Source: an uncultured Lachnospiraceae bacterium (GTDB taxonomy: Bacteria > Bacillota > Clostridia > Lachnospirales > Lachnospiraceae). From it: a stretch of 38,677 nt of DNA. The first letter of the stretch is position 1. Each line of letters opens with the position of its first letter. The stretch lies in the NCBI GenBank assembly GCA_902800325.1, contig CADCDW010000010.1, positions 1 through 38,677 of the forward strand. The letters are read 5' to 3'. The translations under genes were made by a program, and so were the position numbers. Below the pieces are notes generated by a model. It was not told where the DNA came from and did not search any database. It was given only the letters and a program-made list of their open reading frames with translations. Shown in pieces: positions 1 to 38,677 of the stretch.

Positions 1-91
1 GCGATGGACACCCTTGCTGTTCGGCTATACACTTCCTCGTTGCCTAGGCGTGTTCGGGACTTACACCCGTTAGAGCGCGCCCATGGCGCGC
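1..91 (-). mobile_element. 5' end of a group II intron (partial, runs off the window)
   Basis: Read on the minus strand from 91, the sequence opens with a perfect hairpin (GCGCGCC, AUG loop, GGCGCGC). It continues with a GGGTGTAAGTCCCGAAC-type segment, CGCCTAGGCAACGAGG, GTGTATAGCCGAA and CAAGGGTGTCC. This series is what I recognise from domain I of bacterial group II introns. The first bases are GCGCG rather than the usual GUGYG. The rest of the ribozyme and any reverse transcriptase would lie left of the window. The 5' splice junction would be near 91/92, directly after a terminator hairpin, which is the preferred target of class C introns. No rRNA or coding explanation fits. The plus-strand ORF across this stretch is a shadow. 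Confidence 0.75.
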
Positions 92-97
92 AAACAA

Positions 98-137
98 AAC
101 GAGATGTCAATCTAACCAGATTGGCATCTCGTTTTTT
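98..137 (-). terminator. Bidirectional rho-independent terminator
   Basis: A 15-bp stem (98-112 with 119-133, one G-U pair) and a six-base loop are flanked by T-runs on both strands. It ends the SGNH hydrolase gene transcribed from the right. On its downstream side it forms the 5' exon of the group II intron, so the last bases before 91 (TTTTGTTT on the minus strand) would be the intron-binding site. Confidence 0.85.
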
Positions 138-147
138 CATGACGCAC

Positions 148-777
148 TTATGCAGCCTCAATTTCCTTTATCTTGGTAAGCACCGCCCGGGCGAGTGCCT
201 TATGTCCGTTTTCATCCATATGCTCCTGATCGGTTTCGCTCGGAGATGAATATTTTGATGCATCAAGGAAGTAAATGTTTTCTTCCTTGCTTATTCTGCT
301 ATATACATCTGCAAGTTCTTTTGAAATCTCCACTGATTTCTTTGAAAATTCAGTATCAAAATTATCCTCCCAGACTCTTTCTCCAAGATGAATCGGTGAT
401 ATAAGTAAAACCTTACTATCTTCAGACAGATTCTTTATCTGTGCGAGGAGCCTCTTTACTCCCTTTCCTATTATCTCGGGAGTTGCGCTATATACTGTCT
501 TGCAATCATTAGTTCCAAGCATAACAACTATTAAATCCGGATTATTATGGGTTTCCAAAAGCAATGGAAGAAGCTTTGTCCCACGTCTTCCTTCTCTTAA
601 GGGATCCTCAAATATTGTAGTTCTTCCACATAAGCCTTCCTCAATTACCCTATAGTTGTCAAGTCCAAGTTCTTCATTTAATATACTTGTCCATCTTACT
701 CCCCAAGGATAACGCTTTCCAGTCTGCGGTATATATCCATATGTATTAGAATCTCCAAAGCAAAGAATATGTTTCAT
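148..777 (-). CDS. SGNH/GDSL-family esterase (arylesterase-like)
   Basis: A 209-residue cytoplasmic hydrolase without a signal peptide. Block I is FGDSNTYGY with the nucleophile at S10. Block II glycine is around G51, block III is GTND with N90, and block V is D183-x-x-H186 (TDQEH). The full SGNH catalytic set is therefore present. The short length and the N-terminal GDSN place it with stand-alone arylesterases and acyl-CoA thioesterase-like enzymes (TesA, MsAcT-like) that cleave small esters. The substrate cannot be read from the sequence. The start is supported by an AGAGGGTGG ribosome site just upstream. It looks monocistronic: a probable promoter is upstream and a strong terminator begins 11 bases after the stop codon. 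Confidence 0.88.
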   Translation of the reverse strand: MKHILCFGDSNTYGYIPQTGKRYPWGVRWTSILNEELGLDNYRVIEEGLCGRTTIFEDPLREGRRGTKLLPLLLETHNNPDLIVVMLGTNDCKTVYSATPEIIGKGVKRLLAQIKNLSEDSKVLLISPIHLGERVWEDNFDTEFSKKSVEISKELADVYSRISKEENIYFLDASKYSSPSETDQEHMDENGHKALARAVLTKIKEIEAA

Positions 778-816
778 AAAACCACCCTCTTTTCAAATAT
801 GAAATATGTTGTGGTT

Positions 817-822
817 ATTATA
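817..822 (-). promoter_or_regulatory. Probable -10 box of the SGNH hydrolase gene
   Basis: The minus strand reads TATAAT about 40 bases upstream of the start codon at 777. The -35 is weak (TTATGC with an 18-base gap), so only the -10 is well supported. It fits the SGNH gene being its own transcription unit. Confidence 0.4.
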
Positions 823-886
823 CTATGATCAACGGATTTTGCATAATTCTTAAATGATATGGCAGGTTATAGAATTAAGCTATAAT

Positions 887-961
887 CTATGCAGATGCCT
901 TTAAAAAAAATTCACCAAAACGTGTAAGTGGCTTTTTTCCGTAACAGTATTCATAATACAC
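887..961 (-). pseudogene. Short coding relic, family unknown
   Basis: This is a 24-codon stretch after the stop of the DUF6892 gene, in the same frame, ending at TAG. From a GTG at 961 it would read VYYEYCYGKKPLTRFGEF and so on. The residue pattern is protein-like (aromatic, with a charged turn), unlike random AT-rich DNA. There is no ribosome site in front. I read it as the C-terminal scrap of a lost gene or of the downstream end of the neighbour. Chance cannot be excluded. Confidence 0.25.
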
Positions 962-985
962 CTCGTTGATTAAGATAACAATGTC

Positions 986-1993
986 TTACTCCACTGTAGC
1001 CAGCGGTTCTACCTCTATCCCTAACGGAGTACATATTTTTTGCAATTTGGCTGCATCTTTGTCATTTCCGAATATAAGCATCTTTTTCAGATTTTTAAAT
1101 TGTTTAAGTTCAGACTCAGAAATACTGTTAAAATCAAATCTTTCATCTTCTCCATCCCATTCAGGCGCAATATTCATATATATTTCATCCGAACCATCCA
1201 TATTAATCTCAGTCACAAAATCAGCAAGTCTTGCCGGAATAGGCAACTCCTTAAAGTAATTAACAGCAGCTCTCACATTCTTATCAGTTTCAAGATTCCA
1301 ATGCGCCTTCTTAAACGCCATATAATCATAGATATCAAAATAAGGTTTTAAAACTTCCTGATTGTACATTAATTCATTAATAACAGCCAATTTAAAATTA
1401 AAAGTATCAAATACGAGACTTTCTTCATTTGGAATCTTAATATCATAATTCACTTTACACTTTGGTCTTTCCGGCTCAAACGATATAATAACATCCTTTA
1501 ACAACAAGTCACCATCATAAAATGGTTCTTCATCCTCAGTAACTATTGTTGTTAAAACCTGAATATATTTCTTTTCTTTACTCTTCTCGTCCACAAGTGG
1601 CTGGCATCCAAAGCCCGATACAGATTTCCAAGTTTTATCCTTATCTATCTGTTTACCTAAAACAGTCAGATTACCAACATATTTCTTTTCACATTTATCA
1701 TCTTTAAAATCATATATGTTATGTCCGGTTACATATAGTGTTAATCCAACTATATTATGATCATTATCTTTATAAGCTTTTTTTCTTTTAAGATTACTCA
1801 GATATGCCGTAGAACCTTCAAATTCCATTCCCAACTCATCATAATAATAAGTTGTATGCACATCATTATCATCTCCGTCTGCTACAATTCTCGCATCACC
1901 TAACAATTCCTTTATTTCACTGTAAGACATAGGAAATTGAAGAATCCGTCCATTTATACTTACCGAAGTATCTGATACGTCTATAGAATTCAT
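986..1993 (-). CDS. DUF7738/DUF6892-type two-domain protein of unknown function
   Basis: A 335-residue soluble protein. The open frame extends to 2065, inside the GH3 gene. I start at 1993 because an AAGGAGTGG ribosome site lies just upstream of that ATG. Residues about 5-190 resemble DUF7738 (opening SINGRILQFP..Y.EIKELLG, then beta-rich segments). Residues about 200-335 resemble DUF6892 (FNFKLAVINELMYNQEVLKPYFDIYD, later IYMNIAPEWDGED). The assignment rests on my memory of these families. They have no established biochemical role; related proteins often sit among SMI1/KNR4-type accessory genes. There are only 22 bases between the GH3 stop and this start, so co-transcription with GH3 is likely although the functions look unrelated. 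Confidence 0.75.
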   Translation of the reverse strand: MNSIDVSDTSVSINGRILQFPMSYSEIKELLGDARIVADGDDNDVHTTYYYDELGMEFEGSTAYLSNLKRKKAYKDNDHNIVGLTLYVTGHNIYDFKDDKCEKKYVGNLTVLGKQIDKDKTWKSVSGFGCQPLVDEKSKEKKYIQVLTTIVTEDEEPFYDGDLLLKDVIISFEPERPKCKVNYDIKIPNEESLVFDTFNFKLAVINELMYNQEVLKPYFDIYDYMAFKKAHWNLETDKNVRAAVNYFKELPIPARLADFVTEINMDGSDEIYMNIAPEWDGEDERFDFNSISESELKQFKNLKKMLIFGNDKDAAKLQKICTPLGIEVEPLATVE

Positions 1994-2015
1994 AAATCCA
2001 CTCCTTAATATGTAA

Positions 2016-3947
2016 TTAATATGTAAGTCCGTAGCCTCTTTCAAGCCAAGGGTTTTCAGAACCAATCTTTTCTACAGAGTCGTACCATGGGCTTGGCAGC
2101 CTGCCGGTAAAATCAGAGTTGCCACAAAGAACATTGGAGACTCCCTGACCTTCGGTACCCGGTAGATAGCACATAACTACTCCGTCCCAGTCATCTATAT
2201 AATCATCTATAAATACATTTCTTCCTGCTACGATACATGTAACTATCGGTTTTCCATACTTCTTCGCTTTTTCTATAGCCGATGCATTACCCGCGAGACC
2301 AAGCGGACCGCAAAGATCTATATCTTCCGCATCGCCGTTCCATTCTGCGTAGGCCTGTTCTCCTACAACCAGAAGAATTACATCTGCATTTTCAGCCTCA
2401 GCTTCTTTGGTAATAACATTTATTCCGTATTCGTCTGATTTTTCCAAAAAGCCCTCTCGTATGGTAGTTAATCCAGGTATATCCTCCATATAGCTTTCGT
2501 TCCAGTCTAAAGTCCATCCACCGCACTGAGCCACATCATTATCAGCTGCCGGTCCCATTATATAAACGCTCGTTCCTCTTTTGAACGGGAGTACATCTCC
2601 CTCATTTTTAAGAAGTACGAGGCTTTCCTCAACAGCCCTCTCGGCAACTGCCCTATACTCTTCCGATCCGGTTTCTTTTTGAACAGTTTCGAGATTTTCA
2701 AAAAACGGATCTTCAATTATACCAAAATCTTTTTTAACCTGAATGATACGTCTTACCGCATCATTGATCCTATCTTCTGATATATCACCCTTTTCCACTG
2801 CTTCAACGATAATATCACTAACCTCATCCGCTGTGCTTACTTCCATAAGCATATCTATACCTGCATTTACTGCAGTAACTATCTGATCATAATAAGTATC
2901 AGGCGAAGTCTTTTGAACCGAATCCCAGTCACTGACTATAAAGCCCTCAAATCCCATATCATTTTTTAGCATATCAATATATTGCTTATTTTCGTGCATC
3001 TTTACACCATTTACAGATGAATGACTTATCATGATTGTTTTTACGCCTGCATCTATATGTGCCTTATATACCGAAAGAAGCTCTTCTATCTCTTCATCCG
3101 AAAGAGATGCATCACCTCTGTCTATAAGTCTGTCTACGTCCGAATGTTCACCTGTTCCGTAGACTACATTGCCATCACCGAAGAAATGTTTTGTACAGGC
3201 GATAACACCTCCATCCTGCACACCTTTCATATAGGCTATCGAAAGTTTCTTGATAGTTTCCAAATCAGAGCCGTAACTTTCATATGTCCTGCCCCATCTG
3301 GGATCAACTGACTGAGCCACACAAGGCGAATAATTCCAAAGCATATGACAGAGTTTTGCTTCATCGGCAGTTATAAGGCCAACCTGATACATAAGTTCTT
3401 CATCATCTGCGGCTCCCATTCCTATATTGTGTGGAAATATAACAGTATCAACCGCATAGTTTACTCCATGTAAATCATCCTGTCCGTAAACGAAAGGAAC
3501 ACCCGCCTCGGAAGAAACTGCCATCTGTTGAAACTCATCGATATAATCCTGCCATTCCTCATAATTATAATAAAAATTCCTTGACAGAACTCCGCCGTAG
3601 CAATTCTTTCCCATCGCCTCGGTACTCGTTTCATAACATGCCGGTAAAACCATCTGATTAGCCTTCTGCTCCAAAGTAAGAGATGCAACTATCTCATCAG
3701 CGGTCATATCCGCATACTCCATATATTTATAGTCACCGTCTTTAGACTTTTCTTCTGTAGTCAAAGAATCACTATCGGATGCAACCTCCTGCTCAGAAGT
3801 AACTTCGTCACTCACAGCCTCAGTTGTACTATCCTTTTTTCCACTTTTGTCTTTACCACAACCGAAGATTGAAAGACCCATTGACGCAGCCAAAAGAAAT
3901 GGTAAGACTTTTCTTTTAAACATAGTTGATATATACCCTTTATGCAT
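2016..3947 (-). CDS. Glycoside hydrolase family 3 beta-glucosidase, lipoprotein
   Basis: A 643-residue secreted enzyme predicted to release terminal beta-linked sugars (glucose or xylose) from oligosaccharides. The signal peptide ends in lipobox SIFG-C30, so it should be lipid-anchored on the outer face. A Ser/Thr/Glu-rich linker (about 34-70) precedes the (beta/alpha)8 domain. That domain carries KHFFGDG (about 253-259) and nucleophile D340 in VSDWD. The second alpha/beta domain supplies the likely acid/base E535 (GEQAYAEWNGD), as in the barley exo-glucanase type. It stops after GYGLTY and lacks the C-terminal fibronectin-III domain of many GH3 enzymes. The first ATG has an AGGAGG site seven bases upstream; an in-frame ATG at codon 9 is the alternative. 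Specificity is not readable. Confidence 0.9.
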   Translation of the reverse strand: MHKGYISTMFKRKVLPFLLAASMGLSIFGCGKDKSGKKDSTTEAVSDEVTSEQEVASDSDSLTTEEKSKDGDYKYMEYADMTADEIVASLTLEQKANQMVLPACYETSTEAMGKNCYGGVLSRNFYYNYEEWQDYIDEFQQMAVSSEAGVPFVYGQDDLHGVNYAVDTVIFPHNIGMGAADDEELMYQVGLITADEAKLCHMLWNYSPCVAQSVDPRWGRTYESYGSDLETIKKLSIAYMKGVQDGGVIACTKHFFGDGNVVYGTGEHSDVDRLIDRGDASLSDEEIEELLSVYKAHIDAGVKTIMISHSSVNGVKMHENKQYIDMLKNDMGFEGFIVSDWDSVQKTSPDTYYDQIVTAVNAGIDMLMEVSTADEVSDIIVEAVEKGDISEDRINDAVRRIIQVKKDFGIIEDPFFENLETVQKETGSEEYRAVAERAVEESLVLLKNEGDVLPFKRGTSVYIMGPAADNDVAQCGGWTLDWNESYMEDIPGLTTIREGFLEKSDEYGINVITKEAEAENADVILLVVGEQAYAEWNGDAEDIDLCGPLGLAGNASAIEKAKKYGKPIVTCIVAGRNVFIDDYIDDWDGVVMCYLPGTEGQGVSNVLCGNSDFTGRLPSPWYDSVEKIGSENPWLERGYGLTY

Positions 3948-4055
3948 AAATTATCCTCCTGATTAATATACATATACCGATACACGGATTTCTAATTAGC
4001 TATACATTGTTGCATGCGCAAAATGTACAGCTAATTACGAAACGATGTACTGGTT

Positions 4056-4844
4056 TTACGCTTTTAAATCCTTTTTCATATATTTTAAATAAGCTGCTAT
4101 AATTCCAATGACCATAAATATAAGTCCGATGATAAGACAAGGTATATCTATCGACTTATCATTGACTATATCAGCTCCGTCTGTATATCCATAAGGTGTA
4201 ATATATTTAAGAAAATCAACTTTATCAGATATGTTGGTGATCAAATTGAGAAAATAAAAACCTGCCGTTACTCCTATACCGATACCTATGCCCGATCGGC
4301 TTATAAATGCAGAAATTCCAAAACATATACCTGCAATTTCAAGTTGCATCATAAATAAAGCACCATGATATAAAAGCATTTCCTTCCAGAGAATATCTTC
4401 ATGTATAGCCGCTATGGATATTACAGCCAGTAAAAATATGATAACATTCATAAATACAATAATCAATAAAACAGCTAAGAGTTTTTCTGTAACAACTCTT
4501 TTTCTTGATATCGGATGAGTATATAAAAACTCCGCAGTACGCTCTTTTTCTTCTTTCATAAGCGCGGTTATACCCATTATCGCCGCAAAAAAAGCTCCAC
4601 CTATACCAAGTATATTGCCACATTCTATGGTATAAAATCCGATCAGTGTACCAAAATTAAGTCTATCCATTCCAAATGCGGCAGAAAAATTGCCCATCTT
4701 TGAAAAAACTTTTGTCGCTTCATCCATTTCATTTTTCATTTCAGGATAAAGGAATATACATGCAAGTATAAAAAAACCTATAGCTGCTGTCCAGATTATA
4801 AATGCACTTTTATTTTGTTTAAGTTCATGCTTTAAAATGACCAT
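4056..4844 (-). CDS. ABC-2 type transporter permease
   Basis: A 262-residue integral membrane protein with six likely helices (about 15-33, 78-100, 118-143, 155-182, 184-203, 235-255). The amphipathic segment MKEEKERTAEFLYTHPISRKRVVTEK between helices 2 and 3 is the conserved cytoplasmic coupling region of ABC-2 permeases. It follows the ATPase gene with two bases between stop and start, so the two are translationally coupled and should form one exporter with a homodimeric permease. Relatives export antibiotics, peptides or lipids; the cargo is unknown. The start sits behind GAGGT. Confidence 0.85.
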   Translation of the reverse strand: MVILKHELKQNKSAFIIWTAAIGFFILACIFLYPEMKNEMDEATKVFSKMGNFSAAFGMDRLNFGTLIGFYTIECGNILGIGGAFFAAIMGITALMKEEKERTAEFLYTHPISRKRVVTEKLLAVLLIIVFMNVIIFLLAVISIAAIHEDILWKEMLLYHGALFMMQLEIAGICFGISAFISRSGIGIGIGVTAGFYFLNLITNISDKVDFLKYITPYGYTDGADIVNDKSIDIPCLIIGLIFMVIGIIAAYLKYMKKDLKA

Positions 4845-4846
4845 GG

Positions 4847-5713
4847 CTATACCTCATAATAATTCATAAATATCTCTTCGAGAGTCGGTTCCGTTATGGA
4901 TAAATCTTTTATATCACTTTCAGCCAGTGCTTTTAAAAGTTTTTTAATATCTCCTGTGTACAAAAAACTGCACATTTTATCTGACTGTTTAATATCCGAG
5001 ATGCCGGTCAGGGACGATGTATCAAAATTGCCCACAAAGCTTACCTTCTTGGCACCTGTTTCTTCAAGCTTTTCAACTTTATCAGAAACTATTATTTTTC
5101 CGTTTTTAATAAATGCTGCATATTGACAGTAGCTTTGAACCTCCGAAAGAATATGAGATGATAAAAAAACTGTTGAACCATGTAAATTTTCTTCGGTAAG
5201 TATTTTAAAAAACTCCATCTGCATAAGCGGATCCAATCCGCTTGTCGGTTCATCGAGTATAAGAAGTTTTGGCTGATGCTGGATGGCACATACTATACCT
5301 GCTTTTTTTCTGTTGCCAAGAGAAAGTTCATCGACCTTTTTTGATGTATCAAGACTTAGTCTTTCACAAAGCTCCGCAGCTTTTTTACTGCAATCTTTAT
5401 GCTTTAAAGAGGCCGAAAAATCTATAACGTCCTTAACCGTCATTTTGTTATAAAAATTAATCTCAGACGGCAGATATCCGATATCTTTAAGTATTTTGTC
5501 ATGTTCTTTAACGATATCCATTCCAAATATAGTAGCACTTCCCGATGTAGGACTTATCAACCCCAAAAGTGTACGGATTGTCGTGGACTTACCTGCACCG
5601 TTAGGACCTATAAAGCCAAAAAAATCTCCCTCTTTTACAGTTAAATCAAGTTCCTTTATGCCGTATATATCTCCATATTTCTTTGTCAGTTTATCCGTTT
5701 TAATTGCAACCAT
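4847..5713 (-). CDS. ABC transporter ATP-binding protein
   Basis: A 288-residue ATPase of the ABC-2/drug-resistance (CcmA-like) class. Walker A is GPNGAGKST (36-44), the signature is LSLGNRKKAG (130-139, a divergent LSxGQ with N for Q), and Walker B is LLILDEP with D154 and E155. The H-loop histidine follows in SSHILSEV. The C-terminal 80 residues form the usual accessory domain of this class. It energises the permease encoded two bases downstream. The ribosome site is modest (GGGAAGAG). No regulator gene (GntR or two-component) adjoins it, so the inducer is unknown. Confidence 0.9.
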   Translation of the reverse strand: MVAIKTDKLTKKYGDIYGIKELDLTVKEGDFFGFIGPNGAGKSTTIRTLLGLISPTSGSATIFGMDIVKEHDKILKDIGYLPSEINFYNKMTVKDVIDFSASLKHKDCSKKAAELCERLSLDTSKKVDELSLGNRKKAGIVCAIQHQPKLLILDEPTSGLDPLMQMEFFKILTEENLHGSTVFLSSHILSEVQSYCQYAAFIKNGKIIVSDKVEKLEETGAKKVSFVGNFDTSSLTGISDIKQSDKMCSFLYTGDIKKLLKALAESDIKDLSITEPTLEEIFMNYYEV

Positions 5714-5781
5714 AGCACTCTTCCCTATATATATTACTATTTTTTCATTTGAAAACGATGCTCATTTACACATTTTAGATT

Positions 5782-6405
5782 TTAAACTACTCCCGAAACT
5801 CTTAAAATAAGAGTTATCACAAATACTATGCACATAAAAAGAGGTATTCCTTTTACATAAACTTTAATATCCTGCGGACTCATGGTCATATGGAAGAACA
5901 TAGCCGTTCCGATGTAGCCGAGTAAAATCCTTAGCCATAGAGTTCCTATATGAAATACGCCGTACCAGCATGCATATGTAATTATCGCACCGCAAAACAT
6001 CGGTGCCGATGAAATAAATATATATTGTAAAGTAACAAGCAATTTATTGCCCCTGTTTTTGAAATTTACATGTCCGAGACTCTTGCCCTCTTTCTTAAAC
6101 AGTGCCACCTCCGTAACCTTTGCTCCGGTGAGAACAGCAAGCAAAGCATGAGATAATTCATGAAGCATAACCCCCGGAAAGAATAAATAATTAATAATCG
6201 CATATACAAGCCATGGATCTACAAATAAACTCGCCACAAGAGCAAGCGCTTCACCAAGATTGCCAATTATGAATCCAACCGCAATAATCAGAAATGGCAA
6301 TATGATAGCAACCGCCACAGCGAACCATATCGGACTTGCGTGAACCTTATTATACACATCCACAAAACCGACCGCATCGGTAGTTGTCGCTACTTCGTAT
6401 AACAT
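5782..6405 (-). CDS. M50-like site-2-protease-type membrane metallopeptidase
   Basis: A 207-residue polytopic protein with about five helices. FPGVMLHELSHALLAVLTGAKV contains an HExxH zinc motif (HELSH) within a membrane segment. A later MSPQDIK supplies the likely third ligand, an aspartate, as in M50B and DUF3267-like peptidases. Members cut substrates within the membrane, for example anti-sigma factors or precursor peptides. It lies just downstream of the RsbU-like gene but is separated by an inverted repeat, so a role in that signalling chain is only speculation. The start is backed by AAAGGAG. Confidence 0.75.
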   Translation of the reverse strand: MLYEVATTTDAVGFVDVYNKVHASPIWFAVAVAIILPFLIIAVGFIIGNLGEALALVASLFVDPWLVYAIINYLFFPGVMLHELSHALLAVLTGAKVTEVALFKKEGKSLGHVNFKNRGNKLLVTLQYIFISSAPMFCGAIITYACWYGVFHIGTLWLRILLGYIGTAMFFHMTMSPQDIKVYVKGIPLFMCIVFVITLILRVSGVV

Positions 6406-6441
6406 ATCAAAACTCCTTTCCTTAATATATACTCTAAGACC

Positions 6442-6496
6442 GTTTTTTCATTTTGTTTAAATAAGAACCATTCCTAAATCAACAAAATGAAAAAAC
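6442..6496 (-). terminator. 16-bp inverted repeat, possible terminator
   Basis: GTTTTTTCATTTTGTT at 6442-6457 pairs perfectly with 6481-6496 across a 23-base loop. It lies in the 99-bp gap between the RsbU-like gene and the M50-like gene. The stem is A/T-rich and no U-tract follows on either strand, so termination would be inefficient. It could also act as an operator or mRNA stabiliser. Confidence 0.45.
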
Positions 6497-6504
6497 ATCC
6501 GGTA

Positions 6505-8226
6505 TTACATATCATTTCGTCCTTTATATTCGAGACATAACATGGTTAAATCATCAAACTGCTCGGATTCTTTTACAAATTCATCTACCGAAAGTTTCAT
6601 ATTTTTTATCGTCTGTTCGGCAGATACATCCGGATATTTATTGAGCGAATCAACAAGTCTGTCAAGTCCAAACATATCACCTTCGGCATTTTTTGCCTCA
6701 GGTATACCGTCAGTATATAAAAAGAGCTTGTCACCCGGCTTCATTATCGTCTCGTACTCAACATACTGTGCCATATCCATAAGACCGACAACAAGGCCAT
6801 GCTTATCCTTACATAACTCATAGCCCGCACCACCTTTGCTGAAAACAGGGAATTCATGACCTGCATTGGCAACCGTAAGTTTACCTGTAGATATTTCGAG
6901 GATACCGAGCCAAACCGTTACAAACATATTTTCACGATTATTTGAACATATAAGCTTATTGGTATCTGAAAGTATCTGCGCAGGAGACTTTCCCGCCATG
7001 GCATTGTTGGCGATTATAATCTTAGACGCCATCATAAATAACGCGGCAGGAACACCTTTTCCAGAAACATCCGCCATAACTATACAAAGATGGTCTTCAT
7101 CAGTTAAAAAGAAATCATAAAAATCACCACCGACTTCTTTCGCAGGATCCATAGTTGCATATATATCAAAATCCTTTCTTTCCGGGAACGCAGGAAATGT
7201 ACCCGGCAACATATTGGACTGAATCCTTGAAGCAAGTGAAAGTTCTGTACCTATACGTTCTTTTTCGGCAGTAATCCTTGTCAGATTTTCTTCGTGCAAA
7301 GTAAGATCTTCTTCCATATCCGCCATAATAAGGCCAAGATTTTCCAATTCATCACCCGGCCTTATATTAAGATTTGAAAAATGCTTAACATCAATCTTTC
7401 CTTCCCGCTTATCTGCGACATAAGCCTTAGCTGCATCAGCTATACTGTTTATAGGCTCTACCAGCGACTTATTCATGCGTTTTGTCATAATATAACCCAT
7501 AACAATTATCGCAAATAAAATTGCGATAACATACTGCAGGATAAATTTACCGACACCATCAAGCGCATCTGTGGCACGTACAACAACAAAAACAAATCCG
7601 GCTTCAGGATTTCCCTCCTCTATAAAAGCACCACTTACACATATAACTCCCCTGCTGAAAAGAAAATAATATGTACGTGGAAATGATCCGTTGCCGCGAC
7701 TGAAGAAATACTTCTGAAACCACCCCGGTACACTTTGCTGCTTTCCTACCGGATATAGATGACCTGGTCTCGGATCCGTATCTGCCACTATGATAAGCTT
7801 ACCGTTTTTTTGGTCTGCTACAGCAAGGAAATAATCAGACATATCTTCAGTTCTTGTATCACATAGGATCTCAATCATACGTTGGTAATCTTTATCATTA
7901 TTTATCTCATCAAAATAAGCATAGTAAGTATCATCCATTTTTGAACTTCTATGCTCCTTATATATCTCCAGAGTACGTTTGGAAAATTTACCCGGATCAA
8001 CTTCCTGTTTTACAATGTCAAGATTCTCATGTGCTTTATCATATGCTTCCTTCATAGCATCCTGCATGGAAGCATTCATATACATACCAAGACCTATTAA
8101 AAAACAAATAAAACCAAGTATAATAGAATGAACAGCCGCCGCATTAAAAACTTTGGCATTGAGAGAATTCTTTCTTTTTTCTCTTTTACTCATTTCCCTG
8201 ATTGATTTTTTTATTTTTTTTCCCAT
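6505..8226 (-). CDS. RsbU-like membrane PP2C (SpoIIE-type) phosphatase with HAMP domain
   Basis: A 573-residue sensor phosphatase. It has an arginine/lysine-rich cytoplasmic start, TM1 at about 28-50, an extracytoplasmic sensor region (about 51-225), TM2 at about 226-248, a HAMP-like segment and coiled coil to about 340, and then a SpoIIE/PP2C catalytic domain. Metal-binding aspartates are visible in GGDFYDFF, MADVSGKG and the later DGIPEAKN and FDDLTML. It should dephosphorylate the STAS protein encoded two genes upstream, releasing the antagonist to bind the RsbW-like kinase. The external sensor suggests it reads an envelope or extracellular signal. It is the last gene of the apparent operon starting at 10923. 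The start sits behind AAGGTGAT. Confidence 0.87.
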   Translation of the reverse strand: MGKKIKKSIREMSKREKRKNSLNAKVFNAAAVHSIILGFICFLIGLGMYMNASMQDAMKEAYDKAHENLDIVKQEVDPGKFSKRTLEIYKEHRSSKMDDTYYAYFDEINNDKDYQRMIEILCDTRTEDMSDYFLAVADQKNGKLIIVADTDPRPGHLYPVGKQQSVPGWFQKYFFSRGNGSFPRTYYFLFSRGVICVSGAFIEEGNPEAGFVFVVVRATDALDGVGKFILQYVIAILFAIIVMGYIMTKRMNKSLVEPINSIADAAKAYVADKREGKIDVKHFSNLNIRPGDELENLGLIMADMEEDLTLHEENLTRITAEKERIGTELSLASRIQSNMLPGTFPAFPERKDFDIYATMDPAKEVGGDFYDFFLTDEDHLCIVMADVSGKGVPAALFMMASKIIIANNAMAGKSPAQILSDTNKLICSNNRENMFVTVWLGILEISTGKLTVANAGHEFPVFSKGGAGYELCKDKHGLVVGLMDMAQYVEYETIMKPGDKLFLYTDGIPEAKNAEGDMFGLDRLVDSLNKYPDVSAEQTIKNMKLSVDEFVKESEQFDDLTMLCLEYKGRNDM

Positions 8227-8305
8227 ATAATCACCTTACTATCAACAAGTTAAAAACCTAATGATTCCTTATATATCTTTAACATTTTCAGTATATTTAT
8301 AAGTC

Positions 8306-8362
8306 ACTATAAAACTTCTGTTAAAAAACTCTGTTAAAAAACTTCTGTTAAAAACTCTTTTC
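8306..8362. repeat. Short tandem repeat, about 13-14 bp units
   Basis: Read on the minus strand, units of AGA(A)GTTTTTTAAC occur about four times (last copy imperfect). They cover the final codons and stop of the degenerate ATPase gene and the start of the 121-bp gap before the RsbU-like gene. Copy-number slippage here would change that gap and could alter the last residues of the protein. Confidence 0.7.
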
Positions 8363-8983
8363 TATCATAAGTTCAACCTTATTACCACTTACTCCAACCT
8401 TGATATCATCAGCAAGATTGGCTACAATCGACTTGTCAAGCTCATCCCATGCTTCCTCGGCATCCTCGTCATCTTTTTTTGCATGATCGAGACTTTTTTT
8501 ATACATTTCCATAGACCATACATGAACACATGAATCAAGAGCCATATTGTCCATATCCACCTTTCCGGTAGAACCATACATAAAAATTCTATTGCCGTAA
8601 TTGACAACTTTACCACTTATGGAATCGAGATTATACATCCCGTTTTCTATAAATTCCCTTATCCTTCCCATAACGCCCTTAGCCGCTGAATTCTTTTTAT
8701 CGGAAGCTGTTTTTAGAAGTTCTTTCTTCTTATCGAAATTCATTTTGGCAGATGCTATAAAATGCATAATGCATATCTTATCAATTTTATTTTCGAGCCA
8801 GAATTCAGCTTCAAAATCACCTGTTATGGATTTTAACATACCGAGAGCTTCTTCAGCCAAAAGTCTGAGTCTCAGGGAACTTTTTCGGTCAAGTTCTAAA
8901 TCACCTGCAAATTTTATAACCATATCAAGTGCTTCGGCTGCGCCTTCGCCCTTATTTTTAACAATTATCTTCTCCGTCTGCAT
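8348..8983 (-). CDS. Degenerate RsbW/HATPase_c_2-like protein of the partner-switching operon
   Basis: A 211-residue soluble protein. Its N-terminal part (LRLRLLAEEALGMLKSI, about 40-56) aligns with the N-box of anti-sigma kinases (compare LQLAVEEIFVNIASYA in the neighbour at 9325). The Mg-coordinating Asn is replaced by Met, and no clear DxGxG motif is visible. A lid-like AAKGVMGRIREFIENG follows near residue 110. It probably has the GHKL fold but may not bind ATP or phosphorylate. The C-terminal half is acidic and unassigned. It is encoded nine bases after the STAS gene, so it is likely a third partner: a pseudokinase, adaptor or decoy. I know no named family for it; function is inference from context. 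Confidence 0.6.
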   Translation of the reverse strand: MQTEKIIVKNKGEGAAEALDMVIKFAGDLELDRKSSLRLRLLAEEALGMLKSITGDFEAEFWLENKIDKICIMHFIASAKMNFDKKKELLKTASDKKNSAAKGVMGRIREFIENGMYNLDSISGKVVNYGNRIFMYGSTGKVDMDNMALDSCVHVWSMEMYKKSLDHAKKDDEDAEEAWDELDKSIVANLADDIKVGVSGNKVELMIEKSF

Positions 8984-8992
8984 TCCTGTCTC

Positions 8993-9292
8993 CTACTCTA
9001 TAGTTAAGAATTCAATAAAATTAGTTATCTCGAAAACTTCCATAACATCCTCTGATACATTTCTCACAACCATACTTCCCTGTTCGGACATCTTCTTATA
9101 AGCATAGGCCAGTGTCCTCAATCCGTCACTTGAGATATATTCAAGTTTTTGCATATCAAAAACAAGCTTTTTTACTCCCGGAAGTTCTTCTGTCAGTCTG
9201 GTCTTTAAATCAGGTGCAGTTAATGTATCCAGAGTTCCTTCTAATTCTATAGTTAAATTATCTCCATCTCGATTACTGATTATGTTAAACAT
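8993..9292 (-). CDS. STAS-domain anti-sigma factor antagonist (RsbV/SpoIIAA-like)
   Basis: A 99-residue single STAS domain. The phosphorylation loop reads YISSDGLRTL; by alignment with SpoIIAA the phosphorylated serine is S55. In the usual cycle the kinase encoded upstream phosphorylates it and the PP2C phosphatase encoded downstream reverses this. The unphosphorylated form sequesters the kinase. The open frame allows a start seven codons earlier, but AGGAGG lies directly before the ATG at 9292, so I use that. Operon spacing is tight on both sides (32 and 9 bases). Confidence 0.88.
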   Translation of the reverse strand: MFNIISNRDGDNLTIELEGTLDTLTAPDLKTRLTEELPGVKKLVFDMQKLEYISSDGLRTLAYAYKKMSEQGSMVVRNVSEDVMEVFEITNFIEFLTIE

Positions 9293-9324
9293 TTTAAGTC
9301 CTCCTAATATCAAAAATATAATTA

Positions 9325-9732
9325 TTATAAATATTTTATTATGGTTAAAATATTTTGACTATCCACGTAATCATATTCAACATCATCCATAATATTTTTG
9401 ACCATATAAATTCCAAATCCGCCCTCTGTACGTTCTTCAAGTGGCATATTAAGATCCGGATCCTCCTTTTCCAAAGGATTATACTTTATACCTCCGTCTA
9501 TAAAAGTTATGACAGCCGCTTTTGGCTCCTCCTGTACATTAACTTTTACTATAGCATATCCCGTCTTGTCAACATAGGCATAGCTTGCAATGTTTACAAA
9601 TATTTCTTCAACGGCAAGCTGAAGCTTCAACCTGAGCTTTTTAGGATATTCTATTTTGGATAACTCTTCCCATATAAAATTCATTATGTCATCAAGTTTT
9701 TCCAACTTAGCATCTACTTTTAATTCATTCAT
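9325..9732 (-). CDS. RsbW/SpoIIAB-like serine kinase, ATP-binding anti-sigma-type protein
   Basis: A 135-residue GHKL ATPase. It has N-box VEEIFVNIASYAY with N47, G1 box FIDGGIKYNP (about 77-86) and G2 box GGFGIYMVKNI (104-114). All ATP-binding elements are present, unlike the paralogue-like protein at 8348. Members phosphorylate a STAS partner and hold a client, usually a sigma factor, inactive. No sigma factor gene occurs in this window, so the client is unknown; it may be a distant sigma factor or a non-sigma protein such as an enzyme or cytoskeletal element. A strong AGGAGG site precedes the ATG. Confidence 0.88.
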   Translation of the reverse strand: MNELKVDAKLEKLDDIMNFIWEELSKIEYPKKLRLKLQLAVEEIFVNIASYAYVDKTGYAIVKVNVQEEPKAAVITFIDGGIKYNPLEKEDPDLNMPLEERTEGGFGIYMVKNIMDDVEYDYVDSQNILTIIKYL

Positions 9733-9786
9733 ACAAACCTCCTGATAAAAACTTATTCATTAATATTCTTATCAATATTTACGTTC

Positions 9787-10923
9787 TTATGAAAAACTAG
9801 AGAAATTTCTTATATAAGAATCCAGTTTCGCATAATCATCGGAATCCAGTAAATAAACCACAAATGCTGCCTGCATCTTAGGATCACCTATATTAAATTT
9901 ATAGCCTTCTCCTTCACCTCCGGGGCCAAACCAGTTTTCTGCAAAAAGATAGAGTTCTTCTTTTTTTACATAAGCAGTATACTGGGCATAACCATAACCT
10001 CCATCTCTATTAACCCACTGGTCATACTCATTATAATAACCATTGCTCATATTGTCATTTCTGGACTCTGCAAAATCCTTTTTATCAATTGATTTTTTAT
10101 TGACTTTCTCTGTATATGTTTCATCATCAATATCCCAGATATCATTATTATAATCCTCCAGATTATGTGCTTCAAATCTGGACTCGGCTCTTATATTGCA
10201 CATAACGCCTATGGTTGCGGTTTCATTGCCGTCAAAATGTTCCATTAAAAGCTTATAAAGATACTGTTCTTCCGTCAGTTCTACCAGCTTATCATATTTC
10301 TTTTCCGAAAAAGAAGCAGCTGATTCTTCCATAGGTATATCCTTGATAATCTCTTCCTTTTTAAGTTTAGAACCCGGAAGTATTAATTCGACCATAAAGA
10401 ACATAAGAACAATAAAAATAATACCTGCTATAAAAAGTATAATTTTTCTCCTTCTGTAAGAAAAATTTTTATCTTTTATATTTCTGTCTATGATATTTTG
10501 TAGTTTTTGTTTTTCATCCGCAAAAAATGCAAGAATTCTGTTTCTCTTTCTCTTTCTTTTATCATTTACACGGCTTCTGTGCCTTTGTCTTATCTCATCC
10601 TGCTTTTTTCTGTGTGTGCTTATAAATTCATCCGTCTTTTTAGTGCGCTGTTCAAATTTTTGAAGACGTTGTTCATCACCCTTTATATATTTTTCTTCAA
10701 TTTTTTTACGACGTTCGGCAATACGTTCATCATACATCTGCCTATGTCTGTTTAAAACCTCTTCATTTCTTTTTCTTAACGCTTCAAGTTTTTCATCATT
10801 TGATTTCAGAAATTTTTCCTGTCTTTCAACAGTTTTATTGCTTTTGTCGATTATTTTTTGATAAGTCGTATTTTCCTTTTCTACTCTATTAATTTTTTTG
10901 CTTGAATTATTGTCTATGCTCAT
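9787..10923 (-). CDS. Membrane-anchored lysozyme-like protein with cytoplasmic coiled coil
   Basis: 378 residues in three parts. Residues 1-160 are highly charged, rich in K, R, E and Q, and predicted coiled coil. One TM helix follows at about 161-183, preceded by YRRRK, so the N-terminus should be inside. Residues about 218-378 resemble the phage-tail lysozyme domain (YLYKLLMEHFDGNETATIGVMCNIRAESRF). E247 in RAESRF is the likely catalytic acid, and GGYGYAQYT and WFGPGGEG complete the pattern. This suggests a type II membrane protein that may cut or bind peptidoglycan outside while its coiled coil faces the cytoplasm. It is first in the apparent operon with the partner-switching genes, 54 bases before the kinase. 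Linking the switch to wall remodelling is inference. Confidence 0.7.
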   Translation of the reverse strand: MSIDNNSSKKINRVEKENTTYQKIIDKSNKTVERQEKFLKSNDEKLEALRKRNEEVLNRHRQMYDERIAERRKKIEEKYIKGDEQRLQKFEQRTKKTDEFISTHRKKQDEIRQRHRSRVNDKRKRKRNRILAFFADEKQKLQNIIDRNIKDKNFSYRRRKIILFIAGIIFIVLMFFMVELILPGSKLKKEEIIKDIPMEESAASFSEKKYDKLVELTEEQYLYKLLMEHFDGNETATIGVMCNIRAESRFEAHNLEDYNNDIWDIDDETYTEKVNKKSIDKKDFAESRNDNMSNGYYNEYDQWVNRDGGYGYAQYTAYVKKEELYLFAENWFGPGGEGEGYKFNIGDPKMQAAFVVYLLDSDDYAKLDSYIRNFSSFS

Positions 10924-11004
10924 TTTATCCTCTGTTTAATGTTATATAAATAATCACTTATCATTTACAAAAAGATTTAAACTTAAATCTTATTTATACA
11001 TTAG

Positions 11005-11961
11005 CTAATCGAGTCCAAACTTTTCTTTAAAATCTTTTAGTTCTTTATTCCATTTATCAGCCAGTTCCCCGTCTGCTCTGCTCTTTATATCATAATTTTC
11101 AATAATATAATTCAAAAGATAATCACTGGTCTTGGCTGTACCGTTTATATTGACATGATCATTATAATCAAGCATATCTGTATTCCAGTCAAAAGAAAGC
11201 TCATCCGTCATAAGATTAAAATCAATATATTTGATACCAAGTTCATCACTTATCTTTTTTATACCGTTATGTTTTTTATAGTTATAATTTTTCGGCGAAG
11301 GCATACTCACAAGTATAAGTTCTATATCATGCTCATCACACAAGCTTTTTATCTTCTCCAAATAAAGTTTTGACAGAGGTCTTATTCTAAAAACACCATC
11401 GGTAGGTATCATATACTCTTCACCCGAATAACCTGCTATAACATCCCTTATCTCAAAGCCTTTAAAATGCGGTTTTGTCTTCTGATCCTTATCTCCAAGC
11501 ATAACCTTCCATAACTCATGATATTTGGTTGCAGGTAAAAAATCATACATAATCTGATATACGAGTATATGCAACTCAGTTTCGACATCATGCGTCAAAA
11601 TACCTGTTTCGAGCAATATAACCTTTGGCGACTGATTCTCAACTATATTGTAAAGTTCAAAGTAAGTCTCAGGAACAACCTGTCCTGCCTGTCCTGCTAT
11701 ATATGAAGTGATACCTTTTTCTTCCCAAAAGTCCATCGGATTGATCATACCATACGAAAGGCTGTCCCCCATAATCAAGACATCGATAGTATCCTCAGGT
11801 TCCTGCATAAGACTCAGATAATAACTGTCATGCTCGGTTACATATTTAACCATATCGAGTCTCAACGGATTAAATACAAAATTTAAAATTGATAAGACTG
11901 CTATCAGCGTCAAAAAAAAGCCAATCGTGCGAAGGAGTTTTCCCTTTTTAGAAGCCTGCAT
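11005..11961 (-). CDS. Membrane-anchored SGNH-fold protein paired with the MBOAT acyltransferase
   Basis: 318 residues with one N-terminal TM helix (about 11-30) followed by an extracytoplasmic SGNH domain. The nucleophile is S67 in IMGDSLSYG, and the C-terminal D268-H269 lies in YNDHVNINGTA, typical of DltD/AlgJ/AlgX-like partners. Its first codons overlap the last 14 bases of the MBOAT gene, and AGGAGGTGG precedes the ATG, so translation is coupled. Such pairs move acyl groups (usually acetyl) from the membrane enzyme to a cell-wall or exopolysaccharide acceptor; the SGNH protein does the final transfer or hydrolysis. The acceptor is unknown, though an LCP ligase gene sits close upstream. 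Confidence 0.8.
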   Translation of the reverse strand: MQASKKGKLLRTIGFFLTLIAVLSILNFVFNPLRLDMVKYVTEHDSYYLSLMQEPEDTIDVLIMGDSLSYGMINPMDFWEEKGITSYIAGQAGQVVPETYFELYNIVENQSPKVILLETGILTHDVETELHILVYQIMYDFLPATKYHELWKVMLGDKDQKTKPHFKGFEIRDVIAGYSGEEYMIPTDGVFRIRPLSKLYLEKIKSLCDEHDIELILVSMPSPKNYNYKKHNGIKKISDELGIKYIDFNLMTDELSFDWNTDMLDYNDHVNINGTAKTSDYLLNYIIENYDIKSRADGELADKWNKELKDFKEKFGLD

Positions 11962-13531
11962 AAATCAAGTCCACCTCCTCATGTCCCGGTCCGTATACTC
12001 CGAGAATTATAACTCCGACTATAAGACTTATATATAAAAGCCATCTGACCGGAAGTTTCCTTTCGGCAAGCCATGCTCCAAAATCCTTATGCTTTTCTCT
12101 GAAAGCTCCCACTATGGTTACAATTATAAGACCAAATAAAACAGCTATCCAGTCAAGTCTGTCAAGTCCCATATTTAAAAATGCGCCATTAAACAGTTCG
12201 GATATCTTAAAATTACGGAACATGGATTTAAACATACTGAAACCAAGTTTTAAGTCTTCGGCTCTAAAGAACAGCTCACCGGTAAATATAATAACCCAAG
12301 TCTTGATTCTTCTGACCCATCTGTACCATATGGTTTTATCGCTTATCTTCAAACCGGAAACCGCTTTTTGTCTGACTGGTTCAAGTGCCTGTTCGATAAG
12401 TATTACAGTAAAATAATAAAGACCATAGCATATAAATCCCCATGCTGCCCCATGCCAAAGACCGTTTGAAAGCCATACCGGAAGAAGCGCTATCGCAAGT
12501 TCAACCAATCTTGTCACATTTTTTCCTACTTTATCAGGTCCGTATTTAGTCCATCTTTTAACAGGCCCTGACATCGCAACCGGATAAAATATATATGTCT
12601 TAAACCATACGCCAAGTGACATATGCCACCTGCGCCAGAATTCAGATGCATCCATTGAAAGAAACGGTTGTCTGAAGTTTTCGGGCAAAGTTATACCAAA
12701 AAGCTTCGCACTTCCTATAACTATATCTATACAACCGGAAAATTCCATATAAAGCTGTAAAGTATAAGTAATGGAAGCCGCAGCTATATAAGCACCATGA
12801 TAAGAAGCCGCATTATTAAAAAGCTCTGACACTATAACATAAAGTCTGTCAGCAATAACCAGTTTTTTAAACAAGCCCCAGAAAATACGTATATATCCCT
12901 GTGCCAGATTGTCAACATCAAGCGACTCTCCTGCATAAAGCTTTTCATTTATATCTGTATAAGCGGCTATCGGTCCTTCCATTATAGTCGGGAAAAACAA
13001 TAAAAACAGCAAAAGCTTAAGAGGATTTTTCTGTGCCTTTACCTTTCCCCAATACACATCAGCCACATAACCGACTGCCTGAAGAGTGTAGAAAGAGATA
13101 CCGAGCGGCATAATCAGATTCTTTCCTTTAAGTATCGTTTTACCGCCTGCCAGTATATTGTTTACATTTTCAGCAAAGAAATTATAATATTTTAAGTATA
13201 AAAGTATACTTAATATAAGAATGATTCCTGTTACCAGTATAAACTTTTCTTTTTTTTGCTGCTTCTTCTTGTAGATTTTCTTTTCTTCTTTTGCAAGCTG
13301 CTTTATGATTTCTTTTTTCTTTTTATCTAACTTTTCTATAACTAATGCTGTTATATATGAGATAACGGCTGTCATGACAGAATATATGACATACACTTTT
13401 GAATGATAAAACGCATAAGCCATACTTGACATTAAAAGTATAAACCATCTAAGCTTTTTGGGCATCAATTGATATATAAATGCCACAATAGGAATAAAGT
13501 ACAAAAAATAAGCGATTTTATAGTATTCCAT
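11948..13531 (-). CDS. MBOAT-family O-acyltransferase (AlgI/PatA/DltB type)
   Basis: A 527-residue polytopic membrane protein. Conserved MBOAT features are SFYTLQAVGYVADVYWG, the EFWRRWHMSLGVWF segment with H303, and the catalytic H360 in NGLWHGAAWGF. A long basic Lys-rich cytoplasmic loop (about 68-96) separates early helices and is unusually charged. It should carry an acyl group across the membrane for polymer O-acylation, working with the SGNH protein encoded immediately downstream. Length and motifs match the AlgI type rather than DltB, and no dltA or dltC homologue is nearby, so D-alanylation is unlikely. The start is behind AGAGGAA. Confidence 0.9.
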   Translation of the reverse strand: MEYYKIAYFLYFIPIVAFIYQLMPKKLRWFILLMSSMAYAFYHSKVYVIYSVMTAVISYITALVIEKLDKKKKEIIKQLAKEEKKIYKKKQQKKEKFILVTGIILILSILLYLKYYNFFAENVNNILAGGKTILKGKNLIMPLGISFYTLQAVGYVADVYWGKVKAQKNPLKLLLFLLFFPTIMEGPIAAYTDINEKLYAGESLDVDNLAQGYIRIFWGLFKKLVIADRLYVIVSELFNNAASYHGAYIAAASITYTLQLYMEFSGCIDIVIGSAKLFGITLPENFRQPFLSMDASEFWRRWHMSLGVWFKTYIFYPVAMSGPVKRWTKYGPDKVGKNVTRLVELAIALLPVWLSNGLWHGAAWGFICYGLYYFTVILIEQALEPVRQKAVSGLKISDKTIWYRWVRRIKTWVIIFTGELFFRAEDLKLGFSMFKSMFRNFKISELFNGAFLNMGLDRLDWIAVLFGLIIVTIVGAFREKHKDFGAWLAERKLPVRWLLYISLIVGVIILGVYGPGHEEVDLIYAGF

Positions 13532-13624
13532 TTTTTTCCTCTATGTTAATCATTTTTATACTAATCATATCATAAAACTGTTATTTAAATTATAAACCAG
13601 AATAAAAGAGCTAATATAAGCGCA

Positions 13625-14281
13625 TCAACCGGTGTGAAGAAAAATTCTTTCTCTTGCGATTTGTCCACTGGACTCCCGGGATTTTTCCCCCGGTTCGACA
13701 CCTGATGCAAGGCGTGACCATTTTTCATAAAAATTTGTTTTTGTAAATACGAAGCCCGAAAGTATAAAATCATTCCAGAGCGCAAGAGGAAGCATTATTA
13801 TAAGAAATCTTCCCCAAAGTGCCCAATAATTCATACCTGAATATCTTCCCTCAACTCCGGCAACCATCAAAACCGCCAAAAAGAGCAATGCGTAGATAAT
13901 GCATATACCATTTCCGAGAATCCTTTCCGACCTGTCAGGGTCAGGCACATGTGACATTTTACGCGTTTTTTTTCTTAACAGGGATTTAAAAACTCCCGGT
14001 GCCGCATATGCAAGTATAAAAAATGTAGTATTGATAAGAACTATCTCAATAAAAGAAAGAACTATACTGAAAAGGAACTCTCTCTTATAATCAGGTTCAG
14101 ATGTTATAATCTTAACATCCGAATTGGTGTTTACCAAGACCAAAAGTGAAACAACAAAAAGCGCTAAAACCGCTATCCATCTTATAAATTCACGATATGA
14201 AAATCTTACAAGTCTCGACTCGTGTAAATTCTCTCCCGCTTCACCATCTTCATAATAAGCATTCTGACCGTTATCGTTCAT
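13625..14281 (-). CDS. Membrane protein, family unknown, possibly frameshifted at its C-terminus
   Basis: About 218 residues from the ATG at 14281, which has AAAGGAG upstream. The ATG six codons earlier contains that same ribosome site and is unlikely to be the start. Four helices are predicted (about 35-51, 72-94, 126-144, 157-178). After the last helix the frame turns hydrophilic and stops in FLHTG. The +1 frame instead continues over EFFFTPVDALILALLFWFII and stops at 13585, a convincing membrane helix. An extra T in the run near 13645-13655 would explain this. I do not recognise the family. It lies between the LCP and MBOAT genes and may belong to the same envelope operon. Confidence 0.65.
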   Translation of the reverse strand: MNDNGQNAYYEDGEAGENLHESRLVRFSYREFIRWIAVLALFVVSLLVLVNTNSDVKIITSEPDYKREFLFSIVLSFIEIVLINTTFFILAYAAPGVFKSLLRKKTRKMSHVPDPDRSERILGNGICIIYALLFLAVLMVAGVEGRYSGMNYWALWGRFLIIMLPLALWNDFILSGFVFTKTNFYEKWSRLASGVEPGEKSRESSGQIARERIFLHTG

Positions 14282-14371
14282 ATTGTCTTCTCCTTTCACA
14301 TCCTGCTTTGTACAATTATACTACGCTCTTTATTTTTATAATTGATTACATACTCTATAACCTGCTTATTA

Positions 14372-15913
14372 TCACTGTTCTACAGGTATAACAACCTTTT
14401 CGTTGGCATAAATCTGTCTCAGATATTCTTTTGCCTGATTGACCGTATTTTCATCAGGAACCATAACATAAACTACCGCACTTCCGGTTGAGTATGCAGT
14501 TGTCATAAGATCTGAACCGGTAACACTATACTTAACCACGTCCCAGCTTGCTCCGCTGTCTAACTGATCCTTAACGAATCCTGCTATCTCATCATAACTC
14601 ATACTTGTGACAACGCAATCAGAAACCTCATTCCATATACCTGTATAATTCTTAAGTATCTGCGGACTGGTCGCTTTATTGACTATACCTTCTATAACCG
14701 CCATCTGGTTTTTACCACGTTGTCTGTCTCCTTGTGCAAAAGCATGTCTTTCTCTCGCAAATAAAAGTGCCTGTTTTCCATTTACCTCATTATATCCCTG
14801 GTTGAAATGATATGTCATATTGACGACATCATTATCAAAGCCTTCAAAGTCATAATCCGAATAAACAGTTATACCGCCCAAAGCATCTATAACATCTATA
14901 AATCCATCAAAATTTATTCTTACATAATCATCAACACTTACACCATACAACATTTCAAGTGTATCCATGGTAACGTCTATACCGTAAGCTCCGGAGTGTG
15001 TCAGCTTATCTTTAACTCCTCCCGATATAGAAAGCGGTACATAATAATCTCTCGGAGTACTTATCATCAAAATCTGATGAGTCTTTGTATTGACAGTCAT
15101 AAGAATATTGGTGTCACTGTTACTGTTAGCAACAATACTTCCCCTTGTATCAACACCATTTAACAGTATTGTAAATGCGTAACTGTTCTCATCAGCCTTT
15201 TTTTCTTCGGTTGTGATTTCTGTCTTGAAGTCTTTGTTATATATGGATCTTATCTTTTGCTCAACGTCTTCATAACCTTCCATGCCTTCAACTATACCCA
15301 GATAAGCATCATTCATAATAATAGCCTGTGTCTGATTGTCGTAAAGAGCCTGAACCAATTCGTCGGTATTGGCATATTCGGTACAATAAATCTGCTTTCC
15401 GAGGAGCTCATTTATCGCTTTTACCGTAGCATCGGTATTGTCCCTGTCCAATGTAGTAAGTATACCAAAATTATATGCTCCCGCATCGTTTATCGTCCTG
15501 GCGGAATCATCCGTTTTAACATATACATTGACATTATCAATTTTAGTTGCCACACCTGACATATCTTTTATCTTCTTATATGTGAAGTTGACATAAAAGC
15601 ATCCGATTAACAGCATAGAACTGACGATAACCGATAAAAACGACGCAACAATTCCTGTAGCTTTCCATTTTTGTAAAAACATAAAGAATAAAACAAGAAC
15701 CGTCAAAAGCAGCGTAACCTTGGCAACATACGAACCCGGTATAAGCTTTAATCTTATAGCATATACCATAAAAAATGCGCTTATAATAAGCTGGATAAAA
15801 CATACTATAAGACCAATCACCATAATAGCCTTGTTCATCTTTTTTTCTCTGGCTTTTTTACTGTTCCTGACCGTTCTTCCTTTTCCTCTCATCTGTTGAT
15901 TCTTACTTTCCAT
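14372..15913 (-). CDS. LytR-CpsA-Psr (LCP) family wall-polymer ligase
   Basis: 513 residues. A basic N-terminus is followed by three closely spaced helices (about 29-52, 58-77, 83-108). An extracytoplasmic region then precedes the LCP domain (about 245-420). LCP landmarks are ILLNGVDTRG, SDTNILMTVN, ISTPRDYYVPL and LFARERHAFAQGDRQRGKNQ; the arginines and aspartates there bind the pyrophosphate of the lipid-linked polymer. LCP enzymes move teichoic acid-like polymers or capsule from undecaprenyl carriers to peptidoglycan. Three helices instead of one is a feature of the clostridial sub-branch. The start has AGAGGAG upstream and an extended -10 promoter is visible. Confidence 0.9.
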   Translation of the reverse strand: MESKNQQMRGKGRTVRNSKKAREKKMNKAIMVIGLIVCFIQLIISAFFMVYAIRLKLIPGSYVAKVTLLLTVLVLFFMFLQKWKATGIVASFLSVIVSSMLLIGCFYVNFTYKKIKDMSGVATKIDNVNVYVKTDDSARTINDAGAYNFGILTTLDRDNTDATVKAINELLGKQIYCTEYANTDELVQALYDNQTQAIIMNDAYLGIVEGMEGYEDVEQKIRSIYNKDFKTEITTEEKKADENSYAFTILLNGVDTRGSIVANSNSDTNILMTVNTKTHQILMISTPRDYYVPLSISGGVKDKLTHSGAYGIDVTMDTLEMLYGVSVDDYVRINFDGFIDVIDALGGITVYSDYDFEGFDNDVVNMTYHFNQGYNEVNGKQALLFARERHAFAQGDRQRGKNQMAVIEGIVNKATSPQILKNYTGIWNEVSDCVVTSMSYDEIAGFVKDQLDSGASWDVVKYSVTGSDLMTTAYSTGSAVVYVMVPDENTVNQAKEYLRQIYANEKVVIPVEQ

Positions 15914-15974
15914 TTTTTTCTCCTCTTTACGTTAATAATTTCTGTCAAAAAGTTTACAATAAACTTATCGTAGT

Positions 15975-16003
15975 ATTATATCATAAACGATATAACAAAT
16001 GCA
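15975..16003 (-). promoter_or_regulatory. Promoter of the LCP gene (extended -10)
   Basis: The minus strand carries TGATATAAT (TATAAT at 15975-15980) with TGCATT 17 bases upstream. The -35 is weak but the TGn extension compensates. A short inverted repeat ATATC/GATAT lies in the spacer. The transcript leader would be about 55 bases. Confidence 0.5.
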
Positions 16004-16013
16004 CAACAAATAA

Positions 16014-16793
16014 TTATTTTATAATATTCAAAAACATATTCCTATCCTGCAGATAAGAAAGAATCTTACTTTCTTCTATCTGTTTTACTGCTTTTTGACA
16101 AAACTCCTGCCCCGGCAGGCTCACAAGAACCGTAAACATTATCCATACGATTATAAGTCCCATAACTCCGCCTAAAAGTGCTCCTCCAAGCTTATTTAAA
16201 CTGCCTACAACAGGAAGATTCGATATAAATCTAAGTGCAACGACTATAATTGCAAGTACAACTCCCACCAACAAACATGATGCAAGATATGCCAGCAGCC
16301 TCATAGCCCTTCCAACCACATACTTTGCTATATAATCATAGAAATTATCTGCTTCTATATCTGTTTTTTTGCCATAGTTATTATTTTTAATAAGCTCTTT
16401 TTTCAGGCTTTCGGGAATCTCAAGATTATTAATTATATTAATCTGGTCGCTTAAATCAGGATCAAATCCATAAGCTTCTTCTTTTAGTTTTTTAATAAGC
16501 TCCTTATCTTCGACGGAATCCTTAAGCTGTATACCGGTTTTATAAAAATAATCATTTTTCACCTTTAATTCCACATCCTCTTCAATCAACTGACTTATCT
16601 TTTCGGTAAAATAGTCATCAAGAACTGTCCTCTGAACCATGATATTGTACATAAATGGTGAAATAAGATATGCAAGAACTATAGATGCAACGGAAAAAAC
16701 CGCTCCAAGCAGACTTTTTACAAGACCCTTCATATATCCGCACACTGCACCCAGAATTATTATAATTATAACAACTATCGTAAGAATATTCAT
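16014..16793 (-). CDS. CvpA-family membrane protein
   Basis: 259 residues from the ATG at 16793. The open frame runs 44 codons further, but a GGGGGTG site lies right before this ATG and the extra part is hydrophilic and Asn/Cys-rich. Helices are at about 4-20, 28-46, 160-190 and 205-225. A Lys/Glu-rich extracytoplasmic loop of about 100 residues separates helices 2 and 3. The glycine-rich LNKLGGALLGGVMGLIIVWIM is the hallmark of CvpA/YshB-type proteins. The family is linked to colicin V production, envelope homeostasis and cell division timing, with no defined reaction. It is 100 bases upstream of the LCP gene on the same strand. Confidence 0.8.
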   Translation of the reverse strand: MNILTIVVIIIIILGAVCGYMKGLVKSLLGAVFSVASIVLAYLISPFMYNIMVQRTVLDDYFTEKISQLIEEDVELKVKNDYFYKTGIQLKDSVEDKELIKKLKEEAYGFDPDLSDQINIINNLEIPESLKKELIKNNNYGKKTDIEADNFYDYIAKYVVGRAMRLLAYLASCLLVGVVLAIIVVALRFISNLPVVGSLNKLGGALLGGVMGLIIVWIMFTVLVSLPGQEFCQKAVKQIEESKILSYLQDRNMFLNIIK

Positions 16794-17044
16794 ACAAAAG
16801 CACCCCCGTATATTATAAATATTATTTGAACAAATGTCTACCATATCGTTACTGCATATTTTATAATGTTTGTCACTTATTTTTTCATCTATTTTAGCAT
16901 CCGCAACATAACAAAAGAGCAACAAAATACCGCAAATCCGTTGATGAATTTGCAGTATAAAACAGATATCTGATAAAGTAAATTTTAATCCTTTTTTATT
17001 ATTTCTTTTCTACTACTACATATGACAATTTCGAAGCCCAGACC

Positions 17045-17314
17045 ATGTATGATTACGTTCCGGGCACCTACAAATCTACATATACCGAGGAAATAGACGG
17101 TACAACGGTCGAGCAGGAACGTTCCATAATACTAAACGAGGATCATACCGGAAAAATGATTTTTCAGGACGAAGTTTTACAGGACGAAGTGGATATATTA
17201 TGGTACAGTCATGAGATTGTAACCACAGACGGTACAAATACATACGAATATACAATAGAAGGCGACAATCTGATGATTAATCTAAATGATGAATGGATAA
17301 CCTTTACCAAGTAA
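17045..17314 (+). CDS. Small beta-rich protein, probably lacking its original N-terminus
   Basis: 89 residues with alternating beta-type pattern: GTYKSTYTEEIDGTTVE, then SIILNEDHTGKMIFQDE, and YEYTIEGDNLMINLNDEWITFTK. This resembles the repeated strand motif of lipocalin-like or small secreted clostridial lipoprotein domains. No ribosome site precedes the ATG. The frame stays open for another 21 codons upstream (reading ...STTTYDNFEAQT) without a start codon. I take it as a 5'-truncated remnant or a gene with a non-canonical start. It is one of three plus-strand ORFs in the annotation. A terminator shared with the DUF362 gene follows. Confidence 0.45.
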   Translation: MYDYVPGTYKSTYTEEIDGTTVEQERSIILNEDHTGKMIFQDEVLQDEVDILWYSHEIVTTDGTNTYEYTIEGDNLMINLNDEWITFTK

Positions 17315-17352
17315 AAAAAGTTTGTAATATGAACCTGCCAAATTAAAGACAA

Positions 17353-17390
17353 AACGGGAACTGCCATACATACGGCAGCTCCCGTTTTTT
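17353..17390. terminator. Bidirectional terminator between convergent genes
   Basis: AACGGGAACTGCC at 17353-17365 pairs with GGCAGCTCCCGTT at 17374-17386, followed by TTTTTT on the plus strand and preceded by an A-run, giving a T-run on the minus strand. It ends both the small plus-strand ORF and the DUF362 gene. Confidence 0.85.
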
Positions 17391-18286
17391 TATATTTCAA
17401 TTAATTCATACTCTTTAACACCGATTCCAAGCTCACATGCCGCATCTATGGTATGTTCTCCATTTCTTGAGGTTACTCTTTCCATAAAGTGCTCCCTTCC
17501 CCTATCATTGCTTTGCTTGACTAAATCTATACAGGCTCTGTCGATTGCTACAGGATCAGTTGCCGCCAGAATTCCTATATCCTTAAGGCAAGGATCTTCT
17601 GCAACCGCACAGCAATCGCAGTCAACAGACATATTGGCCATAACATTTATATATACGATATTGTCCTTAAAATGATCCACTACTGCAGATGCCGCCTCAG
17701 CCATAGACTCTAAAAAAGCGTCCTGTTCCGGCAAATCCTCCCAGACAATCCCCTGTTCCTCTGCCTTAACATATTTACCTGCAGAGTGAATGTTTACTTT
17801 ACCTGCAGTCGATGCACACCCGATAGAAAGCTGCTTAAGTGCTCCGCCGTAACCGCCCATAGGGTGTCCCTTAAAATGTGACAGTACAAGCATTGAATCG
17901 TAATTAAGGAAATTCTTACCCATGATGTCCGATTTTAAATGCTTTGCATTTCTCTTTATCGGAATCTCAATATCAGGTCCTTCCGCATCCATCAAATCTA
18001 CATCAAAATACTTATTCCAACCATGATTATAAATAAGCTTCTTGTGCTTTTCTGTAGAATTTCTCTCACCTTCATATGCGGTGTTACATTCTACAACCGT
18101 TCCACCCACATGTTCAACCATCGGCTTCCAAAACTCCGGATGCAGGAAATTCTGATTTCCGGCTTCTCCGGAGTGAACCTTAACCGCTACTCTTCCTGAA
18201 AGCTTTCTTCCAAGCACATCAAATAATCGAACTACATTTTCCGGTGTAATCTCTTTTGTAAAATAAACCTTTGAAACTGATCCCAT
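17390..18286 (-). CDS. DUF362 family protein
   Basis: 298 residues of the DUF362 family, redox-associated proteins often fused to ferredoxin domains. This copy has no CxxCxxCxxxC ferredoxin module. Conserved features are SGEAGNQNFL, the central LSHFKGHPMGGYGGALKQLSIG and the cysteine cluster C223, C225, C226 and C233 (DCDCCAVAEDPC), which could hold a metal or Fe-S centre. The family's reaction is not settled. The start is backed by AAGGAGG. A zinc-ribbon protein gene ends 27 bases upstream on the same strand, so the two may be co-transcribed. Confidence 0.85.
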   Translation of the reverse strand: MGSVSKVYFTKEITPENVVRLFDVLGRKLSGRVAVKVHSGEAGNQNFLHPEFWKPMVEHVGGTVVECNTAYEGERNSTEKHKKLIYNHGWNKYFDVDLMDAEGPDIEIPIKRNAKHLKSDIMGKNFLNYDSMLVLSHFKGHPMGGYGGALKQLSIGCASTAGKVNIHSAGKYVKAEEQGIVWEDLPEQDAFLESMAEAASAVVDHFKDNIVYINVMANMSVDCDCCAVAEDPCLKDIGILAATDPVAIDRACIDLVKQSNDRGREHFMERVTSRNGEHTIDAACELGIGVKEYELIEI

Positions 18287-18312
18287 TTTTCCTCCTTATA
18301 TTAGATTTTTAA

Positions 18313-18531
18313 TTACCTGCTGCTTCTTCCAAATAACCAACCCAACCAAAATCCTTTGGATTGATTCTTTCTGTCTCTCATTTTCTGTTCATATTCTTCA
18401 TAAACCATATCTCGTTTTATGCGTTCATGCCTCAGTTCACGTATCACTTTATCCGAAGCGCTAAAACCGCAATACGGACAAACCTGTACGGTCTCACCTA
18501 ATAATTCTCCACATTTTTCGCAGTTTCTCAT
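18313..18531 (-). CDS. Small zinc-ribbon protein
   Basis: 72 residues. C4-x2-C7 and C18-x2-C21 form one zinc ribbon. The remainder is a strongly charged helix (RELRHERIKRDMVYEEYEQK) ending in KGFWLGWLFGRSSR, which could touch the membrane. Such double-CxxC miniproteins are common in Clostridia and their role is unknown. GGGAGA precedes the ATG. Confidence 0.75.
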   Translation of the reverse strand: MRNCEKCGELLGETVQVCPYCGFSASDKVIRELRHERIKRDMVYEEYEQKMRDRKNQSKGFWLGWLFGRSSR

Positions 18532-18600
18532 ATTATCTCCCTACACTAAAAATTCAAATCATAATTCAGGTTTTACTCTAATAATTATTTACATCTTATA

Positions 18601-19221
18601 TCAGTTAATAATTGCAATAACAAATGTATCTTTACCTGCTAAATCTATATCCTCCGGATTACCTCTGTATGCAACCCAATAAATGCTCGAATTACTTTCA
18701 TATTCTGCAACGCCATCAAATTTTTCCATGAAAATCATCCTCTCATCTTCAGCAGCAAACTTATCTCTTGTAGAATCTATCACAACATCTACTCTGTCAG
18801 GATAGACTGCATCCATCCATTCCTTTGATTCAGGGATATAAAAAATATCATATATTATGGCATCACCCTCTGTAGTGCTTTGAACAACCCTGATATAGGC
18901 TTCCTCTTTGTCTTCATATTTCTTCATGAATTCTTCATAGAGATTATCATTATAGACCTTCGCTGCTCCTATAACAAAGCAGCCATCATTTATCGCATCA
19001 TCTACGCTGTAATCCTCACCTAACTCATCAATATTGCTTATTCCTCTGTTAGCACCATAAACCTCATACCAAGATTTATATTCCTCTTCTGTATCAGCAT
19101 CTGTCGTTTCTTTTGCCTCTGTTGTCCCATCTTTTTTATCCCTGTTCTTACCGCATCCCACTAAAGCAAAGATACATAAAAGAAGCAATATTAAGCTTTT
19201 ATTTTTTAATATTTTTTTCAT
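18601..19221 (-). CDS. Lipoprotein with a DUF4362-like domain
   Basis: 206 residues. The signal peptide ends in a lipobox at C23 (ALVGC), so it should be anchored outside the membrane. A Thr/Glu/Asp linker (about 28-48) follows. The domain from about 72 reads DDAINDGCFVIGAAKVYNDNLYEEFMKKYEDKEEAYIRVVQSTTEGDAIIYDI. That resembles DUF4362, where the core is an acidic helix and an IRVV..T.EGDPI strand pair; the match is from memory. Function unknown. The ATG follows TAGGAGAT. It appears to stand alone between two unrelated genes. Confidence 0.7.
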   Translation of the reverse strand: MKKILKNKSLILLLLCIFALVGCGKNRDKKDGTTEAKETTDADTEEEYKSWYEVYGANRGISNIDELGEDYSVDDAINDGCFVIGAAKVYNDNLYEEFMKKYEDKEEAYIRVVQSTTEGDAIIYDIFYIPESKEWMDAVYPDRVDVVIDSTRDKFAAEDERMIFMEKFDGVAEYESNSSIYWVAYRGNPEDIDLAGKDTFVIAIIN

Positions 19222-19285
19222 CGTTTATCTCCTAAAAAAATTTACTACCTAAATTTTATCATTTTTTCGGTAGTAAAACAATAAT

Positions 19286-19780
19286 TTATATCAGTTCATC
19301 TGCCCAAGCCTCAATTAATCTGTCCAGACTCCACGCTGCATTTGCAGGGCTTGTAGACGGCATAACCACAGCTTTAATCCCTGTAATCGGTTCAATATAT
19401 TTGATATATAACCTCTCGGCAGTTTTTCCGTTTACAATTATTTTTTTAATTGACGAATCCTTTAAAATTTTGCTTATGTCATTAGCCTTCGCATTTTTAA
19501 TGCTTGCATCCGATGAACCCGTAATCTCACATTCCGAAATCACATCCCAAAGTGCAAGATGATTCTTGAGTATAAGACTTTTCTTATCCTCGATTGTTTC
19601 AGGAATTTTCTCGTCAAATACATCTGCAACCACCTTCCAGAATCTGTTCTGCGGATGTCCGTAAAAGAATTTTACCTCTCTTGACTTAACGGACGGAAAG
19701 CTTCCCAATATCAGTATTTGTGAGTTCTCATCATAAAGCGGAGGAAACGGATGTTTAACCTTTTTTGAATCTTCTGCCAT
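19286..19780 (-). CDS. Hypoxanthine-DNA (deoxyinosine) glycosylase, uracil-DNA glycosylase family 6
   Basis: A 164-residue uracil-DNA glycosylase-fold enzyme for base-excision repair of deaminated adenine. Motif 1 is LILGSFPSVKS (about 23-33) and the DNA-contacting YGHPQNRFWK lies at 40-49. The fold then continues to IIVNGKTAERLY (about 115-125) and ends in the leucine-loop motif MPSTSPANAAW (140-150). These match the family 6 (HDG) pattern rather than Mug or classic UDG. The start follows AAGGAAT. The next gene upstream ends 20 bases away, so co-transcription is likely. Confidence 0.85.
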   Translation of the reverse strand: MAEDSKKVKHPFPPLYDENSQILILGSFPSVKSREVKFFYGHPQNRFWKVVADVFDEKIPETIEDKKSLILKNHLALWDVISECEITGSSDASIKNAKANDISKILKDSSIKKIIVNGKTAERLYIKYIEPITGIKAVVMPSTSPANAAWSLDRLIEAWADELI

Positions 19781-19800
19781 AATTGATTCCTTTATAAATT

Positions 19801-20232
19801 TTATCCTATAACCTTTTCAATCTGCTCTTTTGAAACTCCTGTCTTACTTGAAATCTGCTCAACAGACATTTCAGCATCATGATAAAGCACATTGATACGT
19901 ACAATGGTTTCAATATCTAAATTTTTTTCAGCAGTATTGTTTGACTCAGCTTCTGTCGGTTTATCATCTTTCTCTTTCTCGGGTTGATTTTCGGTTTGCT
20001 TTTCAGGTTGCTTATCTTCTTTTTCTTCAGCTGCTTGCTCTTTCTCTGCAGCAACCTTTTTGGATGCCTCATACTGCAAAATAAAAGCATTCAATTCACC
20101 CATTTTTTCTTCACTGTTCTTTTTTGATATTTTATTTTTTTTAATTAAATTCTTTGCAGTTATAAATGCAATTACAAAAATTACAATCATGTAAATAATA
20201 AAAAGATTTGAACCGCTTATTGCTAAAAACAT
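19801..20232 (-). CDS. Membrane-anchored protein with a C-terminal helix-turn-helix-like segment
   Basis: 143 residues. One N-terminal helix (about 9-27) is followed by a basic stretch KNLIKKNKISKKN. A Glu/Lys/Gln-rich linker (about 60-100) contains short repeats (KQPEKQTENQPEKEKDDKP). The C-terminal 38 residues (IVRINVLYHDAEMSVEQISSKTGVSKEQIEKVIG) resemble a Trp-repressor/sigma-4-like helix-turn-helix. That would put a DNA-binding-like unit on a membrane-tethered tail facing the cytoplasm. No family recognised; a regulatory role is inference. AGGAGG precedes the ATG. Confidence 0.6.
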   Translation of the reverse strand: MFLAISGSNLFIIYMIVIFVIAFITAKNLIKKNKISKKNSEEKMGELNAFILQYEASKKVAAEKEQAAEEKEDKQPEKQTENQPEKEKDDKPTEAESNNTAEKNLDIETIVRINVLYHDAEMSVEQISSKTGVSKEQIEKVIG

Positions 20233-20261
20233 ATCTTACCTCCTAAAATGCTTTGTTAAAA

Positions 20262-20855
20262 CTACAATTTTTTATAACACAAACTATATCTTGTCACTCC
20301 ATTATCAGCAGTCACACTGTTATATAGCTCACAGCCAAAATGCTGATACATTTCTGCATACTCTTTCATATCAGTATCAAATAAAAGTGTCAGCCCTTTC
20401 GCATCAGCCATACTTTTTGCAAATTTTATAAGCTCTGTCGCAACTCCTTTGCCCTGACACTCTTTGTCTACACAAACCATAAGTGCATCAATATGTCTTT
20501 TCTTTGCATACTGCTTATTGGAATTACCTATCTGCTTGGCAAATTTTAAAAGACTTTTTATCCTTGAATATTCCATCTTTGTGTACATTTTTAAAATCAT
20601 TTTTATCTGTGGCATAATCGGTTTTTTCACCGAGTCCTCAAGCCCGATGAAGCCTGTCATATCCTCATTTGCATATAATTCACCCGATTGATAAACGTAG
20701 TCAACATAGTACGACATATACTCCATGACATCATCCTTACGTTCAGACACCGAACCCCAGTTATGAAACAACTCATTTGTAACAAATGCTTCGCCTATAA
20801 TCCTTTTTATGCCATCTAATTTTTCCTGTGAAATGTTTTCCACTTTAGAAACCAA
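20262..20855 (-). CDS. GNAT family N-acetyltransferase
   Basis: 197 residues. Acetyl-CoA motif A is ALMVCVDKECQGKGVATELI with Q134-x-x-G137-x-A139. The C-terminal FGCELYNSVTADNGVTRYSL is the usual last strand pair. It probably acetylates a small molecule or peptide; the substrate is unknown. The start is TTG at 20855, chosen because GGGAGG lies eight bases upstream and no ATG is placed better. Its promoter block is closely similar to that of the zinc-ribbon gene at 22426. Confidence 0.8.
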   Translation of the reverse strand: MVSKVENISQEKLDGIKRIIGEAFVTNELFHNWGSVSERKDDVMEYMSYYVDYVYQSGELYANEDMTGFIGLEDSVKKPIMPQIKMILKMYTKMEYSRIKSLLKFAKQIGNSNKQYAKKRHIDALMVCVDKECQGKGVATELIKFAKSMADAKGLTLLFDTDMKEYAEMYQHFGCELYNSVTADNGVTRYSLCYKKL

Positions 20856-20902
20856 ATTATCTGCCTCCCAAGATTTATAATCTGTCAGTAAAATTTATAA
20901 CT

Positions 20903-20931
20903 ACCATACCACAAAACTGCATTTTTGAAAA
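20903..20931 (-). promoter_or_regulatory. Promoter of the GNAT gene
   Basis: The minus strand has TTTTCA (20926-20931), a 17-base spacer, and extended -10 TGGTATGGT (TATGGT at 20903-20908). Further upstream lies AAACAG, also conserved before the gene at 22426. Confidence 0.5.
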
Positions 20932-20972
20932 GAAACATTAGCTGTTTGAAAGTATAAATCAATGCATTTTTC

Positions 20973-20999
20973 TTGACAACCAAAATAATCGGCTATAAT
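20973..20999 (+). promoter_or_regulatory. Promoter of the AI-2E transporter gene at 21039
   Basis: TTGACA (20973-20978) and TATAAT (20994-20999) both match consensus. The spacer is 15 bases, shorter than the usual 17. The transcript leader would be about 33 bases, ending in AAAAGGAG before the ATG. Confidence 0.65.
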
Positions 21000-21038
21000 A
21001 TTTAATATACTGTTCAATAATATAAAAGGAGTTTAGTA

Positions 21039-22328
21039 ATGGCCGCTAATTCAAATAAAAAAAATAATAATACTCAAAATAGCAATTTAGAAAGTAATAA
21101 TTCAGAAGACACTATTAATAAAAAAATCACCTCAACAGACAATAATATTGAAACTTCCTTAAAAGGTAACACCCACAAGGTAAAGCGATACATTCCTATT
21201 TGTATTTGTGTCCTTGTTATGTTTATAATCTTCAAATACTGGGATAATGCCGTTCACTTTATAGGCCTTTTCTTAAGCGCATCATCGGGACTTATTATAG
21301 GAATGATTATAGCTTTCCTGGTCAATATTATTATGACCTCATATGAAAAGGGACTTTCCAAACTCTTTAAAGGCAAGATAAAGCATGGTGTACTAAGAGC
21401 AATAGGGCTTACTACCTCCCTGCTTACATTAATTCTGATTTTAGTCGGTATAATCAATTTTATTATACCGGAACTCATAAACAGCATTTCTCTTATGATT
21501 AAATCATTGAGCGATAATCTTCCGAAGATGCTTAACGAATTAAAAACTAACAAATATATCGGTAAATATGCTGTGACTCTTCTTAATTCCATGCCATCCT
21601 CGGAAAACATTGAAAGCACAGTTCAGGGACTGGGAAGCTTCGTGATAAATGGTGCAAGCGGTGCCATGAGCCTTCTGGTCAGTTCAGCGGGAGCATTAAT
21701 TTCAGTTATTGCCAATCTATTTATAGGAATTTTCTTTTCCATATATATTCTGGTTGATAAAGAAAAGCTTTCCAGACAATGTACCGGTCTCATTAAGACC
21801 TATGTTCCTGCCAGCGAAAAAGTCCTTTCATTGATTAGCTTGCTTGGAACCAACTTCCGTAACTTTATAGTTGCACAGGCAACCGATGCATGTATTTTAG
21901 GCGGATTATGTATTATTGGAATGCTTATTCTACAGCTTCCTTATGCCGTAACATCCGGTGTAATCGTTGCATTTTTTGCATTGATTCCTGTCATCGGTGC
22001 CTTTCTTGGTATGGGTATCTCTGCATTTTTCATACTCATGGTATCACCGGTAAAAGCACTTATTTTCCTTATTTTCATCATCACTCTGCAACAGATTGAC
22101 AATAACATCATCTATCCTCGTGTTGTCGGAAACAGAGTTGATCTTCCGGGAATGTGGGTACTCGCCGCGGTCACAGTATTTGGCGGTTTATTTGGAATCG
22201 TCGGAATTATGTGCAGTGTACCTGTAACCGCAACCGTATACAAGCTAATAAAAGATGATTATAGAAAAAGAGCCGGAAAAGAAGCTGTTGACGCTAATGA
22301 AAAAGAAGCTGTCGCAACAGATGATTAA
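21039..22328 (+). CDS. AI-2E family (PerM-like) membrane transporter
   Basis: 429 residues with about seven or eight helices, starting near residue 51 after an Asn/Ser/Thr-rich soluble N-terminus. The GVIVAFFALIPVIGAFLGMGISAFFIL segment, ITLQQIDNNIIYPRVVGNRVDLPGMWVL and VTVFGGLFGIVGIMCSVPVTAT are diagnostic of the AI-2E/UPF0118 family. Members have been tied to autoinducer-2 export and to Na+/H+ exchange, so the substrate is uncertain. A paralogue is encoded on the other strand at 27010. It has its own promoter, an AAAGGAG ribosome site and a terminator that begins inside the last codons. Confidence 0.88.
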   Translation: MAANSNKKNNNTQNSNLESNNSEDTINKKITSTDNNIETSLKGNTHKVKRYIPICICVLVMFIIFKYWDNAVHFIGLFLSASSGLIIGMIIAFLVNIIMTSYEKGLSKLFKGKIKHGVLRAIGLTTSLLTLILILVGIINFIIPELINSISLMIKSLSDNLPKMLNELKTNKYIGKYAVTLLNSMPSSENIESTVQGLGSFVINGASGAMSLLVSSAGALISVIANLFIGIFFSIYILVDKEKLSRQCTGLIKTYVPASEKVLSLISLLGTNFRNFIVAQATDACILGGLCIIGMLILQLPYAVTSGVIVAFFALIPVIGAFLGMGISAFFILMVSPVKALIFLIFIITLQQIDNNIIYPRVVGNRVDLPGMWVLAAVTVFGGLFGIVGIMCSVPVTATVYKLIKDDYRKRAGKEAVDANEKEAVATDD

Positions 22329-22353
22329 TTCATCATTGCGACAGCTTTCTTTA
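22306..22353 (+). terminator. Terminator overlapping the 3' end of the AI-2E gene
   Basis: AAGCTGTCGCAA (22306-22317) pairs with TTGCGACAGCTT (22336-22347). An inner GATGA/TCATC stem extends the hairpin, and TCTTT follows. The left arm lies within the final codons, so the coding end has been shaped to double as a terminator stem. Confidence 0.75.
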
Positions 22354-22425
22354 ACTTAATGTTTTGACTAAATGCCTGCCCCATGTTTCAATTGTGTCAC
22401 AGAACGTAAGTCTTGTCACTTTCCA

Positions 22426-23022
22426 TTAGTCATTTTTATCTACAATTATTTTGTCAATGTATCCATCATCATCATAATTGAAGGATACCTCATATTTACC
22501 GTCAAGCGAATGCTTAATCTCGATTATCTCAGACTCATCTGTTACCTCTTTACCTTCAAAAACAAGTGTAACCAATCTGTCATTAGTTTTATTACTTTGA
22601 ATCATTTCATCTAATGTTGACTCAAGGAAAAAAGCATCTTGCGTTCCATTATCACCGGTGAACTGAAAATTAAATGAATATCTCTTTGACTCTTCTTCCT
22701 GTTCCTTTGCCTTTTGTTCATATTCAATACGAGACTTATCTTCCTCTTCTTTAAAATCTCTAATGGATTTAATCGACATAAAAACTATAGTGCAAAAAAT
22801 AATTATAAAAAACACAATCGGAATAATCATAATCTTTGAAAAACGCTTCGCAACTACGTCTCGGGTATCAATTGCATTTTTCATAACATTATCCATCTTG
22901 ATATTTACATTTACATCATCATTTAATTTATACTTTGTTCCGCAATAAGGGCATGTAGCATACTCCTTATCATCATCAACCAAAAGATCTCCACCACAAG
23001 ATTCACACTTAAGTTTTTCCAC
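22426..23022 (-). CDS. Zinc-ribbon membrane protein with an extracytoplasmic domain
   Basis: 198 residues. The zinc ribbon is C6-x2-C9 and C24-x2-C27. One TM helix lies at about 64-84, then an acidic coiled stretch (EEEDKSRIEYEQKAKEQEEE), and a C-terminal beta-rich domain of about 85 residues with strands such as DRLVTLVFEGKEVT and GKYEVSFNYDDDGYID. The start is GTG at 23022, with AAGGAGG upstream. The zinc ribbon should face the cytoplasm. No function is established for this clostridial architecture. Confidence 0.75.
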   Translation of the reverse strand: MEKLKCESCGGDLLVDDDKEYATCPYCGTKYKLNDDVNVNIKMDNVMKNAIDTRDVVAKRFSKIMIIPIVFFIIIFCTIVFMSIKSIRDFKEEEDKSRIEYEQKAKEQEEESKRYSFNFQFTGDNGTQDAFFLESTLDEMIQSNKTNDRLVTLVFEGKEVTDESEIIEIKHSLDGKYEVSFNYDDDGYIDKIIVDKND

Positions 23023-23067
23023 GCTTTATCCTCCTTATAAATACCGATGATCACTGATTTCACATCT

Positions 23068-23096
23068 AACATACCATAAAAGCACAATTTTGAAAA
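23068..23096 (-). promoter_or_regulatory. Promoter of the zinc-ribbon gene at 22426
   Basis: The minus strand has TTTTCA (23091-23096), a 17-base spacer and TATGTT (23068-23073) with a TGG extension. The whole block resembles the promoter of the GNAT gene at about 20903-20956. Confidence 0.5.
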
Positions 23097-23122
23097 GAAA
23101 TAATGTAACTTCTGTTTGGGTA

Positions 23123-23168
23123 TAAAAAATACGGACTAAATCAGTTCTATATCAGATTTAGTCCGTAT
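23123..23168 (-). terminator. Terminator downstream of leuS
   Basis: A perfect 14-bp stem (23129-23142 with 23155-23168) has a 12-base loop and is followed on the minus strand by TTTTTTATA. It is the first strong terminator after leuS. Confidence 0.85.
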
Positions 23169-23187
23169 AAGGTTTACATAATGTTAT

Positions 23188-23280
23188 TTCGCCATCTCGC
23201 TTATCAGCTCGATGCGTTTTCTCGTCAAAGTGGTATTTGTGCAAGCACAATACCACCTCTCCTCGTTATTTCACTACAAA
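23188..23280. repeat. Structured intergenic element after leuS
   Basis: This stretch holds a 12-bp hairpin GTGGTATTTGTGC / GCACAATACCAC (23230-23242 and 23245-23256, one bulge) between phrases with CGCTTAT and CTCGTTATT. Those phrases also occur in the element at 28524-28680. TTATTTCGCCA occurs both at 23190 and again over the leuS stop codon. It looks like a decayed or partial copy of a dispersed repeat. Confidence 0.4.
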
Positions 23281-23281
23281 A

Positions 23282-25711
23282 TTATTTCGCCACTATATTA
23301 ACAATCTTATTAGGTACATAGATTTCCTTGATTACATTAAGACCGGCGAGTCTGTCGCCAAGGGCAGCCTTTGCTTTTTCAATTACAACATCCTTCGCAT
23401 CGTCTACGCCAATCATAACAGTAACTCTGGTCTTGCCGTTAATCTGAACAGCAATTTCCTTTTCATCATCCTTCATGGCATCCTCGGAATAAGTTGGCCA
23501 GCTCTGGTGGAATACAGAATCGGTTCCGCCAAGTTCCTCCCAAAGCTCTTCACCGATGTGTGGTGCAAACGGTGCTATAAGAAGTGCCATTGTCTTAAGA
23601 GTTTCTTTATCAACACCTGTTGTCTTGGTAAGCTCAACGCACTTATTATTTGCTTCCATAAATGCGGAAATTACTGTATTTAAGCTGAATTGTTCAAGAC
23701 GAGTTGTAACATCATATACCAGCTTGTTACGAAGCTTTACGAGCTCCTTGGTCTCTGCAGCATCCTTATCCTTGTTAGCCATAACCATGTTGTAGAATCT
23801 GTTTATGAAACGGTATATACCTTCCATACCGCTGTCATCCCAGATAGAATCAAGTTCAGGCGGACCGATGAAAAGCTCGTATAAACGAAGTGAATCACAG
23901 CCGTAATCATTTACCATATCATCAGGTGAAACGATATTTCCGAGAGACTTACTCATCTTGGTTGCTGCGCCTGTTTCCTTATCTCTACCGCAGACCATAC
24001 CCTGATTGAAGAGCTTCTTGAACGGCTCATCAAAATCAACGACTCCGATATCATTTAAGAACTTAGTGTAAAATCTTGAGTAAAGCAAGTGAAGAACCGC
24101 ATGCTCTACACCACCGATATACATATCTACAGGAAGATACTTATCTGCCTTTTCTCTGTTTACAAGCTCTTTATCATTCTTATTATCTACATAACGTAAG
24201 AAATACCAGGATGATCCTGCCCATTGAGGCATTGTATTGGTCTCACGCTTTGCAGGCTTACCACAGCAAGGGCAAGTTGTATTTACCCATGAATCAATTG
24301 CTGCAAGCGGTGACTCACCTGTACCGGTCGGCTCGTACTTCTCCACATCAGGCAAAAGTACAGGAAGCTGCTCTTCAGGCACTGCCACTGCACCGCAGTC
24401 AGGACAGTGAATAATCGGAATCGGCTCACCCCAGTATCTCTGACGTGAGAACACCCAATCACGAAGCTTATAATTAACTGTCTTCTTGCCGTAGCCAAGC
24501 TTTTCTATCATCTCCGGTGCTTCCTTTTTAAGTACGGAGGATTCCATACCGTTCCAGTCACCTGAATTAATCATTGTTCCTGAAGCCTCTGTATAAGCCT
24601 CAGTCATATTTTCTATCTCCTTGCCGTCCTTTGCAATTACCTGGATTATAGGTAAATCAAATTTCTTGGCAAACTCAAAGTCTCTGTCATCATGTGCAGG
24701 AACACACATGATTGCTCCTGTACCGTAATCAGCAAGTACGTAATCCGATAACCATATAGGAGTCTTCTTACCGTTTAAAGGATTAATCGCATAGCTTCCG
24801 GTAAATACACCGGTCTTGTCCTTATCCTGAAGTCTGTCTACATTTGACTTCATAGATGCCTCATAAATGTACTTGTCGACCGCTTCTTTAGTTTCAGGAG
24901 TTGAAAGTGAAGCTGCAAGCTCATGCTCAGGTGCAAGTACCATAAATGTAGCGCCCCAGAGAGTATCCGGACGTGTAGTATAGACAGTGATTACATCATC
25001 CTTGCCGTCTACCTTAAAATCAACCTCTGCACCATAGGATTTTCCTATCCAGTCGGTCTGCATCTTCTTAACCTTCTCAGGCCAGTCAAGCTTGTCAAGG
25101 TCAGCTAATAATCTTTCAGCGTAGGCAGTTATCTTAAGCATCCACTGACGGATGTTTTTCTTGGTAACCTCAGAATGACATCTCTCACACTTACCGTTTA
25201 CAACCTCTTCATTTGCAAGACCTGTCTTACAGGAAGGACACCAGTTAATCGGCATCTCCTTTTCATAAGCAAGACCTTTCTTAAACATCTGAACAAAAAT
25301 CCACTGTGTCCATTTATAATAATCAGGATCTGTAGTGTTTACCTCTCTGTCCCAATCATATATAGCAGCGATCTGATTAATCTGTCTTTTGATATTCTTT
25401 ATATTTTCAGCTGTTGATATAGATGGATGGATACCATGCTCTATCGCATAGTTCTCTGCAGGAAGACCAAATGCATCCCATCCCATTGGATGAATAAGAT
25501 AATAATTGTGCATCATCTTATATCTGCTCCAGACATCAGAAATAACATAGCCTCTCCAGTGTCCTACATGAAGACCGTTTCCTGACGGATAAGGGAACAT
25601 ATCAAGACAGTAATATTTCTCCTTTTTGCCGTCATCCACATTTACAGGATTTTCCTCCCATTTCTTATTCCATTTTCCTTCAATCAGCTTGTGGTTGTAG
25701 CTTCCAGCCAT
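23282..25711 (-). CDS. leuS: Leucyl-tRNA synthetase
   Basis: An 809-residue class Ia synthetase, normal bacterial length. The HIGH motif is HVGH (48-51) within [15 protein letters not shown], and the KMSKS motif is intact in [10 protein letters not shown] near residue 570. The editing domain is present ([13 protein letters not shown], and [17 protein letters not shown] read as [12 protein letters not shown]). Two CxxC pairs (CPSCKTGL with CERCH, and CPDCG with CPCCG) are probable zinc sites. The C-terminal domain closes with VNIVAK. GGAGG lies 10 bases before the ATG. The leader is too short for a T-box, so control must be of another kind. It reads as a single-gene unit. Confidence 0.97.
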
Positions 25712-25747
25712 AACTTCATTTCCTCCAAAACTTTTAAATATTTAGTA

Positions 25748-25775
25748 ATTATATCAAAACATGATACAAGGCAAA
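25748..25775 (-). promoter_or_regulatory. Possible promoter of leuS
   Basis: The minus strand shows TATAAT (25748-25753) with TTTGCC 16 bases upstream, the latter lying inside the hairpin that ends the preceding genes. The -35 is weak; the -10 is well placed, about 37 bases from the ATG. Confidence 0.45.
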
Positions 25776-25788
25776 TATGCCTTGTATC
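25763..25788 (-). terminator. Terminator hairpin between DUF4250 gene and leuS
   Basis: GATACAAGGCA (25763-25773) pairs with TGCCTTGTATC (25778-25788), with only a four-base loop. TGTTTTG follows on the minus strand, a moderate U-tract. It would end transcription of the DUF4250 gene just before leuS. Confidence 0.65.
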
Positions 25789-25802
25789 AATAATTTTATA
25801 TA

Positions 25803-25988
25803 TTATATAAACTTATTTAACTCAACATTATAAGTATAACCTACGCTGTCAAGCTTTTTAACAATCTCATCCTTTGATACATCAAACTGACTGCATAAGC
25901 TGTCCAAATCAATCCCGTCATCCCTAAGTCTCGTATTGACGAAGCTAAGCAGCATAATCGCATCCTTCGGTAAGCTTTCAAGTGCCAT
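25803..25988 (-). CDS. DUF4250 domain protein
   Basis: 61 residues, almost entirely the DUF4250 domain: LPKDAIMLLSFVNTRLRDDGIDLDSLCSQFDVSKDEIVKKLDSVGYTYN. The pattern of a short helix, a three-helix core and a closing YxYN fits this clostridial family, whose role is unknown and which has the look of a small winged-helix unit. The start lies one base after the stop of the preceding methyltransferase-like gene, with GAGGT upstream, so the two are translationally coupled. Confidence 0.85.
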   Translation of the reverse strand: MALESLPKDAIMLLSFVNTRLRDDGIDLDSLCSQFDVSKDEIVKKLDSVGYTYNVELNKFI

Positions 25989-25989
25989 A

Positions 25990-26892
25990 TTAAAGTACCT
26001 CGCCGGTTATAAGCCAAGGAGACGGCTGTGTCACCAGCATGCTCTTTCTGTCGGTTTTTGAAACGGTAATCTGGGTAACCTCAAGATTACTTATGTTATA
26101 CTTTTCAAATAAATCCTTGATACCCGAAAGCACATTAAACTCCAAGGTATATAATACAAATTTCATCTTAGGATTCTTCTCAAGAAGTCTTACTATATCC
26201 TCCTCAAGATGCTTGTTTGCAACTATAAATGAAAGTCTCGGAACCGGTATCTTAGCCATATTTTCAGGTCCCAAATCAGAGATAATCTGAACATTGTGTA
26301 CACCGAATTTCTTGACATTATCCTCCATGGTTTCCTTGGCACCCCGGTCATTTTCCACACAGATTATCGTACCGTCACCGGCAACAAATGCAGCCTCTAT
26401 AGCGATACTTTCCGCATCTACAAGGCATATGGTATCCTGTGCATCTACATCCAGCATACTCATAATAACGGCTCTTATTTCATTTCCTACATACTTTATT
26501 GTACCCTTGGAAAACATCTCATTTTTCATACCGATACGATAGGACTCACGAGTCTTTTCATTGAGTACAAATATAACTGTCGGCTCTGTAATCTTGTGAT
26601 TGATGGCTTCCTTAATCTTGCATTTTTTAACAAGCGCATTTACCTCGATACCGGTTGAATACCACATATCAAGCTCACCAAAGCCAATCTCCCATAATTC
26701 ATAAAACAAATCCTCATGGGTTTCATCTGCAAATATTAAAACTCTCTTATTGGTTTCAACTACCGGAACAACATTTTTCATCTTACCACAGATATCAAGA
26801 AGCTTTATCTTTTCCGGTCTTACCTCCATTTTCTGTGCAAAATAACCCATCCACTCTAAAATTTGATTGGTGCTGTAACATCCCTTAGCCAT
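25990..26892 (-). CDS. CbiE/CbiT-like protein with degenerate SAM-binding motif
   Basis: 300 residues. The first ~115 resemble the tetrapyrrole methylase (CbiE) half and the rest the CbiT half of precorrin-6Y methylases. CbiT landmarks are present: GNEIRAVIMSML, IEAAFVAGDGTIICVEND and ETMEDNVKKFGVHNVQII. The SAM-binding glycine motif (DIGAGTGS in the family) reads LVDAESIA here, so methyltransfer is doubtful. No other cobalamin biosynthesis gene is nearby; it is coupled instead to a DUF4250 gene. It may have taken a binding or regulatory role. The start follows AGGGAGG. Confidence 0.7.
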   Translation of the reverse strand: MAKGCYSTNQILEWMGYFAQKMEVRPEKIKLLDICGKMKNVVPVVETNKRVLIFADETHEDLFYELWEIGFGELDMWYSTGIEVNALVKKCKIKEAINHKITEPTVIFVLNEKTRESYRIGMKNEMFSKGTIKYVGNEIRAVIMSMLDVDAQDTICLVDAESIAIEAAFVAGDGTIICVENDRGAKETMEDNVKKFGVHNVQIISDLGPENMAKIPVPRLSFIVANKHLEEDIVRLLEKNPKMKFVLYTLEFNVLSGIKDLFEKYNISNLEVTQITVSKTDRKSMLVTQPSPWLITGEVL

Positions 26893-27009
26893 AACTCTAC
26901 CTCCCTATCTATGAGTCCTTTTCATTTTTGCTTTATATTTTTTTACAATTTCTATTATCTATTCCTATAAATTTCATTTATTGTATTATTTGTCTATGTT
27001 ATCTTCTTA

Positions 27010-28488
27010 CTATTTTTCTTCTGTCTTCTTTTCTTCTTTTTCCTTTTTTTCGGCTTCTTTTTCTTCTAATTTCTTTTCTTCCTTCTCTCTTTTTTCAGCC
27101 TCTTTTTCTTCCTTCTCTTCTAACTTCTTTTCCTCTTTTTCCTTCTTTTCAGCCTCTATATCGGATATCTTTTCTTCCTTAACAAACCATCTCTTGGTTA
27201 TAGGTCCTTTATTTCTATGCTTGATGGTTCTTCTTGTATCATTTTTATCCTTATAAATTGCCTCTCCTGTTTCCAGATCAAAGCCCTTCAAAAGATGATA
27301 ATCCTCTGTATCGGAAGAAAGATTCTTACTTCTTAAACCATCACGAAGAAGTACAGCAATAAGCGCATAAATACATGCAAATACAGGTACACCGAGTACC
27401 ATTCCGGCTACGCCAAACAAATCGCCTCCGACAAGAATTGCAACAAGAACCCACATACCCGAAAGACCAGTTGAATCTCCGAGGATAAGCGGTCCAAGGA
27501 TATTTCCGTCGAACTGCTGAAGTACCAATACAAAAATTACAAAGATTATGAAGTACATCGGATCGTCCATAAGTGCCAAAAGTGCACCCGGAATCGCTCC
27601 GATAAACGGACCGAAGAACGGTATGATATTGGTCACACCGACGATAACACTTATGAGCACTGCATACTTCATTCCGATTGCAGCGGTAAAGATAAAGCAC
27701 AAAATTCCTATAATAATTGAATCAAGAATCTTACCGTTTATAAATCCGCCAAATACAAGATTGGCATATGAAAGACCTTCAAGTATTTTATTTCCTGTCT
27801 TCTTAGAGAAGAACAAATATACAAATTTTTTAAATTGGGCAACAAGTGTTTCCTTGCTGTTAAGAAGATAAACCGCAACTATAATTCCAACTAAAAAGTT
27901 AAATATTGCCTTTACGCCTAAAACTATGCCTGATGAAATATTAACAACTATAGTGTCCATATTAGGCATAACTTTTTCCTGGAAAATAGTAAGGATATTT
28001 TTCTCCAGATAGTTTACAACATCTGTAAACTTATTCTCCAAGAACTCATTCTTGGCAAAAACCTTGTCCACCCAGTTTTGAAGACTGTCAAGATAACCCG
28101 GCATAGAATCCACCAGATCCTTAAGACTCTCATATATTCGTGGGATAACCAGCCACAGGAATATCGTAATAAGTCCTATAAAAATCGCTATGGTAAGCGC
28201 AACTGAAAATGCCTTTACTTTTTTATAGGCCTTATCATAATCCAATTTTTTGGAAATCTTACTTACGATGATTGCAAGTCCTTTTCTGATATAATTCATA
28301 ATTGGACTTAGCAAAAATGCAATAACTATACCAATTACAAAGGGAGTAAGCGCAGAAAAAATCGCACCAAAGATACCAAATATTCCTCTCCATCCCTTGA
28401 TAATCTGGCTGAACAATATAGCTATACATAATGATACGGTGAGAACCACACCAAGTCTAAGATAATTTTTATTCCATCTGTTTCCCAT
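27010..28488 (-). CDS. AI-2E family membrane transporter with charged repeat tail
   Basis: 492 residues. The transporter core (about 10-370) has eight helices and the family signatures VTNIIPFFGPFIGAIPGALLAL, LQQFDGNILGPLILGDSTGLSGMWVL and LFGVAGMVLGVPVFACIYA. After residue about 420 the protein becomes a Lys/Glu repeat tail (EKKEKEEKKLEEKEEKEAEK and similar) of about 50 residues, not seen in the paralogue at 21039. The two proteins share architecture but differ greatly in sequence, suggesting old paralogy. The tail should be cytoplasmic and probably helical. The start follows AGAGGTAA; a structured repeat fills the 5' leader. Confidence 0.88.
   Translation of the reverse strand: MGNRWNKNYLRLGVVLTVSLCIAILFSQIIKGWRGIFGIFGAIFSALTPFVIGIVIAFLLSPIMNYIRKGLAIIVSKISKKLDYDKAYKKVKAFSVALTIAIFIGLITIFLWLVIPRIYESLKDLVDSMPGYLDSLQNWVDKVFAKNEFLENKFTDVVNYLEKNILTIFQEKVMPNMDTIVVNISSGIVLGVKAIFNFLVGIIVAVYLLNSKETLVAQFKKFVYLFFSKKTGNKILEGLSYANLVFGGFINGKILDSIIIGILCFIFTAAIGMKYAVLISVIVGVTNIIPFFGPFIGAIPGALLALMDDPMYFIIFVIFVLVLQQFDGNILGPLILGDSTGLSGMWVLVAILVGGDLFGVAGMVLGVPVFACIYALIAVLLRDGLRSKNLSSDTEDYHLLKGFDLETGEAIYKDKNDTRRTIKHRNKGPITKRWFVKEEKISDIEAEKKEKEEKKLEEKEEKEAEKREKEEKKLEEKEAEKKEKEEKKTEEK
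27014..27170. repeat. Low-complexity coding repeat (Lys/Glu tail)
   Basis: Plus-strand runs of TTCTTCTTTTCTTC-type polypyrimidine encode the EKKEKEEKK tail of the AI-2E transporter. Units of about 24-48 bases recur with small changes, typical of slippage-prone DNA. Confidence 0.7.
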
Positions 28489-28523
28489 TTGTTACCTCTT
28501 TGAAATTTTTAAGTTAATGTCAA

Positions 28524-28674
28524 CTTCGTTGCCGCTTGGTTTTCGCTTATACTCTATATCTCGCAAGCACGCATCTTCGATGCTCGCCTATCTGCTTCGC
28601 AGATGGCTTGCTCGATAACTCGCCGCGAAAACTCAAATGCCGACTTCGTCGGCGCTTGGTTTTCGCTTATACTC
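28524..28674. repeat. Structured repeat element with copies 120 bp apart
   Basis: Two 31-bp copies (28524-28554 and 28644-28674) of the same phrase, ending in CGCTTGGTTTTCGCTTATACTC, differ at only a few bases and are exactly 120 bp apart. Between them are hairpins ATCTGCTTCGCAGAT (about 28589-28603), GCCGACTTCGTCGGC (about 28639-28653) and GCATCTTCGATGC (about 28571-28583). The element sits in the probable 5' leader of the AI-2E gene. A related phrase occurs after leuS. It may be a small non-autonomous mobile element or a regulatory RNA; no protein seems encoded. Confidence 0.6.
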
Positions 28675-28677
28675 GTT

Positions 28678-28705
28678 ATTATACCATAAATAGCAAAAAT
28701 GTGAA
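28678..28705 (-). promoter_or_regulatory. Promoter reading into the repeat element and AI-2E gene
   Basis: The minus strand has TTCACA (28700-28705), a 16-base spacer and TATGGTATAAT, with TATAAT at 28678-28683 and an extended TGG. The transcript would begin near 28671 and include the whole repeat before the ATG at 28488. Confidence 0.55.
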
Positions 28706-28744
28706 CAAGCTTTGCAAGATTTTCACAATTAATTTTCTTTATCG

Positions 28745-28773
28745 TTGACACGAGTAAAAATATTGTCTAAAAT
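28745..28773 (+). promoter_or_regulatory. Promoter of the ATPase gene at 28841
   Basis: TTGACA (28745-28750), a 17-base spacer and TAAAAT (28768-28773). This is divergent from the promoter at 28678-28705, 40 bases away. Confidence 0.7.
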
Positions 28774-28840
28774 AGTAATACAGTTTTTGATTACACATTT
28801 ATCAAAACAAAAATTTTACATTCTGATGAGGAGACAGTTT

Positions 28841-30160
28841 ATGTATAGAGATGTCATAGGTAACCTTTTAGCCTGGTACGAGGAAGGGCATAACGGTATA
28901 TTGTATGTAAAGGGTGCTTACGGAGTTGGCAAAACCTGGACAGTAAAGGATTTTGCAAAGGCTTATTATAATGATTTAAAATCTGTGGATTGTTACAAAA
29001 ATACAGCATTTAAAAACATTATAACGCGTAAGATTGATAAGGATAACGATGAAGATGATGTCTCTATTGAAACAAAGATTTCGGATGTTGACTTTATACT
29101 TGAGCAGCATTTCGGAACGAATGATTTTTCAGACTGTCTTTTAATATTTGATGAGATACAAAATATACCTGATGCTGCCGAGTTTTTCCTCGAATACTCT
29201 AAGGCTCATCCGGATTATAAGCTGTGTCTTATCTCTTCTTCCATGAATGTTACGGAATTTGAATATACACATATGGATATCTTTAATATAATCCGTATGC
29301 GTCCTATGACCTTCGAAGAATTTATGATTGCCAATCAGGCAAGTGACCTGCTTTCACTTATTGAAAATGACAAGAACAAAAAGCTTAAAAAGGATGATGA
29401 GGAGAAGGTTAAATCCCTTTTACGTGACTATATGCTGACAGGCGGTATGCAGGGTGTTGTAAAAGCATTTTTGAAAAATCATGATTATTCGGTTATAAAA
29501 CCCGAACAGCAAAAGCTCCTTGATGAATATGAAAAACGTATAAGAAAATCCTATACATATGCTCTTTCACAAAGAGCAGTTCGTATATGGTCAAGTATTC
29601 CTACTCAACTTACACATGATAACAAAAAATTCATGTATCGTTTTGTGAATGAAAATGCGCGTGCAAGAGAATATTACAATTCAACCCAATGTCTGCTTGA
29701 TCTTGGATTTGCAAGAAAGCTTCCACGTGTTAAGGAGTGCATACTTCCGCTTGAAGAACACATAGATGATAAATCCTTTGAGCTTTTTATGATAGACCAC
29801 GGACTGCTTAGAACCGCTCTTAAACTCGATGTAAATGAAGAAATTACTCTTCTCGATATATTTACCGAAGCAAACGGTGCCGTAGCCGAGCAATATCTAT
29901 TCCAGGAGCTTAGCCATAAAGTTGGATTTTTATACTACTGGATATCCGGTGCCACAGCAAGAGTTCCTTTCGTATATGAAAGCGAGGACGCTCCCGTACC
30001 GGTAGATATCAGATTTACAGAAAATAAAAAAGCACAAAACATAAAATCTTTTAGAGAAAAGAACAAAAACACCGAGTTTTCTCTCAAGGTTTCCCTTGAA
30101 CAGGTAGGACTCACCGATAAAGTACTTAACGTACCTGCATACGGAATCCACTGCTTATAA
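28841..30160 (+). CDS. AAA-type ATPase with C-terminal DUF4143-like region
   Basis: 439 residues from the ATG at 28841, which has GAGGAG seven bases upstream. The open frame runs 32 codons further but overlaps the promoter. Walker A is GAYGVGKT (25-32) and Walker B is LLIFDEIQN with D104 and E105. Sensor-like SSSMNV and the arginine-containing RMRPMTFEEFM follow, as in the archaeal-type ATPase/DUF4143 family. The C-terminal region (YYWISGATARVPFVYE) corresponds to the degenerate nuclease-like DUF4143 domain. Members are widespread orphan ATPases of unknown role, sometimes proposed as toxin-antitoxin or mobile-element related. It has its own promoter and terminator. Confidence 0.82.
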   Translation: MYRDVIGNLLAWYEEGHNGILYVKGAYGVGKTWTVKDFAKAYYNDLKSVDCYKNTAFKNIITRKIDKDNDEDDVSIETKISDVDFILEQHFGTNDFSDCLLIFDEIQNIPDAAEFFLEYSKAHPDYKLCLISSSMNVTEFEYTHMDIFNIIRMRPMTFEEFMIANQASDLLSLIENDKNKKLKKDDEEKVKSLLRDYMLTGGMQGVVKAFLKNHDYSVIKPEQQKLLDEYEKRIRKSYTYALSQRAVRIWSSIPTQLTHDNKKFMYRFVNENARAREYYNSTQCLLDLGFARKLPRVKECILPLEEHIDDKSFELFMIDHGLLRTALKLDVNEEITLLDIFTEANGAVAEQYLFQELSHKVGFLYYWISGATARVPFVYESEDAPVPVDIRFTENKKAQNIKSFREKNKNTEFSLKVSLEQVGLTDKVLNVPAYGIHCL

Positions 30161-30187
30161 AAAAGAGGCTAAAAGCCTCTTTTTTTT
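30161..30187. terminator. Bidirectional terminator
   Basis: AAAAGAGGC (30161-30169), TAAAA loop, GCCTCTTTT and more T (to 30187). It serves the plus-strand ATPase gene and the minus-strand HD-domain gene, whose stop codon is at 30190. Confidence 0.9.
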
Positions 30188-30189
30188 GT

Positions 30190-30777
30190 TTAATTAAGTT
30201 CATCCAGCGTCTTTGCAAATGACGGAATAAATTCTCTCACAAAGTCCTTTACTTCAGGGAGTTCATTGCTTAATTTTTCAACCGCATATCCGATTGTTTC
30301 TTTAGCCTTTAAAAACTCTCTGTTGCCGGTTTTTTCTTCTTCCATACATTTTATCAATGCAGAAAGCTTATCAGCCGCCTTGACAAGCTTCCACTCATAT
30401 TCCTTATCAGGTGCCTTAAAAAATAAATCTTCGTAAGCCTCCCTCATATCCTCCGGAAGCTGACCGAGAAGCTTTCTGTTGGCTCTTTCTTCTATGGTCT
30501 TATATGCCTCCTTTATATCCTGATTATAATACTTTATAGGTGTCGGCATATCTCCGGTTATAATCTCGGAAGCATCATGGTAAAGTGCCGTAACAGCTGC
30601 ATAATCCGCATCCAGCTTTTTATCAAATCTTACATTTCCGATAACACAAAGCGCATGTGCAATCATGCTTACATCAAGAGAATGTTCCGAAAGATTCTCC
30701 TCCCTTGTATTGCGCATAAGTGCCCAGCGGTTAATATATTTCATCCTGGCTATCGTAGCAAAAAAATTGTATTCCAT
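30190..30777 (-). CDS. yfbR: 5'-deoxynucleotidase-like HD-domain phosphohydrolase (YfbR type)
   Basis: 195 residues from the ATG at 30777 (GGAGA upstream); a longer frame to 30825 runs into a hairpin and is rejected. It has RMKYINRWALMRNTREENLSEHS, HD motif ALYHDASEIITGDMPTPIKYYN (H67, D68, later D76) and the family's W18 near the start. These match YfbR 5'-deoxynucleotidases, which remove phosphate from dNMPs such as dUMP or dAMP during nucleotide salvage, in length (about 199 residues) and motif order. It is a cytoplasmic metal enzyme. The gene sits between the ATPase gene and ftsH with no obvious functional link. Confidence 0.85.
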   Translation of the reverse strand: MEYNFFATIARMKYINRWALMRNTREENLSEHSLDVSMIAHALCVIGNVRFDKKLDADYAAVTALYHDASEIITGDMPTPIKYYNQDIKEAYKTIEERANRKLLGQLPEDMREAYEDLFFKAPDKEYEWKLVKAADKLSALIKCMEEEKTGNREFLKAKETIGYAVEKLSNELPEVKDFVREFIPSFAKTLDELN

Positions 30778-30808
30778 ATCTTTTCTCCATAAAGTTATAT
30801 ATGACACA

Positions 30809-30900
30809 GGAAAGACACCCGGCATACTTTTAGGTGCAAAGCAAATCGTGAGCGACAGCGAGATTTGCGTGTACCTAAAAGTATGCCGTGGTGTCTTTCC
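30809..30900. repeat. Long imperfect hairpin upstream of yfbR, downstream of ftsH
   Basis: Three nested arms are visible: 30809-30818 with 30891-30900 (10 bp), 30821-30835 with 30873-30887 (15 bp), and GCAAATC 30841-30847 with GATTTGC 30862-30868, around a GTGAGCGACAGC loop. No U-tract follows on either strand, so it is not a normal terminator. It may be an ftsH 3' stem that protects mRNA, or a dispersed palindromic repeat. Confidence 0.75.
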
Positions 30901-30910
30901 CTATGTTGCA

Positions 30911-32848
30911 TTACTCACTTACAAGTAAATCTTCACCGTCTTCATTTTTAGTCTTAAGCTTTGTTCCCTGATATTTTTCAAAAAGCTCAACAAACTCTTT
31001 ACCGGAAAGGTTTTCCTTTTCCATAAGCACCTTTGCAATGGCATCAAGAGTAGTCATGTTCTTTTTAAGAAGCTTAAGTGCCTTTTCATAAGATGCCTTT
31101 ATCAGGTTCTTAACCTCATTGTCTACCTTGGTCTCTGTTTCGGCAGAACAGTTAAGCACTCTTCTTCTGTCAAGATATTCACCGGTTACACCTTCGAGCT
31201 GAACCATACCGAATTTATCTGACATACCATACATGGTTATCATGGTTCTGGCAACATTTGTAGCCTTTTCTATATCATTTGAAGCACCTGTGGTTATAGA
31301 ATCAAATTTAAGCTCCTCTGCTGCTCGTCCTGCAAGAGCTATAACAATCTCTTCCTCAAGCTCCTTTTTGGTCTCAAGCTGCTTTTCCTCTTCAGGGACC
31401 TGCCATACATATCCAAGTGCTCCGTTGGTTCTCGGAACTATGGTTATACGCTGAACAGGAAGGGTATTTTTTTGAAGTGCTGCTGCCAGAGCATGACCTG
31501 TCTCATGATATGCAACAATTTCCTTTTCCTTCTTGCTAAGAAGCTTTTCTTTCTTTTCCTTACCTGCAAATACTATCTCTATAGCTGCGATTAGATCCTT
31601 TTGGGATACATATTCCCTTCCGTTTCTTACAGCAAGTAATGCACCTTCATTTATAATATTGGCAAGATCTGCTCCCACCGCACCTGAAGTTGCGAGAGCA
31701 AGCTCCTTGAAATCAACAGATTCATCCAGCTTAACATTTTTGGTATGAACCTTTAAGGTGTCTATTCTACCCTTCATATCAGGTTTGGAAACTATAATTC
31801 TTCTATCAAATCTTCCCGGACGAAGAAGTGCCTTATCCAAAACCTCCGGTCTGTTTGTAGCAGCAAGAATTATTATACCCTTTGAGGTATCAAAGCCATC
31901 CATCTCGGAAAGGAGCTGGTTAAGTGTCTGCTCTCTTTCGGAATCTCCACCCGAATATCTGGTATCACGGCTTCGTCCTATGGCATCTATCTCATCAATA
32001 AATATTATACAAGGCGCCATGGTATTGGCCTTTTTAAATAACTCTCTTACTCTTGATGCACCAAGTCCGACATACATTTCTACAAATTCAGAACCTGAAA
32101 TTGAGAAAAACGGAACCTTGGCTTCACCGGCAATTGCCTTTGCAAGTAAAGTCTTACCTGTTCCGGGAGGGCCGACTAAAAGAGCACCACGAGGAAGCTT
32201 CGCACCAATCTCGATATACTTTTCAGGTTTCTCAAGAAAATCAACAATTTCAGTAAGAGACTCCTTAGCCTCCTCCTGACCGGCAACATCCGCAAAGGTT
32301 ACCCCTGTTTCCTTTTCAACATACATCTTTGCATTATTCTTATTTACACCCATAATACCGCCGTTTTTAGACGCTGTACGCATTATAAGAAGCATAAGAA
32401 CATAAAATGCCGCAATCATGATGCCGTAGGAAATAATGGTTGAAACGATTGCATTTTGTCCTTCTTCAACCTCTTCAAACTCCACCTTTGCTTCTTCGAG
32501 TCTGTCGACAATCCTATAGTCGGGAGTTCTGATTACGGTATAAGTTGTTTCATGAACCGAATCTTCACTTTCCTTTGGCTTAATAACTATTTCATCATTG
32601 TAGATTTTGACACTTTTTACCTTATCGTCTTCAAGCATCTGCAGGAATTCATCATAGGTTATTTCTTCCTTGCCCATAGCCTTAAATTTGCTGTATCCCT
32701 GCCAAAATAAAAGAGCCATAAAAATAGAAGCAACCAAAAGTATAATCTGCATTGATGGTTTTTTCTTATTGTTGTTATTATTTGAATTATTGCCGTTATT
32801 TCTATTATCTTTATTATCCTGGTTATTGTTTTGATTATTGTTATCCAT
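30911..32848 (-). CDS. ftsH: ATP-dependent zinc metalloprotease FtsH
   Basis: 645 residues from the ATG at 32848, which has TGGAGAATA upstream; the frame extends 20 codons further without a ribosome site. The N-terminus is a striking Asn/Gln/Asp-rich tract (1-27), TM1 at about 33-50, an extracytoplasmic domain, TM2 at about 136-157. The AAA domain has GPPGTGKT (226-233), IIFIDEID (281-288) and the second region of homology with LRPGRFDRR. The protease motif is H448-E449-T-G-H452. FtsH degrades membrane and some soluble proteins. It is preceded by the glyA terminator. Confidence 0.96.
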   Translation of the reverse strand: MDNNNQNNNQDNKDNRNNGNNSNNNNNKKKPSMQIILLVASIFMALLFWQGYSKFKAMGKEEITYDEFLQMLEDDKVKSVKIYNDEIVIKPKESEDSVHETTYTVIRTPDYRIVDRLEEAKVEFEEVEEGQNAIVSTIISYGIMIAAFYVLMLLIMRTASKNGGIMGVNKNNAKMYVEKETGVTFADVAGQEEAKESLTEIVDFLEKPEKYIEIGAKLPRGALLVGPPGTGKTLLAKAIAGEAKVPFFSISGSEFVEMYVGLGASRVRELFKKANTMAPCIIFIDEIDAIGRSRDTRYSGGDSEREQTLNQLLSEMDGFDTSKGIIILAATNRPEVLDKALLRPGRFDRRIIVSKPDMKGRIDTLKVHTKNVKLDESVDFKELALATSGAVGADLANIINEGALLAVRNGREYVSQKDLIAAIEIVFAGKEKKEKLLSKKEKEIVAYHETGHALAAALQKNTLPVQRITIVPRTNGALGYVWQVPEEEKQLETKKELEEEIVIALAGRAAEELKFDSITTGASNDIEKATNVARTMITMYGMSDKFGMVQLEGVTGEYLDRRRVLNCSAETETKVDNEVKNLIKASYEKALKLLKKNMTTLDAIAKVLMEKENLSGKEFVELFEKYQGTKLKTKNEDGEDLLVSE

Positions 32849-32887
32849 AGTTATTCTCCATAACTTATAGTGTATAGCCTTTAAAAC

Positions 32888-32930
32888 ATTAAGGGCTATG
32901 TACATCAAGCATAATGTACAAGCCCTTAAT
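32888..32930 (-). terminator. Terminator of glyA
   Basis: ATTAAGGGCT (32888-32897) pairs with AGCCCTTAAT (32921-32930), with an inner GTACA/TGTAC stem. GTTTTAAAG follows on the minus strand. Confidence 0.8.
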
Positions 32931-32947
32931 ATAATAATCCTATTATC

Positions 32948-34183
32948 TTACTTATAAAGAGGATACTTATCAGTAATGCTCTTTACAAGACTCATGGCCT
33001 TGTCATTATCCTTGTCAATAACTGCAGCCTTAATGGCATCAGCTATTACTATCATGTCATCTTCCTTTGCGCCTCTTGTTGTAATAGCAGGTGTACCAAG
33101 TCTGATACCGCTTGTTACAAATGGTGACTTAGGATCATTTGGTACTGTGTTCTTATTTGCAGTTATATGTACCGAATCAAGAAGCTTCTCAACCTCTTTT
33201 CCTGTCATATCAAGGTTCTGTAAATCCACCAGCATAAGGTGGTTATCCGTACCGCCTGAAACTATATTGAAGCCTCTTTCCATAAGTGCCTTTGCAAGTA
33301 CCTCGGCATTTTTCTTAACCTGTGCCATATATGCCTTATATTCATCTGATAAAGCTTCCTTAAAGCATACTGCCTTACCTGCCATAACATGCATCAAAGG
33401 TCCGCCCTGAATTCCAGGGAATACTGCCTTATTGAAGTTATACTTTTCATTTACCTCATTGCTTGAAAGAATGAGTCCTCCACGAGGTCCTCTTAAGGTC
33501 TTGTGAGTAGTGGTTGTAGTAACATGAGCATATGGGATTGGGCTCTCATGAAGTCCTGCTGCAACAAGACCTGCTATATGTGCCATGTCCACCATAAGCA
33601 CTGCTCCCACTTCATCAGCAATCTCTCTGAAACGCTTAAAATCAATTGCTCTTGCATAGGCAGATGCACCTGCCACGATAAGCTTTGGCTTGCACTCCTT
33701 TGCTATTCTTAACACCTCATCATAATCTATAAAGCCGTCATCATTTACTCCGTAAGGTACTACATTAAAATACTTACCTGACATATTAACAGGTGAACCA
33801 TGAGTAAGATGTCCGCCATGTGCAAGGTTCATACCCATAAATGTATCGCCCGGCTCCATAATAGCAAAAAATACAGCCATATTGGCCTGTGCACCTGAAT
33901 GTGGCTGAACATTGGCATATTCACAGCCAAATAATTCCTTAGCTCTTTCTCTCGCAAGATCCTCAACCACATCAACATACTCACATCCACCGTAATATCT
34001 CTTTCCCGGATAACCTTCTGCATATTTGTTGGTAAGCGGACTTCCCATAGCAGCCATAACTGCCTTTGAAACAATGTTTTCCGATGCTATAAGCTCGATA
34101 TTATCATTTTGCCTGTTAATCTCAGCTGTCATCGCATCAGCAACTTCAGGGTCAATCTTAACAATCTCGTCAAAATCGTACAT
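32948..34183 (-). CDS. glyA: Serine hydroxymethyltransferase
   Basis: A 411-residue PLP enzyme that interconverts serine and glycine with tetrahydrofolate, supplying one-carbon units. The PLP lysine is K228 in [15 protein letters not shown]. Other landmarks are [32 protein letters not shown], the [11 protein letters not shown] pocket and [14 protein letters not shown]. Length is normal. AATGGAGG precedes the ATG. It has its own strong promoter about 130 bases upstream and a terminator after the stop, so it is a monocistronic unit; the leader shows no riboswitch I can identify. Confidence 0.97.
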
Positions 34184-34318
34184 CTTTTAAAACCTCCATT
34201 AATTATTTTATGATTTTTATTTGCTTATATTTATGTAATTCTTAACAATTTAAAATATACTGACCAAAACGCACATTGATTATTGGTATAAATATAAGTT
34301 CAATCAACACCGCCTTTA

Positions 34319-34347
34319 ATTATCTCATAAGTGCTTTTTAGTGTCAA
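34319..34347 (-). promoter_or_regulatory. Promoter of glyA
   Basis: TTGACA (34342-34347), exactly 17 bases, GATAAT (34319-34324), all on the minus strand. The leader of about 128 bases can form a weak TTGATT/AATCAA stem but has no purine, THF or ZTP riboswitch pattern. Confidence 0.75.
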
Positions 34348-34445
34348 CAAAACTATTTTTCTTTTAAACTAATATTTTTTCTTTTAAAGAATTTATTTAA
34401 AGCTTTTAGCCATTCATATAAAACCACTCTTTTAGAGCTTCTGTA

Positions 34446-35345
34446 TCATTTAGTTTCTTTTAGACCTTCCATATCACTTAGTTTCTTTTTTCTTTTGGAT
34501 TTTTTTTCCTTACTTCGTTGTTCAGACTTATCCAATAGCCTGCCCATAAAGAAATTAATCTCAGCACCGTAAAACACAACCTGCATACACACATAAAGCC
34601 ACATCATTATAAGTATTATCGATGTAAGACTTCCGTACATATATGATGCATTTGAAAGATGTTTTATATAAAATGAAAAGCCATTGGTTATAAGCATCCA
34701 CAAAAGCGCCGCCATAGCCGCTCCCGGCAATTCTCTTATGAATTTACTTTTTCTGTTTGGAAGCTGATAATATATAAGCACCATAAATATAAGAACAACA
34801 ACAAATGTAAATACACTTTTTAAACTCAAAACCAGTATAGTCGCATTAAAAAGCGAAGGCCATCTATTGATAATACGCTTGGCAAGATCCGCACCAAAGA
34901 TATGAAGAATCATAAGAGCACCCATCATAATCATAAATACAAGTGTATAAATGACACTTAAAAATCTGACAAATATAAAATTTTTTCTTTTTTCAACCTC
35001 ATAAATCTTATCAAGACCATTTGTAAGTGCCTGAATCCCCTTGCCCGCCGACCAAAGTGTTACGACTATAGTAATAATAGTAAATGACCGGCTGTTGGAA
35101 TATACAATATCATTTACAATATACATAATGTATTCCTGAAATTCATCCGGAGCAATTTCAAGAATATAATTAATCATATCAGTATTTATGAAAGAAACCT
35201 TGGATGCGATTATTACTATAAACAAGATAACAGGAAAAAAAGATAAAATCACATAGAAAGCAGCCTGTGCCGCATAAGCAGCCAGACCATCATCGCCCGC
35301 TTTTTTAAAAAAATCACCCAAAAACCTAAAGAACTTTTTTATCAT
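34446..35345 (-). CDS. YihY/UPF0761 family membrane protein
   Basis: 299 residues from the ATG at 35345. A frame open to 35462 would add 39 residues, but they are encoded by the structured RNA gene and are unlike the family. The protein has six helices, and the conserved AAYAAQAAFYVILSFFPVILFI at the first helix and LWSAGKGIQALTNGLDKIYEVEKRKN in the middle identify the YihY/BrkB group. Its role is unknown; the old RNase BN assignment was withdrawn. A GAGGG site is only three bases from the ATG, a tight spacing. The C-terminus is a short basic tail (KEKKSKRKKK). Confidence 0.87.
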   Translation of the reverse strand: MIKKFFRFLGDFFKKAGDDGLAAYAAQAAFYVILSFFPVILFIVIIASKVSFINTDMINYILEIAPDEFQEYIMYIVNDIVYSNSRSFTIITIVVTLWSAGKGIQALTNGLDKIYEVEKRKNFIFVRFLSVIYTLVFMIMMGALMILHIFGADLAKRIINRWPSLFNATILVLSLKSVFTFVVVLIFMVLIYYQLPNRKSKFIRELPGAAMAALLWMLITNGFSFYIKHLSNASYMYGSLTSIILIMMWLYVCMQVVFYGAEINFFMGRLLDKSEQRSKEKKSKRKKKLSDMEGLKETK

Positions 35346-35350
35346 ATCCC

Positions 35351-35537
35351 TCAAAAATAATATATCCGGAGTGCCGTTTCCTGCCTTTTGACTCCTAGCA
35401 AGGCTAGGTGGGCAACCGCACATAGACTTCTGCCTTCCACCGATACGAGGCCTGACATCCATCTATGGATTAGGTATCCCGTTAAAAGTAAATGTAGGTT
35501 CAAAATTAACAGGAGTTTTCGCACACTCCAGATATAT
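35351..35537 (-). ncRNA. Structured non-coding RNA, about 180 nt (raiA-motif-like or 6S-like)
   Basis: The ends pair over 14 bp: 35524-35537 with 35360-35373 (one G-U). Inside are ACTCCT/AGGAGT (35511-35516 with 35391-35396), hairpin ATCCAT-AG-ATGGAT (35457-35470) and a composite stem GGTGGAAGGCA with TGCCCACC (35431-35441, 35407-35414). A T-rich tail (TTATTTTT) follows. It has its own good promoter, and the spurious N-terminus of yihY lies within it. Multi-branched shape and a sequence I recall as highly conserved in Clostridia favour raiA-motif RNA over rod-like 6S, but I cannot decide. Coordinates are the paired region plus tail; transcription may start near 35559. Confidence 0.6.
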
Positions 35538-35565
35538 GCAATTCGTATATTATTAATATAGCTTT

Positions 35566-35593
35566 ATTATACCATGTTTATTCATTTTTTCAA
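35566..35593 (-). promoter_or_regulatory. Promoter of the structured RNA
   Basis: TTGAAA (35588-35593), 16-base spacer, CATGGTATAAT with TATAAT at 35566-35571 (extended TGG). It would start the RNA about 20 bases before its closing stem. Confidence 0.7.
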
Positions 35594-35639
35594 GAGAAAA
35601 ATATGTTATTTCTTTACTCTGAAACTTGTAAAATATCAG

Positions 35640-35738
35640 CTACTTACCATCCGGAAAACTTGTAAAACATCCGCTCTCAACTTCAGGAAGACCATATTTT
35701 TCCTTTGCTTCTTTAATTGCTTTGAGCATAAAGCTCAT
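35640..35738 (-). pseudogene. Short ORF or gene relic after the SMI1/KNR4-like gene
   Basis: 32 codons, MSFMLKAIKEAKEKYGLPEVESGCFTSFPDGK and stop. The composition is that of a real protein (a helix followed by a loop). No ribosome site is adjacent; GGAGACG lies too far upstream. It begins 31 bases after the stop of the 512-residue gene and could be a fragment of a partner gene left after deletion. Not recognised. Confidence 0.3.
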
Positions 35739-35769
35739 ATTTCTAGTCTATAAACGATTATAGCGTCTC

Positions 35770-37308
35770 CTATTCGTCCACTTCCATACCCTGTTTCTTA
35801 AGGCACTCTATAAGTGACTCCAGCAGCTCCTGTCCGTCATCAGTTCCAAGTATCGAACGGGAATCAACATATTCATCATCCGTAGCTATAACCTGAAAAA
35901 ATGGTTTCATCGTGATTCCCTTTATAATAAACTCGTATATTTTCTTTGGATTTTGCGTAAAATGATGCTTCCTTATGAAGCCGTTAAATTCCCTGTTGTA
36001 ATCCGAATCACGTTCCTCTTCAAATGCCTCCAAAAAAGCTTCCTCGGATTTTAATATATCGACATCACACAGATCATCTATGTATCCTCTGTATACCGCT
36101 ACGATATTCATGAACTCATTTATATTTCGTGCTATGATCCCGCATTCTCCCTCTGTACCAATATATCCGATCTTTTCATCATCCAGTACTGCCCATAATC
36201 CACCCACACCATCACGGGCAAAAGGCTTAATATTCTTATAACTGCATTCTCCCGGTCCCATCATTTCATCAAACCAGGATGTATCTTCCTCCATATCCTT
36301 TACCCCTGCCTCGTCATAGATTTCAATATCACAATCGAAGTAAAATGCATCCTTCAGGTCCATGTCATTATAGATTTCTTCCAGATAGTCCCGGACATCC
36401 TGAGGTAAAGCAGTATTACCATATGTTTCATGCCCATCCATAATATAATCAAATTCCTTATTATTTACTGAAATCGCGATCTTACCGTACAATTGCTGAA
36501 GATCAGTTCTCATGGCTTCGACTACTCCTGCATCTGTCATATCGTCGATCTGCATTTCCTCCATGTGCTTTCTCAGCAAAACATCCCTTACTACCGCATA
36601 CACGATCATGTCATAGCTGTAGTGCTTGAACTTTTTTGTAAAAATGCTTTTTCCTTTTTCCACGATTCTGACGACAAACTCTTTTTCATCCACTTCGACA
36701 AATACTTTGCCGTCCTGAGGGTTTTCAACATTTATATATTCTGCTTCTACTTTATCTGCACTTATATAACCCGGGTAAATCCTGTTAATCTTTATCGGCA
36801 CCCCTGTCTTAATACCATCTATTGCATCGATTTTGTAGATAATTTTTGCTTTTTCAAACAGATCCGTCAGATCCGGATATTCTTTTGATAAAACATCCAT
36901 ATTTCTCGCAAGCGGTAGTGCACTGTCTGATTTAATTTCTATTGCATGATCAATAAGCTCATTAAAGAGACTGAGCGTTTCATCTCTTCTATGCATACTT
37001 TGTGAAATCAGTGCGATCGCGTAATAATAACCCGGGGTATCCGGGATAAAATCCGTGTTTTTAAATGGATATTTCATCTCCTTTAGTGTATCCAGAACAG
37101 CATCGACTATCGCATCATCCTCGGCAAACACTGCCATTTTCTTATAATCTGCCGCCGTCCCCGGTGTTCGTGCATAAGTTGATAACCTTTTAACAAGCTT
37201 CCACACAGCTTCCTTCACATCATCAGACGCATGTTCCATCAAAGGCAGTGTCATCATCTTATGGCTATATTTCTTTAATTCTTCCTCACTTGGAATTTTT
37301 TTCTTCAT
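35770..37308 (-). CDS. 512-residue protein with a SMI1/KNR4-like C-terminal region
   Basis: A soluble acidic protein. Residues 1-165 are helical (DDVKEAVWKLVKRL, TPGYYYAIALISQSMHRRDETLSLFNELIDHA), like a helical-repeat segment. Residues about 165-300 are mixed (VPIKINRIYPGYISADKVEAEY, then FVVRIVEKGKSIF). Residues about 345-430 contain IKPFARDGVGGLWAVLDDEKIGYIGTEGECGIIARNINEFMNIV. That pattern is characteristic of the SMI1/KNR4 (SUKH) superfamily, widely used as immunity proteins against polymorphic toxins. I see no toxin gene beside it. The domain call is from pattern memory. AAGGAGG precedes the ATG. The AT-rich upstream region holds a 19-bp palindrome near a probable -10. Confidence 0.7.
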   Translation of the reverse strand: MKKKIPSEEELKKYSHKMMTLPLMEHASDDVKEAVWKLVKRLSTYARTPGTAADYKKMAVFAEDDAIVDAVLDTLKEMKYPFKNTDFIPDTPGYYYAIALISQSMHRRDETLSLFNELIDHAIEIKSDSALPLARNMDVLSKEYPDLTDLFEKAKIIYKIDAIDGIKTGVPIKINRIYPGYISADKVEAEYINVENPQDGKVFVEVDEKEFVVRIVEKGKSIFTKKFKHYSYDMIVYAVVRDVLLRKHMEEMQIDDMTDAGVVEAMRTDLQQLYGKIAISVNNKEFDYIMDGHETYGNTALPQDVRDYLEEIYNDMDLKDAFYFDCDIEIYDEAGVKDMEEDTSWFDEMMGPGECSYKNIKPFARDGVGGLWAVLDDEKIGYIGTEGECGIIARNINEFMNIVAVYRGYIDDLCDVDILKSEEAFLEAFEEERDSDYNREFNGFIRKHHFTQNPKKIYEFIIKGITMKPFFQVIATDDEYVDSRSILGTDDGQELLESLIECLKKQGMEVDE

Positions 37309-37385
37309 TTTATCCTCCTTACAAACTGCCGATTTGTCATCGTTAATAATACTTTTTTATCAATATCCTTCATCAGCTATTTTTG

Positions 37386-37405
37386 ATTATAACATAATGT
37401 TATAA
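37386..37405 (-). promoter_or_regulatory. 19-bp palindrome overlapping a probable -10 box
   Basis: TTATAACAT-A-ATGTTATAA at 37387-37405 is a perfect palindrome with one central base. On the minus strand it overlaps TATAAT (37386-37391), about 80 bases upstream of the ATG at 37308. It could be an operator for a dimeric repressor, or simply a symmetric AT-rich stretch. Confidence 0.4.
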
Positions 37406-37577
37406 GTATAGTTATATAAAGTTTATCAAGTAAAATCTTTTTTAAACAAATAAAGGGAAAATGCCAAGAGCCCGTTTCCTCCTTATTCATTATTTTAGTG
37501 TATTCAAAAGTAATCAAAAAAATATTCAAAGCCGCACAAATATCCGGTAAATAGCCACATATCTATGCGGTTTTGAG

Positions 37578-37690
37578 AAGTGCAGTTGATGGGGTGCTGC
37601 TTGCCTGTGGCAAGCGTTTAGCACCGACTGTCGCTGGCATCCGGTGGATGCCGTTTAGCGAAAAGGCGAGACCTTGAACCCACCTACACA
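37578..37690. repeat. G+C-richer structured block
   Basis: It contains hairpins GGTGCT...AGCACC with inner GCTTGCC...GGCAAGC (about 37591-37625) and GGCATCC-GGT-GGATGCC (37635-37651). It stands out from its AT-rich surroundings. It resembles the ends or 3' structured part of a dispersed element in clostridial genomes, but I cannot name it. Confidence 0.4.
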
Positions 37691-37773
37691 CCTTGTAAGC
37701 CCTTTGTTTATGCGGTCTTACAAAACTGAGTATTCAAATTTAGGCTTTGAGTATTCACAAATCCTCTATTTAC

Positions 37774-37917
37774 CTAAATTATCTTACCTGCATTTTCGAT
37801 ATACATTTTCTTTGTGGACATATCTATCGTATCATAAGTATAGTTATATTCATTAACTCTTACAGTATGTCCAAGCAATGATGATGCAGCCGTAGCTGAT
37901 ACTCCGGCACATCTCAT
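37774..37917 (-). pseudogene. C-terminal relic of a tyrosine recombinase (integrase)
   Basis: From an ATG at 37917 the minus strand reads MRCAGVSATAASSLLGHTVRVNEYNYTYD and so on to TAG at 37774. AGVSATAASSLLGHT matches the end of integrases (late catalytic histidine in LGHT, Tyr nucleophile in NYTYDT). The frame is closed upstream by a stop codon five codons before the ATG, so only the last 47 residues remain. The catalytic arginine boxes are absent. It is not functional and marks a former integrated element. Confidence 0.7.
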
Positions 37918-38152
37918 TTTATATAGCTACCGATTTATATGATTATTTCATGCGACCGACAAGTATTTTTTCATAGCTTTCTGTATAAACGATAGCAGAT
38001 CCCGAAGTGTATTTCAACTAATATGGATTAATATTAATTATCATTTTCCAAAAAGAGCTAATTGTATAAACATAAAATATAAAACTTATGTGTGTACATC
38101 GAGTAATAAATAGCAAGAAACGCATTTTATACACACAAATGCATTCTTGTTA

Positions 38153-38227
38153 TGGGACACCCCTAAAACCCCGATTTATAACCCTCTTTTAAAAACTGTC
38201 CCGGACAAAAAATAGGGTGTCCCGGAT
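38153..38227. repeat. Inverted and direct repeats near the wall-anchored gene
   Basis: GGGACACCC (38154-38162) and GGGTGTCCC (38216-38224) form an inverted repeat. TGTCCCGGACAAAAAA and TGTCCCGGATAAAAAA form a near-identical direct repeat about 20 bases apart. This resembles the end of an insertion sequence. Confidence 0.45.
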
Positions 38228-38270
38228 AAAAAACGAGCCAAACAATCATTCGAAGATTATTTGACTCGTT
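38227..38270 (-). terminator. Terminator of the wall-anchored protein gene
   Basis: AACGAG (38232-38237) and CTCGTT (38265-38270) enclose further complementary bases (CCAAACAATC / GATTATTTGA), with T-run TTTTTT following on the minus strand. It is 22 bases downstream of the stop codon. Confidence 0.8.
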
Positions 38271-38291
38271 AATTATTAGATTAAATTATAA

Positions 38292-38677
38292 CTATTTTAT
38301 CTGCTTTCTTTTAAGTGTAAGATAAAGTGCAGCTAAGCATGAATCTATCATAAGCATAACGATTATGCCCATATTAATCTTATCTCCTGTTGTCGGAGCT
38401 TTTGGTGTATCTTTCTTTGATGTATCATTTTTAGTAGTTGGCGTATCTACCGTTGTTTGCTTATTCTCATTCTGTTTTGCCTTAGCTGATATCTCAAATG
38501 AAACTGTTACTTCGTCAGCATCATCAAACATCGCAGTAAGTGTATGTTCACCTGCCTCAAGAGTTTCGAGGAACGAAGATTTAAGCTTTATTATTACACT
38601 TCCTTTTATTTTTTCATAATTAGCAGCATCAACTGTCTTACCGTCAACCTTTACGCCTGCAAAATGGTCATATGTAG
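38292..38677 (-). CDS. C-terminal part of a cell-wall-anchored surface protein (partial, 5' end outside the window)
   Basis: The last ~128 residues. They start in a beta-sandwich domain (TYDHFAGVKVDGKTVDAANYEKIKGS...LKSSFLETLEAGEHTLTAMFDDADEVTVSF), the X2/CBM-like repeat typical of large Lachnospiraceae surface proteins. A low-complexity Lys/Thr/Asp linker (KKDTPKAPTT) follows, and then PTTGD, a hydrophobic helix of about 20 residues and KRKQIK. This is a sortase-type anchor with PTTG in place of LPxTG. The protein would be linked to the wall after sorting. Its full length and function lie outside the window. The ATG at 38531 is internal. Confidence 0.8.
   Translation of the reverse strand, partial: TYDHFAGVKVDGKTVDAANYEKIKGSVIIKLKSSFLETLEAGEHTLTAMFDDADEVTVSFEISAKAKQNENKQTTVDTPTTKNDTSKKDTPKAPTTGDKINMGIIVMLMIDSCLAALYLTLKRKQIK

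Follow-up and report, generated by a model that had tools for sequence, protein, structure and literature searches.

The window analyzed here, a 38,677-nucleotide stretch of DNA from an uncultured Lachnospiraceae bacterium (contig CADCDW010000010.1), carries a gene for a YihY/BrkB family membrane protein whose listed reading frame starts unusually far upstream. An initial annotation had proposed that an independent structured RNA gene occupies this region, naming 6S RNA and raiA-motif RNA as candidates and favoring the latter. The locus raises the question of which RNA, if any, is encoded there, and of how that RNA relates to the gene behind it. 6S RNA, a well-known small RNA, would be expected to dampen RNA polymerase as growth slows. 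Based on the analyses below, the RNA gene is almost certainly the single 6S RNA found in this genome, and it would cycle as other members of the 6S family do. Its identity, structure, promoter, and template site are all computed; by these it is an ordinary family member in a somewhat unusual location, adjoining the start of the next gene. The features of the locus, with the basis of each in parentheses, are:

35566..35593, minus strand: promoter of the sigma-A type, TTGAAA-16-TATAAT, with an extended -10 (scan; recurrence in the genus)
35538..35559, minus strand: predicted 5' leader, start near 35559 (inferred from the -10 spacing)
35359..35537, minus strand: 6S RNA core, RF00013 model positions 1-187 (cmscan; compensatory changes over 44 sequences)
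35520..35537, minus strand: closing stem, 5' arm (fold; covariation)
35481..35499, minus strand: central bubble, 5' strand, a mimic of an open promoter (unpaired in the fold; invariant bases)
35494..35507, plus strand: predicted pRNA, first 14 nt, copied from the 6S template (template motif in relatives; hallmarks)
35410..35480, minus strand: internal (apical) stem (covariation of helices 4-8; fold)
35394..35408, minus strand: small hairpin in the 3' strand of the central bubble (covariation of helix 9; fold)
35360..35376, minus strand: closing stem, 3' arm (fold; covariation)
35348..35358, minus strand: short U-rich stretch, then GAGGG, a possible Shine-Dalgarno sequence of yihY (sequence)
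34446..35345, minus strand: yihY, YihY/BrkB family membrane protein, with its proposed start (PF03631, TIGR00765; starts in relatives)

Identity and fold of the RNA

We used cmscan to compare the whole window with Rfam; this analysis identified a match to the 6S family (RF00013) on the minus strand from 35537 to 35359, with a score of 79.1 bits (threshold 46.4, E 3.8e-14) and spanning model positions 1-187, i.e., the full length of the model. 6S was the sole Rfam family above threshold in the window, and a covariance-model search of the whole genome returned this single 6S match. A permissive search of the RNA-bearing stretch alone gave four matches, with 6S again the only one above its own threshold. 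Plastid-psbA-3 (24 bits, threshold 48.4), isrA (14.7 bits, threshold 51), and EF0820_EF0821 (9.5 bits, threshold 442), all near the 6S RNA, scored below threshold, and we took them as chance. Counting the source genome, 58 of the 61 genomes in the relatives set have a 6S match (above the cut-off in 57), as do 113 of 120 genomes of the family (above it in 106); a 37th genome of the genus, G018, which is 80% complete, gave no 6S match.

The raiA-motif RNA (RF03072), called ModT in C. difficile (PMC11706538, excerpt), is likewise a structured RNA of Bacillota of about 200 nt, but the 6S locus has no sequence-structure match to the raiA model. Superficial likeness in size, clostridial host, and closing stem speaks for a raiA-motif RNA here, a reading to which we give next to no chance, as the 6S match covers the whole RNA and the raiA covariance model found nothing in the stretch at E values up to 10, nothing in the whole genome, where each of 40 candidates was scored, and nothing across 146 genomes from the order, in genome and order searches whose own control was silent (0 of 14 named genomes matched). 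A search of the class serves as the positive control: raiA matched 25 of 148 genomes, all 25 outside Lachnospirales, and the raiA negative therefore carries weight. The order and class searches ran with stricter filters and scored part of the first-look candidates of most genomes (at most ~15 per genome among the matches listed). The choice between two RNA families is thereby settled, to the extent that covariance models allow: the Infernal/Rfam check that the initial annotation had suggested placed the 6S model above threshold at the locus and left the raiA-motif model without a match, so that one of its two candidates stands, over the whole model, and the favored one does not.

The predicted fold of the 179-nt core has an energy of -63 kcal/mol; a 195-nt stretch folds at -65 kcal/mol, and none of 200 shuffles folded as well (z -4.2). 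In this fold, the closing stem comprises 17 pairs with one bulged base, slightly longer than the 14-bp end-to-end stem described previously, and the hairpin in the 3' strand of the bubble (35408-35394) comprises six pairs. The internal stems described with it are also present; however, they form one stacked rod with a single side hairpin rather than a multi-branched layout. Similarly, the length of ~180 nt given earlier fits the core, but not the transcript, which would be about 200 nt with a predicted leader of ~22 nt.

To count pairs, we aligned 44 of the 60 available 6S sequences (29 of 36 from the genus and 15 of 24 from others of the order); because the 16 sequences outside this alignment include several of the weakest scorers, the count leans towards good matches. 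Over 48 consensus pairs, 95.7% of cells held standard pairs, and both sides changed in 30 of the 48, compared with a shuffle mean of 15.7 and with 0 of 500 shuffles as high. The observed value was not reached by any of the 500 shuffles, which do not preserve relatedness, on any of five measures. Within the closing-stem helix, 10 of 16 consensus pairs changed on both sides. Structures slid along the alignment were only 35-45% paired, although the consensus structure was derived from the same 44 rows and is thus favored against slid versions. With all 60 sequences, 95.0% of cells were paired and both sides changed in 32 of 49 pairs; in the lowest row, 30 of the 49 pairs formed. Core positions C40, C41, A43, C44, and A45 were invariant in the 44 sequences. 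In these alignments, the predicted rod with its closing stem, open bubble, and internal stem is supported by compensatory change. Together with the full-length 6S match and the fold, the covariation bears out the earlier claim of an independent structured RNA gene.

Compared by way of the family model and features, the RNA has in common with B. subtilis 6S-1 and C. difficile RCd3 the rod, the central bubble, and the hairpin in the 3' strand of the bubble, as well as a sigma-A promoter and a pRNA template with GG and AA hallmarks. Whereas B. subtilis has two 6S genes (PMC7726162, excerpt), one copy was found here. Also in contrast to 6S-1 and RCd3, a coding gene lies here within 13 nt behind the 6S RNA. 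The helix that collapses the central bubble, as in B. subtilis 6S-1, was not seen in minimum-energy folds constrained to hold the pRNA site open, which is a crude test. The C. difficile 6S RNA has a sigma-A promoter before its mapped start and gives bands of ~200 and 175 nt (PMC3649979, excerpt), and that of C. acetobutylicum is strongly expressed, with three bands (PMC3879012, excerpt).

Promoter, predicted pRNA template, and predicted cycle

The promoter ahead of the 6S RNA, reported earlier with an extended -10, reads TTGAAA-16-TATAAT with TG ahead of the -10, matches the consensus at 11 of 12 positions, and ends at 35566. The promoter scan by itself was not significant (2 promoter-like sites vs. 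1.8 expected). A promoter with 11 of 12 matches precedes the 6S RNA at 29 of the 36 same-genus loci, among them the source locus, and the other 7 score 8 to 10; the distance from TATAAT to the core is 20-36 nt in 32 of the 36 genus loci with the box found. An AU hairpin had been suspected in the 5' leader; the leader alone folds at 0.0 kcal/mol. In nine loci with displayed upstream DNA, close relatives, judged by eye, differ for the most part until shortly upstream of the -35 and are similar from that point on; the pair G016 and G023, whose 6S sequences are identical, has slightly more upstream DNA in common.

Further upstream on the minus strand, a 16-base direct repeat, GATRTTTTACAAGTTT, occurs in two exact copies (35622-35637 and 35656-35671). 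With the pattern taken from the two copies themselves and up to two mismatches allowed, 4 of 100 window shuffles gave at least two matches; three more places in the whole genome matched at one mismatch, vs. 2 for the reversed control. By eye, the repeat is absent from the displayed upstream DNA of eight relatives. A 512-residue protein is encoded at 35770-37308, also on the minus strand; at E 0.001 it matches neither Pfam nor NCBIfam, and TBLASTN against the fetched 6S regions of 35 same-genus genomes, whose upstream flanks are short, gave no relative. On the same strand at 38292-38675, a gene cut by the window end encodes a protein end with PTTGD, a hydrophobic stretch, and a basic tail, possibly that of a cell-wall-anchored protein.

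The proposed pRNA start is core position C44 (window 35494), placed by alignment and possibly off by a few bases, and the pRNA predicted from the sequence is GUAGGUUCAAAAUU. It has GG at positions 4/5, AA at 9/10, and an A adjoining the start, which are hallmarks of known pRNAs (PMC8414754, excerpt). Of 60 sequences, 56 retain the template motif; it is missing from those of G019, G045, and G054 and from one of the two copies in G041. In the cycle as described, 6S RNA sits on the housekeeping polymerase until synthesis of a ~14-nt pRNA, with the 6S RNA as template, releases it (PMC8876501 and PMC8414754, both in excerpt). By homology, transcription from the sigma-A promoter would yield a ~200-nt transcript with a rod-like fold, whose open central bubble resembles melted promoter DNA; this RNA would bind the housekeeping RNA polymerase holoenzyme and keep it off promoters as growth slows. 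Once nucleotides are back, the polymerase would copy a short pRNA, with its predicted start GUAGGUUCAAAA at 35494, and the complex would dissociate. Polymerase binding, pRNA synthesis, and growth-phase control are here inferred from B. subtilis and E. coli.

The start of yihY and the genes downstream

The listed YihY frame begins at 35462, inside the 6S RNA. In the three closest named relatives (Lachnospiraceae assemblies), YihY is 78-85% identical and begins with MIKK, equal to M40 of the window's frame at 35345. The 39-residue N-terminal extension is most likely a spurious translation of the 6S RNA, and the true yihY start is likely the ATG at 35345; the RNA would account for the odd extension, as had been suggested. 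We consider it very improbable that the region is instead coding, either for an N-terminal part of YihY from 35462 or for a small protein of 57 residues. Both frames are open (the shorter from 35524 to 35351), and in 32 of 36 genus loci the frame equivalent to the extension has no stop codon in the final 105 nt of the 6S RNA. However, the frame of the next gene extends at least 60 nt back into the 6S RNA in only 11 of 36 loci, split over two phases (7 and 4 loci); in the other 25 that frame is closed. The openness therefore follows the conserved RNA and not the next gene. The genes so reached come from three families, the base pairs are kept by compensatory changes, the 57-residue frame has no Pfam family at E 0.001, and the MIKK start of the relatives also argues against an extended YihY. 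Taking the region as 6S RNA corrects the yihY gene model, which would otherwise carry 39 likely spurious residues.

In the source genome, 13 nt separate the 6S core from the yihY start. The three closest relatives have a long protein gene between the 6S RNA and yihY; a SpoIID domain was identified in both of the products scanned (779 residues each). A sequence search with the spoIID protein of G008 found it in that genome, G024, and G020, and found none in the source genome or in G006, G012, G003, and G013. Because the source assembly is a draft (145 contigs, 97.2% complete), the absence of spoIID from it is likely, not certain. Set against the close relatives (6S region L064 compared with window positions 35345-35359), the source lineage seems to have lost the spoIID-like gene that lies there between 6S RNA and yihY.

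Across the genus, the first query protein found behind the 6S RNA was co-directional with it in 36 of 36 loci: a spoIID-like gene in 26, yihY in 5, and glyA in 5. The offsets of these next genes were measured to where TBLASTN matches to six query proteins begin rather than to mapped start codons; by this measure, the next gene begins no more than 40 nt from the 6S end in 21 of the 36 loci. The order 6S-(spoIID)-yihY-glyA-ftsH recurs in most genus loci with sufficient fetched DNA. Exceptions are G012, G026, G029, and G032, where glyA and ftsH were not found behind yihY; G021, where yihY was not found between spoIID and glyA; and the five loci with glyA first, which gave no match to spoIID or yihY.

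In other genera of the family, the neighborhood was read at the best-scoring 29 of the 113 genomes with a 6S match. A relative of SpoIID (10 loci) or YihY (3 loci) is encoded co-directionally within 1.5 kb in 13 of the 29; in one locus YihY is encoded on the opposite strand, in G345 the relative found is one of FtsH and lies upstream, and the remaining loci had no such match, some of them on contigs that end early (at least two, G382 and G424, end before 1.5 kb behind the 6S RNA). Many of the 29 loci have a hairpin-like sequence right behind the 6S RNA, as judged by eye and uncounted. These loci point to a 6S gene that heads a conserved gene cluster in Lachnospiraceae. The 6S locus of lactic acid bacteria likewise has a lineage-conserved neighborhood, with other neighbor genes (rarA/uspA; PMC8414754, excerpt). 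In the literature searched, 6S RNA and Lachnospiraceae appeared together in a single mention, in a supplement legend; among the matches listed, there was literature on 6S RNA together with SpoIID or glyA and none on 6S RNA together with yihY. The downstream setting of this 6S RNA may be undescribed so far.

The 3' end and possible read-through into the next gene

The U-rich tail noted in the initial annotation is present but weak, consisting of AUUUUU followed by GAGGG. A terminator scan gave 3 terminator-like sites (0.4 expected), none of them at the 6S 3' end; of the same-strand sites, one lies in the 6S 5' arm (35529-35512) and one within yihY. Because the tail is weak and no terminator was found there, the 6S 3' end is uncertain.

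One further reading is compatible with the identification as 6S RNA, namely that the yihY mRNA has the 6S transcript as its 5' leader, with some polymerases reading past the 3' end and 6S processing then yielding both the small RNA and a translatable yihY message; we put the chances of this at even. The yihY ATG follows the core so closely that the two are nearly contiguous, the scans placed neither a promoter between the 6S promoter and yihY nor a terminator behind the 6S RNA, and across the genus the first gene found is always co-directional; none of the 21 loci where that gene begins within 40 nt shows a hairpin-plus-T terminator over the following 70 nt. Against this, a -10-like sequence within the 3' part of the 6S RNA, GATATATT, was seen by eye and may mark a promoter, and only 2 nt lie between the possible Shine-Dalgarno sequence of yihY and the ATG, a short spacing. 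Moreover, in 24 of 36 genus loci, half or more of the ten bases that follow the core are T, so the closing stem and U-run could themselves terminate transcription; 7 of the 36 loci, all among the other 15, have a separate hairpin terminator behind the 6S RNA. The 6S gene of lactic acid bacteria was judged monocistronic (PMC8414754, excerpt).

Given this setting, read-through into the next gene in the Lachnospiraceae genus, the source yihY included, is plausible. More tentatively, and with somewhat less than an even chance, the 6S RNA may often lack a terminator throughout the genus and form the 5' leader of a cluster of cell-envelope and one-carbon genes (spoIID-like, yihY, glyA, and ftsH), such that maturation of the RNA and expression of the next gene would be coupled; where the first gene is lost, as seems to be the case here, the next would move up to adjoin the 3' end of the RNA.

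If the transcript is read through, the locus would link a polymerase regulator to envelope genes and provide a Gram-positive parallel to ssrS-ygfA of E. coli, where the 6S gene likewise lies directly ahead of a protein gene and where termination, 3' processing of 6S RNA, and expression of the downstream ygfA have reportedly been studied. The downstream genes differ, being spoIID-like, yihY, and glyA here, with co-transcription putative. A second precedent for read-through is found in B. thuringiensis (Bacillus cereus group), where tandem 6S genes are co-transcribed as a precursor (PMC7726162, excerpt). Elsewhere in the same order as the source genome, locus L032 (G056:C13:340673-340848 and 340900-341075) has two tandem 6S matches ~50 nt apart, resembling the arrangement in the Bacillus cereus group (PMC7726162, excerpt).
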